Part shown: positions 1 through 64,000 of the stretch, piece by piece
How positions within the stretch are numbered: the first letter of the stretch is position 1
How the letters are laid out: each line of letters starts with the position of its first letter
NCBI RefSeq assembly: GCF_900636825.1
Contig: NZ_LR134318.1
Location: forward strand, 3,195,501 to 3,259,500
Length of the DNA stretch: 64,000 bases
Reading direction: 5' to 3'
Origin: Pseudomonas fluorescens
GTDB lineage: Bacteria > Pseudomonadota > Gammaproteobacteria > Pseudomonadales > Pseudomonadaceae
The notes under the pieces: generated by a model
What the model saw: the letters and a program-made list of their open reading frames with translations, nothing else
The model's database searches: none
Told to the model about the DNA's origin: nothing
Translations under genes and position numbers: made by a program

Positions 1-2690
1 AGCAAAACGCGTTTGACCTTCTGCGTCAGCTTGGCTTCGAGGCGAGCGAACACGTCCTTGAGTTCTTCGCGAGTGGTCGGTTTCACCGCGTAGCCGATGG
101 CGCCCATGTGCATGGCGGCTTCGACGCGGTCTTCAACCGAAATCACATGTACCGGAATGTGCCGTGTGCCGGCGTGTTCCTTCAGACGTTGCAGCACCGT
201 CAGGCCGGAATGATCCGGCAGGCGCATGTCGAGCAGGATCGCATCCGGCACGAACTCTTTGGCCAGGTCATAACCTTCGTCAGCGCCATGGGCAACCAGG
301 CACTGATAGCCCAGTTCGTGAGCCAGGTCATAAAGGATGTGGGCAAAATTCGGTTCATCCTCCACCACCAGAATGCAGCGGGTGGCGAACGGAGCCCTGT
401 CGCGGTCATCGGCAAACCGCGGAATAACCACCGGCGCGGTGGAAACCGGCGCAGTGACGCGCGGGATAACCGGCGTGACGGCCGGCGGCGTAAGGCTCAG
501 AGGCGCGCTCGGCGCCTCGCCGTTTTCACTGTATTGACGCGGCAATACCAGCGTAAACGTGCTGCCCTGCCCCGGTGCGCTGGTGACGCTGATCGAACCA
601 CCGAGCAAGGTCGCCAGGTCTCGGGAAATCGACAGCCCCAGACCAGTGCCGCCGTATTTGCGGTTGGTGGTGCCGTCGGCCTGGCGGAAGGCTTCGAAAA
701 TGCTTTCCTGCTGGTCCTGCGCGATACCGATGCCCGAATCGCGAACGATGAAAGCGATGTGGTCGTTCGGCTGACCGGCGATGGTCAGGCTGACGGAGCC
801 CTGCTCGGTGAATTTGAGTGCGTTGGATAACAGGTTTTTGATCACCTGTTCAAGACGCTGGCGGTCGGTGAACATCGTCGCCGGCGCATCGTTGTGCAAT
901 TCGACGTTGAAGGTCAGGCGTTTGTCTGCGGCCAGTGGTTCAAACATGCCGCGCAAGCCGTCGGCGAGACGCGCCACATTGGTATTTTCCGGAATGACTT
1001 CCAGCTTGCCAGCTTCGACTTTGGAAATGTCGAGGATGTCATTGATCAGGTTGAGCAGATCGTTGCCGGCCGAATAGATCGATTCGGCGAACTTGACCTG
1101 TTCGGCGCTGAGGTTGTCCTGCGGGTTCTCGGCCAACAGCTTGGCCAGAATCAGCGAACTGTTCAGCGGCGTGCGCAGTTCGTGGGACATGTTGGCGAGG
1201 AATTCGGACTTGTACTTGCTCGAGCGCTGCAACTCTTCGGCGCGCTCTTCAAGTTGCGCCTGCGCCTGATTGAGTTCGGAGTTCTTCAGGTCCATGGCGT
1301 CGCGCTGCTCGGCCAGTGTCTGCGCCTGTTCGGCAAGCTGCTCGTTGGTCTGTTCCAGTTCGACTTGCTGGGTTTCCAGATGCGCTTGAGATTCCTTGAG
1401 AATCCGCGACTGCTCTTCGAGCTCTTCGTTGGCGGTTTTCAGTTCTTCCTGCTGCACCTGCAACTCTTCGTTGAGCTGCTGGGTTTCGGCGAGGACTTCC
1501 TGCAAGCGCTGACGGTAACGCGCAGCTTCGATCGAGGTGCCGATGTTGCTGGCAATCAATTCCAGCAATTCGATGTCGCGTTCTGTGAGCGGGCGCAGAA
1601 AGCCCAGTTCGACCACGCCATTGATGCGGTCGTCGTCGCTGGTCGGTACCACCAGCACACTGTGCGGCAGGCCTTCGCCCAGACCCGAGCTGACTTTGAA
1701 GTAGTCGGCCGGCACCGAATCGAGACGAATCAGCCGTCCTTGGTGGGCGACCTGGCCGACGATGCCTTCGCCGCTGTAGATCGACTGATCCTGTTCCTCC
1801 TGCTCGCGGGAGAAGCCGTAAGTGGCAACGCGTTTGAGACCGCCGTGTTCTTCTCGCACATACAACGCTGCTACCGCGGTGCCCAGGTATTGCGCACAAA
1901 ACTGCAGAATATTGCGTCCGAGCAGATTCAGGGTCAGCTGCCCCAGCACTTGCTCGGCAAGCTGTGTCTGACCATTGCGCAGCCACGCCTGCTTCTCCAG
2001 ACGCTCGGCGCTGGCCAATTGTGCCGCCAGATTGGCAGCGTAATTGGTGGAAAGGTTGAGCAAATCCCGGCGGCCGATGTAGGCCAGCAAAGCACTGATA
2101 CCGATAATGAAGATCAAGTAAAGCGTGATGCTCCAGATCGTCGTGGTGCGCACGTCTTCGTTGCGCGTGGTCCGCAGCAACTGCTCGGTCTGGATAACGT
2201 CTTCAAACTGCTTGCGGATTTCATCCGTCAGGCGCTTGCCCCGGCCGGACTTGACCGCAGCGCGATAATCGCCACTGGTGCGCTGCAGATCGATCATCGA
2301 CTGGGCGTAATTGGCCCATTCCACTTGCAGCGCTTGCAAACGACGCAGGCGATCGGTTTGCGCCGGGTTGTCGGCCGTCAGCTCCATCAACGTCGTCAGG
2401 GCCACGGCGATGCGTGGTTTGGCGGTCTCGTACGGATCGAGGAAGTGCTCGTCGCCGCTGAGCAGATAACCGCGCATGCCGGTTTCCAGATCGACGGTGA
2501 GTTTCACCGCCTCATTGGCGTTATTGATCACCCGGTCAGTGTGCTCGACCCATTGGATCACCGACAGCAAATAGGTGATCAGCGAGACGAAGAACACGGC
2601 GCTGAGTACGCCGACACCCAGCGGCAGGCTGACGTTGCGACTCAGGAGTTTGCGAAACCGTTGCTCATCAACCGAAGACGGAGAGGACAT
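1..2690 (-). CDS. Hybrid sensor histidine kinase, CHASE3-GAF-HisKA-HATPase-REC (3' end outside window)
   Basis: The frame is open from the ATG at 2690 to the window edge, so only the N-terminal ~896 residues are visible. Order: short cytoplasmic N-terminus, TM helix (SAVFFVSLITYLLSV), CHASE3-like sensor with the typical LETGMRGYLLSGDE stretch, second TM helix near nt 2080-2130, GAF domain (about nt 1500-1960), a long Gln/Glu-rich coiled coil (about nt 1230-1500), HisKA with the phospho-acceptor motif MSHELRTPLN, HATPase with DSGIGIA and GGTGLGLS, then a REC domain with LLVVEDEP-type start and LLDMRLPD acceptor. More REC domains or an HPt probably follow beyond the edge. A single-domain response regulator starts divergently at 2954, a likely phosphorelay partner. 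The large plus-strand frame inside this gene is a shadow. The signal sensed is unknown. Confidence 0.93.
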   Translation of the reverse strand, partial: MSSPSSVDEQRFRKLLSRNVSLPLGVGVLSAVFFVSLITYLLSVIQWVEHTDRVINNANEAVKLTVDLETGMRGYLLSGDEHFLDPYETAKPRIAVALTTLMELTADNPAQTDRLRRLQALQVEWANYAQSMIDLQRTSGDYRAAVKSGRGKRLTDEIRKQFEDVIQTEQLLRTTRNEDVRTTTIWSITLYLIFIIGISALLAYIGRRDLLNLSTNYAANLAAQLASAERLEKQAWLRNGQTQLAEQVLGQLTLNLLGRNILQFCAQYLGTAVAALYVREEHGGLKRVATYGFSREQEEQDQSIYSGEGIVGQVAHQGRLIRLDSVPADYFKVSSGLGEGLPHSVLVVPTSDDDRINGVVELGFLRPLTERDIELLELIASNIGTSIEAARYRQRLQEVLAETQQLNEELQVQQEELKTANEELEEQSRILKESQAHLETQQVELEQTNEQLAEQAQTLAEQRDAMDLKNSELNQAQAQLEERAEELQRSSKYKSEFLANMSHELRTPLNSSLILAKLLAENPQDNLSAEQVKFAESIYSAGNDLLNLINDILDISKVEAGKLEVIPENTNVARLADGLRGMFEPLAADKRLTFNVELHNDAPATMFTDRQRLEQVIKNLLSNALKFTEQGSVSLTIAGQPNDHIAFIVRDSGIGIAQDQQESIFEAFRQADGTTNRKYGGTGLGLSISRDLATLLGGSISVTSAPGQGSTFTLVLPRQYSENGEAPSAPLSLTPPAVTPVIPRVTAPVSTAPVVIPRFADDRDRAPFATRCILVVEDEPNFAHILYDLAHELGYQCLVAHGADEGYDLAKEFVPDAILLDMRLPDHSGLTVLQRLKEHAGTRHIPVHVISVEDRVEAAMHMGAIGYAVKPTTREELKDVFARLEAKLTQKVKRVL

Positions 2691-2953
2691 GGGGAAGCCT
2701 TGTCGAACTGTTGAAAACCCGAGAGTTTGCCCCAAAACCCCTAGCTGGATCCATTTTTCTCACACAAATGATGGCTTTTTCCTACATACGCCAGCGCATG
2801 AGACGACGCCAGCAGTTATCCTTGCCGCATCGCACTGACCTGTTCTTTTTTGTATCAGACCGGGAACTTGTGGCCACACGCCACTTACTCATGCATGAGT
2901 CCGGCGATTTTGATTGACCGGTATCCCCGATTTCATTTTTTGAGAGTCCTGCC

Positions 2954-3328
2954 ATGTCCACCAATCCTCCGATCATCCTTGTCGTCGAAGACGATGCCAT
3001 CGTGCGCATGCTTATCGTCGATGTGCTGGAGGAGCTGGACTACAAGGTCGTGGAAGCCGACGGCAGCGAGCAGGCCCTGGAGGTCCTTAAGGACGAAAGC
3101 CAGCGCATCGACCTGATGATGACGGACATTGGCTTGCCGGGTATGGACGGCCATGAATTGGCAACCGAAGCGCGCAAACTGCGTCCGGATCTGCAGGTCA
3201 TGTTCGCCAGTGGCTATGCTGAAGCCGCGGAGATCCCGAAGGACATGCATATGATCGGCAAGCCATTTTCCATCGATCAGTTGCGTGACAAGGTCAAAGG
3301 CATCCTCGCAAGCCAAGCAGCAAACTAG
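2954..3328 (+). CDS. Single-domain response regulator (CheY-like)
   Basis: A 124-residue protein made of one receiver domain and no output domain. The acidic pocket is E12-D13-D14, the phospho-acceptor is D58 in MMTDIGLPG, and the conserved lysine is K103 in IGKPF. It therefore probably acts by protein contact or as a phosphorelay shuttle, not by binding DNA. It is transcribed away from the hybrid kinase gene at 1-2690 across a 263-bp gap, an arrangement that suggests a functional pair. The start follows a weak GAGAGTCC ribosome site. Function beyond phosphotransfer cannot be read from the sequence. Confidence 0.9.
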   Translation: MSTNPPIILVVEDDAIVRMLIVDVLEELDYKVVEADGSEQALEVLKDESQRIDLMMTDIGLPGMDGHELATEARKLRPDLQVMFASGYAEAAEIPKDMHMIGKPFSIDQLRDKVKGILASQAAN

Positions 3329-3446
3329 CCCCCAGCTTTCATTGTTATCGACCCGCCGTCAGCCTGACAGGGCGCATTGGCCAAGGACCCTGAGTCCTGT
3401 GGTTTAATTGCGCCCTTTTTTGCCCGTTTGCTCAGGATTACCCTTC

Positions 3447-4736
3447 ATGATCCAACCTTCCGCCACCAAAGTGCTGGTCATCGGTTATGTCTGGCCGGAA
3501 CCGCAATCTTCGGCGGCCAGCGGCCATGTCATGCAGATCCTGCAGACCTTTCGGGAGCAAGGATGGGAAATCACCTTCAGTAGCCCTGCCGGCCCTGGCG
3601 AACACAAGGCTGACCTGGATGCCCTGGGCATACGCGAAGTGCCGATCGAGCTGAACAACAGCAGTTTTGACCGCTTTGTCAGCGAGTTGGCCCCGGACAT
3701 CGTTCTGTTCGACCAATTCATGATGGAAGAACAATTCGGCTGGCGGGTCGAAAAAAACTGCCCGCAGGCATTGCGCGTGCTGGAGACCTCGGACCTGCAA
3801 AGCCTGCGGCATGCCCGTCATCAGCGCCTGAAAAATCACCTTAAACACACCGACGATCAAAACGATTTCAGCGCACTGTATTCGCCTGCGTTGCCGGAAG
3901 AGTTCGAATTGATGGCCGATTCCGACCTGGCCAAACGCGAGATCGCCGCGCTGTACCGATGCGACCTGAACCTGATGATTTCGGAAGTCGAAATCCAACT
4001 GCTGATTGAGCAGTTCGGTGTGCCTCAAGAATTGTTGCACTGGTGCCCGTTGATGGTCGAACCGCCCCGCCAGCCGCCCCGTGCGTTTGAGCAGCGCGAA
4101 CACTTTCTGAGTATCGGTAACTTCCGGCACGCACCCAATTGGGATGCAGTGCTCTGGATGAAAACCGCGATCTGGCCTTTGATTCGCCAACAACTGCCCA
4201 GCGCTCAGTTGCATATTTACGGGGCTTACACGCCGCCCAAGGCCACTGCGCTGCATAACCCTGCCCAAGGTTTTCATGTCATGAACTGGGCTGAAGATGC
4301 GCTGCAAGTGATGTCCGCCGCCAGAATCTGTCTGGCACCCTTGCGTTTCGGCGCCGGAATCAAAGGCAAACTGGTCGACGCGATGCTCTGCGGAACGCCA
4401 AGCGTCACCACGCCGATCGGTGCTGAAGCCATGCATGGCGACCATCCGTGGCCTGGGCGGATCGCGCAGAGCGCCGAAGCCATCGCCCGCCAAGCCGTTG
4501 AGCTTTATCAAAATGAAGCGGCATGGAAACAGGCTCAGACATTCGGTTTTTCGTTGCTCACCGATCGCTATCGCCAAGCGGTACATGGCGCCGCTCTGAT
4601 CGAAAAGTTGCACGACTGCCGGGCGCATTTGAAGCAGCGTCGAACCAGCAACTTTACCGGCAGTATGTTGCGCCACCACTTGCATAAAAGTACGCAGTAC
4701 ATGGCGCAGTGGATTGAAGCGAAAAACAGGACATAA
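3447..4736 (+). CDS. Glycosyltransferase, GT4/GT1-like fold
   Basis: A 429-residue protein with no signal peptide. It starts MIQPSATKVLVIGYVWPEP, a typical N-terminal Rossmann strand of GT-B glycosyltransferases. The C-terminal half has the usual nucleotide-sugar-binding layout: a FLSIGNFRHAPNWDAV strand, LHIYGAY, then a LAPLRFGAGIKGKLVDAMLCGTPSVTTPIGAEAM loop, which is the conserved region that contacts the donor in GT4 enzymes. I chose the ATG at 3447 over an in-frame start at 3408 because the domain begins directly after it. The gene is alone, with no polysaccharide cluster around it, so the acceptor is unknown. A large minus-strand frame (3438-4805) is a shadow. Confidence 0.85.
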   Translation: MIQPSATKVLVIGYVWPEPQSSAASGHVMQILQTFREQGWEITFSSPAGPGEHKADLDALGIREVPIELNNSSFDRFVSELAPDIVLFDQFMMEEQFGWRVEKNCPQALRVLETSDLQSLRHARHQRLKNHLKHTDDQNDFSALYSPALPEEFELMADSDLAKREIAALYRCDLNLMISEVEIQLLIEQFGVPQELLHWCPLMVEPPRQPPRAFEQREHFLSIGNFRHAPNWDAVLWMKTAIWPLIRQQLPSAQLHIYGAYTPPKATALHNPAQGFHVMNWAEDALQVMSAARICLAPLRFGAGIKGKLVDAMLCGTPSVTTPIGAEAMHGDHPWPGRIAQSAEAIARQAVELYQNEAAWKQAQTFGFSLLTDRYRQAVHGAALIEKLHDCRAHLKQRRTSNFTGSMLRHHLHKSTQYMAQWIEAKNRT

Positions 4737-4897
4737 GCAAATCCACACTTTTATATGTCCCGTTACAAACAAGCAGAAAAATAATTTGGTTTTTTCCTGA
4801 ATCAAAATGACAGTTTAAACAAGCGTTGATATTCCATATAAATACCTTCAGTCGTTGCCTGCGACAGGCCTCGCACTTTCTAACTAAAGGTATTCAT

Positions 4898-5749
4898 ATG
4901 AACGCTCTATCTTCAAACCGCAACTGGATGAAGACTACACCAAACATTGATTCATTATCCCTCAGCAAGATGTGTCTGCCGGGCACGCATAACGCGGGAA
5001 GTGACTGGAAGGCTTCCTACGCATTTCTGCCCGGGGCGCATTTCCTGGCGTGCCAACATGATTCGTTCTACGCACAACTGAACCACGGCGCACGGGCGCT
5101 TGATCTACGCCTGGTGTGTTTAAGCAATAAAAATGGCGTCGACAAATTCCGCTTCTGCCATGACAAATACCTGTCGTCGCGCACGCTTGGTGATCTTTTC
5201 CGAGATCTCAAACAGTTCCTGAGAGAGAACCCGGACGAATTCGTCATTCTGGATTTCCATGAACTTTCCAGTAGCGAGGGACCATTCGACTTCAAGGAGT
5301 CTAACGGTCTGATCAAGTTTTTCATCGGCAGCCTTATTATCGAAACGGGAGAAACACACAGAAGCCTTGCGACGCTTAAACGCGACAGTATTTCCAAACG
5401 GGTTTTACTTACCGGGCCCTCCCATCCTGATCTGGATTACAACCTGTTCGCCCCGCAGATCGAACATCAATGGGTCGGCAAGGGTTCGTTTCTCACAGCC
5501 ACTTTGAAAAGCTTCATCAGTGAGCTATTGCAAAACCCACAAAGCCAATGGAGCCCATGGTCGTTATCTGCAGCCGTGTACACTGTTCCGATCGGCCCCG
5601 TCGATATTCACGAAGAACTGAATGAGTGGTTTGATCCGCGCAAAAGCGACTGGGCCAGCAAGTGCAACATCATCAACGTTGACTTCATCGAAGAGTCCAA
5701 CATTGTTGCCTACTGCCGCGAAGCTAATATCGCCAAAGCGCTGATGTAA
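4898..5749 (+). CDS. PI-PLC X-domain phosphodiesterase (copy 1)
   Basis: A 283-residue protein of the phosphatidylinositol-specific phospholipase C X-domain family. LPGTHNAGSDW carries the first catalytic His; GARALDLRL and FCHDKYLSSRTLGDLF carry the second His region; NPDEFVILDFHEL is the conserved beta strand of the barrel. The start at 4898 has an AAAGG site just upstream; an in-frame ATG at 4826 lies in AT-rich leader DNA and is less likely. No Sec signal peptide is visible, which is unusual for bacterial PI-PLCs that act outside the cell. A paralogue follows at 5927, suggesting an old tandem duplication. Substrate could be a phosphoinositide, a GPI-like glycan or another phosphodiester; this is not resolvable here. 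Confidence 0.83.
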   Translation: MNALSSNRNWMKTTPNIDSLSLSKMCLPGTHNAGSDWKASYAFLPGAHFLACQHDSFYAQLNHGARALDLRLVCLSNKNGVDKFRFCHDKYLSSRTLGDLFRDLKQFLRENPDEFVILDFHELSSSEGPFDFKESNGLIKFFIGSLIIETGETHRSLATLKRDSISKRVLLTGPSHPDLDYNLFAPQIEHQWVGKGSFLTATLKSFISELLQNPQSQWSPWSLSAAVYTVPIGPVDIHEELNEWFDPRKSDWASKCNIINVDFIEESNIVAYCREANIAKALM

Positions 5750-5926
5750 TCACGCAGCGGTGCGATCAGATCGCTATCTTTGTGCAGATATTTCCAGGTC
5801 TTGGCGAATCAGCATTCCCCCTCTACGCTTGGGTAGAAATCACCCGGACGGCGGCGGCCAACACCGCCGCCTGCCAATCATTTTCTCGTCCCACGGAAGG
5901 GTCGACCCAGCAATAGGGATGTTGCC

Positions 5927-6796
5927 ATGCCGCAAAACACGCTCGACAAGAAAAACTGGATGAGCCACGTGCTGGAGATCGGATGCTTGAAGCTCACCGA
6001 CCTCGTCTGGCCCGGCGCACACAATTGTGGCATGGACAGAAAACCACCCGATCATGACCCTGTCTTCGGTCATTGGACGGTGTGCCAGAACGGTTCTTTC
6101 ACCTGGCAACTGGAAAACGGCGCACGGGCTTTCGATATCCGTCTCGGCTACGACCCGGCCCCGGCAGCTCCGGCATTTTACTTCCATCACAACGGCTACA
6201 AATCCGGGCGCAACCTGGACGACCTGGTCGACGCCGTCACCGCATTTCTTGATCAGCATCCCGATGAGTTTCTCATCCTTGATTTTCATCAATTGGGCGA
6301 CGGTGACAAACCCTTTGGTTATCGACAACTGCATGAACGGCTGATGCAGGGCTTGGGCTCGCGCCTGATTTCATTCGAGGACGCGCACCTCGACGTGGCG
6401 CACCTCAAGCGCGCGAGTGCCCTGCGCAGAATTGTCGCCGCAGTACCGGCAAGACAAGAACTGGACGATCTGTATTACTGGCCGAAAATCCCGCACAAAT
6501 GGACAGGCGAAGCGTTCGTCTACCCTTCCGACTTGCGCAATCTGATCGCCACCAGCCTCGCCCAGCCGATGCAAGACATTCTGTGGTCCCTGTCGGTCAC
6601 TGGTTACACTTTTCTCGGGGGGCCGTCGCACCTTGAGCGACATATCAATGACTGGTTTCATTCCTCTCGCGGCTTGACCACCCGGTGCAGCATCATCAAC
6701 AGCGACTTTTTCGAGGAGTCGGACATCGTCAATCACTGCTGGATCGCCAGCAGCGAGAAAGCGGTTTATGGCGAGAGGCTCCGCGTCACTGTCTGA
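5927..6796 (+). CDS. PI-PLC X-domain phosphodiesterase (copy 2)
   Basis: A 289-residue paralogue of the preceding gene. It keeps the same landmarks in the same order: WPGAHNCGMDRK (first His), GARAFDIRLGYD, YFHHNGY (second His region), HPDEFLILDFHQLGDGDKPFGY, and the C-terminal LWSLSVTGYTFLGGPSHLERHINDWF block, which corresponds to WSLSAAVYTVPIGPVDIHEELNEWF of copy 1. Similarity is clear but far from identity, so the duplication is not recent. No signal peptide is seen. A weak ribosome site (ATAGGGAT) precedes the ATG. The 177-bp gap to copy 1 shows no clear terminator, so co-transcription is possible. Confidence 0.83.
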   Translation: MPQNTLDKKNWMSHVLEIGCLKLTDLVWPGAHNCGMDRKPPDHDPVFGHWTVCQNGSFTWQLENGARAFDIRLGYDPAPAAPAFYFHHNGYKSGRNLDDLVDAVTAFLDQHPDEFLILDFHQLGDGDKPFGYRQLHERLMQGLGSRLISFEDAHLDVAHLKRASALRRIVAAVPARQELDDLYYWPKIPHKWTGEAFVYPSDLRNLIATSLAQPMQDILWSLSVTGYTFLGGPSHLERHINDWFHSSRGLTTRCSIINSDFFEESDIVNHCWIASSEKAVYGERLRVTV

Positions 6797-6866
6797 AAGC
6801 GCTGCTGGCCGAGCGCCCCCCGAAAGAGGCATGATCTGGCGGCGATAATTACAAGAGTGCTCTGGA

Positions 6867-7772
6867 ATGACTCGAACAGCCCGGGTGACCGATCCTTCCT
6901 ACGAACTGATGGATGACCATAACGGGTTGTCCATCATCTATCGTCAACACGGCTTCCCCTGCCCTTTGGTGCGCTGGCACTTTCACAAGGAGTACGAATT
7001 GCACCTGATCGTCGCGAGCTCCGGCAAGGTGTTCATCGGCGACTACATCGGCAACTTTTATCCGGAGACGCTGTTTCTCACCGGGCCGAACCTGCCGCAT
7101 AACTGGATCAGTCAGGTGGCCGGAGATGAAGTCGTGGAAAAGCGCGACATGCTCGTCAACTTCACCGACGAGTTATTCGAGAGCGGCCATCAGGTGTTTG
7201 CCGAACTGAAGTCCCTGGCTCCACTGCTGGAACGCGCGCAGTACGGCATCGAATTTCGCTGCAAACGCACCATCCGCCAGGCCATGACATTGATGCAGCG
7301 CATTGCCGACACTCAGGGCATCACCCGGCTCGGGCATTTTTTCATCCTCATGGAACTGTTGGCCGCCAGTGATGACTTTCAGTTGTTGTCCGGCGCCACC
7401 ACTCCGCAACTGGCGGATGAACACAATATCGATCGCACCAACCGCGCCGTCGACTACATCTTCAGCCACTACGCCCGTGACATTTCCCTGGAAGAAGTTG
7501 CCGAACATCTGGGCATGACACCGACTTATTTCAGCCGGGTATTCAAACAGGCGACGGGACGCAATTTCATCGAGTTCGTCAACCGTCTGCGCATCAGCAA
7601 ATCCTGCGAATTGTTGGCAGATGGCGAGAAGCCGGTGACCGAGGTGTGCTTCGAATCGGGCTTCAACAACATCTCCAATTTCAATCGACGCTTTCAGCAA
7701 CTCAAGGGCATGACGCCGTCGCACTATCGGCGTCTGGCGGTGCAGCGGCTGACTGAACAGAACCTTGGTTGA
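6867..7772 (+). CDS. mtlR: AraC-family activator of the mannitol operon, MtlR
   Basis: A 301-residue regulator. The N-terminal cupin-like sensor contains WHFHKEYELHLIV and FLTGPNLPHNWIS. The C-terminal double helix-turn-helix (about residues 190-290) has YIFSHYARDISLEEVAEHLGMTPTYFSRVFK followed by the AraC signature VCFESGFNNISNFNRRF. It lies directly upstream of, and co-directional with, mtlE, the order known for P. fluorescens, where MtlR activates the mtl genes in the presence of mannitol, sorbitol or arabitol. That role is taken from the family and the synteny. A minus-strand frame over most of it is a shadow. Confidence 0.92.
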   Translation: MTRTARVTDPSYELMDDHNGLSIIYRQHGFPCPLVRWHFHKEYELHLIVASSGKVFIGDYIGNFYPETLFLTGPNLPHNWISQVAGDEVVEKRDMLVNFTDELFESGHQVFAELKSLAPLLERAQYGIEFRCKRTIRQAMTLMQRIADTQGITRLGHFFILMELLAASDDFQLLSGATTPQLADEHNIDRTNRAVDYIFSHYARDISLEEVAEHLGMTPTYFSRVFKQATGRNFIEFVNRLRISKSCELLADGEKPVTEVCFESGFNNISNFNRRFQQLKGMTPSHYRRLAVQRLTEQNLG

Positions 7773-7842
7773 CACTTCGCGGGCCGGGAAACCTATACAC
7801 ATCCAACGACCTATCTCCGCCCGAATCCGCGTCCCTGCGTAT

Positions 7843-7923
7843 GCACTGTCAAAGTCCAGTGCAAAAAAGTATCAACAAAAGTGCGATGGATGATTTGTCA
7901 GCCCTCGGATAGAAGGCTGTAAT
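7843..7923 (+). promoter_or_regulatory. mtlE promoter with candidate MtlR operator
   Basis: A strong sigma-70 match lies 85 bp before the mtlE start: TTGTCA at 7895-7900, a 17-bp spacer, and TGTAAT at 7918-7923. Directly upstream, 7862-7892 holds two similar A-rich elements, CAAAAAAGTATC and CAACAAAAGTGC, about one helical turn apart. This is how AraC-family activators usually place tandem half-sites against the -35 box. Further up is an inverted repeat, GCACTG-N8-CAGTGC (7843-7862). Promoter boxes are seen; the MtlR assignment is inferred. Confidence 0.6.
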
Positions 7924-8007
7924 CAGCGCAGATTCTTCCTGCATTCGGAAGACACAAAAACAATAACCGTCCTTCTGCCCCGTCGGGTGCCAGAAAAGGA
8001 GTGCACG

Positions 8008-9318
8008 ATGCAACCCACTGCAAAAGCTCTGCTCGCCCTCACCTGCATGACCCTCAGCAGTTTCAGCCTTGGCGCCCAGACCCTCACCATCGCCACCGTC
8101 AACAACAGCGACATGATCCGCATGCAGAAACTCTCGAAAACCTTCGAGACCGAGCATCCGGACATCAAGCTCAACTGGGTGGTGCTGGAGGAAAACGTCC
8201 TGCGCCAACGCCTGACCACTGACATCGCCACTCAAGGCGGCCAGTTCGACGTGTTGACCATCGGCATGTACGAAGCTGCGCTATGGGGCGGCAAGGGTTG
8301 GCTCGAGCCGATGAAAGATCTGCCGGCCGATTACGCACTCGACGACGTGTTCCCGTCGGTGCGCGAAGGCCTCTCGGTTAAGGGTTCGCTGTACGCCCTG
8401 CCGTTTTATGCGGAAAGTTCGATCACTTACTACCGCACCGATCTGTTCAAGGATGCCGGGCTGACCATGCCGGAACGCCCGACCTGGGAAGAAATCGCCG
8501 GGTTTGCCGAAAAGCTCACCCAAAAGGACAAAGAGCAATACGGCATCTGCCTGCGCGGCAAGGCGGGCTGGGGCGAGAACATGGCGCTGATCACCACCGT
8601 CGCCAATGCCTACGGCGCGCGCTGGTTCGATGAACAATGGAAACCGGAATTCAGCGGCCCGGAATGGAAAAATGCGCTGAATTTCTACGTCAACACCATG
8701 AAGAAATCCGGCCCGCCGGGCGCGTCGAGCAACGGTTTCAATGAAAACCTCGCGCTGTTCAACAGCGGCAAATGTGCGATCTGGGTCGACGCCAGCGTGG
8801 CCGGCTCGTTCGTTACCGACAAGACTCAAAGCAAAGTCGCCGATCACGTCGGCTTCACCTTCGCCCCGCATCAGCTCACCGATAAAGGTTCGGCCTGGCT
8901 GTACTCGTGGGCCTTGGCGATTCCGACCAGCTCCAAGGCCAAAGAAGCCGCAAAAACCTTCAGCGCCTGGGCGACATCCAAAGAGTACGGCGAACTGGTG
9001 GCGAAAACCGACGGCATCGCCAACGTTCCACCGGGCACCCGCGCCTCGACTTACAGCGATGCGTACATGAAGGCAGCGCCGTTCGCGAAAGTCACTCTGG
9101 AATCGCTGAAGGTCGCTGACCCGGCCAAACCGTCGCTGAAACCGGTGCCGTACATCGGCATTCAACTGGTGACCATTCCTGAGTTCCAGGCGGTGGGCAC
9201 CCAGGTCGGCAAGCTGTTCTCGGCGGCGCTGATCGGCCAGACCACGGTGGATCAAGCCTTGGCCGCCGCCCAGCAGACCACCGAACGCGAGATGAAACGC
9301 GCGGGTTATCCCAAGTAA
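8008..9318 (+). CDS. mtlE: Polyol ABC transporter, periplasmic binding protein MtlE
   Basis: A 436-residue extracellular solute-binding protein (family 1, MalE-like). A Sec signal peptide (MQPTAKALLALTCMTLSSF, cleavage near LGAQ) precedes a mature domain with IATVNNSDMIRMQKL and the typical FDVLTIGMYEA and YALPFYAESSITYYRTDLF blocks. The start at 8008 follows an AAAAGGA site; an upstream in-frame ATG at 7987 would spoil the signal peptide. In P. fluorescens the homologous protein delivers mannitol, glucitol and arabitol to MtlFGK. It is the first gene of the operon, and a REP palindrome pair separates it from mtlF, a common layout when the binding protein is made in excess. Confidence 0.93.
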   Translation: MQPTAKALLALTCMTLSSFSLGAQTLTIATVNNSDMIRMQKLSKTFETEHPDIKLNWVVLEENVLRQRLTTDIATQGGQFDVLTIGMYEAALWGGKGWLEPMKDLPADYALDDVFPSVREGLSVKGSLYALPFYAESSITYYRTDLFKDAGLTMPERPTWEEIAGFAEKLTQKDKEQYGICLRGKAGWGENMALITTVANAYGARWFDEQWKPEFSGPEWKNALNFYVNTMKKSGPPGASSNGFNENLALFNSGKCAIWVDASVAGSFVTDKTQSKVADHVGFTFAPHQLTDKGSAWLYSWALAIPTSSKAKEAAKTFSAWATSKEYGELVAKTDGIANVPPGTRASTYSDAYMKAAPFAKVTLESLKVADPAKPSLKPVPYIGIQLVTIPEFQAVGTQVGKLFSAALIGQTTVDQALAAAQQTTEREMKRAGYPK

Positions 9319-9330
9319 CCGCTTCTAAAC

Positions 9331-9422
9331 CTGTGGGAGCTGGCTTGCCAGCGATGACGCCAGCACATGCAACTTCGATGTCGGCTGCTCCATCGCCATC
9401 GCGGGCAAGCGCGCTCCCACAG
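9331..9422. repeat. REP palindrome pair between mtlE and mtlF
   Basis: Two inverted REP arms: CTGTGGGAGCTGGCTTGCC at the left and GCGGGCAAGCGCGCTCCCAC at the right, about 50 bp apart. Transcribed, they would form a long stem just after the mtlE stop. This is the common Pseudomonas REP family (GTGGGAGC...GCTCGCGA type). A role in stabilising the mtlE message is a plausible inference. Confidence 0.8.
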
Positions 9423-9491
9423 GGTTCGCGTCGATGTCAGGAATGCTGTCTTGCCTGAACATGTATCTGCACCCAATCGGTTGTGATCGCC

Positions 9492-10418
9492 ATGAATACT
9501 TCAACTGCCAAAGCCCATATCGACTTGTCCCAGCCGCAGCGTAAAAGCCGCGTGGCCAATCCCGGCTGGTTTCTGGTCAGCCCTTCGGTGGCCCTGTTGC
9601 TGCTGTGGATGATCGTGCCGCTGGGCATGACCCTGTACTTTTCGATGATTCGCTACAACCTGCTCTATCCCGGTGAAAACGAATTCGTCGGGTTGGAGAA
9701 CTTCAGCTACTTCCTCACCGATTCCGGCTTCATGCCCGGCGCTACCAATACCTTGCTGCTGGTCGGCAGCGTGTTGCTGATCAGCGTGGTGTTCGGCGTA
9801 CTCATCAGTGCCTTGCTGGAAGCCAGCGAATTCCTCGGTCGCGGCCTCGTGCGGGTGATGCTGATCTCGCCGTTCTTCATCATGCCTACCGTCGGCGCGC
9901 TGATCTGGAAAAATCTGATTTTCCACCCGGTCTCCGGGATTCTCGCCTATGTCTGGAAACTGTTTGGCGCGCAGCCGGTGGACTGGCTGGCGCACTACCC
10001 GCTGCTGTCGATCATCATCATTGTTTCGTGGCAATGGCTGCCCTTCGCGATTCTGATTCTGATGACCGCGATGCAGTCGCTGGATCAGGAACAAAAAGAA
10101 GCGGCACGCCTGGACGGCGCCGGCCCCGTCGCGATCTTCTGGCACTTGACGCTGCCGCACCTGGCGCGGCCGATTGCCGTGGTGGTGATGATCGAAACAA
10201 TCTTCCTGCTATCGGTGTTCGCCGAGATTTTCACCACCACCAATGGCGGCCCCGGCTATGCCTCGACCAACCTCGCGTACCTGATCTACAACCAGGCGCT
10301 GGTGCAGTTCGACGTCGGCATGGCCTCGGCGGGCGGCTTGATTGCCGTGGTCATCGCCAACATCGCCGCGATCATTCTGGTGCGGATGATCGGCAAAAAC
10401 CTGACTGACAAAGCCTGA
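9492..10418 (+). CDS. mtlF: Polyol ABC transporter permease MtlF
   Basis: A 308-residue inner-membrane permease of the MalF type with about six TM helices (for example FLVSPSVALLLLWMIVPLGMTL, LLLVGSVLLISVVFGVLISALL, LLSIIIIVSWQWLPFAILIL). The EAA loop that docks on the ATPase is QKEAARLDGAGPVAIFWHLTLP. I use the ATG at 9492; a GTG three codons upstream is possible. It forms a heterodimer with MtlG, which starts 9 bp after its stop. A minus-strand frame over its first 650 bp is a shadow. Confidence 0.93.
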   Translation: MNTSTAKAHIDLSQPQRKSRVANPGWFLVSPSVALLLLWMIVPLGMTLYFSMIRYNLLYPGENEFVGLENFSYFLTDSGFMPGATNTLLLVGSVLLISVVFGVLISALLEASEFLGRGLVRVMLISPFFIMPTVGALIWKNLIFHPVSGILAYVWKLFGAQPVDWLAHYPLLSIIIIVSWQWLPFAILILMTAMQSLDQEQKEAARLDGAGPVAIFWHLTLPHLARPIAVVVMIETIFLLSVFAEIFTTTNGGPGYASTNLAYLIYNQALVQFDVGMASAGGLIAVVIANIAAIILVRMIGKNLTDKA

Positions 10419-10426
10419 GGCCTGCC

Positions 10427-11257
10427 ATGACTCTTCATCAATCCCGCCGGCTGCAAAGCCTGCTGCTCGGCACCCTGGCCTGGGCCATCGCGATCGTGAT
10501 TTTCTTCCCGATCTTCTGGATGGTGATGACCAGTTTCAAAACCGAGATCGATGCCTTCGCGACGCCGCCGCAGTTCATCTTCACGCCGACACTGGAAAAT
10601 TACCTGCACATCAACGAGCGCAGTGATTACTTCAGTTTCGCCTGGAACTCGGTGGTAATTTCCTTCAGCGCCACGGCGTTGTGTCTGCTGATTGCGGTGC
10701 CCGCCGCTTACTCGATGGCGTTCTACGAAACCCAGCGCACCAAAGGCACGCTGCTGTGGATGCTCTCGACCAAAATGCTGCCGCCGGTAGGCGTGCTGAT
10801 GCCGATCTACCTGCTGGCCAAGAGCTTCGGCCTGCTCGATACGCGCATTGCGCTGATCGTGATCTATACGCTAATCAACCTGCCGATCGTGGTCTGGATG
10901 GTTTACACCTACTTCAAGGACATTCCCAAAGACATCCTCGAAGCCGCGCGCCTCGACGGTGCGACGCTGTGGCAGGAAATGGTTCGCGTGCTGCTGCCGA
11001 TCGCCAAGGGCGGCCTCGCTTCGACCGTACTGCTGTCGCTGATCCTGTGCTGGAACGAGGCGTTCTGGTCGTTGAACCTCACTTCGTCAAAAGCCGCGCC
11101 CCTGACTGCGTTGATCGCCTCGTATTCGAGCCCCGAAGGATTGTTTTGGGCCAAGTTGTCGGCGGTATCGACGCTCGCCTGCGCGCCGATTCTGATCTTC
11201 GGCTGGATCAGCCAGAAGCAATTGGTGCGCGGCCTCTCGTTTGGTGCCGTCAAGTGA
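10427..11257 (+). CDS. mtlG: Polyol ABC transporter permease MtlG
   Basis: A 276-residue MalG-type permease with six predicted TM helices, starting with LLLGTLAWAIAIVIFFPIFWMV. The EAA loop is ILEAARLDGATLWQEMVRVLLP, in the usual cytoplasmic position near the C-terminal third. The short 8-bp gap after mtlF points to translation from one message. Together with MtlE, MtlF and MtlK it completes a polyol importer. A REPIN follows immediately (11266-11346). Confidence 0.93.
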   Translation: MTLHQSRRLQSLLLGTLAWAIAIVIFFPIFWMVMTSFKTEIDAFATPPQFIFTPTLENYLHINERSDYFSFAWNSVVISFSATALCLLIAVPAAYSMAFYETQRTKGTLLWMLSTKMLPPVGVLMPIYLLAKSFGLLDTRIALIVIYTLINLPIVVWMVYTYFKDIPKDILEAARLDGATLWQEMVRVLLPIAKGGLASTVLLSLILCWNEAFWSLNLTSSKAAPLTALIASYSSPEGLFWAKLSAVSTLACAPILIFGWISQKQLVRGLSFGAVK

Positions 11258-11265
11258 ATTGAAAA

Positions 11266-11346
11266 GCAAAAGATCGCAGCCTCCGGCAGCTCCTACACAG
11301 AGCATGCCGTCCCCCGTGCTGCCGCAGGCTGCGATCTTTTGATCTT
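11266..11346. repeat. REPIN between mtlG and mtlK
   Basis: An inverted pair of the GTAGGAGCTGCCG / GGCTGCGATCTTTTGATC family. The left arm reads AAAAGATCGCAGCCTCCGGC with AGCTCCTAC, and the right arm reads GCTGCCGCAGGCTGCGATC then TTTTGATC. It belongs to the same family as the long array at 53949-55103. Confidence 0.85.
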
Positions 11347-11376
11347 AAAAAAAATAACAACGCGGAGGCCCATCCC

Positions 11377-12480
<1,104 letters not shown>

Positions 12481-12498
12481 CTGCGAGAGACTTGCCCG

Positions 12499-13971
12499 AT
12501 GAAACTCAACCTGAACAATCTCCACGGCCTGGCAACCGAAGTGAAACTGCCGGCATACAGCCTCAGCGACACCCGCCAAGGCATCGCGCACATTGGCGTC
12601 GGCGGTTTCCACCGCGCGCATCAGGCGTACTACACCGATGCGTTGATGAACACCGGCGAAGCCCTTGACTGGGCGATCTGCGGAGTTGGCCTGCGCGCCG
12701 AAGACCGCCGCGCTCGCGATGATCTGCAGGAGCAGGATTATCTGTTCACGCTGTTCGAACTCGGTGACAGCGACGGCACCGAAGTGCGCGTCATCGGCGC
12801 AATCCGCGACATGCTGCTGGCCGAGGATGACGCCCAGGCATTGATTGACAAACTCGCCGATCCGCAGATCCGCATCGTCTCGCTGACCATCACCGAGGGC
12901 GGCTATTGCATCGATGACAGCAACGGCGAGTTCATGGCGCATTTGCCGCAGATCCAGCATGACCTGACTCACCCGCACGCGCCGAAAACCGTGTTTGGTT
13001 TCCTCTGCGCAGCTCTGACCAAACGGCGCGAATCCGGGACGCCGGCGTTCACCGTGATGTCCTGCGATAACCTGCCGCACAACGGCGCCGTGACTCGCAA
13101 GGCCTTGCTGGCGTTCGCTGCGCTTCTTGATCCTGAGTTGCGCCAGTGGATTGATGAGAATGTCAGCTTTCCCAATGCCATGGTTGACCGCATCACGCCA
13201 ATGACCAGCACCGCGCATCGTCTGCAACTGGCCGACAAGCACGGCATCGACGATGCCTGGCCGGTGGTCTGCGAACCGTTTGTGCAGTGGGTGCTGGAAG
13301 ACAAGTTCGTCAGTGGTCGTCCGGCCTGGGAAAAGGTCGGCGTGCAGTTCACTGACGATGTTTCCCCTTACGAAGAGATGAAAATCAAACTGCTCAACGG
13401 CAGCCACCTGGCCTTGACCTATCTGGGCTTTTTGAAGGGCTATCGCTTCGTCCACGAAACCATGAATGACCCGCTGTTTGTGCGCTACATGCGCGCTTAC
13501 ATGGACTTGGACGTTACGCCACAACTGGCGCCAGTGCCGGGTATCGATCTGACCGAGTACAAAGATACGCTGGTGGCGCGTTTCTCCAATCAGGCCATTG
13601 CCGATCAACTTGAACGAGTGTGCTCGGACGGCTCGTCGAAGTTTCCCAAGTTTACGGTGCCAACGATCAACCGCTTGATTGCCGACGGGCGCGAAACCAA
13701 GCGTGCGGCGTTGGTCGTCGCAGCATGGGCACTGTATTTGAAGGGGATTGATGAAAATGGCGATGCCTATTCGATTCCAGATCCTCGGGCGGCTTTCTGT
13801 CAGGGTCTGGTGGCGGACGATGAGTTGATCGCCGAGCGGCTGCTGGGCGTGGAAGAGATTTTCGGCACGGCGATACCGAAGTCGGCGGAGTTTGTTGCAG
13901 CGTTCGAGTGGTGCTGCCAGAGTTTGCGCGAGGCAGGCGTTTCACGAACGCTGGAACGAGTGCTCGCCTGA
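12499..13971 (+). CDS. mtlD: Mannitol 2-dehydrogenase MtlD
   Basis: A 490-residue enzyme of the polyol-specific long-chain dehydrogenase family, which oxidises D-mannitol to D-fructose (and D-arabitol to D-xylulose) with NAD+. The N-terminal nucleotide-binding part has IGVGGFHRAHQAYYTDAL. The catalytic segment is KIKLLNGSH, with K295, N300 and H303 at exactly the numbering reported for the P. fluorescens enzyme. It starts 18 bp after mtlK. Large minus-strand frames over it are shadows. Confidence 0.95.
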   Translation: MKLNLNNLHGLATEVKLPAYSLSDTRQGIAHIGVGGFHRAHQAYYTDALMNTGEALDWAICGVGLRAEDRRARDDLQEQDYLFTLFELGDSDGTEVRVIGAIRDMLLAEDDAQALIDKLADPQIRIVSLTITEGGYCIDDSNGEFMAHLPQIQHDLTHPHAPKTVFGFLCAALTKRRESGTPAFTVMSCDNLPHNGAVTRKALLAFAALLDPELRQWIDENVSFPNAMVDRITPMTSTAHRLQLADKHGIDDAWPVVCEPFVQWVLEDKFVSGRPAWEKVGVQFTDDVSPYEEMKIKLLNGSHLALTYLGFLKGYRFVHETMNDPLFVRYMRAYMDLDVTPQLAPVPGIDLTEYKDTLVARFSNQAIADQLERVCSDGSSKFPKFTVPTINRLIADGRETKRAALVVAAWALYLKGIDENGDAYSIPDPRAAFCQGLVADDELIAERLLGVEEIFGTAIPKSAEFVAAFEWCCQSLREAGVSRTLERVLA

Positions 13972-13974
13972 AAA

Positions 13975-14155
13975 GCCCCTCGCCCTAGCCCTCTCCCGGA
14001 GGGAGAGGGAACCGACCGCGTGGTTCTTCCGTTATTCATCGACCTGAAATTCCGAGTCGAATAAAGAGTGTGAAAGGCATGAAAATCTGCTCCCTTTCCC
14101 CCTCGCCCCCTTGGGGGCGGTCCGACGTTTCGGGAGGGCTGGGGTGAGGGGGTAG
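13975..14155. repeat. Pair of CCCTCACCC-type palindromic repeats between mtlD and mtlY
   Basis: The left copy (CCCTCGCCCTAGCCCTCTCC followed by GGAGGGAGAGGG) and the right copy (TTTCCCCCTCGCCCCCTTGG ... GGGAGGGCTGGGGTGAGGGG) are inverted relative to one another. A relative of the same family lies at 42137-42284. The right copy could act as a partial terminator, separating mtlY/mtlZ from the genes above. Confidence 0.7.
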
Positions 14156-14190
14156 CTCTTGATCTTCAGCGCAATCTGACAGGCCAATAA

Positions 14191-15687
14191 ATGACAACAA
14201 CAAAGCTCTTCCTGGGTATCGACTGCGGCACCCAAGGCACCAAAGCGATCATTCTCGATGCCGGCAGCGGCCAGGTACTTGGTCAGGGCGCCGCGGCGCA
14301 CACGATGATCAGCGGCGCCAATGGCCGTCGCGAGCAAGATCCGCAGCAATGGCTGGACGCTTTCGCCCTCGCCACCCGCCTCGCGTTGAAGGAAGCCAAC
14401 GTCGACGGCCAGTCAATCGTCGGCGTTGGCGTTTCCGGCCAGCAACATGGCTTGGTTTTGCTTGATGAGCAAGGCCAGGTGCTGCGCCCGGCGAAACTTT
14501 GGTGCGACACCGAAACCACCGAAGAAAACGACCGGTTGCTACAACTGTTGGGCGGCGAACAAGGCTCGCTGGAACGCCTCGGCGTGGTCATCGCGCCGGG
14601 CTACACGGTGTCGAAGCTGCTATGGACGAAAGAACAGCACCCGGCGGTATTTTCCCGCATCGCACGGATTCTGTTGCCGCACGACTTCCTGAATTTCTGG
14701 CTCACCGGCAGCGCTTGCAGCGAATACGGCGACGCATCCGGTACCGGTTATTTCAACGTGCGGACGCGGCAGTGGGATTTGCAGTTGCTCAGCAAAATCG
14801 ACGCCAGCGGACGCTTGCAAGCGGCGCTGCCGGACCTGATCGACGCCCACCACGCTGTCGGCACCGTCCTCCCAGCCATTGCCAAACACCTCGGCATCAA
14901 TCCCAATGCACTGGTCGCCAGCGGAGGCGGCGATAACATGATGGGGGCTCTTGGCACCGGTAATATCCAGCCCGGCGCGATCACCATGAGCCTCGGTTCT
15001 TCCGGCACGGTTTACGCTTATAGCGACACGCCGACAGTCAGCCCGGATGCCTCGGTCGCGACTTTCTGCTCATCCACCGGCGGTTGGCTGCCGTTGATCT
15101 GCACAATGAACCTGACCAATGCCACGGGTGCCATTCGGGAATTGTTCAAGCTCGATCTGCAGCAGTTCAACGATCTTGTCGCGCAATCCCCCATTGGCGC
15201 CGACGGCGTAAGCATGCTGCCGTTCTTCAATGGCGAACGCGTGCCCGCCCTGCCCCATGCCACCGGCAGCCTGCACGGTCTGACCCTGGATAACCTGACG
15301 CCGGCCAATCTGTGCCGCGCCGCTGTCGAAGGCACAACGTTCGGTATGCGTTACGGACTGGATCTGCTACGCCAGAATGGTTTACAAAGCCTGCGCATTT
15401 GCCTGATTGGTGGCGGGTCGAAGAGCGCAGTGTGGCGGCAAATCGTCGCTGACATCATGAACACCCCGGTCATCTGCACCGAACAAAGCGAAGCCGCAGC
15501 CCTTGGCGCAGCGATTCAGGCGGCGTGGTGCGCGTCAGAGCTCGATGGCGGGACGGACAGCCTCGCTGATCTATGCCAGCGCTGCGTTAAACTGGACGCG
15601 AGCAGTGAAACCGTGCCCATCGCCGCCAATGTCGCGGCGTTCCAGCAGGCTTACGAACGCTATCAACAGCATGTCGCAACCTTATAA
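14191..15687 (+). CDS. mtlY: Xylulokinase MtlY
   Basis: A 498-residue FGGY-family sugar kinase. The N-terminal phosphate-1 motif is LFLGIDCGTQGTKAIILD; GVGVSGQQHGLVLLDEQG is the substrate-side loop; the ATP-binding C-terminal half has ASGGGDNMMGALGTG and the FGGY-type LIGGGSKSAVWRQIVADIMNTPV. In the mtl pathway it phosphorylates D-xylulose made from D-arabitol. The ribosome site is weak. Its 3' end overlaps an upstream in-frame start option for mtlZ. Confidence 0.93.
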   Translation: MTTTKLFLGIDCGTQGTKAIILDAGSGQVLGQGAAAHTMISGANGRREQDPQQWLDAFALATRLALKEANVDGQSIVGVGVSGQQHGLVLLDEQGQVLRPAKLWCDTETTEENDRLLQLLGGEQGSLERLGVVIAPGYTVSKLLWTKEQHPAVFSRIARILLPHDFLNFWLTGSACSEYGDASGTGYFNVRTRQWDLQLLSKIDASGRLQAALPDLIDAHHAVGTVLPAIAKHLGINPNALVASGGGDNMMGALGTGNIQPGAITMSLGSSGTVYAYSDTPTVSPDASVATFCSSTGGWLPLICTMNLTNATGAIRELFKLDLQQFNDLVAQSPIGADGVSMLPFFNGERVPALPHATGSLHGLTLDNLTPANLCRAAVEGTTFGMRYGLDLLRQNGLQSLRICLIGGGSKSAVWRQIVADIMNTPVICTEQSEAAALGAAIQAAWCASELDGGTDSLADLCQRCVKLDASSETVPIAANVAAFQQAYERYQQHVATL

Positions 15688-15706
15688 AGATAAAGAGCAA
15701 AAAATT

Positions 15707-16645
15707 ATGTACCTGGTGTGTGGCGAAGCCCTGTTTGATTTTTTCAGTGAAGACGATGCCAGCGGTCTGGCCTCGAAAGTGAATTTCAAGGCGATTGCTG
15801 GCGGCTCGCCGTTCAACGTCGCGGTGGGATTACGCCGTCTCGGCGTCGAATCAGCGCTGTTCGGCGGACTTTCCACGGATTATCTCGGCCGGCGCTTGCA
15901 GCAAGTGTTGCAGGATGAAGGCGTGCGGCCCGACTATCTGGTGGACTTTGCCGCACCAACCACACTGGCGATGGTCGCCGTCGGCGCCAATGGCTCGCCG
16001 CATTACAGCTTTCGTGGCGAAGGTTGCGCAGATCGACAACTGAGCGCCGCGCATTTGCCGACGCTCGGCCCCGAGGTTCGCGGCCTGCACATCGGATCGT
16101 TCTCACTGGTGGTGCAGCCAATCGGCGACACGTTGCTGACGCTGGTTCAGCGCGAAAGCGGCAAGCGCCTGATCAGCCTCGATCCAAACGTGCGCCTCAA
16201 TCCCGAGCCGAATATCGAACTGTGGCGCGAACGCATCGCCACTCTGGTGCAACTCGCAGACTTGATCAAAGTCAGCGACGAAGACTTGAGCCTGCTCTAC
16301 CCCGAGGAGGATCCACAGCGGGTGATCGAAAGCTGGCTCGAGCACCGTTGCCATTTGGTCTTTCTTACTCGCGGCGGCGACGGCGCTACCGTGTTCAGCC
16401 GCCAGCACGGATCGTGGTCGGCCCCTGCTGCAACGGTGAAGATCGCTGACACGGTCGGCGCCGGCGACACCTTCCAGGCCGCGCTGATCACCTGGTTGAC
16501 CGAACATGCGCTGGATTCGGTGGAAGGTGTGCAGCAACTGGCTCGTGAACAGATCGACAGCATGCTCAAATTCGCCATAGGGGCGGCGGCGCTGACTTGC
16601 AGCAAGACCGGCCCGGATCTGCCCTATCGTCACCAATTGGCCTGA
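15707..16645 (+). CDS. mtlZ: Fructokinase MtlZ (PfkB family)
   Basis: A 312-residue carbohydrate kinase that phosphorylates the fructose produced by MtlD. The N-terminus reads MYLVCGEALFDFF, then GGSPFNVAVGLRRLG (PfkB signature 1), and the C-terminal DTVGAGDTFQAAL carries the catalytic Asp and anion hole (signature 2). I choose the ATG at 15707, which has AAAGAG ten bases upstream; an ATG at 15671 inside mtlY would add 12 residues. It is the last gene of the operon. Confidence 0.93.
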   Translation: MYLVCGEALFDFFSEDDASGLASKVNFKAIAGGSPFNVAVGLRRLGVESALFGGLSTDYLGRRLQQVLQDEGVRPDYLVDFAAPTTLAMVAVGANGSPHYSFRGEGCADRQLSAAHLPTLGPEVRGLHIGSFSLVVQPIGDTLLTLVQRESGKRLISLDPNVRLNPEPNIELWRERIATLVQLADLIKVSDEDLSLLYPEEDPQRVIESWLEHRCHLVFLTRGGDGATVFSRQHGSWSAPAATVKIADTVGAGDTFQAALITWLTEHALDSVEGVQQLAREQIDSMLKFAIGAAALTCSKTGPDLPYRHQLA

Positions 16646-16690
16646 GCGCGTAGACTGTCGCCTTTTGTGCGCACGACGGGATAACGGCTT

Positions 16691-17311
16691 TTGAAATACG
16701 GGCAGACGCTGGGACTATTGACGCTGGCAACGCTACTCACCGGGTGTGGCACCTCGCCGCCCCGGTCACCGGAAAACATCTGCGACATCTTTCGCGAAAA
16801 AAGTGACTGGTATGACGCCGCACAGGTCACGCAGAAACGCTGGGGCGTGCCGATTCAGGTGCCGTTCGCGATCATGTATCAGGAATCCGGTTACCGTTAC
16901 GACGCCAAGACGCCGCGCAAATACTTGCTCTGGGTGATCCCGTGGGGCCGCGTCTCGACCGCCTCTGGCTACGCCCAGGCCAAGGACGAAGTCTGGGCCG
17001 ATTACCAGAAAAGCACCGGCCGCAACTGGGCCGATCGGGAAGACTTCGACGATGCCATCGACTTTGTCGGCTGGTACATGGACAAAACCACCTCGATCAA
17101 CGGCGTCTACAAATACGACGCCTATAACCAATACCTTAACTACCACGAAGGCTGGGGCGGCTTCCGCAACAAGACCTACGCGAGCAAAGGCTGGCTGTTG
17201 CCGACGGCGCGCAAAGTGCAGGCGCGCTCGGATATGTACGCGCAGCAATATGCCGGGTGCAAAGAGGAGTTGAATCGGGGGTTCTGGAGCCGGTTCTGGC
17301 ATTGGCTCTAA
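16691..17311 (+). CDS. Lipoprotein with lytic-transglycosylase-like (SLT) features
   Basis: A 206-residue protein that begins with a TTG codon (MKYGQTLGLLTLATLLTGC); the lipobox LLTG-C predicts acylation at Cys19. The mature part has FAIMYQESGYRYDAKTPRKY, resembling the catalytic Glu region of SLT lysozyme-like folds, and several aromatic-rich blocks (YLNYHEGWGGFRNK). A GGGATAA ribosome-like site precedes the TTG, and no in-frame ATG lies near. Membrane-anchored peptidoglycan cleavage is the likely role, but homologues are usually annotated only as lipoproteins. Confidence 0.75.
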   Translation: MKYGQTLGLLTLATLLTGCGTSPPRSPENICDIFREKSDWYDAAQVTQKRWGVPIQVPFAIMYQESGYRYDAKTPRKYLLWVIPWGRVSTASGYAQAKDEVWADYQKSTGRNWADREDFDDAIDFVGWYMDKTTSINGVYKYDAYNQYLNYHEGWGGFRNKTYASKGWLLPTARKVQARSDMYAQQYAGCKEELNRGFWSRFWHWL

Positions 17312-17326
17312 CGCCGGCGAAAACTT

Positions 17327-17453
17327 GTAGGAGCTGCCGAAGGCTGCGATCTTTTGATCTGGATTGCCCCCTCCGATTCCGCGTGGCAATCCAGCCAAAT
17401 AAGCTGTGCTCCGAATACGATCAAAAGATCGCAGCCTGCGGCAGCTCCTACGC
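17327..17453. repeat. REPIN upstream of the vgrG cassette
   Basis: Left arm TTGTAGGAGCTGCCG plus AAGGCTGCGATCTTTTGATC; right arm GATCAAAAGATCGCAGCCTG plus CGGCAGCTCCTAC, separated by about 55 bp. Same family as the arrays at 53949 and 61914. The remaining 270 bp to the vgrG start (17454-17724) hold no gene that I can support. The last 75 bp of it are the part duplicated ahead of copies 2 and 3. Confidence 0.85.
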
Positions 17454-17724
17454 GTTCCAGGCTAGGTCATGCGAGGCTTTACACCTGCTACACGCAACTT
17501 TGATCTGAATCTTACTTGCGATTCTGCAGTTCACGCTCGTAGGAATTGTCGCCGCAAGCTCTCCGCGGTCTTTGTCTATACCCGGTTTCATTGACCGAAA
17601 CGCTCTGCCTAAGGGTTTTCCCTATACCGCGTATGGCCCATACGTACGGCTTTTGCGGCTTGAACGACGCGGCTTTATCCTGCAACATCCAGCACCTGCT
17701 TATTCAATGGACGGAATTCAAGGC

Positions 17725-20700
17725 ATGCTGGACGCCAATGCAACCCACATTACCCTCACGCTCGAAGGCGTCAACGCTGACCTGCAAGTCCTCAGTTTCA
17801 CCGGTCGCGAAGCTCTCAACGAACCGTTCCGTTTTGACCTCGAACTGGTCAGCGCCCGCCCCGACCTGAAACTCGAAGAACTCCTGCACAAGCCCGGCGT
17901 ACTGACCTTCGGCGCTACCGGCGAGGGCATGATTCACGGTCTGGTCTACCGCATCGAACAAGGCGATTCCGGCAAAACTCTCACGCGCTACAGCATCAGT
18001 CTGGTGCCGCAACTCGCGTATCTGCGACACAACCACGATCAACAGATTTTCCAGCAACTGACGGTGCCGCAAATCATCGCCCAAGTGCTGGAAGATCGCG
18101 GCATTCTGGCTGATGCCTACAGCTTCCAGCTTGGCGCCGAATACCCTCAGCGCGATTACTGCGTGCAATACGACGAGTCGGACCTGCATTTCATTCAGCG
18201 CTTGTGCGAAGAGGAAGGCATCCACTTCCATTTCCAGCACAGCAGCAGCGGCCACAAACTGGTGTTCGGCGACGATCAGACCGTGTTCCGCAAGTTGAAA
18301 CCGGTGATCTACCAGCAAGACTCCGGCATGGCTGCGGAGAAACCGGTGATCAAGCGCTTCAACCTGCGCCTGGAAACCCGCACCACCCGCGTCAGCCGTC
18401 GCGACTACGATTTCGAAAAACCCAAGCTGCTGCCCGAAGGCGCAGTGAAATCCGACTTTGCTCCGGACCTGGAAGACTACGATTACCCCGGCCGCTTCAC
18501 CACCCGCGAGCGCGGCAAATTCCTCTCCACCCGTGCCCTCGAACGCCATCGCAGCGACTACAAACTCGCCGAAGGCAAAGGTGACGAACCGACGCTGACC
18601 AGCGGCCACTTCCTCACTCTCGCCGAACATCCGCGCGGGGAATGGAATGACCTGTGGCTGCTGCTGGAAGTTTTCCATGAAGGCAAACAACCGCAAGTGC
18701 TTGGCGAAAACGTCACCAGCGACGTCACCGACAACAAAAGCGATTTCCACCAGGGTTACCGCAACAGCTTCCTCGCCACGCCGTGGGACGCACACTATCG
18801 CCCCGCCCTTGAACACCCGAAACCGAAAGTCGTCGGCAGCCAGACCGCCGTCGTCACCGGCCCGGCGGGCGAAGAAATCCACTGCGATGAGTACGGCCGG
18901 ATCAAAGTGCAATTCCACTGGGACCGCGACGGCCAGTCCAACGACAAAACCACCTGCTGGATGCGCGTCGCCAGCGGCTGGGCCGGCGCGGCGTATGGCG
19001 GCATCGCCATCCCGCGCATCGGCATGGAAGTGCTCGTCACCTTCCTCGAAGGCGATCCCGACCAACCGTTGGTAACCGGCTGCCTGTATCACAAGGAAAA
19101 CGTCGTCCCCTACGACCTGCCGGCAAACAAGACGCGCAGCACCTTCAAAACGCTGAGCTCACCGGGCGGCAAGGGCTACAACGAATTTCGGATTGAAGAC
19201 AAGAAAGGCGTCGAGCAGATCTACATCCATGCCCAACGCGATTGGGACGAGAACATCGAGCACGACCAGAAGATTCGTGTCGGCAACGAACGGCATGACA
19301 CCGTTGAAGCCAACGTGTTGAGTGAGTTCAAGGTTGAAGAACACCGGATTACCCATCTGGACCGCATCAGCGAAATGCGCGCCGATGATCACCTGACTGT
19401 GGGCATCACGCAGCATGTGAAGCTGGGCACTGGGCAGTTTGTTGAGGCTGGGACGGAGATTCACTATCACGCTGGTGAGAAAGTAGTGATAGAAGGCGGC
19501 ATGGAACTCACGGCCAAGGCTGGCGGGAGTTTTGTGAAGGTTGATGCGGGTGGGGTTACGATTAGTGGGGCTGAGGTGAAGACCAACTCGGGTGGGGCTC
19601 CGGGTGTGGGTAGCGGGATTGCCATCCTCGCCCCCCTCATTCCTGGCCTTGCGGCAGCCGATGCCAAGGGCAAACTCTTGAGCGCTCCGCCAATTGGCAA
19701 ATCCACCCTCGCCCCTGAGTCCTTGCCAGCCAAAACGGCATCGACCCCCGCCGTGGATGATGAAGAATTCGAAGAAGAGGAAGAAGAAGTCGAGATCGAA
19801 GACATTACCCTGCGGATTGGAGTGTTTTTCGATGGTACCGGCAATAACCGTAGCAATAGTGAGCGGGTATATGGGTGCTACGCACCGGATGTGAATTTGC
19901 AGGAGTCGGCGGAGGATATTCGCAAGTACTGCGCGTCCTATGGTTACGACGGCAAAGGCAGTACGCCTGATAACAGCTATGGGAATGATGTTAGTAACGT
20001 GGCTCGGTTATATGATTTATATCCGAACCAATCAGGTGAAGAAGTCTCTGCAGATGCTGAAATGGCGACTCTCTCTATCTATGTAGATGGCATTGGAACG
20101 AGCAGTACCGCTGATGACTCTCTGTTTTCTCAGGGTACAGGTTTAGGCGCGATGGGCGTACGGGCTAGAGTCGAAGAGACGCCAGCCCTACTCGTAACAG
20201 CGCTTCGTTCTTTTGTAGCAGCTAATCCCGAAAAGCGTGTCAAGGATATCGAATTTGACATATTTGGTTTTAGCCGTGGATCGGCAGCTGCACGGGACTT
20301 CGCGAATGAAGTGCTGAAAGGAGAGCAAGGTATATTAGCTAAGGCAATCCCAAAAGGCACACCTGGTCTAGCGGATTCATTTACATGGAGCGCCAGAAGC
20401 GCCGCATCTATTAATTTCATCGGGATTTATGACACCGTTGCGGCCATTGCAAACCCATTGCTATTTGACTTTGGAGGACATAATGCATGGAACCCCGGGA
20501 TAACCATTTCGTTACCTGCCGGCATTGCAAAAAAAATCGTCCATCTGGTGGCTCGAAATGAAAAGCGTTATAACTTTTCGTTGAATAGTGCAGGATCTGC
20601 CGACATCATTCTCCCAGGCGTGCATTCGGATTTAGGGGGTGGGTATTTACCCAAAGCTATTGAGCGTGTATTGATTAGCAAGCCACGAAGGAGCGACGTC

Positions 20701-21228
20701 AATCGAACCACTCCTGCCTCAGAGGCGAACAGCTATAAACTTGCTCAACAAGACCTGTTAAGACTCCAAGATCAGATGGCCCAGTACAACTTGCCCCTTG
20801 AGCTGCGCACATGGGAAGTACCATTCAAAAGTCAAGATAGAGATGATCGAACTCCAAAGAAACATGTTTATGCTGCCGTAAGCAGTCAGCGTACGGTATT
20901 CAGCGCTTTATCGTTAATTTACCTTCGAATTATGCGTCAGCTCGCCGTCAATAATGACGTGCCTTTCAGAGACATTTCAGAGAACGATCCACGCCTCGCT
21001 CTCCCAGAAGAGCTCGTACCTATTTCAGAAAAACTAATGGCTTTTGCCACCGGTAAAAATTCAACCATTGGATTAACTACTAAAGAGGAAGAACTACTTT
21101 TTCAGCGTTATGTTCATTTATCTGACAACTGGAATGCTGCCAAAGGATTAAAGAACAGCGACTTGGACGTAATTTTCATCAATCGCCCCACGGAAAATAA
21201 TCAACGAACGGTGCATTCTAATGAATAA
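17725..21228 (+). CDS. vgrG: T6SS tip protein VgrG fused to a DUF2235 (Tle1-like) lipase effector
   Basis: A 1167-residue chimera. Residues ~1-640 form a VgrG spike: the gp27-like part (MLDANATHITLTLEG, FRFDLELVS, YCVQYDESDLHFIQRLCEEEGIHFHF), the OB fold (DEYGRIKVQFHWDRDGQ, SGWAGAAYGGIAIPRIGMEV) and the needle region. A Pro/Glu-rich linker leads to a DUF2235 alpha/beta-hydrolase from about residue 690: RIGVFFDGTGNNRSNS, the nucleophile elbow GFSRG (Ser near 850), IYDTVA and PGVHSDLGGGY. Family knowledge makes this a phospholipase fired by the type VI system. The start is set by comparison: an ATG six codons upstream is ACG in both decayed copies, while MLDANATH is shared. Base composition changes visibly to AT-rich where the lipase starts. 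The 3' end overlaps the immunity gene by 8 bp. Confidence 0.9.
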   Translation: MLDANATHITLTLEGVNADLQVLSFTGREALNEPFRFDLELVSARPDLKLEELLHKPGVLTFGATGEGMIHGLVYRIEQGDSGKTLTRYSISLVPQLAYLRHNHDQQIFQQLTVPQIIAQVLEDRGILADAYSFQLGAEYPQRDYCVQYDESDLHFIQRLCEEEGIHFHFQHSSSGHKLVFGDDQTVFRKLKPVIYQQDSGMAAEKPVIKRFNLRLETRTTRVSRRDYDFEKPKLLPEGAVKSDFAPDLEDYDYPGRFTTRERGKFLSTRALERHRSDYKLAEGKGDEPTLTSGHFLTLAEHPRGEWNDLWLLLEVFHEGKQPQVLGENVTSDVTDNKSDFHQGYRNSFLATPWDAHYRPALEHPKPKVVGSQTAVVTGPAGEEIHCDEYGRIKVQFHWDRDGQSNDKTTCWMRVASGWAGAAYGGIAIPRIGMEVLVTFLEGDPDQPLVTGCLYHKENVVPYDLPANKTRSTFKTLSSPGGKGYNEFRIEDKKGVEQIYIHAQRDWDENIEHDQKIRVGNERHDTVEANVLSEFKVEEHRITHLDRISEMRADDHLTVGITQHVKLGTGQFVEAGTEIHYHAGEKVVIEGGMELTAKAGGSFVKVDAGGVTISGAEVKTNSGGAPGVGSGIAILAPLIPGLAAADAKGKLLSAPPIGKSTLAPESLPAKTASTPAVDDEEFEEEEEEVEIEDITLRIGVFFDGTGNNRSNSERVYGCYAPDVNLQESAEDIRKYCASYGYDGKGSTPDNSYGNDVSNVARLYDLYPNQSGEEVSADAEMATLSIYVDGIGTSSTADDSLFSQGTGLGAMGVRARVEETPALLVTALRSFVAANPEKRVKDIEFDIFGFSRGSAAARDFANEVLKGEQGILAKAIPKGTPGLADSFTWSARSAASINFIGIYDTVAAIANPLLFDFGGHNAWNPGITISLPAGIAKKIVHLVARNEKRYNFSLNSAGSADIILPGVHSDLGGGYLPKAIERVLISKPRRSDVNRTTPASEANSYKLAQQDLLRLQDQMAQYNLPLELRTWEVPFKSQDRDDRTPKKHVYAAVSSQRTVFSALSLIYLRIMRQLAVNNDVPFRDISENDPRLALPEELVPISEKLMAFATGKNSTIGLTTKEEELLFQRYVHLSDNWNAAKGLKNSDLDVIFINRPTENNQRTVHSNE

Positions 21229-21871
21229 ACTCCTGCACCTTATTGTTGTGGCTTTACTGCTTCCCGGTTGCGTTACAGCCAATAGCGCCTCTCTACCCTA
21301 TAAAGCTTGGTATCTCGGATTCTTGGCGCCAACCTATATGGAGGTCTGGATCGAAACGGCGGATGTAATAGATTCAAAGGGGCAAGTCTACCGGAGGGCT
21401 ATGAGTGGTGTCTCCGCAATCCAAACACCAGCTAACAATTCCGGCCATCCAAAAGGTTGGCCAAAAAGAACCGGGCGAGGGAAGGGAAAATACGTAACTG
21501 GTGCAGACCTCCCCAAAAAACTTTACGTTCGCTGGCAGTCCTTAGTTGAGCCGCAGACTTACCAAGTTGCTATCGACGTGCCTGAGTCGGCCCGTGAAAT
21601 GATGCGTAAAGAGGAAACCGTTTACTGTGCATTCGACGGCAAAGAAATATCAGAATATCGAGATGCACTTGTAATAGGACTTGCCCCGGGTGGAATAGTT
21701 AAAGTTTGGGTACTTGGTTCTTGCCTACCTCCTGTAGAGGTTGCAAGAGTTCAAGCCGAAATCGACCCACGTGGCCCCTACGAGGGAAAATCCGATGGTC
21801 AGTATGATTCACTTTCAGATGTTTCCAAGGCTTATGTAGATAAATTTGGAGTGCCGTATGGCTCTTGGTAA
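21221..21871 (+). CDS. DUF2931 lipoprotein, probable immunity protein 1
   Basis: A 216-residue protein with an N-terminal lipobox, LLPG-C (Cys17), then conserved DUF2931 blocks: MEVWIETADVID, YRRAMSGVSAIQTPANNSG, KYVTGADLPKKLYVRWQSL and a DPRGPYEGKSDGQYDSLSD C-terminal stretch. Its start overlaps the end of the VgrG-lipase gene, the usual coupling for an effector and its cognate inhibitor. A periplasm-facing lipoprotein fits an inhibitor of a phospholipase delivered to the periplasm. Function is inferred from family and position. Two paralogues follow. Confidence 0.83.
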   Translation: MNKLLHLIVVALLLPGCVTANSASLPYKAWYLGFLAPTYMEVWIETADVIDSKGQVYRRAMSGVSAIQTPANNSGHPKGWPKRTGRGKGKYVTGADLPKKLYVRWQSLVEPQTYQVAIDVPESAREMMRKEETVYCAFDGKEISEYRDALVIGLAPGGIVKVWVLGSCLPPVEVARVQAEIDPRGPYEGKSDGQYDSLSDVSKAYVDKFGVPYGSW

Positions 21872-21904
21872 GTAAAAAGGGAGAAGCTTGAGTTTCTTCC
21901 TTTT

Positions 21905-22412
21905 CATCAGATTTTGCGCCTTGAAGGCGGTAGCTCCATCCTGCAACATCCGCCACCTGCTTATTCAACGGACGGAATTCAAGGCATGCTAGACGCCAAC
22001 GCAACACACATTACCCTCACGCTCGAAGGCGCCAACGACGACCTGCAAGCCCTCAGCTTCACCCGTCGCGAAGCCAGTACGGCCGCATCAAAGTGCAATT
22101 CCACTGGGACCGCTAAGGTCAGTCCAACGACAAAACCACGTGCTGGCTGCGTGTCGCCAGCAGCGTAGGTCGGTATCGCCAATCTTGCAAAGCAAGATCT
22201 GAAGCGTTTCCAGGACCAGCTTGCCCAATACTCTATTTCGCTAGAAATCAGACCATGGGAAGTGCCATTTCAAGGCACCGAGAATGACAGCAGAAAAAAT
22301 GAAAAGAGTCTATGCCGCAGTCAGTAGCCAGCGTGAAGTTAGGAGCGATTTATCCTTGATCTACTTCCGCATCATGCGCGAACCCGTTGAAAATGACGTC
22401 CCATCCAAATGA
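21905..22412 (+). pseudogene. Decayed vgrG-lipase copy 2 (three fragments)
   Basis: Three pieces of the 17725-21228 gene remain in order. (a) 21905-22075 is the upstream leader and the first ~28 codons (MLDANATHITLTLEG, start at 21987). (b) 22076-22175 matches the OB-fold region around YGRIKVQFHWDRDGQ, but out of frame. (c) 22188-22412 matches the lipase C-terminus: NLAKQDLKRFQDQLAQY, then RPWEVPFQ, and after another frame change RVYAAVSSQRE and LIYFRIMRE. No full-length product is possible. The final TGA still overlaps the next immunity start, as in the intact copy. Confidence 0.85.
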
Positions 22413-23059
22413 ATAAATTTATACACATCATTTTTACGGCCCTGCTGATTAGCAGTTGCGCCTCTGTCAATAGCGAACCGTTGACTTATAAATCATGGCA
22501 TCTGGGTTTTTCCGCCCCCGATTACATGGAAGTCTGGATAGAGACAGCGGATGTAATCGATGTTCAAGGCCAGGTTTTCAGACGGGCAATGAGCGGAGTA
22601 GCCTCATTACAAACGCCCCCCAACAACTCCGGCGACCCACGCGGCTGGCCGAAGAGAATCGGTATTGGAGGCGGCAAATATGTGACCGGCGCAGACTTGC
22701 CTAAAAAAATCTTCGTACGGTGGCAGTCGCTGGTAGAGCCCCAGACCTACAAAATGGACATTGATATATCTGAATCAACTCGAGAGCTGATGCGCAAAGA
22801 AGAAAAAGCATTTTGCGCAGCTGACGGAAAGTGGATCACTGGTTATCGTCAATCAATTGCCGTGCGGCTAGTACCTGGTGGTATCGCTAAAATCTGGGTT
22901 GGGGGACCTTGTATGACGCCGATCGAGATCGCAAGAATCAAGGCTGAAGTTGACCCCCGAGGTCCGTACGAAGGCAAATCCGCTGGTCAGTATGATTCAC
23001 TTTCAGCTGTTTCCAAGGCTTACGTAAATAAATTCGGAGTGCCGTATGGCTCTTGGTGA
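22409..23059 (+). CDS. DUF2931 lipoprotein, probable orphan immunity protein 2
   Basis: A 216-residue paralogue of 21221-21871 and exactly the same length. The lipobox is LLISS-C; conserved blocks MEVWIETADVID, FRRAMSGVASLQTPPNNSG, KYVTGADLPKKIFVRWQSL and FGVPYGSW at the end are kept. The frame is intact although its partner effector is destroyed, so it appears to be retained for protection, for example against sister cells carrying a functional version. About 70 bp after its stop are near-identical to the sequence after immunity gene 1, marking a repeat-unit junction. Confidence 0.82.
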   Translation: MNKFIHIIFTALLISSCASVNSEPLTYKSWHLGFSAPDYMEVWIETADVIDVQGQVFRRAMSGVASLQTPPNNSGDPRGWPKRIGIGGGKYVTGADLPKKIFVRWQSLVEPQTYKMDIDISESTRELMRKEEKAFCAADGKWITGYRQSIAVRLVPGGIAKIWVGGPCMTPIEIARIKAEVDPRGPYEGKSAGQYDSLSAVSKAYVNKFGVPYGSW

Positions 23060-23170
23060 GTAAGGGAAAAGCTTGAGTTTCTTCCTTTTCATCAGATTTT
23101 GCGCCTTAAAGGCGGTAGCTCTATCCTGCAACATTCGCTACCCGCTTATTCAACGGACGGAATTCAAGGC

Positions 23171-23944
23171 ATGCTGGACGCCAACGCAACCCACATTACC
23201 CTTACGCTCGAAGGCGTTAACGCCGACCTGCAAGTCCTCAGTTTCACCGGTCGCGAAGCTCTCAACGAACCGTTCCGTTTTGATCTCGAACTGGTCAGCG
23301 CCCGCCCCGACCTGAAACTCGAAGACCTCCTGCACAAGCCCGGCGTACTGACCCCCGGCGCCACCGGCAGGGGCAGGATTCACGGTCTGGTCTATCGCAT
23401 CGAACAAGGCGATTCCGGCAAAACCCTGACGCGCTACAGCATCAGCCTGATGCCACAATTGGCCTATCTGCAGCACAACCATGATCAGCAGATCTTCCAG
23501 CAACTGACGGTGCCGAAAATCATCGCCCAGGTGCTGGAAGATCGCGGCATTCTGGCTGATGCCTACAGCTTCCAGCTTGGCGCCGAATATCCTCAGCGCG
23601 ATTACTGCGTGCAATACGAGGAGTCGGACCTGCGTTTCATTCAGCGCTTGTGCGAAGAGGAAGGCATCCACTTCCATTTCCAGCACAGCAGCAGCGGCCA
23701 CAAACTGGTGTTCGGCGACGATCAGACCGTGTTCCGCAAGTTGAAACCGGTGATCTACCAGCAAGAATCCGGCATGAGCGCCGACAGACCGGTGATCAAG
23801 CGCTTCAACCTGCGCCTTTCAGCGTTATGTACACCTGTCCGATAACTGGAATGCTGCGAAAGGTTTAAACAATAGTGATCTGGGCATTCTTTTCATCAAT
23901 CGACCTAATGAAAATTTACTTCGGACGGTACATCCAAATGAGTA
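23171..23944 (+). pseudogene. Decayed vgrG-lipase copy 3 (N-terminus joined out of frame to C-tail)
   Basis: 23171-23816 encodes ~215 residues nearly identical to the start of the intact VgrG, up to KRFNLRL. There the sequence jumps to the last ~43 codons of the lipase (QRYVHLSDNWNAAKGL ... LFINRPNENLLRTVHPNE, stop at 23942-23944). The junction near 23817 is out of frame, so translation stops at 23845. A large internal deletion explains this. The truncated VgrG lacks the OB fold and needle and cannot form a spike. The tail still overlaps the third immunity gene. Confidence 0.87.
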
Positions 23945-24588
23945 GTTTCATTCGCTTCGTAATTGCCCTCATGCTGCTGGGCGGATCAGCTATGGCGTAT
24001 GCAGCTTCGCTGCCTTATGACGCTTGGCGCTTGGGTTTTTCGGCACCTGACTATATGGAAGTCTGGATCGAAACCGCTGATGTTGTCGATATGCAGGGAC
24101 AAGTGTATCGGCGTGCAATGAGCGGAATTTCAGCTATTCAGACCCCTTCGAATCATAAGGGCAACCCTAAAGGTTGGCCTGCCAGATCGGGGTGGGGTAA
24201 AGGTAAATACGTGACCGGCGCAGATTTACCGAAAAATATCTATGTTCGCTGGCAATCACTGGCCGAACCTCAGACCTATCAGGTTGGCATCGATATACCT
24301 GAGTCCGCACGAGAAATTATGCGCAGGGGTGAAAAAACCTACTGTACAGCTACAGGAAAGTGGATTACCGGATATCGAAAAGCGATTGCAATCGGTCTCG
24401 CCCCGGGGGGCATTGCTAAAGTCTGGGTCCTTGGGCCTTGCTTGACACCAATCGAGGTCACGCGAGTACAGGCCGAGATAGATCCACGCGGGCCATATGA
24501 AGGCAAATCCGGTGGTACATACGATTCACTTTCGGATATTTCTAAGAAATATGTCGACAAATTTGGCGTTCCATATGGGTCTTGGTAA
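23938..24588 (+). CDS. DUF2931 protein, probable orphan immunity protein 3 (no lipobox)
   Basis: The third 216-residue paralogue: MEVWIETADVVD, YRRAMSGISAIQTPSNHKG, KYVTGADLPKNIYVRWQSL, and the same C-terminal FGVPYGSW. The N-terminus differs: FVIALMLLGGSAMAYAAS has no cysteine, so a signal-peptidase-I cleavage at AYA-AS is predicted instead of lipidation. This version should be free in the periplasm. I use the ATG at 23938, which overlaps the stop of the upstream remnant and matches the length of the other copies. The sequence after its stop is unrelated to that after copies 1 and 2, so this is the end of the array. Confidence 0.82.
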   Translation: MSSFIRFVIALMLLGGSAMAYAASLPYDAWRLGFSAPDYMEVWIETADVVDMQGQVYRRAMSGISAIQTPSNHKGNPKGWPARSGWGKGKYVTGADLPKNIYVRWQSLAEPQTYQVGIDIPESAREIMRRGEKTYCTATGKWITGYRKAIAIGLAPGGIAKVWVLGPCLTPIEVTRVQAEIDPRGPYEGKSGGTYDSLSDISKKYVDKFGVPYGSW

Positions 24589-24801
24589 GTCCACTCCACC
24601 CGCCGAAAGCAAACAGAGCGCCAGCCTTGGTGAGAATCCGCCCACTCCCTGACAGCCGGCGTTCAGCTCGGTTAACCATCGCTTAACGCTGTGGTCAGAA
24701 AATCCACTGAACCGCACGCCCTCAGCCATTCTGGCTGTCGCCCAGTGCGGCAGGTTCGGGTGTCACGCCGGACGCTAGAACCGCCACACGGGAGTCCTTT
24801 C

Positions 24802-25071
24802 ATGAACATTCGTCCTTTGTTTCTTACCGCCGCCCTCGCCTGCTCCTCGCTCGCCGGGCTGGCGCAAGCTAATGACATATCCGCCACATCCCAAGTCATG
24901 CCATATGAATACGGCATGCCGCTGCACGTAGCGAAGGTGGTTTCGTTGACCGAGCCACCCACCCTGGATTGCAAGGTGATCACCGCCGACATGGAATACA
25001 TCGACAACAATGGAAAGCTCGGTGAGGTCAGCTACAGGAAATTATCCGACGCGTGCAGTAAGCAGAACTGA
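24802..25071 (+). CDS. Small exported DUF2790 protein
   Basis: An 89-residue protein. A clear signal peptide (MNIRPLFLTAALACSSLAGLAQA, cleavage before ND) precedes the DUF2790 signature, YEYGMPLHVAKVVSLTEPP and CKVITADMEYIDNNGK. The family is common in Pseudomonas; no activity is established. A GGAG site stands 8 bp before the ATG; an ORF start at 24691 would hide the signal peptide. The 213-bp gap before it marks the return from the AT-rich island to ordinary GC-rich sequence. Confidence 0.85.
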   Translation: MNIRPLFLTAALACSSLAGLAQANDISATSQVMPYEYGMPLHVAKVVSLTEPPTLDCKVITADMEYIDNNGKLGEVSYRKLSDACSKQN

Positions 25072-25161
25072 CAGAAATTTCTGATTTGCAGGCTTGCGGT
25101 ATGCGCGGGGTGCTTTCGAGGGTAAGCTCCACAGCACTTCTCACTGCCGCAAGGATTCGCC

Positions 25162-25560
25162 ATGCAGTTGTCGTTCCGCACTTTATCGGGTCTTACCGCT
25201 GCCCTTTGTTTTTTACTCGCGCTGATTTGGGGAGTTTTCCCTGATATTTTGCTGGCAATCTGGAGCATCGAGTATTCGGACGGCGCCGGGTTTGTCGCGC
25301 GTCGTAGTGCGGTTCTGTTCGCTGGATTGGGCGTGATGTTTTGTCTGGTGCGCAATGCACCACCATCAATCGCGCGAAGCGCACTGAGCAACGGTTTTAT
25401 TGTTGGATGTTTCGGCTTGGCGGTTCTGGGTTTCGCTGAATGGCTCAACGGCCATGCCGGCCCTGGTATTTTGCTCGCGGTGCTGGTTGAGTTCGCGCTG
25501 GGCCTTGGTTTTGTGCAGGCCCGGCGCGTGACGGTAGAATTGGGTGAAACGGTAGGTTAA
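25162..25560 (+). CDS. Small integral membrane protein of unknown function
   Basis: A 132-residue hydrophobic protein with about four predicted TM helices: LTAALCFLLALIWGVFPDILLA, SAVLFAGLGVMFCLV, GFIVGCFGLAVLGFAEWL and GILLAVLVEFALGLGFV. I recognise no catalytic or transport motif. The gene is preceded by GCAAGGAT as a weak ribosome site. Its stop codon overlaps the stop of the convergent DUF1652 gene by 4 bp. Confidence 0.72.
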   Translation: MQLSFRTLSGLTAALCFLLALIWGVFPDILLAIWSIEYSDGAGFVARRSAVLFAGLGVMFCLVRNAPPSIARSALSNGFIVGCFGLAVLGFAEWLNGHAGPGILLAVLVEFALGLGFVQARRVTVELGETVG

Positions 25561-25826
25561 ACGGCTCGGGATCGAGCACTGAAACGTTGCTGGGTAGATT
25601 GCTCGCTCAGATCCGAGCGCAGACCAGCGATCAGGTTATTTATTTCACGACAACCGTTGAGTTTGCGGGCGTCGATGCCACTCACCAGCAACTCGACCTG
25701 ATCAGTTTGATGATCGCCAAATACCTTGACGGTCATCGACAAGTCCGGTGAGAGCGTGCATTGGCAGCGTTTCGGCAGAAAGCTGCTTTCGACAATATTG
25801 CGTAGTTCCAAGGCAGACAGAAACAT
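25557..25826 (-). CDS. DUF1652 protein
   Basis: An 89-residue cytosolic protein. The start MFLSALELRNIVESSFLPKRCQC and the central MTVKVFGDHQTDQVELLVSGIDARKL match the Pseudomonas DUF1652 family. No function is known. AAGGAAGG lies 6-13 bp before the ATG. It is convergent with, and overlaps by 4 bp, the small membrane protein gene. Confidence 0.82.
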   Translation of the reverse strand: MFLSALELRNIVESSFLPKRCQCTLSPDLSMTVKVFGDHQTDQVELLVSGIDARKLNGCREINNLIAGLRSDLSEQSTQQRFSARSRAV

Positions 25827-26193
25827 GGCGAACCCTTCCTTACTGTGAGATTGCCAATCAAGTATTCACGCTGACCGTTGCTGCTCCTGCACGGGTGTGT
25901 CCCCGTTTTTCCCTGGATGCTGCGTGCGGTGGTACTGCGAAATGCTCAATGGATTGTGGGCGCCCAAATCCGGTGCGCGGTGCTGTTAAGACGCATAAAG
26001 CGTGCCTCTGGCCGGTAGAATTTGCCTTCAGGTAAATCAAGCACTTGGCGAAGGTGCCAGCAGTTTGCTATTTGCAAGATGCATGAAGCTGCGCTGTACG
26101 CATTGCAATTTGCACGTCGGCGCCAGATTGCATTCGCCTCCCACGGGGCGTAAGAATGCCGCTTGATTACTCTATACCCGCAAGGAGGCATCA
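25827..26193. other. 367-bp divergent intergenic region, DUF1652 / ecotin
   Basis: No supported gene. It should hold the two divergent promoters. A TTGGC-N6-GCCAG inverted repeat near 26045-26062 and repeated ATTTGCA words nearby are visible, but I cannot assign them. The apparent frames here look like chance frames, without ribosome sites or coding-like composition. Confidence 0.5.
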
Positions 26194-26679
26194 ATGAATC
26201 TTCCACGCATTTGCTCGACCACCGGGCTGATAATTTCGAGTCTGTTCAGCATCGCTCATGCAGCTAATCTTGAGGACGTTGCGCCGTTTCCAAAGGCTGA
26301 GGCCGGATTCACACGGCAAGTGATTCATCTACCCAAGCAGGACCAGGAAGACAACTTCCGGGTGGAAATTCTCGCTGGCAAAACTCTTGAGGTTGATTGC
26401 AACCGTCAGCGCCTGGGTGGCGTTCTGGATGAGAAGAATCTGCAAGGCTGGGGCTATCCCTTCTACCGACTGGAGAAGGTTATCGGCCCGATGAGCACGA
26501 TGATGGCCTGCCCACCTGGCAGCCAGAAAAAACGCGCCTTTGTGCCCGTCGTCGGTGATGGGTTCATGTTGCGCTACAACAGCAAACTGCCGGTCGTGGT
26601 GTACGCCCCTTCGGACGTGGAGGTGCGTTACCGCATCTGGTCAGCTTCGGACAAAGTCGGCAGCGCCCTTCAGCAATAA
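26194..26679 (+). CDS. eco: Ecotin, periplasmic serine-protease inhibitor
   Basis: A 161-residue protein with a signal peptide (cleavage near AHA-AN) and a mature domain matching E. coli ecotin block by block: [44 protein letters not shown], the reactive loop STMMACP with the P1 methionine, and [25 protein letters not shown]. Ecotin dimers block trypsin-fold proteases such as host elastase. A perfect AAGGAGG site stands at 26182-26188. It is convergent with the threonine dehydratase gene, 12 bp away. Confidence 0.92.
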
Positions 26680-26691
26680 CGCCGATCAGCC

Positions 26692-27699
26692 TCAAGCCGC
26701 GCATGCAGCGGCGCGCTCGGCGACGTGGCGCAGACTGTCGAAGTTGATATTGGCGCCCGAGTCGATGGCGACATATGTATGGCCGCTCACAGCGGTTCGC
26801 GCCACGTGCTGTTTAATCCCCGCGACGGCCAACGCACCGGACGGTTCGGTGATCGAGCGAGTGTCATCGTAAATGTCCTTGATGGCTGCGCAGAGTTCAT
26901 CGTTGCTGACAGTGATGACCTCGTCGACGCAGAAGCGACAGATTTCGAAGCCATGCGCGCCGATCTGTGCCACAGCAACCCCATCAGCAAAAGTGTCGAC
27001 TTTCGATAGTACGACGCGCTCGTCTGCGTCCATGGCGGTCTTCAGACAAGCCGAATGTTCTGACTCGACGCCAATGATGCGTATCTCGGGGCGCAAATAT
27101 TTGATGTATGCGGCGATGCCGGCAATCAAACCTCCGCCGCCGACCGGAACAAAGATCGCATCGATCGCGCCCTGATGCTGGCGGAGGATTTCCATCGCCA
27201 CCGTGCCTTGGCCGGCAATCACATCCGGGTCGTCAAAGGGTGAAATAAAGGTTCGTCCGGTCACCTCGCCCAGTTGCAGTGCGTGAGCCAAGGCAAACGG
27301 AAAACTATCGCCATGCAACAGCGCTTCGGCGCCACGACTTCGCACGCCAATGACTTTCAGCTCCGGCGTTGTCGATGGCATCACAATCGTTGCGGCAATG
27401 CCCAGCTCTCGCGCCGCCAACGCCACGCCTTGCGCATGGTTACCGGCGGACGCCGTGATAACTCCGCAGGACTTCTGCGCGTCGCTCAATTGCACAAGTT
27501 TGTTGTAGGCGCCACGGATCTTGAACGAAAACGTCGGTTGCAAATCTTCGCGCTTGAGCAGGATCCGGTTACCCAGAGTTTCCGACAGCGCCGGCGCATC
27601 TTGCAGTGGCGTACGCACGGCGATGTCATACACCGGCGCAGCCAGGATCTTTTTTACGTAGTGTTCGAGCAAGGCTTGCTGATCGGCGTTGTGCGGCAT
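26692..27699 (-). CDS. Threonine dehydratase, short form without the C-terminal regulatory domain
   Basis: A 335-residue fold-type II PLP enzyme that deaminates L-threonine to 2-oxobutanoate, the first step to isoleucine. The PLP lysine is K60 in PTFSFKIRGAYNK, the substrate loop is TASAGNHAQGVA, and the phosphate-binding glycine loop is VPVGGGGLIAGIA. It ends at about the limit of the catalytic domain and lacks the ACT-like effector domains of the ~500-residue IlvA, so isoleucine feedback at the protein level is not expected. An AGGAG site precedes the ATG. Upstream lies a candidate attenuator (27746-27851), which suggests biosynthetic control by charged tRNA. A catabolic role or serine use is possible. 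Confidence 0.88.
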   Translation of the reverse strand: MPHNADQQALLEHYVKKILAAPVYDIAVRTPLQDAPALSETLGNRILLKREDLQPTFSFKIRGAYNKLVQLSDAQKSCGVITASAGNHAQGVALAARELGIAATIVMPSTTPELKVIGVRSRGAEALLHGDSFPFALAHALQLGEVTGRTFISPFDDPDVIAGQGTVAMEILRQHQGAIDAIFVPVGGGGLIAGIAAYIKYLRPEIRIIGVESEHSACLKTAMDADERVVLSKVDTFADGVAVAQIGAHGFEICRFCVDEVITVSNDELCAAIKDIYDDTRSITEPSGALAVAGIKQHVARTAVSGHTYVAIDSGANINFDSLRHVAERAAACAA

Positions 27700-27745
27700 G
27701 GTCGTCTCCTGACGCTTTTTTCGAAACCCCGGAGACAGAAAGTAG

Positions 27746-27851
27746 AAACCCGCCTCTAGGGCGGGTTGGGTGCTGCAGTCGTGAGCTAGCCCGCCAAATG
27801 AGGAATGGCGGTAATAATGCTTGGCTGGCAGCGCAATACTGTAGAAGTCAT
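27746..27851 (-). promoter_or_regulatory. Candidate Ile/Thr transcription attenuator with leader peptide
   Basis: On the minus strand a 21-codon frame starts at 27851 and stops at 27786; its product contains Ser-Ile-Ile-Thr-Ala-Ile. The Ile codons overlap ACCGCC (segment 1), which can pair with GGCGGG (segment 2, at the leader stop). Segment 2 can instead pair with CCCGCC (segment 3), and segment 3 pairs best with GGCGGGTT (segment 4) to make the terminator AACCCGCC-CTAGA-GGCGGGTT followed by TCT. Stalling at the Ile codons would cover segment 1 and favour 2:3. The leader's ribosome site is weak. The pairings are read directly; function is inferred. Confidence 0.65.
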
Positions 27852-27951
27852 GTGACTGAAATTAGCCTGAGGACAGCGAATCCGTCAATGGCCAATTTCG
27901 GCCGAGGTCTGTAGGCTGACTACTCAACCCATCAGTTCAAGGAACGAATGC

Positions 27952-28287
27952 ATGATGTCTGTCGCCCTGCCCCTCACGGCTTTGCTCGCGTTCGCCGGTT
28001 ACACCGTTTCGGTGATGCTTCAGGCTGAACAATCCTTGGTTGATTTCGGCATCAGCCTCATGTCCCGCCCCGATACCGCACAAGTAGTCATCGATTTGTA
28101 CCTGTTGGCGACGCTGGCCGGAATATGGATGGTCAAGGACGCACGGTCTCGCGGGCAGACGATCATATCGGTCGTGCCTTATTTGCTGCTGACGTTGGTT
28201 TTCGTATCTATCGGGCCATTGTTGTACCTGGTAGTGCGGGGGTTTAAAGAGCGCAAAAAACTGGCGGTGTCGCCGTCCGCGGGATAA
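27952..28287 (+). CDS. Small membrane protein, DUF2834-like
   Basis: A 111-residue protein with three predicted TM helices: LTALLAFAGYTVSVML, VVIDLYLLATLAGIWMV and VVPYLLLTLVFVSIGPLLYLVV. The conserved-looking core VIDLYLLATLAGIWMVKDAR plus SIGPLLYLVVRG resembles DUF2834 proteins. Function unknown. CAAGGAACG is a reasonable ribosome site; the ATG at 27955 is equally possible. It starts on the opposite strand about 100 bp beyond the candidate attenuator of the threonine dehydratase gene. Confidence 0.75.
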   Translation: MMSVALPLTALLAFAGYTVSVMLQAEQSLVDFGISLMSRPDTAQVVIDLYLLATLAGIWMVKDARSRGQTIISVVPYLLLTLVFVSIGPLLYLVVRGFKERKKLAVSPSAG

Positions 28288-28386
28288 TACGGTCGAAGTA
28301 GCGACACCAGCCTGTCTTTCGCGGGCAAGACCGTCTTCACAGAGCTCGTCTTCACAATGAGGCGCGAGAGCTCCTGTGGAGGACCG

Positions 28387-29532
28387 TCACTTCAAACCTA
28401 ATTTGTACAAGGACCCGTTTTCTTCGTCTGTCAGCACATACAGATAGCCATCTGGGCCCTGACGTACGTCGCGAATGCGCTGTTTGAGCTCACCGAGCAG
28501 GCGCTCCTCATGCACCACCTTGTCGCCATCGAACTGCAAGCGAATCAGTTCCTGGGTGACGAGTGCGCCGATGAATGCGTTGTGTTGCCATGGCTTGAAG
28601 CGATCGGCATCGTAGAACGTCATGCCCGTAATACCCGGCGACTTCTCCCACACATGGTGCGGTGCAACCGTGCCTTCCGCGTCTTTACCCTTGGCTTCGG
28701 GGATCGGTTGCATGGAATAGTTGATGCCATGGGTCGCCATTGGCCAGCCATAATTCTTGCCGCGCTCGATGATGTTGACTTCATCGCCACCGCGCGGGCC
28801 GTGCTCGTTTTCCCACAGCGTACCGGTCCACGGATTGAGTGCCGCGCCCTGCGGATTGCGGTGACCATACGACCAGATCTCCGGACGGACCCCGGACTGG
28901 CCAACAAACGGGTTGTCGTCCGGAACCTTCCCGTCGGGGTAGATCCGCACGATTTCGCCTTGCAGCTTGTCGAGATCCTGCGCAGTCGGCCGATCGTTGT
29001 TTTCACCCAGCATGATGAACAGATAGCCGTCGCGGTCGAATACCAGCCTGGAGCCGAAGTGGTTGCCGACCGAAAGTTTCGGTTCCTGGCGGAAGATCAC
29101 TTGGAAATCCTTGAGTGATTTCAGGTCGTCCGACAGTCGCCCTCGCCCCACCGCTGTTCCGGCCTTGTTGCCAGCGCCTCCGCCCTCGGCGTAGGACAAG
29201 TAGATCAGCCGGTCCTGTTTGAAGTCTGGCGACAGCGCCACGTCGAGCAACCCACCCTGGCCCTTGGCCCAGACTTGCGGGACACCGCTGATCGGTGCCG
29301 ACAGCTTGCCATCGGCACCGACGACGCGCAGTTTGCCCGGTCGCTCGGTGACCAGCATGCCTTGCCGATCCGGCAGAAACGCCAGGGCCCATGGATGCTC
29401 AAGGCCCTCGGTGATGGTGGTGACCTCGATGGTGCCCTGCTCGCTTTGTAGCTCTTTGGCGGCAGCGGCAAATGCCGGCGTGCTGATCAGCGCCCCGGCA
29501 CACAGGCTGGCTAGAAGGGTTTTACGCAACAT
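28387..29532 (-). CDS. PQQ-dependent aldose sugar dehydrogenase (Asd/YliI family)
   Basis: A 381-residue exported beta-propeller enzyme. The signal peptide is LLASLCAGALISTPAFAAA. Family landmarks: ITEGLEHPWALAFLPD, GLLDVALSPDF, VGNHFGSRLVFDRDGYLFIMLGE, SYGHRNPQGAALNPWTGTLWENEHGPRGGDEVNII and NYGWP, ending with IRDVRQGPDGYLYVLTDEENGSLYKL. Such enzymes oxidise aldoses in the periplasm with PQQ and calcium. The next gene upstream (29584-29919, same strand) lies 51 bp away and could be co-transcribed. A plus-strand frame of 202 codons is a shadow. Confidence 0.9.
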   Translation of the reverse strand: MLRKTLLASLCAGALISTPAFAAAAKELQSEQGTIEVTTITEGLEHPWALAFLPDRQGMLVTERPGKLRVVGADGKLSAPISGVPQVWAKGQGGLLDVALSPDFKQDRLIYLSYAEGGGAGNKAGTAVGRGRLSDDLKSLKDFQVIFRQEPKLSVGNHFGSRLVFDRDGYLFIMLGENNDRPTAQDLDKLQGEIVRIYPDGKVPDDNPFVGQSGVRPEIWSYGHRNPQGAALNPWTGTLWENEHGPRGGDEVNIIERGKNYGWPMATHGINYSMQPIPEAKGKDAEGTVAPHHVWEKSPGITGMTFYDADRFKPWQHNAFIGALVTQELIRLQFDGDKVVHEERLLGELKQRIRDVRQGPDGYLYVLTDEENGSLYKLGLK

Positions 29533-29583
29533 GCACGATTCCTTTTGCTCGGTTCAAAGGCTGACAGGCTTCAGTCCTGCCGT

Positions 29584-29919
29584 TCAACGGGTGGTTCCGG
29601 TGCTTCGCGAAGGCGGATTGGGAATGAAGACGGGTGATGTGCTGGGCACCGAACGGATCGGCTGGCCGTTACCGATGCCACGGTTTTCGACGGTCGGCTG
29701 ACGCGGCATTGGCACAGTATTCGGCCCACGGATGGGCGGTGTACTGGGCTGGGTCCCCTGCATGCTATTGGGGTTGGCCCGGCGAATCGGGCTGTTGTAC
29801 GGATTGTTGCTGTTGCCGGTCGGGCTCTGCGCCAGCAACAGCGTAGCCCCAGGCACGTCCGCCTGAGCCCAGCCCGCACCGAGGCTCAGGAAAGCGATGA
29901 CAAACCAGATTCGTTTCAT
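29584..29919 (-). CDS. Small exported Pro/Asn-rich protein, unknown function
   Basis: A 111-residue protein with a signal peptide (MKRIWFVIAFLSLGAGWAQA, cleavage before DV) and a low-complexity mature part rich in Pro, Asn, Ser and Arg (SNNPYNSPIRRANPNSMQG, PPIRGPNTVPMPRQP). I recognise no domain; it is probably disordered. It sits upstream of and co-directional with the sugar dehydrogenase gene and divergent from ku. Confidence 0.65.
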   Translation of the reverse strand: MKRIWFVIAFLSLGAGWAQADVPGATLLLAQSPTGNSNNPYNSPIRRANPNSMQGTQPSTPPIRGPNTVPMPRQPTVENRGIGNGQPIRSVPSTSPVFIPNPPSRSTGTTR

Positions 29920-30108
29920 GGCGCGGCCTCTCGATGCGCAGGGAATAGAGCCTTCGAGTCCACGCTACGCTCCGGGTTCGGATTTGTTAACCCACAGCCG
30001 TTAAACAACATGTAACACGGCTTGACCAAGTGAGCGGATGGCCCCGCAATCACGGGAAACTTTCGTCTTGCCTCGAAGGTCACCTGATCATCACTTGGAG
30101 GACTCGCA

Positions 30109-30975
30109 ATGGCTCGAGCAATCTGGAAAGGCGCGATCAGTTTCGGCTTGGTGCACATCCCCGTCGCACTGGTTTCGGCGACCTCGTCGCAAGGCGTGGA
30201 TTTCGACTGGCTCGACAGCCGCAGCATGGATCCGGTGGGTTACAAGCGAATCAACAAGGTGACCGGCAAGGAAGTCACCAAGGAGCATATCGTCAAGGGT
30301 GTGGCCTATGAAAAAGGTCGCTACGTGGTGCTCAGCGAAGAAGAGATCCGTTCCGCGCACCCGGTTTCAACGCAAACCATCGACATATTTTCCTTTGTTG
30401 ATGCCGAGCAGATTCCGCTGCAGAACATTGATACGCCGTATTACCTGGCCCCCGACAAACGCGGCGGCAAGGTCTACGCGTTGCTGCGCGAAACGTTGAG
30501 CAAAACCAACAAGGTCGCCCTCGCCCGCGTGGTTTTACACACCCGCCAATACCTTGCGGCATTGATGCCGCTGGAATCGGCGCTGGTATTGGTCAAGTTG
30601 CGCTGGCCCCAGGAAGTACGCAGTCTCGATGAACTGGCGCTCGGCAGCGAGGTAACCAAGCCGCAATTGGCTAAAGGTGAGCTGGACATGGCGAAACGCT
30701 TGGTCGAGGACATGAGCGCGGAGTGGAACCCCGACGAATACAAGGATGAATTCGAGGACAAAATAATGGCTCTGGTCGACAAAAAAGCCCATGAAGGCGA
30801 GATCGAGGATGTTGAAACAGTGAGCGGCGAGGAAGAACGCAAGTCGGCCGATGTGATCGATTTGACCGAGCTGCTTAAACGCAGTCTGGGTGGGAAAGCG
30901 CCGGCCAAGCCGAAAGCCAAAGCGGAAAAACCGGCGAAAGCTGCGCCGGCGAAAAAGACCAAGAAGGCGTCCTGA
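30109..30975 (+). CDS. ku: Non-homologous end-joining protein Ku
   Basis: A 288-residue bacterial Ku: MARAIWKGAISFGLVHIPVAL at the start, KGVAYEKGRYVVLSEEEI and IDIFSFVDAEQIPLQNID in the core, and the conserved MALVDKKAHEGEIE near residue 225. The last ~35 residues are a Lys/Ala/Pro tail (KPKAKAEKPAKAAPAKKTKK) of the sort that modulates DNA binding. Ku dimers thread onto broken DNA ends and recruit LigD; no ligD lies in this window. A TTGGAGG site precedes the start. A REP pair follows the stop. Confidence 0.95.
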   Translation: MARAIWKGAISFGLVHIPVALVSATSSQGVDFDWLDSRSMDPVGYKRINKVTGKEVTKEHIVKGVAYEKGRYVVLSEEEIRSAHPVSTQTIDIFSFVDAEQIPLQNIDTPYYLAPDKRGGKVYALLRETLSKTNKVALARVVLHTRQYLAALMPLESALVLVKLRWPQEVRSLDELALGSEVTKPQLAKGELDMAKRLVEDMSAEWNPDEYKDEFEDKIMALVDKKAHEGEIEDVETVSGEEERKSADVIDLTELLKRSLGGKAPAKPKAKAEKPAKAAPAKKTKKAS

Positions 30976-31000
30976 AAAAATCGGGATGACTTTTAGCGCT

Positions 31001-31070
31001 TTATCGCGAGCAGGCTCACTCCCACAGGGCGACGCATTTCAAATGAAGGAGCGAGCCTGCTCGCGAAACG
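31001..31070. repeat. REP palindrome pair downstream of ku
   Basis: TATCGCGAGCAGGCTCACTC-CCACAGG and GAGCGAGCCTGCTCGCGAAA face each other across about 20 bp. This is the classic GTGGGAGCGAGCCTGCTCGCGA family. It lies between the convergent genes ku and lpxO and could form a bidirectional hairpin. Confidence 0.85.
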
Positions 31071-31092
31071 GCCAATAAGACCGCCAAAAACA

Positions 31093-32004
31093 TCAAATCA
31101 GAATGAAGATCGCCAGCAAAGCACCAAAAATCGCCCATTTTTCCAAGTAGTAGAGCTTGCGATTGCGCTTCTTCAGTTCCTTACCGCGCAAACGAATCTT
31201 GTAGATCTTGGTAAACAAGCGGTTGATGCCACCCGTCTTGTCACCCGCATCGTTGGGCGCACCTGCCGCCGACATCACGGTCCGGCTGAACCAACGGTTG
31301 AACGCCGACGCCCAGCGGTATTTCATCGGCCGCTCGATGTCGCAGAACAGGATGATACGGTTCTTGTCAGTGGTGTTTTCCGCGTAATGGATAAACGTCT
31401 CGTCGAACATCACCGCTTCGCCATCGCGCCAATGGTAGTTCTCGCCGTCGACATTTATATAGCAACCCGCATCGTTAGGCGTTTCCAGCCCAAGGTGATA
31501 GCGGTACGAGCCCGCATAGGGGTCGCGGTGGCGCACCAGTTTCGAGCCCGGTGGCAGCTCGGCAAACATCGCCGCTTTGATCGAGCCGATGCTTTGCACC
31601 AGTTCAGTCGTGCGCGGGCACAGTTTCATCGCAGACGGATGACTGTCGCCGTACCATTTCAGATAAAAGCGTTTCCAGCCGGTTTTGAAAAAAGAGTTGA
31701 AGCCGACATCGTCATACTGACTGGAACGTTTGATCTCGCCGGCACGCAGCAGATTCTGGCCTTCTTCGCGAATCTCCTGCCAATGCGCCTGTAACGGGCT
31801 GAGATCAGGAAACTCCGCCGGATCCAGAAAAGGCTTGTTGGGTTTTTTCGAAAACAGATAAAGGAAGCAATTGATCGGCGCGAGAAACGACGAGTGATCG
31901 CTGAGCTGGCGCCCCAGCTTGTGGCGCACACGGCCCCGCAGATGAACGTATGCAATCGAAATGACATAAACAGCAGCGATGATAAGTTTCACGGAAATTG
32001 TCAC
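31093..32004 (-). CDS. lpxO: Lipid A 2-hydroxylase LpxO (aspartyl/asparaginyl beta-hydroxylase family)
   Basis: A 303-residue Fe(II)/2-oxoglutarate dioxygenase anchored at both ends by TM segments (LIIAAVYVISIAYVHL and WAIFGALLAIFILI). The iron ligands lie in LVRHRDPYAGSYRYHLGL (HxD) and the distal His in FIHYAENTTDKNRIILFCD. LpxO adds a 2-hydroxyl to the secondary acyl chain of lipid A, which strengthens the outer membrane and affects resistance to cationic peptides. The 366-bp region upstream is shared with the divergent ybiT gene. Confidence 0.9.
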   Translation of the reverse strand: MTISVKLIIAAVYVISIAYVHLRGRVRHKLGRQLSDHSSFLAPINCFLYLFSKKPNKPFLDPAEFPDLSPLQAHWQEIREEGQNLLRAGEIKRSSQYDDVGFNSFFKTGWKRFYLKWYGDSHPSAMKLCPRTTELVQSIGSIKAAMFAELPPGSKLVRHRDPYAGSYRYHLGLETPNDAGCYINVDGENYHWRDGEAVMFDETFIHYAENTTDKNRIILFCDIERPMKYRWASAFNRWFSRTVMSAAGAPNDAGDKTGGINRLFTKIYKIRLRGKELKKRNRKLYYLEKWAIFGALLAIFILI

Positions 32005-32370
32005 ACGTCAGAAATGAAAAAACTGCGCGCCGGGCTGCTTGAGGCCCTGCGTCTTGTGCAGCGGTCTGAATCCCAATGGCACGTCCTTGAGCCCGCGCCG
32101 CTTCAAGCGCTGAGTGAATGGATGGCATTTTAGCCACACTTTGTAACCGATAGTGAACCTTGATCTGTGAAAAACTGTCTCGCGTTTGCGACGATTGGCA
32201 TTCGAGCGGTCATCGCCCTATCGTTTAAAGAGCCAGACCAGTACAATCGCCGCCAAACTTTACGCGCCCCCCTTGGTTGATGACGGGTCTCTCCCGCCTC
32301 AGCGCACTCTGACTCGGGCCAAGCGCTCAAGCCGCACCCTCGCTACTCGAATGCTTCGCAGGAAAAACTC
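32005..32370. other. 366-bp divergent intergenic region, lpxO / ybiT
   Basis: No gene, repeat or riboswitch that I can support. Open frames on both strands here (for example 31805-32137 minus) lack ribosome sites and recognisable product. It must contain the divergent promoters, but no strong -35/-10 pair stood out. Confidence 0.5.
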
Positions 32371-33957
32371 TTGATCTCTACAGCTAACATCACGATGCAG
32401 TTCGGCGCAAAGCCGCTCTTCGAAAACGTTTCGGTCAAATTCGGCGCGGGTAACCGCTATGGCCTGATCGGCGCCAACGGTTGCGGCAAGTCGACCTTCA
32501 TGAAGATTCTCGGCGGCGACCTCGATCCGTCCGCCGGTCAGGTGATGCTCGAGCCGAACGTGCGTCTGGGTAAATTGCGCCAGGACCAGTTCGCCTACGA
32601 AGAATTCACCGTGATCGACACCGTGATCATGGGTCACGAGGAGTTGTGGAAGGTCAAAGCCGAGCGCGATCGCATCTACTCGCTGCCGGAAATGTCCGAA
32701 GAAGACGGCATGGCCGTGGCCGAGCTGGAAACCGAGTTCGCCGAGATGGACGGCTACACCGCTGAATCCCGCGCAGGCGAACTGTTGCTGGGTCTGGGTA
32801 TTCCGCTGGAACAGCATTTCGGGCCGATGAGCGAAGTATCGCCAGGCTGGAAACTGCGCGTGTTGCTAGCGCAGGCGTTGTTCTCTGATCCTGAAGTGCT
32901 GTTGCTCGACGAACCGACCAACCACCTGGACATCAACACCATTCGCTGGCTGGAAAACATCCTGACCCAGCGTAACAGCCTGATGATCATCATTTCTCAC
33001 GACCGTCACTTCCTGAACAGCGTGTGCACGCACATGGCTGACCTGGATTACGGCGAGCTGCGTCTGTTCCCGGGCAACTACGACGAGTACATGACCGTGG
33101 CGACCCAGTCCCGCGAGCAGCTGCTGTCGGACAACGCGAAGAAGAAAGCGCAGATTTCCGAGCTGCAATCGTTCGTCAGCCGCTTCTCGGCGAACGCCTC
33201 GAAAGCCAAGCAGGCGACCTCCCGCGCCAAGGCGATCGACAAGATTCAGCTGGCCGAGGTCAAGCCTTCCAGCCGTGTCAGCCCGTTCATCCGCTTCGAG
33301 CAGAACAAAAAGCTGCACCGTCAGGCCGTCATGGTCGAAAAAATGGCCAAGGGTTTCGACGGCAAGCCACTGTTCAAAGACTTCAGCTTCCAGGTTGAAG
33401 CCGGCGAGCGCGTAGCGATCATCGGCCCGAACGGCATCGGCAAGACCACCCTGCTGCGCACCCTGGTCAACGAACTGACCCCGGATGCCGGTAGCGTCAA
33501 GTGGACCGACGCCGCGGAACTGGGGTATTACGCCCAGGATCACGCGCACGACTTCGAAGACGACGTCACGCTGTTCGACTGGATGGGTCAGTGGACCCAG
33601 GGCGAGCAGATGATCCGCGGCACTTTGGGTCGCATGCTGTTCTCCAACGACGAAATTCTCAAGTCGGTCAAAGTGATTTCCGGTGGTGAACAAGGTCGCA
33701 TGCTGTTCGGCAAGCTGATCCTGCAAAAGCCGAACGTGCTGATCATGGACGAACCAACCAACCACCTGGATATGGAATCGATCGAGGCGCTGAACCTGGC
33801 GCTGGAAAATTATCCGGGCACGCTGATCTTCGTCAGCCACGACCGTGAGTTCGTATCGTCCCTGGCCACGCGCATCATCGAGCTGAGCCCGAACGGCGTG
33901 ACCGACTTCAGCGGCACTTATGACGACTACCTGCGTAGCCAGGGTGTGGTGTTTTAA
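32371..33957 (+). CDS. ybiT: ABC-F family ATPase, YbiT type
   Basis: A 528-residue soluble protein with two ATPase cassettes and no TM domain. Cassette 1: [24 protein letters not shown] as the signature region, [11 protein letters not shown]. The linker (PtIM) follows [10 protein letters not shown] and is Lys/Ala-rich. Cassette 2: [33 protein letters not shown]. The translation start is TTG at 32371, matching the N-terminus of E. coli YbiT (..NVTMQFG), with AGGAAA upstream. ABC-F proteins bind the ribosomal E site and relieve stalled translation. A 324-codon minus-strand frame is a shadow. Confidence 0.93.
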
Positions 33958-33995
33958 GGGCAGCTTTTAGTTTCAAGCGGCAAGCTGCAAGTTGA

Positions 33996-34026
33996 AAGCC
34001 CTGTCCATGTGACGGGGCTTTTTGCA
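33996..34026 (+). terminator. Rho-independent terminator after ybiT
   Basis: AAAGCCCTGT, a short loop, then GACGGGGCTTTTT: a G/C-rich stem with one mismatch, ending in a T run. It lies 39 bp after the ybiT stop. Confidence 0.75.
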
Positions 34027-34059
34027 TTTCAGGATCAGGAACTTGTTGGTGCGCAGATA

Positions 34060-34125
34060 TTCGCGAGCAGGCTCGCTCCCACAGGGAAATGCGTTCAAAT
34101 GTGGGAGCGAGCCTGCTCGCGATGG
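34060..34125. repeat. REP palindrome pair between ybiT and the MFS gene
   Basis: TTCGCGAGCAGGCTCGCTCC and GGAGCGAGCCTGCTCGCGAT face each other across about 22 bp. It is the same family as 31001-31070 and 38819-38909. The rest of 33958-34262 holds the terminator and no gene. Confidence 0.88.
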
Positions 34126-34262
34126 GGCCGTCAGCAGCGCCGTCAATCCACGTTGGAGCCGCCGGAGGCTGCGAGGTTTTGATCGTTAGCCTGCTTTCTT
34201 TTCTTTCTGGCGCGCGCCATGATATCGGCAACTCTCCCACCGCCGCCCGCGAACGAGTGCTC

Positions 34263-35444
34263 ATGTCTGCGCAGCAAACGCAAAGCTCCCTGGCGATCAC
34301 TCTGCAGATCGTCTCCATCGTTTTCTATACCTTTATCGCTTTCCTCTGCATCGGTTTGCCGATCGCGGTGTTGCCTGGGTATGTCCACGAGCAATTGGGC
34401 TTCAGCGCGATCATTGCGGGGCTGGTGATCGGCTCGCAGTACCTCGCCACCCTGCTCAGCCGCCCCATGGCCGGACGTTTGTCGGACACCATCGGCACCA
34501 AACGGGCGATCGTTTATGGCCTCTGGGGCATTGTGCTCAGCGGCGTACTGACGTTGGTATCGACGTTACTGCAAAGCTTCCCGCTGACCAGTCTGTTGAT
34601 GCTGATCGTCGGGCGCCTGCTGCTCGGTATCGCGCAGGGCCTGATCGGCGTCGGCACGATCAGTTGGTGCATGGGCCAGGTCGGCGTCGAACATACGGCG
34701 AAATCCATCGGCTGGAACGGCATCGCTTCCTACGGGGCGATTGCGATTGGCGCACCGTTGGGCGTAGTGATGGTCGCTGAATACGGCTTTGTCAGCCTGG
34801 GCATCGCTTTGTCGGCATTGGCGGCGGGTGCGTTGTGGTTGATCCGCAACAAGCCGTCAGTGCCGGTGATTCGTGGGGAGCGGCTGTCGTTCTGGGCGGT
34901 ATTCGGTAAGATCGCGCCGTTTGGCGCCAGCCTGACGCTGGCTTCAATCGGTTACGGCACGCTGACTACGTTCATCACGCTCTATTACCTCAACCGAGGC
35001 TGGAGCGGCGCGGCGTACTGCCTGACGGTGTTTGGTGTGTGTTTCATTCTGTCGCGGCTACTGTTCCTATCCGCGATCGCACGGTTTGGCGGGTTCGCCT
35101 CGGCCATCGTCTGCATGACAGTCGAAACCGTCGGCCTGGTGATGTTGTGGCTCGCGCCCTCCACCGCTTATGCACTGATTGGCGCGGGGCTGGCGGGGTT
35201 TGGCCTGTCGTTGGTATATCCGGCGTTGGGCGTGGAAGCGATCAAGCAGGTGCCAAGTTCAAGCCGTGGCTCGGGGCTGGGGGCTTATGCGGTGTTCTTC
35301 GATTTGGCACTGGCGATTGCCGGGCCGTTGATGGGCGCAGTGGCGTTGAATCTGGGGTACTCGTGGATCTTCTTTAGCGCGGCATTGTTGTCGGTGACCG
35401 GGTTGGGCCTGACGCTGTTGCTCAAGCGTCGTGCTACTTCATGA
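34263..35444 (+). CDS. MFS transporter, YhhS-like
   Basis: A 393-residue, twelve-TM major facilitator. The loop 2-3 motif is SRPMAGRLSDTIGTKRAIVYG, the MFS signature between TM2 and TM3. Further conserved blocks are GRLLLGIAQGLIGVGTISWCMG in TM4 and GFGLSLVYPALGVEAIKQVP in the second half. The similarity to YhhS/YfcJ-type carriers suggests efflux of small molecules, but the substrate is unknown. I use the ATG at 34263; the frame extends upstream to 34089 through REP sequence, which is not credible coding DNA. Confidence 0.86.
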   Translation: MSAQQTQSSLAITLQIVSIVFYTFIAFLCIGLPIAVLPGYVHEQLGFSAIIAGLVIGSQYLATLLSRPMAGRLSDTIGTKRAIVYGLWGIVLSGVLTLVSTLLQSFPLTSLLMLIVGRLLLGIAQGLIGVGTISWCMGQVGVEHTAKSIGWNGIASYGAIAIGAPLGVVMVAEYGFVSLGIALSALAAGALWLIRNKPSVPVIRGERLSFWAVFGKIAPFGASLTLASIGYGTLTTFITLYYLNRGWSGAAYCLTVFGVCFILSRLLFLSAIARFGGFASAIVCMTVETVGLVMLWLAPSTAYALIGAGLAGFGLSLVYPALGVEAIKQVPSSSRGSGLGAYAVFFDLALAIAGPLMGAVALNLGYSWIFFSAALLSVTGLGLTLLLKRRATS

Positions 35445-35456
35445 AACACCTATCCC

Positions 35457-35556
35457 CTGTAGGAGCTGACGAGTGCAACGAGGCTGCGATCTTTTGACTT
35501 TGATTTTTTTCAAGATCAAAAGATCGCAGCCTCGTTGCACTCGTCAGCTCCTACAA
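35457..35556. repeat. REPIN between convergent MFS and hydrolase genes
   Basis: TGTAGGAGCTGACGAGTGCA ACGAGGCTGCGATC and the reverse arm GATCGCAGCCTCGTTGCACT CGTCAGCTCCTAC form an almost perfect ~100-bp inverted repeat with a short AT-rich centre. It could serve as a terminator for both neighbours. Its arms match the units of the 53949-55103 array. Confidence 0.9.
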
Positions 35557-35576
35557 GGATATGTGTGGTGATGAAG

Positions 35577-36614
35577 TTATTGATCTGCCGTCTGCATACC
35601 CGCGCGGGTCTGTCGGCCTAGCGCATGAGCAAAAAACCGCCCGGCCTCGGAAATCAGGTTGCGATGGATGTCCTCCCGATCCACGCCATCGGCGTCGGTA
35701 CACAGGGCCGGCATGGCGCGAATCTGCTCTTCGTTGCATGGCGCCATGAACACGAAATGCCCTGCCCCGGCCAGCAGTTTGAAGTCCGGTGCGGTGGGCA
35801 GTTTGCGCGCCAGGGCGGCGGCGTTTTTATCGAACGCGACGAGCTTGTCGCCGTCACCGCTATAGAGCAGCACCGGCACATGCACATCCGCCAATGTATG
35901 ACGGCCGAATTTAAGGCTCAGCGGCGCCATCAACAACAACGCGTGAACCCGCGGATCGGCCACCGGCTGCAGGTCATCGCGATCAACGATCAATTCGCCT
36001 TGCGTGTTGCAGGCATCATGATCGTCCGGGCGCTCCTGGCAGTAGCGGCGCAGGCGATCCAGATCCGGTTGCGCTCCGGAAAGAATCAACGCGGTCTCGC
36101 CACCGGCTGAATAACCAATGACCCCGACCTGATCAGCATTGACGAACGGCGCGAGCATGTTGTCGCCGAGGGTTGCGGTGATCGCCTGGGAAATCTGGAT
36201 CGGCCGTCCGTAAAGATTGCTCAGCGTGCCAAGTCGGCTGTGGTCGCGCGAGTTGTCACCGGGATGAATCACCGCCACCACCACAAAGCCCTTACGTGCC
36301 AGCGAAGTGGCCAGATCATGCAACGCCAGCGGCGTGCCGGTGTTGCCGTGGGATAGCATCAGCATCGGAAAGCGGCCGATTGCGACCTTGGTGTCTTCGC
36401 CGGCTTCGACTGAATAACCGTCAAGCAAACTCATGTGCTCACGGTCACTGGAGGGGTAAAACGCGATGGCGCGCATCGGTTGCAGATCGAGCGGGTCGAG
36501 AAAGGTCATCTCGTGATAACCGACACTCCAGACGGGATGGCGTCCCGGCGCGGCGTGCACTGAATTCAGGCCGCCCAGCAGGCAAATCAGCAACACTGCA
36601 CAAAGATGCCTCAT
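35577..36614 (-). CDS. Exported alpha/beta hydrolase (dienelactone-hydrolase / PAF-AH-like)
   Basis: A 345-residue protein with a signal peptide (MRHLCAVLLICLLGGLNSVHA-AP). The hydrolase core shows LMLSHGNTGTPLALHDLATSLARKGFVVVAVIHPGDN (oxyanion region), the nucleophile elbow GYSAGG, and the late GAGHFVFMAPC containing the catalytic His. The family includes lipases and carboxylic-ester hydrolases; the substrate is unknown. The start at 36614 is preferred over 36665, since it restores the signal peptide. Confidence 0.83.
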   Translation of the reverse strand: MRHLCAVLLICLLGGLNSVHAAPGRHPVWSVGYHEMTFLDPLDLQPMRAIAFYPSSDREHMSLLDGYSVEAGEDTKVAIGRFPMLMLSHGNTGTPLALHDLATSLARKGFVVVAVIHPGDNSRDHSRLGTLSNLYGRPIQISQAITATLGDNMLAPFVNADQVGVIGYSAGGETALILSGAQPDLDRLRRYCQERPDDHDACNTQGELIVDRDDLQPVADPRVHALLLMAPLSLKFGRHTLADVHVPVLLYSGDGDKLVAFDKNAAALARKLPTAPDFKLLAGAGHFVFMAPCNEEQIRAMPALCTDADGVDREDIHRNLISEAGRFFAHALGRQTRAGMQTADQ

Positions 36615-36783
36615 GGAATGCCCCACCCTGTTGGACCGCGTCGTCGGATGTGCTGAAAACTGCATAACCCGGGCCAGATTATGTAACAGCCAGAAACAAA
36701 AAACTCCGTATTCGGCCCTTGCGGAACCAGAATACAGAGTTTTTCGGGTACTACCTGAACATCAGCTGTTTTTTACGCAAGCC

Positions 36784-37395
36784 TTACGCGGCAGCGAACA
36801 GTTGCTCGCTGATCTTCGCTTGAGCGGCAGTCATCGCGTTGTTCCGCACTTCTTCGCCATACGCCAGACCTTCGGCGCGAACGATTTCGATATCGGTGAT
36901 GCCGAGGAAGCCCAGCACCAGCTTCAGATATTCTTCGTGAGCGATGCCACTGGCCTGACCCGCGTGGATGCCGCCGGAGGTGGAGACGATCACTACTTTT
37001 TTGCCACCGCACAGGCCTTCAGGGCCGGCTTCGGTGTAACGGAAGGTCTGGCCGGCGACGGCGACACGGTCGATCCAGGCTTTGAGTTGGGTCGGCACGG
37101 TGAAGTTATACATTGGCGCGGCGATGACGACGGCGTCGGCGGCGATGAATTCGGCCAGCGTCGAAGCGCTCAGGTCGGCTTCATGCTGTTGCGCGGCGTC
37201 ACGCAGTTCGGCGGTGGTGCCCGCAGCCACCAGCGTCGTCGACGAGAAGTGGCTGATAGCGTCGGCGGCCAGGTCACGATAAGTCACCACAGCGCCGGGC
37301 TCGGCAGCCTGCCAGGCTTTGACGACTTCGCTGCTCAACTGACGGGAAGCCGAGTTGTCGCCCAGAATGCTCGAATCGATATGCAGCAGTTTCAT
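36784..37395 (-). CDS. azoR: FMN-dependent NADH-azoreductase
   Basis: A 203-residue flavodoxin-fold enzyme: [21 protein letters not shown] (phosphate-binding loop for FMN), [19 protein letters not shown] and the [12 protein letters not shown] loop. It reduces azo compounds and quinones with NADH. An AGGAG site precedes the start. It is divergent from a LysR regulator across 126 bp containing a TGTCC-N8-GGACA palindrome, so it is probably that regulator's target. Confidence 0.93.
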
Positions 37396-37490
37396 GTGAA
37401 TTCTCCTGAAATGATCGCCGGTGGCGACGGAATGAAGACAATCCTACGCAAGAAACCAATGGATGATTAGCCGCCTGGAATGCGATAGTT

Positions 37491-37508
37491 TGTCCCATTG
37501 ATAGGACA
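37491..37508. promoter_or_regulatory. Candidate LysR-type operator between azoR and its regulator
   Basis: A perfect interrupted palindrome, TGTCC-N8-GGACA, 13 bp upstream of the LysR start at 37522. It fits the T-N11-A style of LysR recognition sites and is well placed for autoregulation and for azoR control. Confidence 0.5.
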
Positions 37509-37521
37509 GTTGGATTTGACC

Positions 37522-38430
37522 ATGCAGGATCTCAACGATCTCTACTATTTTGCCAAAGTCGTCGAGGCTGGCGGTTTTGCGGCGGCCGGGCGTGCGCTGG
37601 GCATTCCCAAGTCGCGTTTGTCGCGACGGATCGCCGAACTGGAAGAACGCCTTGGCGCCCGCTTGCTGCAACGCACCACCCGCCAACTCAATCTCACCGC
37701 CGTCGGTGAACGCTATTTGCGCCACTGCCAGGCGATGCTGCTGGAAGCGGAAATGGCCGACGAGGCCGTCGCGAGCATGTCCAGTGAACCGCGCGGTCGC
37801 TTGCGGGTGTCCTGCCCCACCGGCCTGGCGCGGGAAATGTTGCCGGGGGTGATCAGCGATTTCCTTGGCAAGTTTCCCCAGGTGCAACTGGAAGTTGTGC
37901 TGCTCAATCGTCGCGTCGATCTGGTCGGCGAAGGTTTTGATGTGGCGCTACGGGTACGTGAACATGGCGATGAAGATCCGTCACTGGCAACCCGGCGCTT
38001 GCGTCAGGCACAAATGGTTGTGGTCGCCAGCCCGGCTTTCATTCAGGGTCGCTCGATCAACCACCCTCACGATCTGAAGAATCTGCCAGTGCTCGGCGCA
38101 CTGGAAGCGGATCGCATGGTGCATGTGCGCTTGCTCGATCAGCAGGGCAATCCTTTTGAACTGAGCATGGAGGCTCGGCTGGGCATCGACGATTTTGTCG
38201 TGCGCAAAGCCTGCGTGCTCGCCGGTCAAGGCTTTACCCTGTTGCCGATGATGTATTGCGAAGCCGAACTGGATAACGGCACGCTGGTGCAGATGCTGCC
38301 GCAATGGTCGCTGCCTGGCGGCTGGTTGCAAGCGGTGTACCCGCATCGGCGCGGGGTGATGCCGGCGGTGCGCGCGTGGATCGACCATTTGGTTGAGTCG
38401 TTCAATGCGTGCGGCGAGCGGTTGTTATGA
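37522..38430 (+). CDS. LysR-family transcriptional regulator
   Basis: A 302-residue regulator with an N-terminal winged helix (MQDLNDLYYFAKVVEAGGFAAAGRALGIPKSRLSRRIAELEERLGARLLQRTTR) and a periplasmic-binding-like effector domain (RGRLRVSCPTGLAREMLPGV). It lies divergent to azoR. The start at 37522 is chosen over 37498 because the HTH begins directly after it. Close relatives control quinone or electrophile stress genes. The YjbR gene starts at or near its stop. Confidence 0.9.
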   Translation: MQDLNDLYYFAKVVEAGGFAAAGRALGIPKSRLSRRIAELEERLGARLLQRTTRQLNLTAVGERYLRHCQAMLLEAEMADEAVASMSSEPRGRLRVSCPTGLAREMLPGVISDFLGKFPQVQLEVVLLNRRVDLVGEGFDVALRVREHGDEDPSLATRRLRQAQMVVVASPAFIQGRSINHPHDLKNLPVLGALEADRMVHVRLLDQQGNPFELSMEARLGIDDFVVRKACVLAGQGFTLLPMMYCEAELDNGTLVQMLPQWSLPGGWLQAVYPHRRGVMPAVRAWIDHLVESFNACGERLL

Positions 38431-38447
38431 ACAACGGAGCGGTTGCT

Positions 38448-38807
38448 ATGAAGAAGGCACGGATGAGTGAAGCGGATGTCGCCGAGTTCTGCCTGGCATT
38501 GCCGGGCGCGCGGCAGGATTACAAATGGGGCGGCGTGCGGGTGTTCTCGATCGCGGGTAACAAGATGTTTGCCTTACAGGGTCTGCGCGGAGACTCTCTG
38601 GCCTTCAAGGTCGACAAAGACCTGTTTCTCGGCCATTGCGACCGCCCCGGCATCCATCCGGCGCCCTATCTGGCGCGGGCGCAGTGGATCATCATGCATC
38701 CGCCTTATCCGTTGGCTGCCGAGGAATTGCAGGGGTTGTTGCAGCGCTCGCATCAGTTGGTGGTTGGCAAGTTGCCGAAGAAGACTCAAATCGGTCTCCT
38801 GCTGTAA
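38448..38807 (+). CDS. MmcQ/YjbR family protein
   Basis: A 119-residue protein: MSEADVAEFCLALPGARQDYKWGGVRVFSIAGNKMF, then FKVDKDLFLGHCDRPGIHPAPYLARAQWI, all typical of the YjbR (MmcQ-like) fold, which is DNA-binding-like and of unknown role. I use the ATG at 38448 with GGAG 8 bp upstream. An ATG at 38427 that overlaps the LysR stop (ATGA) would add seven residues. Probably co-transcribed with the LysR gene. Confidence 0.84.
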   Translation: MKKARMSEADVAEFCLALPGARQDYKWGGVRVFSIAGNKMFALQGLRGDSLAFKVDKDLFLGHCDRPGIHPAPYLARAQWIIMHPPYPLAAEELQGLLQRSHQLVVGKLPKKTQIGLLL

Positions 38808-38818
38808 ACCCGATCCCC

Positions 38819-38909
38819 TGTAGGAGTGAGCCTGCTCGCGATAGCGGTGTGTCAGTCGATCTTAACGTCACAGGTAGACCGCTATCGCGAGCAGGCTCGC
38901 TCCCACCGG
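38819..38909. repeat. REP palindrome pair between convergent YjbR and DUF1294 genes
   Basis: TGTAGGAGTGAGCCTGCTCG CGATAGCGGT and GACCGCTATCGCGAGCAGGC TCGCTCCCACC are inverted, with about 25 bp between them. It probably forms a bidirectional transcript end. Confidence 0.87.
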
Positions 38910-38925
38910 GGATCTGCTGTGGCTG

Positions 38926-39354
38926 TCAGATTAGAGACAACAGGTTCGAGCCGAGAAATATCTGGTCGATCCAGAACATCTGATGCAACGCCACGATCAC
39001 CCAAAACAGAATCTGGAAAGACACCTTGCGCGTCTTGTGCCGGAACACTTGTTGGGCGATCAACGCGCCCGGCCAGCCACCCGCCAGTTCTACGGCATGG
39101 AGGATATTTTCCGGGGTGCGCCAGGCATCGGCGCGTGCCTTGCGCTTGTCGGCCCAATACATGAAGAACGCCAGCACGCTGACAATTCCATAGGCCGCCA
39201 GCGGCACGCGCGAGATATCGTTCAGCCACATCGACAGCGCGCCGAACAACGGCAACGCACAGACGATCAGCAAGATGATCACTTTGAATTTCAGGTGCTG
39301 GACACCGCCACCGGAGGGTCGCCCTTCCGGCCGGCGTGCGCGGGAGTCACTCAA
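38926..39354 (-). CDS. DUF1294 membrane protein (TTG start overlapping uppP stop)
   Basis: A 142-residue protein: a short basic N-terminus, TM helices [20 protein letters not shown] and [24 protein letters not shown], then the DUF1294 core [45 protein letters not shown]. No ATG fits. The TTG at 39354-39352 overlaps the uppP stop in a TTGA arrangement, which points to translational coupling. The longer frame up to 39714 lies inside uppP and is not credible. Function unknown. Confidence 0.78.
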
Positions 39355-40184
39355 GGCTTGGCCGCCGCCCAATCCACCCAGCCGAACTGCCAGGTCGCCA
39401 GAATCAGCAGACCAAACACGATCCGATACCAGGCAAACGCTGCATAGCTGTGGTTGGCAATGAACTTGAGCAAACCGCGCACGGCGATCATCGCGAAAAT
39501 AAACGCGGTGACGAAACCGATGGCGAACACCGGAAAATCCGCCGGCACGAACAGGTCTCGATACTTGTAGCCTGAGTACACCGCAGCACCGACCATGGTC
39601 GGCATGGCCAGAAAGAATGAGAACTCGGTGGCGGTTTTGCGTGACAGCCCGAACAGCAAGCCGCCGATGATCGTCGAGCCCGAGCGTGAAGTGCCGGGAA
39701 TCATCGCCAGACACTGGGCGAAGCCGACTTTCAGGGCGTCTTTCCAGGTGATCTCATCAACAGTTTCGACATGCACCTCATGCTGACGCTTCTCTGCCCA
39801 GAGCATGATGACGCCGCCGACGACCAGCGCCGCTGCAACCGTGACCGGGTTAAACAGGTATTCGTGGATCAGATCGGCAAAGATCACACCGAGTACCACC
39901 GCAGGCAGGAACGCAATCAGCAGGTTGGCGGTAAAACGCCGCGCACTCGGCTGGGTCGGCAAACCGATGACCACGTCGAAAATCTTCCGTCGAAACTCCC
40001 AGACCACCGCGAGAATCGCGCCCAACTGAATAATGATGTTGAACGCCATTGCCCGTTCACCGCCGAATCCGAGCAAGTCGGCAACGATGATCTGGTGTCC
40101 GGTACTGGAAATGGGCAAAAACTCCGTCAGCCCTTCTACAACGCCAAGAATAAGTGCCTGCAAAGCCGTCCAAAGATCCATCAA
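39351..40184 (-). CDS. uppP: Undecaprenyl-diphosphatase UppP (BacA)
   Basis: A 277-residue polytopic membrane enzyme that recycles undecaprenyl pyrophosphate to the monophosphate carrier used for peptidoglycan and O-antigen. Signature motifs: [19 protein letters not shown] near residue 17 and [17 protein letters not shown] near residue 160, which form the active site. Overexpression of such proteins gives bacitracin resistance. It is the upstream partner of the DUF1294 gene. Confidence 0.95.
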
Positions 40185-40482
40185 TCCCCCAAAGAGCGAT
40201 GCGCACCGGCATGCCCCGATAGTATTTTTTTACGTTCACTGCGATCAGAGTAGCGGCTTTTGGCTCGACCGATTCCGCGCACAGGATCCACACGCAACAG
40301 TCAAAATTGCGTGAAATATCAACTTGGATTCAGGTTTTAGCGCGCGGGGCCGAAATCCTATCAGACAAGCCGTACTAATGCTGCTGCGGCTTACGACCCC
40401 GGTCGATATGCCTGCTCACCGAATCGTGGATGGATGCAGGCAGCGGTTAACTACAAGAACAAGAACCCGGAGTGACAGCGTT

Positions 40483-42117
40483 ATGAACAGCTTGCGCAGT
40501 GTGTCGATCAGCCGACGCTTGTGGCTCATCCTGATTGTGGCAGTGGTGATGTTGCTGACCTTGGGCGCGTTGATGCTCAAGCAGATTCACGATGACCTGT
40601 ATCACGCCAAGGCGCAGAAAACCCAGCATGTGGTGCAGACCGCCAGTGGTCTGCTGACCTATTACCACGGCCTCGAAACCGCCGGCACCTTGGCCAGAGA
40701 GGCCGCGCAGAAACAGGCGCTGACGGCGATTCGCGGCCTGCGTTATGACCAGAGTGACTACTTCTGGATCAACGACCTCACGCCCGTGATGGTCATGCAC
40801 CCGACCAATCCCAAACTCGAAGGCCAGAACCTCTCGGCGATCCGCGATCCTGACGGTTTTGCGGTGTTCAACGAAATGGTCGCCATCGCCAAAGCCAAAG
40901 GTGCCGGCATGGTCAATTATCGCTGGCCGAAACCGGGCGCGACCGAGCCAGTGGCGAAAACGTCTTACGTAAAACTCTTCGAGCCATGGGGTTGGGTGAT
41001 CGGCTCCGGCGTATATGTCGACGACGTGCAGGCCGAATTTCAGGGGCAGATGATCAAGGCATCGGCGATTGGTCTGGCAATTGCGCTGATCATGGCGCTG
41101 CTGGTGATTCTGATTGCGCGCAGCATCGTCCGTCCGTTGCAGGAAACCGTGAATGCGATGGCCAACATCGCCAGCGGCGAAAGCGACCTGACCCGCAGCC
41201 TCGACACCCACGGCAAGGATGAGGTCACCGAACTCGCCCATCATTTCAATGCTTTCACGGCCAAGTTGCGTCGGGTCATCGGCGACTTGCAGGTGTCGGC
41301 CAGTGCGCTCGGTCAGTCATCCAGCCAACTGGGCGACGACGCGGCGCAAGCCCAGCAACGCAGCCAGCAGCAGTCGCAACAAATGGAACTGGTGGCCACC
41401 GCCGTTAATGAAGTGACTTACGGCGTGCAGGACGTGGCGAAGAACGCCGAGCATGCTGCCGCTGAAATGCGCGATGCCGAAGCGCAGGCGCAGCAGGGTC
41501 AGATCAATATTGACGGCAGCCTGCAGCAGATCGACAGGCTCTCGGGCACGATCGATCAAGCCGTCGAGGTGATCCGCACGCTGGCCGCTGAAAGCACGCA
41601 GATAGGCAGCGTGCTCGAAGTGATCCGCTCGATCGCCGAGCAGACCAATCTGCTGGCGCTCAACGCGGCCATTGAAGCAGCCCGCGCGGGTGAACAAGGT
41701 CGCGGTTTTGCGGTGGTTGCCGATGAGGTGCGGTTGCTGGCGCAGCGTACGCAGAAATCGACGGCGGAAATCCAGTCGATGATCGAGCGCTTGCAGAATC
41801 ATTCCGAGGCAGCCGTGAAGGTCATCGGCGACAGCAGCAAGGCGTCGCAACTGACCATCGAACAGGCAGGCCTGGCCGGCGCAAGTCTCAATGCAATTGG
41901 TCAGGCGCTGCGCAATCTCAACGGTTTGAACGCATCGATTGCCAGCGCGACATTGCAGCAGGCGCATGTGGTTGAAGACATCAACCAGAACGTCACCCAG
42001 GCGGCCGGACTCTCGCACAGCACCGCCATGGCGGCCGAACAGTCTAGCGCTGCGAGTTTGCGACTTGGGCAGTTGAGCGAACAGCTCAACGGGTTGTTGC
42101 GTCAGTTCCGGGTCTGA
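40483..42117 (+). CDS. Methyl-accepting chemotaxis protein with single Cache sensor
   Basis: A 544-residue chemoreceptor. TM1 ([20 protein letters not shown]) is followed by a periplasmic sCache domain with [29 protein letters not shown] and [16 protein letters not shown]2 ([21 protein letters not shown]), HAMP, and a cytoplasmic signalling domain with the hairpin tip [37 protein letters not shown]. sCache receptors of this sort often sense small carboxylates. The ATG at 40483 has GGAG upstream; the frame extends to 40324 without a ribosome site. Large minus-strand frames are shadows. Confidence 0.92.
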
Positions 42118-42136
42118 CCCAGACGCCGAGATGAAT

Positions 42137-42284
42137 TCACCCCTCACCCCAGCCCTCTCCCCAAGGAGAGGGAGCCGACCGAGGTGGCTGGCGTTCACGG
42201 ATTCGCTAAAGATCTTCCAGGCCGACGCTACTTACAACATCCCCTATTAGTCCCCTCACCCCGGCAGAGGGTCAGGGTGAGGGG
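42137..42284. repeat. CCCTCACCC-type palindromic repeats upstream of pnuC
   Basis: CCCCTCACCCCAGCCCTCTC then CCAAGGAGAGGG, and further on CCCCTCACCCCGGCAGAGGG TCAGGGTGAGGGG, which is itself a hairpin. Same family as 13975-14155. It lies in the 227-bp gap between the chemoreceptor gene and pnuC, about 60 bp before the pnuC start. Confidence 0.7.
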
Positions 42285-42344
42285 CTTTTGATCTGGCGAA
42301 TACAGTACAATCCGCCCCCTCCTCAATTCCCCAAAGGAACCTTC

Positions 42345-42908
42345 ATGTCCGGGCTCGAACTGTTTGCCGCCGCCCTCGGTGTGATCGCCGTCTGGCTGAC
42401 GGTCAAACAGAATCCGTGGTGCTGGCCCGTCGGGCTGGTCATGGTGCTGCTTTACAGCTGGATCTTCTATGAAGTGAAACTGTATTCGGACATGTTGCTG
42501 CAAGTGATCTACGCCGCGTTGCAAGTTTACGGCTGGTGGCAGTGGACGCGAGCCGGGACGATGCACGACGGTCGCCACGTCACGCGGCTGGATCATCGCT
42601 TGTTAGTGATCGGCCTCGGCTTCGGTGCCGTCGGCAGCGTGTTGTTGGGCGCGGCCATGGCGCATTGGACCGACGCGGCGCAACCGTGGCTCGATGCTGC
42701 ACTGACCGGTTTCAGCCTCGTCGCGCAGCTATGGATGGCACAAAAACGTCTGCAATGCTGGGCGCTGTGGTTCGTCCTCGATGTGATCTTCGTTGGCCTG
42801 TTCATCTATAAGGGGCTGTACCTCACCGCAGGGCTCTATGGCCTGTTCACGCTGTTGGCCATACAAGGCTGGCGCGAATGGCGTGCCGATCCGGCGCTGC
42901 GCACATGA
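42345..42908 (+). CDS. pnuC: Nicotinamide riboside transporter PnuC
   Basis: A 187-residue membrane protein with about seven TM helices. Family motifs: NPWCWPVGLVMVLLYSWIFYEVKLYSDMLLQVIYAALQVYGWWQW and the late FVLDVIFVGLFIYKGLYLTAGLYGLFTLLAIQGWREW. It passes nicotinamide riboside by facilitated diffusion. An AAAGGAAC site precedes the ATG. The stop overlaps the next start by 4 bp (ATGA), coupling it to the kinase that traps the substrate. Confidence 0.93.
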   Translation: MSGLELFAAALGVIAVWLTVKQNPWCWPVGLVMVLLYSWIFYEVKLYSDMLLQVIYAALQVYGWWQWTRAGTMHDGRHVTRLDHRLLVIGLGFGAVGSVLLGAAMAHWTDAAQPWLDAALTGFSLVAQLWMAQKRLQCWALWFVLDVIFVGLFIYKGLYLTAGLYGLFTLLAIQGWREWRADPALRT

Positions 42909-43429
42909 AGGTCGTCGTCCTGACTGGTCCCGAGTCGACCGGCAAAAGCTGGCTGGCGGCGGGCCTCGAGCAGCGATTCGGTGGCCTGCGTGTGGATGAA
43001 TACGTGCGGCGCTTCATCGAATTGAATCCTCGCGAGACTTGTTTGGCGGACATCCCCGAGATCGCCCGTGGCCAACTGCAATGGGAAGATCAGGCCCGCG
43101 CGCAATTGCCGGCGCTGTTGATCCTCGACACTCACCTGTTGAGCAATATCCTCTGGAGCCAGACCCTGTTCGGCGATTGCCCCCCATGGCTGGAACGCGA
43201 GTTGTTGGCACGCCATTACGACCTGCACTTGTTGTTGTCCCCGGAACAGGTCGACTGGACTGATGACGGTCAGCGTTGCCAGCCAGATATGAATGAACGA
43301 CTGGCATTTTTCCACGCCACTCGCGATTGGCTTGAACAACATTGCCAACCGTTCGAGGTTATTCAAGGCAACTGGCTTGAACGGCAAACGCGGGCATTCA
43401 CACTGGTTGAGCATCTGTTGGCAAACTAG
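42905..43429 (+). CDS. NadR-like ribosylnicotinamide kinase (AAA ATPase domain)
   Basis: A 174-residue P-loop kinase: MKVVVLTGPESTGKSWLAAGL carries Walker A, followed by VDEYVRRFIE and LLILDTHLLSNILWSQTLFG. It corresponds to the kinase domain of NadR without the adenylyltransferase and repressor parts. Phosphorylating nicotinamide riboside on arrival would drive uptake by PnuC; this pairing is well known. Two G/C-rich hairpins without a T run (43440-43476) follow the stop. Confidence 0.88.
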   Translation: MKVVVLTGPESTGKSWLAAGLEQRFGGLRVDEYVRRFIELNPRETCLADIPEIARGQLQWEDQARAQLPALLILDTHLLSNILWSQTLFGDCPPWLERELLARHYDLHLLLSPEQVDWTDDGQRCQPDMNERLAFFHATRDWLEQHCQPFEVIQGNWLERQTRAFTLVEHLLAN

Positions 43430-43439
43430 CCCGTTCTTT

Positions 43440-43476
43440 GGGGCGCTTGCCCCGTGGTTCCCCCGGTTTTGGGGGG
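43440..43476 (+). terminator. Tandem G/C hairpins after the NadR-like gene
   Basis: GGGGC-GCTT-GCCCC (43440-43453) and CCCCC-GGTTTT-GGGGG (43460-43475). Stable stems but no U tract, so termination would be weak or need Rho. Confidence 0.4.
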
Positions 43477-43480
43477 CAAA

Positions 43481-43655
43481 GTGTCCGTTCCTGAAACACT
43501 CAACGATGTCCAAAGTGCCCGTCTAAACGCACTTCATTGCTTTGTCATGCCGAGTGTTAGGCAGGTGAAACACTCAAGCGCAAACCCCCATTCCAGAGCG
43601 TTGTTCAGCCAACGGACAGCTTAGGGCTTGGAGTGGTGTATCAGCGTTGAAACAC
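43481..43655 (+). promoter_or_regulatory. Three GTGT-N11/12-ACAC palindromes: candidate enhancer sites for fapA
   Basis: Sites at 43481-43499 (N11), 43554-43573 (N12; extended GAGTGTT-N10-AACACTC) and 43636-43655 (N12). Each right half reads GAAACAC; two continue as ACTCAA. Centres are about 74 and 82 bp apart and lie 80-235 bp upstream of the -24 element, the usual zone for sigma-54 activators. The factor that binds is not known; the adjacent activator gene at 48906-50231 is an obvious candidate. Confidence 0.5.
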
Positions 43656-43717
43656 GCCTGACATCTACCCAGCGCGACTCTCCGTTAACTCATTGAAAAC
43701 AAATCGAAAATCAAAAG

Positions 43718-43733
43718 CGGCACAGCTTTCGCT
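43718..43733 (+). promoter_or_regulatory. Candidate sigma-54 (-24/-12) promoter for the fap operon
   Basis: CGGCAC-AGCTT-TCGC: the invariant GG and GC are separated by exactly 10 bp, and the match to TGGCAC-N5-TTGC has two mismatches. It lies 53 bp before the fapA start. Confidence 0.5.
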
Positions 43734-43785
43734 CTCTCCTTCACAACGCTGACTAGGGCCAGCCCACTGAAGAAGGAATGCAGCC

Positions 43786-44235
43786 GTGGGGAACATCAAT
43801 AAAACCTTGACCTGCCTTCTGCTGATCGGATCAGCAGCCAGCACATTCAGCAGCTTCAACGCCCAGGCCGAGGGCAACGGTGTGATCGTCCTCAACCGCG
43901 ACGTTCAGCCGATCCCGATCGGCCGCAACGGCGGCAAAGATCCTTACCCGACCACCGTCAATGCCAACCCTTCGGCGCGGATCAATCAGACCCTCAGCAG
44001 CACCGAACTCAGCGACGGCGATTTCGCCAATGTCGCCAGCGGGTCGTCGATTCGCGGCAACATGACCACGCCCAGCTCCAACCTGCCCGGCATGAACACA
44101 CTGACCAACCAAAACGGCTTGCCCGGCATGCGCACCGGCAGTGGCGGCGGTGCAGGCGGTTCGATTTCCAACACCGTCAACCGGGCGATGAGCACCGGTC
44201 TGGCGCCTCTGACTCGCATGGCCGGAGGCCAATGA
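43786..44235 (+). CDS. fapA: Functional amyloid operon protein FapA
   Basis: A 149-residue exported protein, first gene of fapABCDEF. It starts with GTG (AGAAGGA 9 bp upstream). The signal peptide is LTCLLLIGSAASTFSSFNAQA-EG. The mature chain is Gly/Ser/Asn-rich and probably disordered (PTTVNANPSARINQTLSS, MRTGSGGGAGGSISN). In Pseudomonas, FapA controls the ratio of FapB to FapC in the fibres and may act as a periplasmic chaperone. The stop is one base before the fapB start. Confidence 0.88.
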   Translation: MGNINKTLTCLLLIGSAASTFSSFNAQAEGNGVIVLNRDVQPIPIGRNGGKDPYPTTVNANPSARINQTLSSTELSDGDFANVASGSSIRGNMTTPSSNLPGMNTLTNQNGLPGMRTGSGGGAGGSISNTVNRAMSTGLAPLTRMAGGQ

Positions 44236-44236
44236 C

Positions 44237-44809
44237 ATGAATCGCACCTTACTGCTTCTCGCCCTGCTCGGCTGCACCCAGGCCATGGCCGATTCGGCCT
44301 CGGTCAACAATGCCAACCTGCAGAATTCGGGCGCGCAATACCGCGGCAATTTCAACGTCAACCAGGCCGCCGGTGACCAGATGCAACAAGCCAATACCAA
44401 GGCGATTGCGATCGGCACCGAATCCCACGCCACCACGCACGTCATGCAGAGCATTGACACACCCGCCAGCCGCGCCATCGACGCGAGCGCCAACATTGGC
44501 GGCAACTCTTTCAGTAACGGCAACGGGATCCTTGGTGTGAACCAGGGCGCCGGTGCCAACAATCAAATGGCCAACGTCACGCGCGTCAGCATCAGTGCTG
44601 CCCCGCAGAGCGTTGACGACAGCGCCCTTTCACAACAGAACGTGGCGTTTTTACCAAGCTCAGGAGCAACTGGTACCTCTATCGGCAGTCGCCAGGTCAC
44701 GACAAGTGATCAGGCCTTCACCGGCAGCCGCGGGGTAATTCAGGTGAACCAGAGTGCCGGGGTGGGGAACCGCATGGCTAACACCCTGAGCATCCGGGTC
44801 GCAGACTGA
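44237..44809 (+). CDS. fapB: Minor amyloid subunit / nucleator FapB
   Basis: A 190-residue exported protein with a signal peptide (LLLLALLGCTQAMA-DS). The mature part has three imperfect amyloid repeats, each built on a GNFNVNQAAGDQMQQANTKAIAI-like unit: the second is GILGVNQGAGANNQMANVTRVSI and the third GVIQVNQSAGVGNRMANTLSIRV. FapB is the nucleator for FapC polymerisation in the family model. It lies one base from fapA. Confidence 0.9.
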   Translation: MNRTLLLLALLGCTQAMADSASVNNANLQNSGAQYRGNFNVNQAAGDQMQQANTKAIAIGTESHATTHVMQSIDTPASRAIDASANIGGNSFSNGNGILGVNQGAGANNQMANVTRVSISAAPQSVDDSALSQQNVAFLPSSGATGTSIGSRQVTTSDQAFTGSRGVIQVNQSAGVGNRMANTLSIRVAD

Positions 44810-44880
44810 CCCATACAAAAAGCAGTGCAATTAGAAAGTACCGACACTTAACCAACTAATAAGCACGATGGAGAAACACC

Positions 44881-45876
44881 ATGAAACCTACAATGGCTCT
44901 CAAACCACTGGTTTTCGCACTCGCAGCAGTGATGGCAATGGCAGCACAAGCGGGCGGCCGTGATGACAACAACGGTCATGGAAATGGAAATGGACACGGC
45001 AACGGTCACGGCCAGCCGCAAGGTCCTAATCTTGAACAACTGCTGCAAATTACCGCAGGCGCTGGCGCCGCTGTGCTCGACGCGCAAAACAGCGACGGCA
45101 ACGTGGTAAAAAACCAGGGCACCTTGAACAATGCCAATGCCAGCGACTCGCTCAACGGCTCCAACGGCAACATGGGCGCCAACGTTGCAGCCGGCGACGG
45201 CAACCAGCAAGACAACGCTGCTGCACTGGCGACCGCTGACGAAAGCTTCATCTTCGGCAATGCTGTTGCGGCTTCGAGTGCGACTCAGGTCAACAACAAC
45301 AACTATGTGAAAAACTCGTCCACCTTCAACAACGCCACGCTCAACAACGCAGGCAACAATGGTTCCGGCAACATCGGCATCAACGTGAGCGCCGGCAACT
45401 TCAACCAGCAGAAAAACAACCTCGCCATCGCCGTGTCCGGCGGTCGTGTAGCGCAGGCTGCCGCCTCTGCCAACCAGGCTTCGACCGGCCTGGTAGTCGA
45501 CAACAAAGGCGTGCAAACCTACAAAACCGACACCCTTACTGGCACTTATGCAGCCGCTGGCACGTTCAAAGCCAAAGGCACTGCAACCATCGAAGACGAC
45601 AACCATGGCGGTTGGGGTAACCGTGGCGGCGGCCACGGCGGCAACGATGATCAGAAAGCCAAGTTCGAAGCCGTGGGTTCTTTTGGCCTCGCTGGCGTAA
45701 CCACCCAACAAGTGTTGACCAAAGATGGCTGGAAAACTCCTGTCGTCAACAACGCCAACATGACCAACTCGATGAACAACTTCTCCGGCAACGGCGGAGC
45801 CAACGTCTCGGCTGGTGTGGGCAACCAACAAAGCAACTCGCTGTCCATCGCCGCAGGTTGCAAAGCCTGCATGTAA
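44881..45876 (+). CDS. fapC: Major amyloid subunit FapC
   Basis: A 331-residue exported protein (signal peptide ending AAQA-GG). Three repeats with Asn/Gln ladders are seen: SNGNMGANVAAGDGNQQDN, GSGNIGINVSAGNFNQQKN and GNGGANVSAGVGNQQSNSL. A short linker separates repeats 1 and 2; the linker before repeat 3 is long and contains GGWGNRGGGHGGNDD. The C-terminus carries the conserved CxxC motif (GCKACM). A His/Gly/Asn-rich stretch follows the signal peptide. FapC forms the bulk of the biofilm fibre. A terminator-like hairpin follows. Confidence 0.93.
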   Translation: MKPTMALKPLVFALAAVMAMAAQAGGRDDNNGHGNGNGHGNGHGQPQGPNLEQLLQITAGAGAAVLDAQNSDGNVVKNQGTLNNANASDSLNGSNGNMGANVAAGDGNQQDNAAALATADESFIFGNAVAASSATQVNNNNYVKNSSTFNNATLNNAGNNGSGNIGINVSAGNFNQQKNNLAIAVSGGRVAQAAASANQASTGLVVDNKGVQTYKTDTLTGTYAAAGTFKAKGTATIEDDNHGGWGNRGGGHGGNDDQKAKFEAVGSFGLAGVTTQQVLTKDGWKTPVVNNANMTNSMNNFSGNGGANVSAGVGNQQSNSLSIAAGCKACM

Positions 45877-45892
45877 TCGCGATCGAAACGAA

Positions 45893-45915
45893 AGCCCCGG
45901 TAACGGGGCTTTTTT
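45893..45915 (+). terminator. Intra-operon terminator between fapC and fapD
   Basis: AGCCCCG-GTAA-CGGGGCT followed by six T residues, 17 bp after the fapC stop. It should stop a large share of transcripts, so that the subunits FapABC are made in excess over the export machinery FapDEF. Confidence 0.82.
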
Positions 45916-45942
45916 CCTCGGTTCCACAAGGCGTATTCGATC

Positions 45943-46623
45943 ATGCGGACTTCTGCCCTCCTCGCTTTGCTGTGTCTGTGCGGCCTGACTCAGGCAGCGC
46001 AAATGCCCGTGGCTGCCCTGCCGGGTGGCGTGCTGGTCTACAAAGACGTGCAAAGCATTCGGGAGCGCAAGTTTGCCGACATCGTCGAACAGAAGACCGA
46101 TTTCAGTTGCGGCGCTGCTGCACTGGCCACGGTCCTGCGTCAGGCTTATTGGCTCGACGTCGATGAGGAGCACATCATCAAAGGCATGCTGGTCAATGCT
46201 GACCAGGACCTGGTGCGAACCCAGGGTTTTTCCATGCTCGACATGAAGCGCTACGTAGAAAGCATCGGCATGCGTGCCCGAGGCTACCGGATCCCGCCCG
46301 AGAAACTCGAAGCGGTGACCATTCCGGTGGTGGTTCTGATGGATATTCGCGGCTACAAGCATTTCGTCGTGCTACAGCGTTCGGACAAGCAGTGGGTCTA
46401 CATCGGTGACCCGGTTCTCGGCCACAAGCGCTACAAACATGACGACTTTGTCAAAGGTTGGAACGGCATCGTCTTTGCCATCGTCGGCCCAGGCTATGAC
46501 AAGGCGAACGCCTTGCGCAGCCCTCCGGTGCCGCTGACGGCGAAGAACACGCTGGATGGCTTCAACCCGGTCAAAGATGCGGAATTGATGGATTTCGGGT
46601 TCATTCAGAGCGACTTCTTTTAA
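45943..46623 (+). CDS. fapD: FapD, C39-family cysteine peptidase
   Basis: A 226-residue exported protein (signal peptide LLALLCLCGLTQAAQ). The C39 peptidase triad can be read: Cys in TDFSCGAAALATVL, His in YKHFVVL, and Asp in VYIGDPVLG. In the Fap system FapD is needed for export and probably processes Fap components in the periplasm. It is transcribed after the fapC terminator. Confidence 0.92.
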   Translation: MRTSALLALLCLCGLTQAAQMPVAALPGGVLVYKDVQSIRERKFADIVEQKTDFSCGAAALATVLRQAYWLDVDEEHIIKGMLVNADQDLVRTQGFSMLDMKRYVESIGMRARGYRIPPEKLEAVTIPVVVLMDIRGYKHFVVLQRSDKQWVYIGDPVLGHKRYKHDDFVKGWNGIVFAIVGPGYDKANALRSPPVPLTAKNTLDGFNPVKDAELMDFGFIQSDFF

Positions 46624-46666
46624 TCGCCGAGTTAGAGATTGGGACTGGATGTCCCGGGAGCAGCAG

Positions 46667-47413
46667 ATGAAAACCTCATACTGGCTGGCCGCCGCCTGCC
46701 TGGCAGCGAGCGCGTCAGGCTTTGCCCATGCCGGATTCAAACCCATCGAAATCAAGGACCAGGAGCTCGCCGAGCTGCGTGGTCGCTACGTCATGCCGGG
46801 GCGCATTATCAGCTTCGGCATTGTAATGAGCAGCACCTGGCGCAACGCCAGCGGCGATTTGATCGGGGCCGCGACCTCGATGCAGGTCCAAGCCTCTACG
46901 GTCAAACCGCAATTCTACGTCTCGACCATCAAGGAGTCGGGCAACGGCAGCGCGCCGTCACTGGGCACTGGCACCGTGATCGGTGGCGCCGGCCTCAACA
47001 GCAGCCAAGGCGTGACGCAAAGCGTACGGGCGGCAGGTGATGGCAACACCGCCAACAACAACGTGGCGATCAACGTCCGCGAGGCGAGTCAGGCACCGGC
47101 ACTGGCGCCGTCGCAAGGTCAGGCCCTCATCGCCGGACAGACCATCACCGGCAGCAACGGCGCCGGCAGTGTCGCGGTTTCGGCCAACGGTGGCGGCGTG
47201 CAAATGGCCATTCAGGCCAGCGGCAATCAAGGCACCGCGCTGCAACAAGTCGCACAGGGCGGCCTGCTGCAAAACACCCGCCTGCTGGGCAGTGCCAACG
47301 TGGTCAACAACCTCACGCAACTCAACGTCGTACTTAACAATAACGGCAGAAGCGCCGGTGCACTGGACTGCAACCTGACTCAACTCGGGGCCCTACGCAA
47401 TATCGGATATTGA
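46667..47413 (+). CDS. fapE: FapE, extracellular/minor Fap component
   Basis: A 248-residue exported protein. The ATG at 46667 is chosen, as the signal peptide (MKTSYWLAAACLAASASGFAHA) begins there; 46649 would add six residues. The mature N-terminus has ELAELRGRYVMPGRIISFGI, a segment typical of FapE and related amyloid-system proteins; the rest is rich in Asn, Gln and Gly, with GDGNTANNNVAINV recalling the amyloid repeats. FapE is found with fibres in other strains. Confidence 0.9.
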   Translation: MKTSYWLAAACLAASASGFAHAGFKPIEIKDQELAELRGRYVMPGRIISFGIVMSSTWRNASGDLIGAATSMQVQASTVKPQFYVSTIKESGNGSAPSLGTGTVIGGAGLNSSQGVTQSVRAAGDGNTANNNVAINVREASQAPALAPSQGQALIAGQTITGSNGAGSVAVSANGGGVQMAIQASGNQGTALQQVAQGGLLQNTRLLGSANVVNNLTQLNVVLNNNGRSAGALDCNLTQLGALRNIGY

Positions 47414-47458
47414 ACTACGCTGAGTCTCGATCATTGGGCTAAAAGGGACGGCTTATTC

Positions 47459-48775
47459 ATGTATCGATCAGTCTCACTGCGTGTCGCAGTGTGTTTGAGT
47501 ACCCTTCTTCCGGCGGCAATGTTGCAAGCAGCACCCGACGCCGATGTAGAAGCCCTGAAACGGGAACTACTGGAACTGAAACAACGATACGAAGTACAAC
47601 AACAAGCCCTGGCGGTACTTGAACAACGGGTCCGCCAGGTAGAAGAACAACCCGCCGCCCCACCGCCGAAAAGGCTGGCCAAATCACCATCGGACATGAA
47701 AGGCAATCGCGTCGCTGCCGGAGCCGCCACAGGCACCGGTGCGGCCGCAGCCTCAGGAGGCGCCGCCGGGGGCAGTGGCGCTTCTTACGGGCAATCGCTG
47801 GCTGACGATTCGCAACCGGCGCAAAGTGTTTCCAACCTGTATGACGAAGCCAGCGGTTTCTTTGGCGGCGGCAAGTTCAGCGTGGAAACCGGGGTCACCT
47901 ATTCGCGCTATGACACCCGCCAGTTGATCCTCAACGGTTTCCTCGCGCTGGATTCGATTTTCCTCGGCAACATCAACCTCGACCGGATCAAGGCCGACAC
48001 CTGGACCCTCGATCTGACAGGCCGCTACAACTTCGACAATCGCTGGCAGTTCGACCTGAACGTGCCCGTGGTGTATCGCGAATCGACTTACCAGTCGGGC
48101 GGCGGCAACCAGGGCGCGGCGGGCGTCACCACTGAAGAAACCGTCACCAAGGATCCGACCATTGGCGACGTCAACTTCGGTGTCGCCTACAAGTTCCTCG
48201 ACGAGTCGGTCAACACCCCGGATGCGGTCGTCACCTTGCGTGTCAAGGCGCCGACCGGCAAAGACCCGTTCGGCATCAAACTGCGCCAGACCGATGCGAA
48301 CTCCAACCTGTTCGTCCCCGACACCCTGCCCACCGGCAACGGCGTCTGGTCGATCACACCGGGCATATCGCTGGTCAAGACGTTCGACCCGGCGGTGCTG
48401 TTCGGCAGCTTGTCCTACACCCACAACCTGGAGGAGTCGTTCGACGACATCAGCTCGACCGTCAACCAGAAAAACCCGGGCAAAGTGCGCATTGGCGACA
48501 GCTTCCAGATCGGCGCAGGTATCGCGTTTGCGCTGAACGAGAAGATGAGTATGTCGTTCTCGGTATCTGACCTGGTGCAACGCAAAAGCAAGCTGAAACA
48601 GGATGGCGGCGACTGGGAATCCGTGGTGTCGAGCGACGCCAACGCCGGTTACTTCAACGTTGGCATGACCATCGCGGCTACCGACAATTTGACGATTGTG
48701 CCTAACTTGTCGATTGGGATGACTGACGATGCGCCGGACTTCTCCTTCAGCCTGAAATTCCCGTATTACTTCTAA
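47459..48775 (+). CDS. fapF: FapF, outer-membrane amyloid secretion channel
   Basis: A 438-residue protein. The signal peptide is followed by a coiled coil ([34 protein letters not shown]), a low-complexity Gly/Ala linker, and a C-terminal beta-barrel ending [11 protein letters not shown], with the terminal Phe of outer-membrane proteins. In known FapF the coiled coil trimerises and a plug gates the channel, exporting FapB and FapC. It is the last gene of the operon; a REPIN follows. Confidence 0.93.
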
Positions 48776-48776
48776 A

Positions 48777-48860
48777 AGCAAAAGATCGCAGCCTTCGGCA
48801 GCTCCTACATAGATCCGTGTAGGAGCTGCCGAAGGCTGCGATCTTTTGATCTGGGGTCGC
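48777..48860. repeat. REPIN between fapF and the convergent activator gene
   Basis: GCAAAAGATCGCAGCCTTCG-GCAGCTCCTAC and GTAGGAGCTGCCGAAGGCTG-CGATCTTTTGATC are perfect inverted arms with a 12-bp centre. It lies between two gene 3' ends and is likely to act as the shared transcript end. Confidence 0.9.
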
Positions 48861-48905
48861 CAAAGACCCGGGCCGCGATCGGACGATCTTTTGATCTTGC
48901 CCTGT

Positions 48906-50231
48906 CTAACGAATCTGATGTTTGTGCAGTAACCGATAGAAAGTCGGCCGGGAAACGCCGAGCACTTTGGCAGCGATGCTGAGGTTGTCACTGTGCCGAT
49001 TCAACACATCACAGAGCGCCTGGCGTTCAGCACGGGTTTTGTAATCTTCCAGAGTGCCCATGGGCGTGGCGATGGAATGCTGGCTGATCAGGCCGAGGTC
49101 ACGCGCCTCAATTTGCCGCCCCTCAGCCAGAACCAGGCCCCGCCGCACACGGTTGGCCAATTCGCGCACGTTGCCAGGCCAGTCGTGTTTGCCCATGGCG
49201 ATCAGCGCATCCTCGCTGAAACTGCGCGGGCGTCGACCGGTTTCATGGCTGTAGAAATGGGAAAAATGGTTGGCCAGCATCGACAGATCACCATGCCGTT
49301 CACGCAGCGGCGCGGTGACCACTTGCAGCACGTTGAGGCGGTAATAAAGGTCTTCGCGAAAACGTTTTTTCTCAATGGCGGCTTCCAGATCGACGTGAGT
49401 CGCCGCCAATACCCGCACATCAACCGGTATCGGCTGACTGCCACCGACACGCTCGATGTGCCTTTCCTGAAGAAAACGCAGCAGATTCGCCTGCAGTTCC
49501 AAGGGTAAATCGCCGATTTCGTCGAGGAACAACGTGCCGCCGTTAGCGGCTTCTATACGGCCGATTTTGCGCTGGTGGGCGCCGGTGAATGCGCCTTTTT
49601 CATGGCCGAACAGTTCGGATTGAATCAAATGCTCCGGGATCGCGCCGCAATTGATTGCCACAAAAGGTTTGTTGTGGCGCTGCGACTGTCGGTGCAAAGT
49701 GCGCGCGACCAGCTCCTTGCCGGTACCGCTTTCGCCACGAATCAACACCGGCGACTCGGTGGGCGCCAGTTTGCTGAGCAGTTTACGCAGTTCGCGGATC
49801 GGTTTGCTGTCGCCGAGCAGTTCGTGTTCGGGCTGGTCAACATGGATCGTGCCCTGCCCGCGGAGACGCGCCATGCCAAATGCGCGACCAAGGGTCACCT
49901 GCACCCGCGAAACGTCGAAGGGCAAAGTGTGGAAATCAAAAAACCACTCACAGACGAAGTCGCCGACGTTCTGTAAACGCAGGACCTCCTGATTCAACAC
50001 GGCAATCCATTCGGTGCCGCTGCGGCTGATCAGCTCCTTGACCGCATCGGGTCGCTCAAGATGAAATGGCTGCAACCGCAGCAGGCCGACATCACAACTG
50101 CGGTCGGCAGCATTTTCCAAAGTACAACTGTCGACATCCCAGCCTACCGCGCGTAATCCAGGCAGGAGGCGATGACAGTCGTCGCATGGGTCCACTACTA
50201 GTAAACGTCTTGATGCAGGCGCTTCACTCAT
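48906..50231 (-). CDS. Sigma-54-dependent transcriptional activator with VpsR-like N-terminal domain
   Basis: A 441-residue enhancer-binding protein. The N-terminal ~130 residues ([28 protein letters not shown]) resemble the receiver-derived domain of VpsR and lack a standard acceptor pocket, so phosphorylation is doubtful. The AAA+ domain has Walker A GESGTGKE, the sigma-54 contact loop GAFTGA, and [12 protein letters not shown]. The C-terminal Fis-type HTH is [20 protein letters not shown]. An in-frame ATG at 50279 lies within an inverted repeat; I use 50231. Position next to fap and the sigma-54-like promoter of fapA suggest it controls the amyloid operon, perhaps with c-di-GMP as in VpsR. 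This is inference. Confidence 0.88.
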
Positions 50232-50257
50232 GACTGTTCCTTGGCGCCAAATATTAG

Positions 50258-50281
50258 AAATGATTGTAAAAACAGTCATTT
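50258..50281. promoter_or_regulatory. Inverted repeat just upstream of the sigma-54 activator gene
   Basis: AAATGATTGT-AAAA-ACAGTCATTT, 9 of 10 positions paired, centred 38 bp before the ATG at 50231. It could be an operator for autoregulation or a hairpin in the 5' leader. No T run follows that would suggest a terminator. Confidence 0.45.
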
Positions 50282-50585
50282 GGCAGACCCGACTGTAACA
50301 TTAGCAAGATTTTGACAGCGCCTTGTATCGATTGCTTATAGGCATACAATCAAACTCGTTATAAGAAACACGGTTATTAGTTAGCTATCGATTAATTCGC
50401 TGGCTTCCACCTTTCGCGCAGCTTTCAAAACCCGTGTGAATAACGCCAAAACGAAAGAAACTTGAAATTTCTTTTAATCATGTGTGACCTGTCCCCGGGT
50501 TGCGTGCATCAGTACAAGTAACCAGCCGAACGGTAAGCCCAACCGACGGCAGATCATTTGATTGGGCACGACAGAGAGAAGAACC
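50282..50585. other. 304-bp AT-rich divergent intergenic region
   Basis: No supported gene. For the plus strand a TTGACA (50312-50317) is followed 18 bp later by TTATAG, and TTGTAT (50323-50328) is followed 16 bp later by TACAAT (50345-50350). Either could be the promoter of the small gene at 50586, which would then have a leader of more than 200 nt. Confidence 0.4.
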
Positions 50586-50852
50586 ATGACCGCCCCGCTC
50601 CGTTTCAACGAAGCTCTTCTGATTGCCAACCACGCTTTCAAACCTTTTCAATGCGTGGCCTGGGCGCCACAAGACGGCAATGGCGAACTAAGCCTGACCG
50701 TCGTCGACCGCACCAATTCCCACATTGGCCGCAAACAGATTCCAAGCAGCGCTTATTCCGATCCGGCGCAGCTTGAACAATTGTTGCAACAGGCTCGCGC
50801 CGAACTCAGCGAAGAAGGTTACAACCTGCAATCGTGGTCGATGCCGCACTAA
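50586..50852 (+). CDS. Small conserved cytosolic protein of unknown function
   Basis: An 88-residue protein without signal peptide or TM helix: MTAPLRFNEALLIANHAFKPFQCVAWAP at the start and QLEQLLQQARAELSEEGYNLQSWSMPH at the end. I recognise no named domain, although such short proteins are common among pseudomonads. GAGAGAAG precedes the ATG, and a strong terminator follows at 50861, so it is a monocistronic unit. Confidence 0.75.
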   Translation: MTAPLRFNEALLIANHAFKPFQCVAWAPQDGNGELSLTVVDRTNSHIGRKQIPSSAYSDPAQLEQLLQQARAELSEEGYNLQSWSMPH

Positions 50853-50860
50853 TAATGACA

Positions 50861-50897
50861 AAGCGCGGATAACCTCAGTGTTATCCGCGCTTTTTTA
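50861..50897 (+). terminator. Strong rho-independent terminator after the 88-residue protein gene
   Basis: AGCGCGGATAAC, loop CTCAGT, GTTATCCGCGCT, then TTTTTA. A perfect 12-bp stem with T run, 9 bp after the stop codon. Confidence 0.93.
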
Positions 50898-51069
50898 TTA
50901 GTTGCGTGGCAAGTGCTTGGCAAGCTTGCGACTGGTTCAAAAAGACATTGTTCTGGCACAGTGCGACTCGTTAACCCGGTTGTACTTCACCGCCTACAGG
51001 GATTGAATGTTCGGCTCATGCAGTTGCCGCCCGCTTCGGGTTTCGGTCGACTCGCAAGGAGACGCGTGC

Positions 51070-52356
51070 ATGTCTAACCTGAATGCGACTGCGCTACCGC
51101 AGCCAACCCACAACGCCGGCCAACTAGACACTGGTTTCGCCGGTACCGGCATCGCCCAAGTCTACTTTGCCGGGTGCATTTCCAGCATGACCCAAGGGGT
51201 CACTCTCGATCAGCAAGGTCGCGTGCTGGTCGCCGCCAAGGTCACGACACCAAATGGCAGTTGTTTTGGCCTCGCACGCCTGCTGGACGACGGTTCCGCT
51301 GATCTGCAATTCGGGCATCAGGGCAGCGTCATCGGCCAGTTTTCACACGGTTTCGAAAGTATGGCCGGCAGAGTCCGTGAGTTGCCGGACGGTCGAATTC
51401 TGCTGGCGGGCCTGCATTATGAGAACGCCCATCGCACCCTGCCCGCTCTCGCTGTTTTCGATGCCCTCGGCCGCCCGGATCGCACCTTCGGCGACAACGG
51501 CTTTGTCGTCGTGCGTTTGCCCGGCGACTTGTCGATGGGCAATCGCGATATCTGGCTGCCACCCGGTGTCCCGGGCGCTGAGGCTTGTGACATCGTGGTG
51601 CAGGACGACGGTTGCATCCTGCTCATCGCCAATCATCATTTCGAACTCGCCGATCACGCCGGTCTGCTGATCCGCCTCACGCCTGATGGCAACCTTGACG
51701 AAACATTCAATGGCCGTGGCTTTGTGATGATCCGTCATCTGTTGCTCAACACCTGGCTAAGCAGCCTGTTGGTGCAGGAGGATGGGCGAATCGTCGTTTG
51801 TGGTTCAATCGATCTGCCACAGGAAGGCCTGCTGGCGCGGTACCTGGCGGATGGCCGGCTCGACGAAACGTTTGCCATCGATGGCTTCATGGCGTTCAAG
51901 GCACATGGGCGCAGCGTGCTGGTCAGTCAGGTGCTGGAATCCGCGGGGCGTCTGCATTGTTTCGGCAGCAGCCGCGACCCGATCCGTTGCCTGGCCTTGA
52001 GTCTGCACGGCAATGGCCGCGCGGACTTCCACTGCAATGCCGGCCATCCAAACATCCTCGATATCGGCCACAGCGGTTGCCAATGGAACGCTGCACAGCG
52101 CACCGCCGACGGTGACCTGATCGCCGTCGGCTCGACCATTGGCGGAGTCGAAGCCGATTTCATCGTCGCGCGTTTTCGCGCCGACGGTCATCTCGACGAT
52201 ACGTTCGGCAATGGCCTTGGCTGGTTGCGCACACGCCTGGGCCGCAGTCTGGACACTGCGACCTGCGTGGACATGCAAGCCGGCGGCAAGATTGTGGTGG
52301 GTGGCTATTCGCTCGATGGCTGTTATCGCGCAGTCGTGGCGCGTTATCTGACGTGA
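51070..52356 (+). CDS. Delta-60 repeat protein (beta-propeller-like)
   Basis: A 428-residue protein built of about six to seven delta-60 repeats. The unit motif is [L/V]xRxxxDGxxDxxFGxxG: FGLARLLDDGSADLQFGHQG, LAVFDALGRPDRTFGDNG, LIRLTPDGNLDETFNGRG, LARYLADGRLDETFAIDG and IVARFRADGHLDDTFGNG. No signal peptide is seen from the chosen ATG (51070, with AAGGAG upstream). The family is common in Pseudomonas and often surface- or toxin-associated, but no function is proven. Confidence 0.85.
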   Translation: MSNLNATALPQPTHNAGQLDTGFAGTGIAQVYFAGCISSMTQGVTLDQQGRVLVAAKVTTPNGSCFGLARLLDDGSADLQFGHQGSVIGQFSHGFESMAGRVRELPDGRILLAGLHYENAHRTLPALAVFDALGRPDRTFGDNGFVVVRLPGDLSMGNRDIWLPPGVPGAEACDIVVQDDGCILLIANHHFELADHAGLLIRLTPDGNLDETFNGRGFVMIRHLLLNTWLSSLLVQEDGRIVVCGSIDLPQEGLLARYLADGRLDETFAIDGFMAFKAHGRSVLVSQVLESAGRLHCFGSSRDPIRCLALSLHGNGRADFHCNAGHPNILDIGHSGCQWNAAQRTADGDLIAVGSTIGGVEADFIVARFRADGHLDDTFGNGLGWLRTRLGRSLDTATCVDMQAGGKIVVGGYSLDGCYRAVVARYLT

Positions 52357-52433
52357 TCGAGAGACGCGTCCTACACTTGATCTTCTTCGACACATCCGGC
52401 AACTTGCGCGCTTCTTAATACAAGGAGCTACCG

Positions 52434-53936
52434 ATGTCCGGTTCAATGGCCCAGGCGTTCGCGCAAAACTTTCTCGGACACTCCCCACGCTGGTACAAGG
52501 CGACCATCGTCGGGTTTCTGATCCTTAATGCCCTGGTGCTATTTACCGTCGGCCCGGTGGCTGCCGGCTGGTTGCTGGTCATCGAATTCATCTTCACCCT
52601 CGCCATGGCGCTTAAGTGCTATCCGCTGATGCCCGGCGGATTGCTGCTGGTGGAAGCGCTGCTGTTGAAGATGACCACACCGCAGGCGCTTTACGATGAG
52701 TTGGCGCACAACTTTCCGGTGATTCTGCTGCTGATGTTCATGGTGGCCGGCATCTACTTCATGAAGGATCTGTTGCTGTACCTGTTTTCGCGGTTGCTGC
52801 TGGGCGTACGCTCGAAAGCGATGCTGGCCTTGATGTTCTGCTTTCTGTCGGCGTTTCTCTCGGCGTTTCTCGATGCGCTGACGGTGACGGCGGTGATCAT
52901 CAGTGCGGCGGTGGGTTTCTATTCGGTGTATCACCGCGTCGCGTCCGGCAACGATCCGCGCCAGGACAGTGAGTTCGGTGACGACCAACAACTGCCAAAA
53001 CTGCATTACGAAGACCTTGAGCAGTTCCGCGCATTTTTGCGCAGCCTGTTGATGCACGGCGCGGTCGGAACTGCGCTGGGCGGCGTTTGCACGCTGGTCG
53101 GCGAGCCGCAGAATTTGCTGATCGGCCATGAAATGGGCTGGCATTTTGGCGAGTTCTTTCAGAAAGTCGCCCCGGTTTCAATGCCGGTCCTCGCGGCGGG
53201 ACTGGTAACTTGCGTCCTGCTGGAGAAACTGCGCTGGTTCGGCTACGGCACGCTGCTGCCCGACAACGTTCGCGCCGTGCTGGCCAATTACGCTGCCGAA
53301 GACAACGCTGAACGTACCCCGCGTCAGCGCGCCGCGCTGTTGGTGCAAGCGGGCGCCGCTCTGGTCCTGATCGGCTGCCTGGCGTTCCATTTGGCCGAAG
53401 TCGGCCTGATCGGATTGATGGTGATCGTATTGATTACGGCGTTTACCGGCATCACTGACGAGCATCGCCTGGGCAGCGCATTCAAAGACGCCATGCCGTT
53501 CACCGCCCTGCTGGTGGTGTTTTTTGCGGTGGTCGCGGTGATTCACGATCAACAGTTGTTCGCACCGCTGATTCATTGGGTGCTGACGTTGCCGGTCGAG
53601 CAACAACCGGGCATGTTGTTCATTGCCAACGGCGTGTTGTCGGCGATCAGCGACAACGTATTCGTGGCGACGATTTACATCACTGAAGTGAAACAAGCGT
53701 TTCTCGCCGGGCACATGAGCCGCGAGCACTTCGAGACTTTGGCAATCGCGATCAACACCGGCACCAACCTGCCGAGCGTCGCGACGCCGAACGGTCAGGC
53801 CGCGTTTCTGTTTCTGCTGACCTCGGCGATTGCGCCGCTGGTGCGTTTGTCGTACGGGCGCATGGTGTGGATGGCGGTGCCGTACACCGTGGTGATGGGC
53901 TTGCTTGGTTGGTATGCCGTGAGTTACTGGCTGTAA
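52434..53936 (+). CDS. nhaB: Na+/H+ antiporter NhaB
   Basis: A 500-residue, roughly twelve-TM antiporter. Landmarks of the family are the N-terminal [95 protein letters not shown], and the late [18 protein letters not shown] plus [24 protein letters not shown]. It exchanges Na+ for H+ and supports growth in salt or at alkaline pH. An AAGGAG site precedes the ATG. The 11-unit REPIN array begins 12 bp after its stop. Confidence 0.95.
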
Positions 53937-53948
53937 CCACTGCCCACT

Positions 53949-55103
53949 GTAGGAGCTGACGAAGGCTGCGATCTTTTGATCTTGAACTGCCAAAGCACAA
54001 TCAAAAGATCGCAGCCTCGTTTCACTCGTCAGCTCCTACAAAGCCCAGTCGAGGTAGGAGCTGCCGAAGGCTGCGATCTTTTGATCTTGAACTGCCAAGG
54101 CACAATCAAAAGATCGCAGCCTCGTTTCACTCGTCAGCTCCTACAAAGTCCAGTCGAGGTAGGAGCTGCCGAAGGCTGCGATCTTTTGATCTTGAACTGT
54201 CGAAGCACAATCAAAAGATCGCAGCCTCGTTTCACTCGTCAGCTCCTACAACGTCCAGTCGAGGTAGGAACTGCCGAAGGCTGCGATCTTTTGATCTTGA
54301 ACTGTCAAAGCACAATCAAAAGATCGCAGCCTCGTTTCACTCGTCAGCTCCTACAGAGCCCAGTCGAGGTAAAAGCTGCCGAAGGCTGCGATCTTTTGAT
54401 CTTGAACTGTCGAAGCACAATCAAAAGATCGCAGCCTCGTTTCACTCGTCAGCTCCTACAAAGTCCAGTTGAGGTAGGAGCTGCCGAAGGCTGCGATCTT
54501 TTGATCTTGAACTGTCGAAGCACAATCAAAAGATCGCAGCCTCGTTTCACTCGTCAGCTCCTACAACGTCCAGTCGAGGTAGGAGCTGCCGAAGGCTGCG
54601 ATCTTTTGATCTTGAACTGTCAAAGCACAATCAAAAGATCGCAGCCTCGTTTCACTCGTCAGCTCCTACAACGTCCAGTCGAGGCAGGAGCTGCCGAAGG
54701 CTGCGATGTTTTGATCTTGAACTGTCGAAGCACAATCAAAAGATCGCAGCCTCGTTTCACTCGTCAGCTCCTACAACGTCCAGTCGAGGCAGGAGCTGCC
54801 GAAGGCTGCGATCTTTTGATCTTGGCTGCCGAAACACAATCAAAAGATCGCAGCCTCGTTTCCTCGTCAGCTCCTACAAAGTCCAGTCGAGGTAGGAGCT
54901 GCTGAAGGCTGCGATCTTTTGGTCTTGAACTGTCGAAGCACAATCAACAGATCGCAGCCTCGTTTCACTCGTCAGCTCCTACAGAATTCAGTCGAGGTAG
55001 GAGCTGCCGAAGGCTGCGATCTTTTGATATTGAACCGCCAAAGCACAATCAAAAGATCGCAGCCTCGTTTCACTCGTCAGCTCCTACAAAGTCCGGTCGA
55101 GGC
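53949..55103. repeat. Tandem array of eleven ~105-bp REPIN units
   Basis: Units begin at 53949, 54054, 54159, 54264, 54369, 54474, 54579, 54684, 54789, 54892 and 54997; a broken remnant lies at about 55088-55111. Ten of the steps are 105 bp or nearly so (one is 103). Each unit is an imperfect inverted repeat: GTAGGAGCTGCCGAAGGCTG CGATCTTTTGATC, a 20-bp AT-rich centre with AACTGTCGAAGCACA, then ATCAAAAGATCGCAGCCTCG, TTTCACTCGTCAGCTCCTAC, and the joint AAAGTCCAGTCGAG. Units differ by only a few substitutions. The array lies between the 3' ends of nhaB and the HAD gene. Long frames through it are repeat artefacts. Confidence 0.95.
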
Positions 55104-55119
55104 AGCTCCTACCAAGGTT

Positions 55120-55941
55120 TCAGTGCACAAGGATGTATTTTTCGATGGCCTGGGCCACGCCGTCTTCGGTATTCGGCGCGGTGACGACGTCGGCCTGGCG
55201 CTTCACGGCCTCTTCGGCCTGGCCCATGGCAATCGACAATCCCGCACAGTTGAACATCGCCGGGTCGTTGCCGCCGTCGCCGATGGCGGCGGTTTGCTCC
55301 AGTGGCACGCCGAGGTATTCGGCGATGGTGGTCAGCGCTGTGCCTTTGTTGGCCTCCAGCGCCGTCACGTCGAGGTACACCGGTTGCGAGCGCGAGACCT
55401 GCGCCATGCCGTTGACCTTAGGCAACAACTGCGCCTCCAGCTCAATCAACAAATCGGTGTTGTTGCTCGTCGCGACGATCTTGTCGATATGTTCCAGATA
55501 CGGTTCGAAGCTCTCCACCACCACCGGCGGATAGCCTAGCCCGTGCTGCTCACGCGGCACCATCGGCCCGTGCGGGTCCTTGAGCAACCAGTCGCCGCCG
55601 CTGAACACCCAGATTTCCACGTCCGGCTGATCGGCAAACAATGCCAGTGCGATCAGCGCAGTGGTCGCCGGCAAATAATGCGCCGCCAACAGCGTGCCGT
55701 CAGGATTGACGATAGTCCCGCCATTGAATGCCGCCGTCGGCAGATCGACGCCCAGGGCCTCGATCTGCTGCAACATGGCTTTCGGTGGCCGGCCCGTGGC
55801 GAGGCTGAACAATACGCCCGCTTCGCGTAACGAACGCACGGCGTCTATGGTGCGCTGACTCAGCGTGTGATCGGGAAGCAACAGCGTGCCGTCCATGTCG
55901 CTGAGCAGAAACCGGATGGGTTGTTTCGGCAAGTCACTCAT
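55120..55941 (-). CDS. Cof-type HAD-superfamily phosphatase
   Basis: A 273-residue hydrolase. Motif I is FLLSDMDGTLLLPD with the nucleophile Asp; motif II is SLATGRP; the cap domain follows; motif III Lys and motif IV are in NKGTALTTIAEYLGV and AAIGDGGNDPAMFNCAGLSIAMG. Cof-type enzymes dephosphorylate sugar phosphates, FMN or other metabolites. The start overlaps the zwf stop by 4 bp, and the gene is the third of a gnd-zwf-HAD operon, so a pentose-phosphate or sugar-phosphate substrate is likely. Confidence 0.92.
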   Translation of the reverse strand: MSDLPKQPIRFLLSDMDGTLLLPDHTLSQRTIDAVRSLREAGVLFSLATGRPPKAMLQQIEALGVDLPTAAFNGGTIVNPDGTLLAAHYLPATTALIALALFADQPDVEIWVFSGGDWLLKDPHGPMVPREQHGLGYPPVVVESFEPYLEHIDKIVATSNNTDLLIELEAQLLPKVNGMAQVSRSQPVYLDVTALEANKGTALTTIAEYLGVPLEQTAAIGDGGNDPAMFNCAGLSIAMGQAEEAVKRQADVVTAPNTEDGVAQAIEKYILVH

Positions 55942-57461
55942 CCGAGGCCATGCCAGACGCGACCGTCGCGCGTCAGCAGGTCTTCGGCAGCCTGCGGGCC
56001 ATCTTCACCGGCAGCGTAAGTCTGCACGCTCGCATCCTGTTGCCAGGCGTCGAGGAACGGCTGCACCGCGCGCCAGCCGTTCTCGATGTTGTCGGCGCGC
56101 TGGAACAGGGTCTGGTCGCCGGTCAGGCAATCGTAGATCAGCGTTTCGTAGCCGGTCGATGGTTGCATCTCGAAGAAATCCTTGTAGGCAAATCCCAGTT
56201 CGATGTTGGCCATGTTCAGCGCCGGGCCCGGGCGCTTGGCCAGCAGGTCGAACCACATGCCTTCGTTCGGCTGGATCTGGATGCGCAAATACGTTGGCTG
56301 CAACTCGTCCACTTCAGTGTCGCGGAACTGCGCGTACGGCGCCGGTTTGAAGCAGATGACGATCTCGGTGTCGCGCACGCTCATGCGTTTGCCGGTGCGC
56401 AGGTAGAACGGCACGCCGACCCAACGCCAATTGTCGATCATCACCTTCAGCGCCACATACGTTTCCGTGGTGCTGTCAGGCGAAACATTGGCCTCTTCGC
56501 GGTAACCCGTTAACGGCTTGCCATCACGCTCGCCGGCCGTGTACTGACCGCGAACCGAATTGGCCCGCGCCTCTTCCGTCGTCCATGGACGGATAGCGCC
56601 GACCACCTTGGCCTTCTCGCCACGCACCGCGTCGGCGCCGAACGCCGCGGGCGGCTCCATGGCGACCATGGCCAGCAACTGGAACAGGTGATTGGGCACC
56701 ATGTCGCGCAGTGCGCCGGTGTGTTCGTAAAAACTGCCACGGGTTTCGACGCCGACGGTTTCGGCAGCAGTGATCTGCACGTGGTCGATGTAGTGGTTGT
56801 TCCAGAAGGCTTCGAACAGGCTGTTGGAGAACCGGCTGACCAGAATGTTCTGCACGGTTTCCTTGCCCAGGTAGTGGTCGATCCGATAGATCTGTTTCTC
56901 GCTCATCACTTTGAGCAGGCAAGCGTTCAAGGCCTCGGCGGTGTGCAGATCGGAGCCGAACGGCTTCTCGATCACCACCCGTCGGAATGCTTCCGGTGTT
57001 TCTTCAAGCAAACCGGCGCTGCCGAGGCGGCGAACCACTTCACTGAAGAAACGCGGCGCGGTGGCCAGGTAGAACACCGCATTGCCGGTGCCGCTGTCGG
57101 CGATTTTCGCCGCCAGGGCTGAATAAGTGCTGTCGTCGAGGAAATCGCCCTCGACGTAGCTGATGCCTTTGGCGAGTTTGGCCCACAAGGCCGGATCAAG
57201 CATCTGATCGGCCTTGCCGACTTTCGCCGCCACTTCGCTGCGGATGAAGTCTTCGAGCTTCAGCGCGAAGGCTTCATCGGTGATTGCGTTGTGGTCAACC
57301 CCGACGATCCGCAGATTTTCGTCAAGCAGGCCGTCGCGACTGAGGTTGTACAGCGCCGGCATCAGCAAACGCTTGACCAGGTCGCCGTGGGCACCGAACA
57401 GAAACAGCGTGGTCGGTGGTGCGGGTTCTGCTTTGGACTTTCTGCGGATCGTACGGGTCAT
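55938..57461 (-). CDS. zwf: Glucose-6-phosphate 1-dehydrogenase (Zwf), divergent form
   Basis: A 507-residue enzyme. The nucleotide-binding motif reads [22 protein letters not shown], whereas most Zwf proteins have GASGDLTKRKL; the active site [16 protein letters not shown] is canonical. [13 protein letters not shown] and the C-terminal [28 protein letters not shown] are family blocks. The start at 57461 overlaps the gnd stop by 4 bp; an upstream frame to 57620 lies inside gnd. It probably makes NAD(P)H and 6-phosphogluconolactone. No pgl gene is adjacent. Plus-strand frames over it are shadows. Confidence 0.93.
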
Positions 57462-58438
57462 TTCTTGGCAATCTCCACGTGGCCACCGAAGCCGAAGCGT
57501 TGTGCAGAAAGGATCTTGTCGCCGAAAGTGCCCTGGCCGCGCGAGCGGTAACGCGAGAACAGCGAGTTCGACAGCACCGGTACCGGCACCGCTTGCTCCA
57601 TGGCGGCTTCGATGGTCCATTGGCCTTCGCCGCTGTCAGCGACGGAGCCGGAGAAACCGTCGAGTTTCGGATCGCTCGCCAGTGCATCGGCCGTGAGATC
57701 CAGCAACCACGACGAAACCACGCTGCCACGACGCCAGACTTCGGCAATGTCGGCCACATTCAGATCGAAACGCTGATCTTCCGGCAGGCGTTCGCTGGAT
57801 TTGGTCTTGAGAATGTCAAAGCCTTCGGCAAACGCGGCCATCATTCCGTACTCGATGCCGTTGTGGATCATCTTCACGAAGTGGCCGGCGCCAGCAGGAC
57901 CGGCGTGGATGTAGCCATGTTCGGCGCGATGATCATCGGACTTGCGATCCTTGGTGCGCGGAATGTCGCCCATGCCCGGTGCCAGTGCGGCAAACAGCGG
58001 ATCGAGGCGCTGCACGGTTTCGGCGTCACCGCCGATCATCATGCAGTAGCCGCGCTCCAGACCCCAGACGCCGCCGGAGGTACCGACGTCGATGTAATGC
58101 AGGCCCTTTTCGTTGAGGGCTTTGGCGCGACGAATGTCATCCTTATAGTTGGTGTTGCCGCCGTCGATGATGGTATCGCCGGGTTCAAGCAAAGTGCTCA
58201 GGGTGTAGATGGTGTCTTCGGTCGGTGCGCCAGCGGGCAACATGACCCAGATGGCGCGCGGCTTGTCGAGGCCGGCAACCAGTGCTGGCAGATCGGCTAC
58301 GCCGGTGGAGCCCTCGGCGACCAGGTTATCGATGAAAGCGGTATTGCGGTCGTAAACAACGGTGGTGTGACCGTTGAGCATCAGACGTCGCGCAATATTG
58401 CCGCCCATGCGGCCCAGTCCAATAATCCCGAGTTGCAT
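57458..58438 (-). CDS. gnd: 6-phosphogluconate dehydrogenase, short decarboxylating type
   Basis: A 326-residue enzyme of the short (mostly NAD-preferring) Gnd class, compared with ~470 residues for the classical NADP enzyme. The Rossmann start is [24 protein letters not shown]; the substrate loop is [20 protein letters not shown]; the catalytic Lys is in [24 protein letters not shown]. It yields ribulose-5-phosphate and CO2. It leads the operon with zwf and the HAD gene. AAGGAG lies 9 bp before the start. Confidence 0.94.
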
Positions 58439-58713
58439 GTGCTGATGCTCCTTACTACAAATAAATGTGTGTCATTGGTTATAGCCCAACGCGACTGTTG
58501 GAGGTTAGTCCAGAGCGTTGCGATGAAGTTTCCGGGCATTGTGCCCGATCCAGAGTGATAACGCCCCGAATCCTGCCGAAGACACACCGACCATGAAAAA
58601 TAAAAAAGTTCCCTTCCAGGGCAAAAGAAATCAAAATTGGCGCCGATAGTAAGTCAAGCGCCTCGGAACGAGGAGTGACTTACAGTTGATGCACGCCATT
58701 TGCGAGGTGAGCA

Positions 58714-58896
58714 ATGGGCACAGTACACACAGCAATGCCGCCACAAACCCTTTACGTCACAATTCGCCGCGACGAACTGCGCCAGTTGAAAGACGAGCGC
58801 GATCAGCTCAAGCAAGAGTTGGCGCAATTGCGCGCGCTGACCCAGGGCGCCCAGCCCAAGCCGTTCCCGGTTGTCCAGCGTCAACCCCACGCCTGA
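58714..58896 (+). CDS. 60-residue coiled-coil miniprotein
   Basis: The product has a short N-terminus (MGTVHTAMPPQTLYVTIRRDEL), a heptad-like segment RQLKDERDQLKQELAQLRAL predicted to form a coiled coil, and a basic Pro/Gln tail. A GAGGTGAG ribosome site stands 5 bp before the ATG. No function is recognised. Similar short proteins occur in other pseudomonads to my knowledge, but this was not checked. Confidence 0.6.
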   Translation: MGTVHTAMPPQTLYVTIRRDELRQLKDERDQLKQELAQLRALTQGAQPKPFPVVQRQPHA

Positions 58897-59087
58897 TCCC
58901 TCGCCAGCTTCGGGAGCGACCTGCGTCGTTCCCGACATGATCCAGCCCCCCTGCGAAACTAACAAAGTTTTCACATTGCCTTAGCGATACTCCCGCGCAT
59001 TCTGGCCGGGCGTGTGCGTTCGGCCTCCGTTCGTCGGTTTCATGGATGCGGTCCGGCGGTTGATATGACGACACGCTGGAGTGCTGA

Positions 59088-60836
59088 ATGGCATTGTTCA
59101 AACGCAGCAAAACGACTGCGACAGGTTTCGACTGGGCCGGTTTTCTCTGGCTGTTCGTGTTCTTCTGGTATTTCTCGGGCATTACCCAACTGCTGATCCA
59201 ACTGACCGGTACTTCCGGTTTCACCGGGTTCCGCCAGGCGTTTGTGATGAGCGCAATCTGGCTGGCGCCGATGCTGCTGTTTCCCAAGCGCACCAAGGTG
59301 CTCGCCGCCGTCATCGGCATTGTCCTGTGGGCCTGCTCCATGGCCAGCCTGGGTTACTTCTTCATCTATCAGCAAGAGTTTTCCCAGAGCGTGATTTTCA
59401 TCATGTTCGAATCTAACGTCTCGGAAGCCGGCGAGTACATGACCCAGTACTTTGCCTGGTGGATGGTGCCGGCATTCCTCGCGCACACCTTGTTCGCTTA
59501 TTTCCTCTGGACCCGTCTGCGTCCGGTGTATCTGCCGCGTGGCCGCGCGCTGGTGGCGGCCACGGCGATCGTGGTGGCCGTCGTCGGTTACCCGCTGGTC
59601 AAGCAAACCATGCGCACCGGCAGTTTCGCTGAAGGGTTCGAGAAATTCGAAACCCGTATCGAACCGGCCGTGCCGTGGCAAATGGCGGTGGCTTACCACC
59701 GTTATCAGGAAACTCTGGCCGACATGCAGGGCATGCTGCACAACGCGAGCAAGATCGCGCCGCTGAAAAATCTCAAGGACGTTGCGGCCAATCAACCGGC
59801 GACGCTGGTGCTGGTGATCGGCGAATCGACAAACCGCCAGCGCATGAGTCTCTACGGCTACCCGCGCAAAACCACACCTGAACTGGACAAGCTCAAGGAT
59901 CAGCTGGCGGTGTTCGACAACGTCATCACGCCGCGTCCTTACACCATCGAGGCGTTGCAGCAGGTGCTGACGTTTGCCGACGAAGAACATCCAGACCTCT
60001 ATCTTTCCACGCCGTCGTTGGTCAGTGTGATGAAACAGGCCGGCTACAAGACGTTCTGGATCACCAATCAGCAAACCATGACCAAGCGCAACACCATGCT
60101 CACGACATTCTCTGAACAGGCCGACGAGCAGGTGTACCTGAACAACAACCGCAACCAGAACGCCGCGCAGTACGACGGCGACGTGATCGAGCCGTTCAAC
60201 AAGGCGTTGACCGATGCGGCGCCGCGCAAGCTGATCGTTGTCCACTTGCTCGGCACGCACATGAGTTATCAATATCGTTATCCGCCGAGCTTCGACAAGT
60301 TCCAGGATCGCGAAGGCGTGCCTGCCACCCTGCGTGACGATCAGGTGCCGACATACAACAGTTACGACAATGCCGTGCTGTACAACGATTTCGTGGTGTC
60401 CAGCCTGATCAAGGACTACGCCAAGTCCGATCCGAACGGTTTCCTGCTGTACCTCTCCGATCACGGTGAAGACGTGTTCGACTCGGTCGGCCATGGCACG
60501 CTGGGTCGCAACGAAAACAAACCGACCGCGCCGATGTACACCATCCCGTTCATGGCCTGGGCCTCGCCGAAGTGGAAGGAAAACCATGACTGGAGCTTCG
60601 CCGCAGATTTGAGCCGCCCGTACAGCAGCTCGCAGTTCATCCATACCTGGGCGGATCTGGCTGGATTGAGCGCGGATGAGCTGGATCGCAGTCGCAGCCT
60701 GGTCAGTGACAGCTTCACGCAGCGCCCGCTGATGATCGGCAACCCCTACGAACGCCAACAGCGACCACTCATCGACTTCAGTTTGATGAAGCCGAAGAAA
60801 CCGGCCGCCAACGCAACAGAAGTCGTGCAGCAATAA
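59088..60836 (+). CDS. cptA: Phosphoethanolamine transferase CptA
   Basis: A 582-residue inner-membrane enzyme of the EptA/CptA family. Five N-terminal TM helices (for example FLWLFVFFWYFSGITQLLI, VLAAVIGIVLWACSMASLGYFFI) precede a periplasmic alkaline-phosphatase fold with VLVIGESTNRQRMSLYGYPRKTTPELD (nucleophile Thr and metal site), VHLLGTHMSYQYRYP and LYLSDHGEDVFDS. It transfers phosphoethanolamine to the LPS core heptose (CptA) or lipid A (EptA); overall length and N-terminus favour CptA. With lpxO in the same window it adds to surface modification. A minus-strand frame of equal length is a shadow. Confidence 0.9.
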   Translation: MALFKRSKTTATGFDWAGFLWLFVFFWYFSGITQLLIQLTGTSGFTGFRQAFVMSAIWLAPMLLFPKRTKVLAAVIGIVLWACSMASLGYFFIYQQEFSQSVIFIMFESNVSEAGEYMTQYFAWWMVPAFLAHTLFAYFLWTRLRPVYLPRGRALVAATAIVVAVVGYPLVKQTMRTGSFAEGFEKFETRIEPAVPWQMAVAYHRYQETLADMQGMLHNASKIAPLKNLKDVAANQPATLVLVIGESTNRQRMSLYGYPRKTTPELDKLKDQLAVFDNVITPRPYTIEALQQVLTFADEEHPDLYLSTPSLVSVMKQAGYKTFWITNQQTMTKRNTMLTTFSEQADEQVYLNNNRNQNAAQYDGDVIEPFNKALTDAAPRKLIVVHLLGTHMSYQYRYPPSFDKFQDREGVPATLRDDQVPTYNSYDNAVLYNDFVVSSLIKDYAKSDPNGFLLYLSDHGEDVFDSVGHGTLGRNENKPTAPMYTIPFMAWASPKWKENHDWSFAADLSRPYSSSQFIHTWADLAGLSADELDRSRSLVSDSFTQRPLMIGNPYERQQRPLIDFSLMKPKKPAANATEVVQQ

Positions 60837-60844
60837 ACGCCCTC

Positions 60845-60880
60845 AAGACCTGCATACGCTGATCAGCGTATGCAGGTCTT
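60845..60880. terminator. 36-bp perfect palindrome after cptA
   Basis: Arms AAGACCTGCATACGCTGA and TCAGCGTATGCAGGTCTT are exact reverse complements with no spacer. It begins 8 bp after the cptA stop. As RNA it makes a very stable hairpin, but the T run is short, so termination is likely but not certain. Confidence 0.6.
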
Positions 60881-61022
60881 CAGCCGATGTTCGCAGTGGA
60901 AACACCTTGTAAAACCTCCGCGATTCGGATGTTAACCCCCTGTTAATTCCTCCCGTTGAAACTCGGCTTTCGAGTTTTGCTTCATGGACGAAACGACTCC
61001 CACTTGTTCAGTCGGAGGCACC

Positions 61023-61232
61023 ATGAAAATCATCACCGCTCTGCTCACCACGTTAATTGCCCTTGGCTCCGCCAGCGCTTTTGCTGAAGGCGGCGCCGAA
61101 CGCATGCGTTACTACTACGACAATTTCCCGGTTCACCACGCGCAAAGCGAACAGGCCAGCGACGCCAACGCGAAAGGAATCCGCGTTCCCGCCGATCAGA
61201 CCGCGCAGGTCACCGAGTCGTATCGCGACTGA
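61023..61232 (+). CDS. Small exported protein, unknown function
   Basis: A 69-residue protein with a signal peptide (MKIITALLTTLIALGSASAFA-EG) and a ~48-residue mature chain, rich in polar residues and Ala (RYYYDNFPVHHAQSEQASDAN). CGGAGG stands 6 bp before the ATG. No domain is recognised. A strong terminator at 61294 ends the transcript. Confidence 0.72.
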   Translation: MKIITALLTTLIALGSASAFAEGGAERMRYYYDNFPVHHAQSEQASDANAKGIRVPADQTAQVTESYRD

Positions 61233-61293
61233 GATTCATCGAGCAACCGATGGACCTTTCGCGGCTCCGCTCTGGCCCGAAAGACGACAGTTG

Positions 61294-61318
61294 GGCGCCC
61301 TACCGGGCGCCTTTTTTT
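61294..61318 (+). terminator. Terminator after the 69-residue exported protein gene
   Basis: GGCGCCC-TACC-GGGCGCC followed by seven T residues. The T run reaches the stop codon of the convergent GNAT remnant. Confidence 0.9.
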
Positions 61319-61819
61319 ACGCCTGCAGTTCCTTGATCCAGAACAGCATGCGCCCGTGATCCGGGTCGAACATGCCTGGCGCGAAGCCGAATTTGCCGTA
61401 GGCATTCTGCGCAACGGCATTGCCTTCGAGCACTTCCAGCGTGATCTTGCAGCAGCCGCGCTGGCGGGCAATATCTTCGACCTTGCGCAGCATTTTCTGG
61501 CTCAAGCCCAAGCCGCGGAATTTGCCCACCACGGCGACATCGTGCACGTTGATCAGCGGTTTGCAGGCGAGGTGGAAAACCCTTCGAAACAATTGACCAA
61601 TCCAGCCGGCTCGCCATCGACGAAAGCCAGCACACTGAACGCATGGGGGCGTCGCGCGAGTTCTTCCGGCAAGCGCCGCAGCAACTTCGGGGCGATCGGA
61701 TGGCCACCGCCCATGGGGTCTTCTGCGTAATGGTTGAGCACAATACCGATGGCCTCGGCGTGCGTTGGATTGCTGTAGCTGGCCTGAATTACAAGAATTT
61801 CTGCGGAATCCATTTCCAT
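61317..61819 (-). pseudogene. GNAT-family N-acetyltransferase interrupted by a one-base deletion
   Basis: Two frames together make one GNAT protein. The N-terminal part (EILVIQASYSNPTHAEAIGIVL ... AFVDGEPAGLVNCFEGF) runs in one frame to about 61570; the C-terminal part (CKPLINVHDVAVVGKFRGLGLSQKML, which holds the acetyl-CoA loop, to GRMLFWIKELQA at the end) continues in the next frame. The DNA reads ACCTCGCCTGC where ACCTTCGCCTGC would join the two as FSTFACKP. So one T is missing near 61570. Either the gene is newly dead or this is a sequencing error. Confidence 0.8.
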
Positions 61820-61913
61820 CCCCGAACACATGAGCCCCGGCGCGCAAAGTGCGCGCTGACAGGCTGCTCGACCTTAGCGCGGCGGTGATCGGCCAGGCAA
61901 CCCACTGCACGCT

Positions 61914-62205
61914 AAAGATCAAAAGATCAAAAGATCAAAAGATCGCAGCGTGCCGCAGCTCCTACGCGATCATCGCGAGGCTGAGGTTTATGTAGGAGCT
62001 GTCGAGTGCAACGAGGCTGCGATCTTTTCAAGATCAAAAGACCGCAGCGCCCACACGATCATCGAGAGGCTGAGGTTTGCGTAGGAGCTGTCGAGTGCAA
62101 CGAGGCTGCGATCTTTTCAAGATCAAAAGACCGCAGCGCCCACACGATCATCGCGAGACGGAGATTTGTGTAGGAGCTGTCGAGTGCAACGAGGCTGCGA
62201 TCTTT
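61914..62205. repeat. Short REPIN array with octamer microsatellite
   Basis: It opens with AAAGATCA repeated four times (61914-61945), then a partial unit ending CCGCAGCTCCTACG. Three units start at 61992, 62081 and 62170, about 89 bp apart, each with GTAGGAGCTGTCGAGTGCAA CGAGGCTGCGATCTTTTC, AAGATCAAAAGACCGCAGCG and a GATCATCGCGAGGCTGAGG joint. The third is cut short by the 3' end of the DinB gene. These units resemble the 35457 element more than the 105-bp array units. Confidence 0.88.
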
Positions 62206-62210
62206 GCTTT

Positions 62211-62792
62211 TCAACGGCCCCAGATCAGTTCTTCAGTCCAGCCCAGTTCGGCGAAATCCTCGGCGCGCAACGCCGCTTCACCCGCACAGAAAAATTCATC
62301 CAGCTGCGGCGGTTTTACCGACGTATCGCTGAGCATCGCGTGCACCTGTCCACGATGATGAATCTGGTGTTCAAACAGATGCGAGAGCAAACGCAAACGG
62401 CTGTCGTGCTGCGGTGTCTCGCGGGCGATGGTGACGATGCGCGACAGGTCGGCGTCGCGCAGCTGCTCGCAATAGGCGATCAGGCGCCGATCAACATGAG
62501 CCTGTTCGTCGCGCAACGGGCGAGCAGCGGTGAACGGCTCATCCAGATTGAAGAACACGTAGCAATCGGGATGCGGTTCGGCGCCGCGCAGCTCCCGTCC
62601 CAGCGCATCAACGTAGAACCAGTCGCAGGTCAGAATGTGATTGAGGGTCAGGCGAATGCTCGGAAAGAAACTCACCCGCGGCGCCGTCAGTTCAGTGTCG
62701 TCGAGTTGCGTCCAGGCCTTGGCCAATCGGTGATTGGCCCAGGCATTCTGATAGGCCATGGTCAACAAATGGTGGGACAGCGGTTGATTCAT
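62211..62792 (-). CDS. DinB-family protein (four-helix, metal-binding fold)
   Basis: A 193-residue protein. The start MNQPLSHHLLTMAYQNAWANHRLAKAW and the His ligands in LTLNHILTCDWFYVDAL and LLSHLFEHQIHHRGQVHAML are typical for DinB/YfiT-like metal-binding four-helix proteins, some of which are thiol transferases. The ATG at 62792 is used; 62813 would add seven residues. Its stop is 18 bp upstream of the following ZapE gene's end on the same strand, that is, it lies downstream of zapE and the two are probably co-transcribed. Confidence 0.85.
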   Translation of the reverse strand: MNQPLSHHLLTMAYQNAWANHRLAKAWTQLDDTELTAPRVSFFPSIRLTLNHILTCDWFYVDALGRELRGAEPHPDCYVFFNLDEPFTAARPLRDEQAHVDRRLIAYCEQLRDADLSRIVTIARETPQHDSRLRLLSHLFEHQIHHRGQVHAMLSDTSVKPPQLDEFFCAGEAALRAEDFAELGWTEELIWGR

Positions 62793-62809
62793 GGTTGCGC
62801 CCTCTTCCC

Positions 62810-63928
62810 TCACTTTTCGGCGAAGCGCTGCAGCTGCATCTCCTGCAAACGGCTGAGCGTACGGCGAAACGCAAACTCCAGATAACCCTCGGTATACAGC
62901 GCAGCCATCGGCACCTGCGCCTCAACGTAAAGCGGCACCTTGCGGTCATAGCACTCGTCGACCAGAGCAATAAAACGCCGCACGCCATCGTCATGCACTG
63001 ACAATTGCGGCAGTTCGCGATCCCCGGCGACCACCCGTTCAGCGCCGTCTTCGGTGCCCCGGGCGATGCGCCCTTCGCGCTTCTGTGCGCTGAGATTCGG
63101 CACATCGCTCAACAGAATAGCCCGGTACGTGTCGCACAGCGTGATGAAATCCATGGCGGCGAATGGCTGCTCGCACAGATCGGCATAGCGGCACCACAGC
63201 ACCGATTCGCTGGCCTTGATGACATTGAGCACGCGATGCCCGACCGATACGGGTTGCTGGCTGGCCGCGCATCCCTGCGTCAGCGTTTGAAACACTTCTT
63301 CGAGTGCGCTGACCGAGCCCGGCATCGCCACAAAGAAGCGCTGCTCAATGGCGCCCGGATGCAAACGATGATCCTCGGCGCCATTGACCGGCACAACTTG
63401 CATATGTGCCTTGATCGCCGCAATCGCCGGGGTGAACCGGTCGCGATTGAAGCCGTCAGCGTAGAGATCGTCCGGTGGCAGATTCGAGGTGCAAACCACC
63501 ACCATGCCCTCCTCGAACATCACCTGGAACAAACGGCCAAGAATGATCGCATCGCCGATGTCATTGACGAACAGCTCATCGAAACACAACACACGCACTT
63601 CGGCGGCCAGTTCCCTTGCCAGCGCCCGCAATGGGTCGGCGATCCCGCTCAACTGGAACGAGCGCTGGTGCACCCAGCCCATGAAGTGATGGAAATGCTG
63701 ACGCCGCGACGGCACCCGCAAGCTTTGGTAGAACTGATCCATCAGCCACGTCTTGCCGCGTCCGACCGGGCCCCACAAGTAAACGCCGGCAACCGAACGT
63801 TCGCCAGCGTGCAAGGCTTCGTGACATTTTTGCAACGCCCAGACGGCGTGCTCCTGAGCTTCATCCTGAATGAAGCCGTTGTGCTCGATGGCATGCTGCC
63901 AAGCGCTGAGGGGGGAGTCGAAAGTCAT
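62810..63928 (-). CDS. zapE: AFG1/ZapE family cell-division ATPase
   Basis: A 372-residue P-loop ATPase: WALQKCHEALHAGERSVAGVYLWGPVGRGKTWLMDQFY carries Walker A, FHHFMGWVHQRSFQL follows, and VLCFDELFVNDIGDAIILGRLF is Walker B. TSNLPPDDLYADGFNRDRFTPAI is the family sensor block. ZapE-type proteins associate with the Z ring or act in stress quality control. A longer plus-strand frame (63005-63991) is a shadow. Pseudomonas often has more than one AFG1 homologue, so the symbol is by family. Confidence 0.88.
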   Translation of the reverse strand: MTFDSPLSAWQHAIEHNGFIQDEAQEHAVWALQKCHEALHAGERSVAGVYLWGPVGRGKTWLMDQFYQSLRVPSRRQHFHHFMGWVHQRSFQLSGIADPLRALARELAAEVRVLCFDELFVNDIGDAIILGRLFQVMFEEGMVVVCTSNLPPDDLYADGFNRDRFTPAIAAIKAHMQVVPVNGAEDHRLHPGAIEQRFFVAMPGSVSALEEVFQTLTQGCAASQQPVSVGHRVLNVIKASESVLWCRYADLCEQPFAAMDFITLCDTYRAILLSDVPNLSAQKREGRIARGTEDGAERVVAGDRELPQLSVHDDGVRRFIALVDECYDRKVPLYVEAQVPMAALYTEGYLEFAFRRTLSRLQEMQLQRFAEK

Positions 63929-64000
63929 GCGCGGCAGTATGCCACGGCCGCAATCAACGGGGGCTTCGACCGTTTGGCAACTATGGCTTGACGATAAATA

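Follow-up and report, generated by a model that had tools for sequence, protein, structure and literature searches.

The leader ahead of a short threonine dehydratase gene in Pseudomonas fluorescens is most likely (probability about 0.8) an isoleucine-specific, ribosome-mediated transcription attenuator, putatively read from a leaderless mRNA. This reading is drawn from comparison of the element with its relatives in other genomes. The catalogued RNA to whose family it belongs, 'sRNA P9', is best read as the terminated product of the proposed isoleucine attenuator.

Anatomy of the leader and its Rfam family

The window is the whole 64,000-nucleotide stretch of DNA that was analyzed, and all coordinates refer to it. 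The leader, the gene behind it and the neighboring genes are placed as follows.

27883..27888, minus strand: leader promoter, -35 element TTGACG, with an 18-nt spacer to the -10 element
27859..27864, minus strand: leader promoter, -10 element TAATTT, 7 nt 5' of the leader ATG
27786..27851, minus strand: leader ORF of 21 codons, MTSTVLRCQPSIITAIPHLAG followed by the stop, putatively leaderless
27818-27813, minus strand: regulatory codons Ile12 and Ile13 of the leader ORF, with Ile16 further on
27807..27811, minus strand: segment 1, CCGCC, within the leader ORF, directly after the Ile-Ile codons
27790..27795, minus strand: segment 2, GGCGGG, directly 5' of the leader stop; its partner is segment 1 or 3
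27760..27765, minus strand: segment 3, CCCGCC; its partner is segment 2 (antiterminator) or 4 (terminator)
27749-27754, minus strand: segment 4, GGCGGG, then a U-rich tail
27739..27767, minus strand: intrinsic terminator, composed of segment 3, loop, segment 4 and U-rich tail
27745..27821, minus strand: match to RF00624 (Pseudomonas sRNA P9), 84 bits
26692..27699, minus strand: putatively regulated gene, threonine dehydratase (IlvA type), 335 aa, Pfam PALP only, with a Shine-Dalgarno-like AGGAGA
26194-26679, plus strand: neighboring gene, ecotin (Pfam)
27952-28287, plus strand: DUF2834-like protein, just under the Pfam cut-off
28387-29532, minus strand: neighboring gene, glucose/sorbosone dehydrogenase (Pfam)

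An ORF at 30109-30975 on the plus strand has a start that resembles a bacterial Ku protein by eye.

A first-pass annotation of this DNA had described a 21-codon leader and mutually exclusive helices that end in a terminator before a threonine dehydratase gene, and this anatomy was confirmed at 27739-27851 on the minus strand. The annotation also called the element likely new, which does not hold for the sequence. The element is a member of the catalogued RNA family RF00624, with a score of 84 bits against a gathering score of 43 and a match that covers positions 1-74 of the 74 in the Rfam model. RF00624 describes the same RNA, typed by Rfam as an sRNA gene, and its 74-position model spans the helices and the terminator without the leader start or the promoter. 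The P9 sRNA reportedly goes back to Livny 2006, and to our knowledge its function is listed as unknown. A terminator scan located an 8-pair stem at 27767-27747 with a U-rich tail behind it; such a scan is weak when taken alone, as it gave 8 terminator-like sites in 3 kb versus 2.7 in shuffles. The 8-nt tail of the terminator has a mean of 6.2 U across 111 leaders.

Within the genus, 187 of 249 genomes have an RF00624 match, and in 180 it exceeds the cut-off. A family sample gave 22 of 59 genomes and a class sample 13 of 185 (3 over the cut-off); each of these three counts includes the genome of the window. None of 14 control genomes had a match. The leader model is rare in a class-wide sample (7 of 369 genomes, again including the genome of the window). 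The genome of the window has one match each to RF00624 and to model R1. The 132 distinct places examined comprise all but one of the listed weak or second matches and part of the strong ones. One of three genes, ilvA, a SnoaL-like gene or an AAA_33 gene, is preceded by the match at 109 of them, and 21 of the other 23 score at most 34.5 bits, under the gathering score of 43. These 21 weak matches without any of the three genes (L081-L090, L116-L125, and L127) were dropped as probable chance and 111 leaders were kept. Two of the 111 have no matched gene: L115, where an ORF has an AAA_18 match that falls short of the Pfam cut-off, and L011, which is at a contig end. L052 (G007 contig C18, 100632-100695) may include a tandem copy of the terminator part: 15 nt past the first P9 match there is a second, partial one, close to undetermined bases. 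An ORF that looks by eye like a GNAT acetyltransferase follows a weak leader, MNKLFSIAQAMIGTIQNERWVC, at L159 (G354 contig C27).

Reading frame, promoter and helices of the leader

An in-frame ATG lies 21-36 nt 5' of the central codons in 111 of 111 kept leaders, a count in which only the frame of the central codons was searched. A frame-blind count of ATGs at positions -40 to -15 gave 95 in the frame of the Ile codons versus 7 and 0 in the other two frames (94 non-redundant leaders), and the ATG-to-Ile distance varies (30, 27, 33, 21, and 24 nt). The leader stop falls 18 to 39 nt past the model start, in or beside segment 2, across the 111 leaders. None of 94 leaders has a stop in the leader frame between the ATG and the Ile codons, which is weak evidence because the second frame is nearly as open, with a stop in 4 of 94. 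The third frame has a stop in 89 of 94, largely from the TGA in ATGA as judged by eye.

The two central Ile codons of the leader are conserved, with Ile-Ile in 108 of the 111 leaders and Met replacing one Ile in the other 3. Changes in the two central Ile codons were 22 synonymous versus 8 non-synonymous over 152 distinct leaders, the wider SnoaL set included; the matching rule behind this count seeks Ile-Ile first, which favors synonymous changes, and related sequences are counted separately. The Ile codons of the leaders are 87% ATT (333 of 383, with 38 ATC and 12 ATA), and those of the downstream ilvA genes are 13% ATT (255 of 1917, with 1637 ATC and 25 ATA). A clear protein constraint was not found on the leader N-terminus, where 89 synonymous versus 220 non-synonymous changes correspond to 29% versus 24% at random. 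The message of the leader peptide, as this conservation pattern indicates, is its pair of Ile codons.

The promoter was defined by a -35 element with at least 4 of 6 matches to TTGACA and, after a spacing of 17 or 18 nt, a TANNNT whose end lies 6-8 nt from the ATG. It is present in 77 of 94 non-redundant leaders, compared to a mean of 0.89 and a maximum of 4 in mononucleotide shuffles, and the 17 leaders without it are mainly those ahead of SnoaL or AAA genes by eye. Base -1 of the leader ATG is C in 90 of 94. The Shine-Dalgarno energy of the leader is -2.46 versus -2.81 in single-base shuffles and -7.16 at the downstream gene starts (n = 88), a comparison that takes the best of several in-frame starts for the downstream genes and one start for the leader. 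Complementarity to the anti-Shine-Dalgarno before the leader ATG is at the shuffled level, and no Shine-Dalgarno was seen there. Because a sigma-70-like promoter is conserved next to the ATG and a Shine-Dalgarno is not seen, transcription most likely starts at the A of that ATG, give or take one or two bases, and the leader is probably read from a leaderless mRNA.

Alignment A1, used for the helices, contains 39 leaders from 42 cluster representatives; L115, L135, and L136, which have a longer first hairpin, were omitted. Helix 1:2 has 90.8% of its cells paired and 12 double-change cells, chiefly G-C to A-U, versus 3.0 in shuffles (reached by 0 of 500). The number of its pairs with a double change, 3, was reached by 117 of 500 shuffles and is less telling, and in 19 of 39 sequences the seventh pair of this helix does not form. 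Helix 3:4 has 98.1% of its cells paired and 5 double-change cells versus 0.4 in shuffles (reached by 0 of 500). Helix 2:3 is 100% paired in the 39 sequences with C-G to U-G at the same base in 10; it varies on one side only, which gives zero double changes and makes the shuffle control uninformative. The paired share with the partner slid by 1-3 columns is 29-61% for 1:2, 36-66% for 2:3, and 38-60% for 3:4. The covariation that had been put forward as a check across pseudomonads is present as compensating changes in 1:2 and 3:4, with 2:3 paired in every sequence.

The calculated energies of the window copy are -10.9 kcal/mol for 1:2, -12.3 kcal/mol for 2:3, and -14.2 kcal/mol for 3:4. When segment 1 is masked and before segment 4 has been made, 2:3 is predicted to fold at -13.1 kcal/mol. 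The terminator is stronger than the antiterminator, so the switch would need co-transcriptional timing, as such attenuators do. The mutually exclusive helices 1:2, 2:3, and 3:4 that an attenuator should have are thus present.

Genes behind the leader

The enzyme encoded downstream had been described as free of a regulatory domain, and its 335-residue sequence bears this out with a match to PALP only and none to Thr_dehydrat_C. The genome of the window keeps a second, full-length IlvA beside this leader-bearing short copy. This protein, IlvA1, has 507 aa, is 72% identical, and contains Thr_dehydrat_C; no leader was seen by eye in the 330 bases upstream of its gene. Thr_dehydrat_C is also present in L093, a long relative (520 aa) behind the same type of leader. 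By eye, a REP-like inverted repeat lies ahead of ilvA1 (L147), in the place that the leader has at ilvA2. In the portion of PMC5542712 available to us, the small RNA SrbA has ilvA2 among its putative targets.

A census of 59 genomes of the genus gave 99 IlvA at ~70% identity or more, of which 97 were sized by open frame. The leader is on 28 of 28 short IlvA and on 12 of 69 long IlvA. All 40 genomes with at least two IlvA have the leader on exactly one of them. Of the 19 genomes with a single IlvA, one (G022) has the leader on it; a contig end in that genome carries a fragment, 69% identical, that may be the second IlvA copy. In Pseudomonas, the leader would thus tell which of two threonine dehydratases isoleucine should switch.

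Trees were calculated from 79 leader-bearing copies (42 short and 37 long, with 9 unsized copies and L020 omitted), and their support values may sit on shifted nodes after re-rooting. The short IlvA fall into three groups, of which the main one has 36 members and the others are L038/L040 and L107-L110. Two tree runs disagree on where L038/L040 attach, which leaves two or three domain losses. With 10 IlvA1 copies added (L162 and L169 left out), some of the long leader-bearing copies fall among IlvA1, so copies were exchanged or duplicated.

These data bear on the earlier proposal that transcription control replaces allostery at this gene. The proposal is only partly supported. An origin of attenuation as a substitute for allostery was rejected, since the leader also precedes full-length IlvA and the short forms are scattered in the trees. 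As judged by these distributions, the leader does not require the loss of the regulatory domain. It may have permitted the loss, because loss was seen only in leader-bearing copies in this sample. L160 (G030) has an intact P9 leader before an ilvA remnant in which just a 50-residue stretch near the C-terminal end matches. L020 (G126 contig C4) has, behind the leader, an IlvA split into frames of 220 and 137 aa, through either a mutation or an error in the sequence.

Weaker P9 matches with the same leader type precede a SnoaL-like gene (~136 aa) or an AAA_33 gene, and the order in other genera of the family is leader-SnoaL-ilvA or leader-SnoaL-AAA. The SnoaL/YybH-like partner occurs in several classes of proteobacteria, at L068-L070, L074, L077-L080, L102, L105, L106, L129-L136, and 58 of L174-L253, and SnoaL loci are sometimes directly followed by an AAA_33 gene. 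The SnoaL set was obtained from an alignment of 10 SnoaL-like proteins against named genomes, and the best 80 of 276 loci were used. Titles among these best 80 of 276 include Pseudomonas, Methylomonas, Sideroxydans, Rhizobium, Massilia, Stenotrophomonas, and Desulfuromonadaceae. Model R1 (E <0.001) identified a leader upstream of the SnoaL gene in 58 of the best 80 of 276 loci and did not find one in the other 22. An ATG-started leader was picked in 58 of these 58 loci, with Ile-Ile in 53, and an AAA_33 relative follows in 10 of the 58. A looser promoter definition (7 of 12) selected 36 of 48 non-redundant SnoaL leaders, compared to a mean of 5 and a maximum of 12 in shuffles. A Shine-Dalgarno-like energy was calculated for 3 of 48 leaders of the SnoaL set versus 45 of 47 SnoaL starts. 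RF00624 was over its gathering score in 17 of 20 SnoaL loci given to the Rfam model, none of them labelled Pseudomonas.

The closest solved structure to the SnoaL-like family is 'hypothetical protein yybH' (2gxf), which we take to be the B. subtilis protein; the AAA_33 kinase gave only a marginal match. One query, run without a positive control, found no SnoaL gene in the genome of the window. A tentative extension, which we consider possible but unlikely, is that the P9-type leaders of Proteobacteria and of Desulfuromonas relatives all represent a single old, leaderless switch for isoleucine starvation. The core target would be the SnoaL/YybH-like protein, sometimes with the AAA_33 kinase, acting with threonine dehydratase (for example on a reactive product) or against a natural isoleucyl-tRNA synthetase inhibitor, and Pseudomonas would have coupled ilvA to the switch. 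If this were true, a natural isoleucyl-tRNA synthetase inhibitor would itself trip the switch. The cis-element, shared in many proteobacteria, ties the uncharacterised SnoaL/YybH-like and AAA_33 families to isoleucine supply, so that their function becomes directly testable.

Proposed mechanism, alternatives and known systems

The mechanism we propose starts with transcription at or near the A of the leader ATG, from which the leader peptide would be translated on a leaderless mRNA. When charged tRNA-Ile is ample, the ribosome would reach the UAG beside segment 2 and mask that segment. The 3:4 terminator would then form and an RNA of ~110 nt, corresponding to 'sRNA P9', would be released. When charged tRNA-Ile is scarce, the ribosome would stall at Ile12/Ile13 over segment 1, segment 2 would pair with segment 3, the terminator would be blocked, and ilvA would be transcribed. 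Without a loaded ribosome, 1:2 and 3:4 would both form and transcription would stop. The frame, the codons and the helices strongly support the attenuator that the first-pass annotation had suggested, in which a ribosome at the Ile codons next to segment 1 would control transcription. A concrete function is offered in this way for a catalogued Pseudomonas small RNA as the terminated leader of an isoleucine attenuator.

The amino acid sensed had been given as isoleucine or threonine. A threonine attenuator, or one that responds to both, is suggested by a Thr codon that would also be read, by threonine being the substrate of the enzyme, and by the presence of Thr directly after the Ile-Ile pair in 100 of 108 leaders that have this pair. 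Segment 1 takes up two bases of this Thr codon, which alone is enough to conserve them. Of 152 distinct leaders, 115 have Thr at this position and the remaining 37 have Ala, Leu, Arg, Ser, Pro, Met, Asn, or Val; among the 53 Ile-Ile leaders of the wider SnoaL set, Thr is next in just 28. Threonine as the signal was rejected on this drift and is highly improbable, and the isoleucine half of the earlier claim is retained on the Ile-Ile pair and the 22:8 ratio of changes. The signal is isoleucine rather than threonine by this pattern, in which the Ile codons stay and the next codon drifts.

It is very unlikely, if marginally less so, that P9 is a trans-acting small RNA and ilvA a mere neighbor. 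The element does have its own promoter and terminator, Rfam types RF00624 as a gene under the name 'Pseudomonas sRNA P9', and the rnTrpL of S. meliloti is a precedent for an attenuator RNA acting in trans in the available part of PMC7298713. A trans-acting RNA would not need a conserved leader ORF, however, and a mere neighbor is hard to reconcile with 109 of 132 places that precede the same three genes (21 of the other 23 at 34.5 bits or less) or with a leader upstream in 58 of the best 80 of 276 loci of the SnoaL set, which was found by protein and not by RNA. P9 may act in trans besides its cis role. Least credible of all is an ordinary intrinsic terminator or a metabolite-binding RNA in which conservation of the RNA has produced the small ORF incidentally. 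This would predict the strong nucleotide-level conservation seen in ATTATT and the helices, but the ATGs keep to the Ile-codon frame while their spacing to the Ile codons varies, and the changes in the Ile codons are mostly synonymous. A metabolite-binding RNA is further opposed by the Rfam scan of the whole window, in which no family besides RF00624 reached its gathering score and the T-box and described aptamer families had no match at that level.

The main text of Naville and Gautheret 2010 (PMC2965389), in its available part, contains no mention of threonine, ilv, isoleucine or dehydratase, and the available parts of PMC3460626 and PMC7822408 hold nothing on a P9/ilvA leader. No report of an isoleucine attenuator before Pseudomonas ilvA, or of P9 as an attenuator, was found among the listed titles and abstract starts of the open-licence literature, and an earlier prediction is possible. 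Vitreschak 2004 is said to be older comparative work on attenuators.

The attenuators of enteric bacteria (ilvGMEDA, thrABC, trp, and his leaders) have codons for the end product, 1:2/2:3/3:4 helices, and a U-tract terminator, and the P9 leader shares all of these. The P9 leader differs in that its promoter abuts the ATG, no Shine-Dalgarno is seen, the codons are for Ile only, and one or two genes lie downstream, some of them uncharacterised. For gammaproteobacteria it would supply a probable case of a leaderless leader peptide, of which the known examples we can name are Sinorhizobium rnTrpL and the leaders of mycobacteria. In the accessible portion of PMC7298713, rnTrpL/peTrpL of Sinorhizobium meliloti is an attenuator RNA that begins directly at the ATG of its leader ORF and, after release as a small RNA, also acts in trans. 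The 5' end and the trans functions are reported for rnTrpL, whereas for the P9 leader a 5' end at the ATG is a prediction and action in trans a possibility, and the amino acid is Trp in rnTrpL and Ile in the P9 leader.
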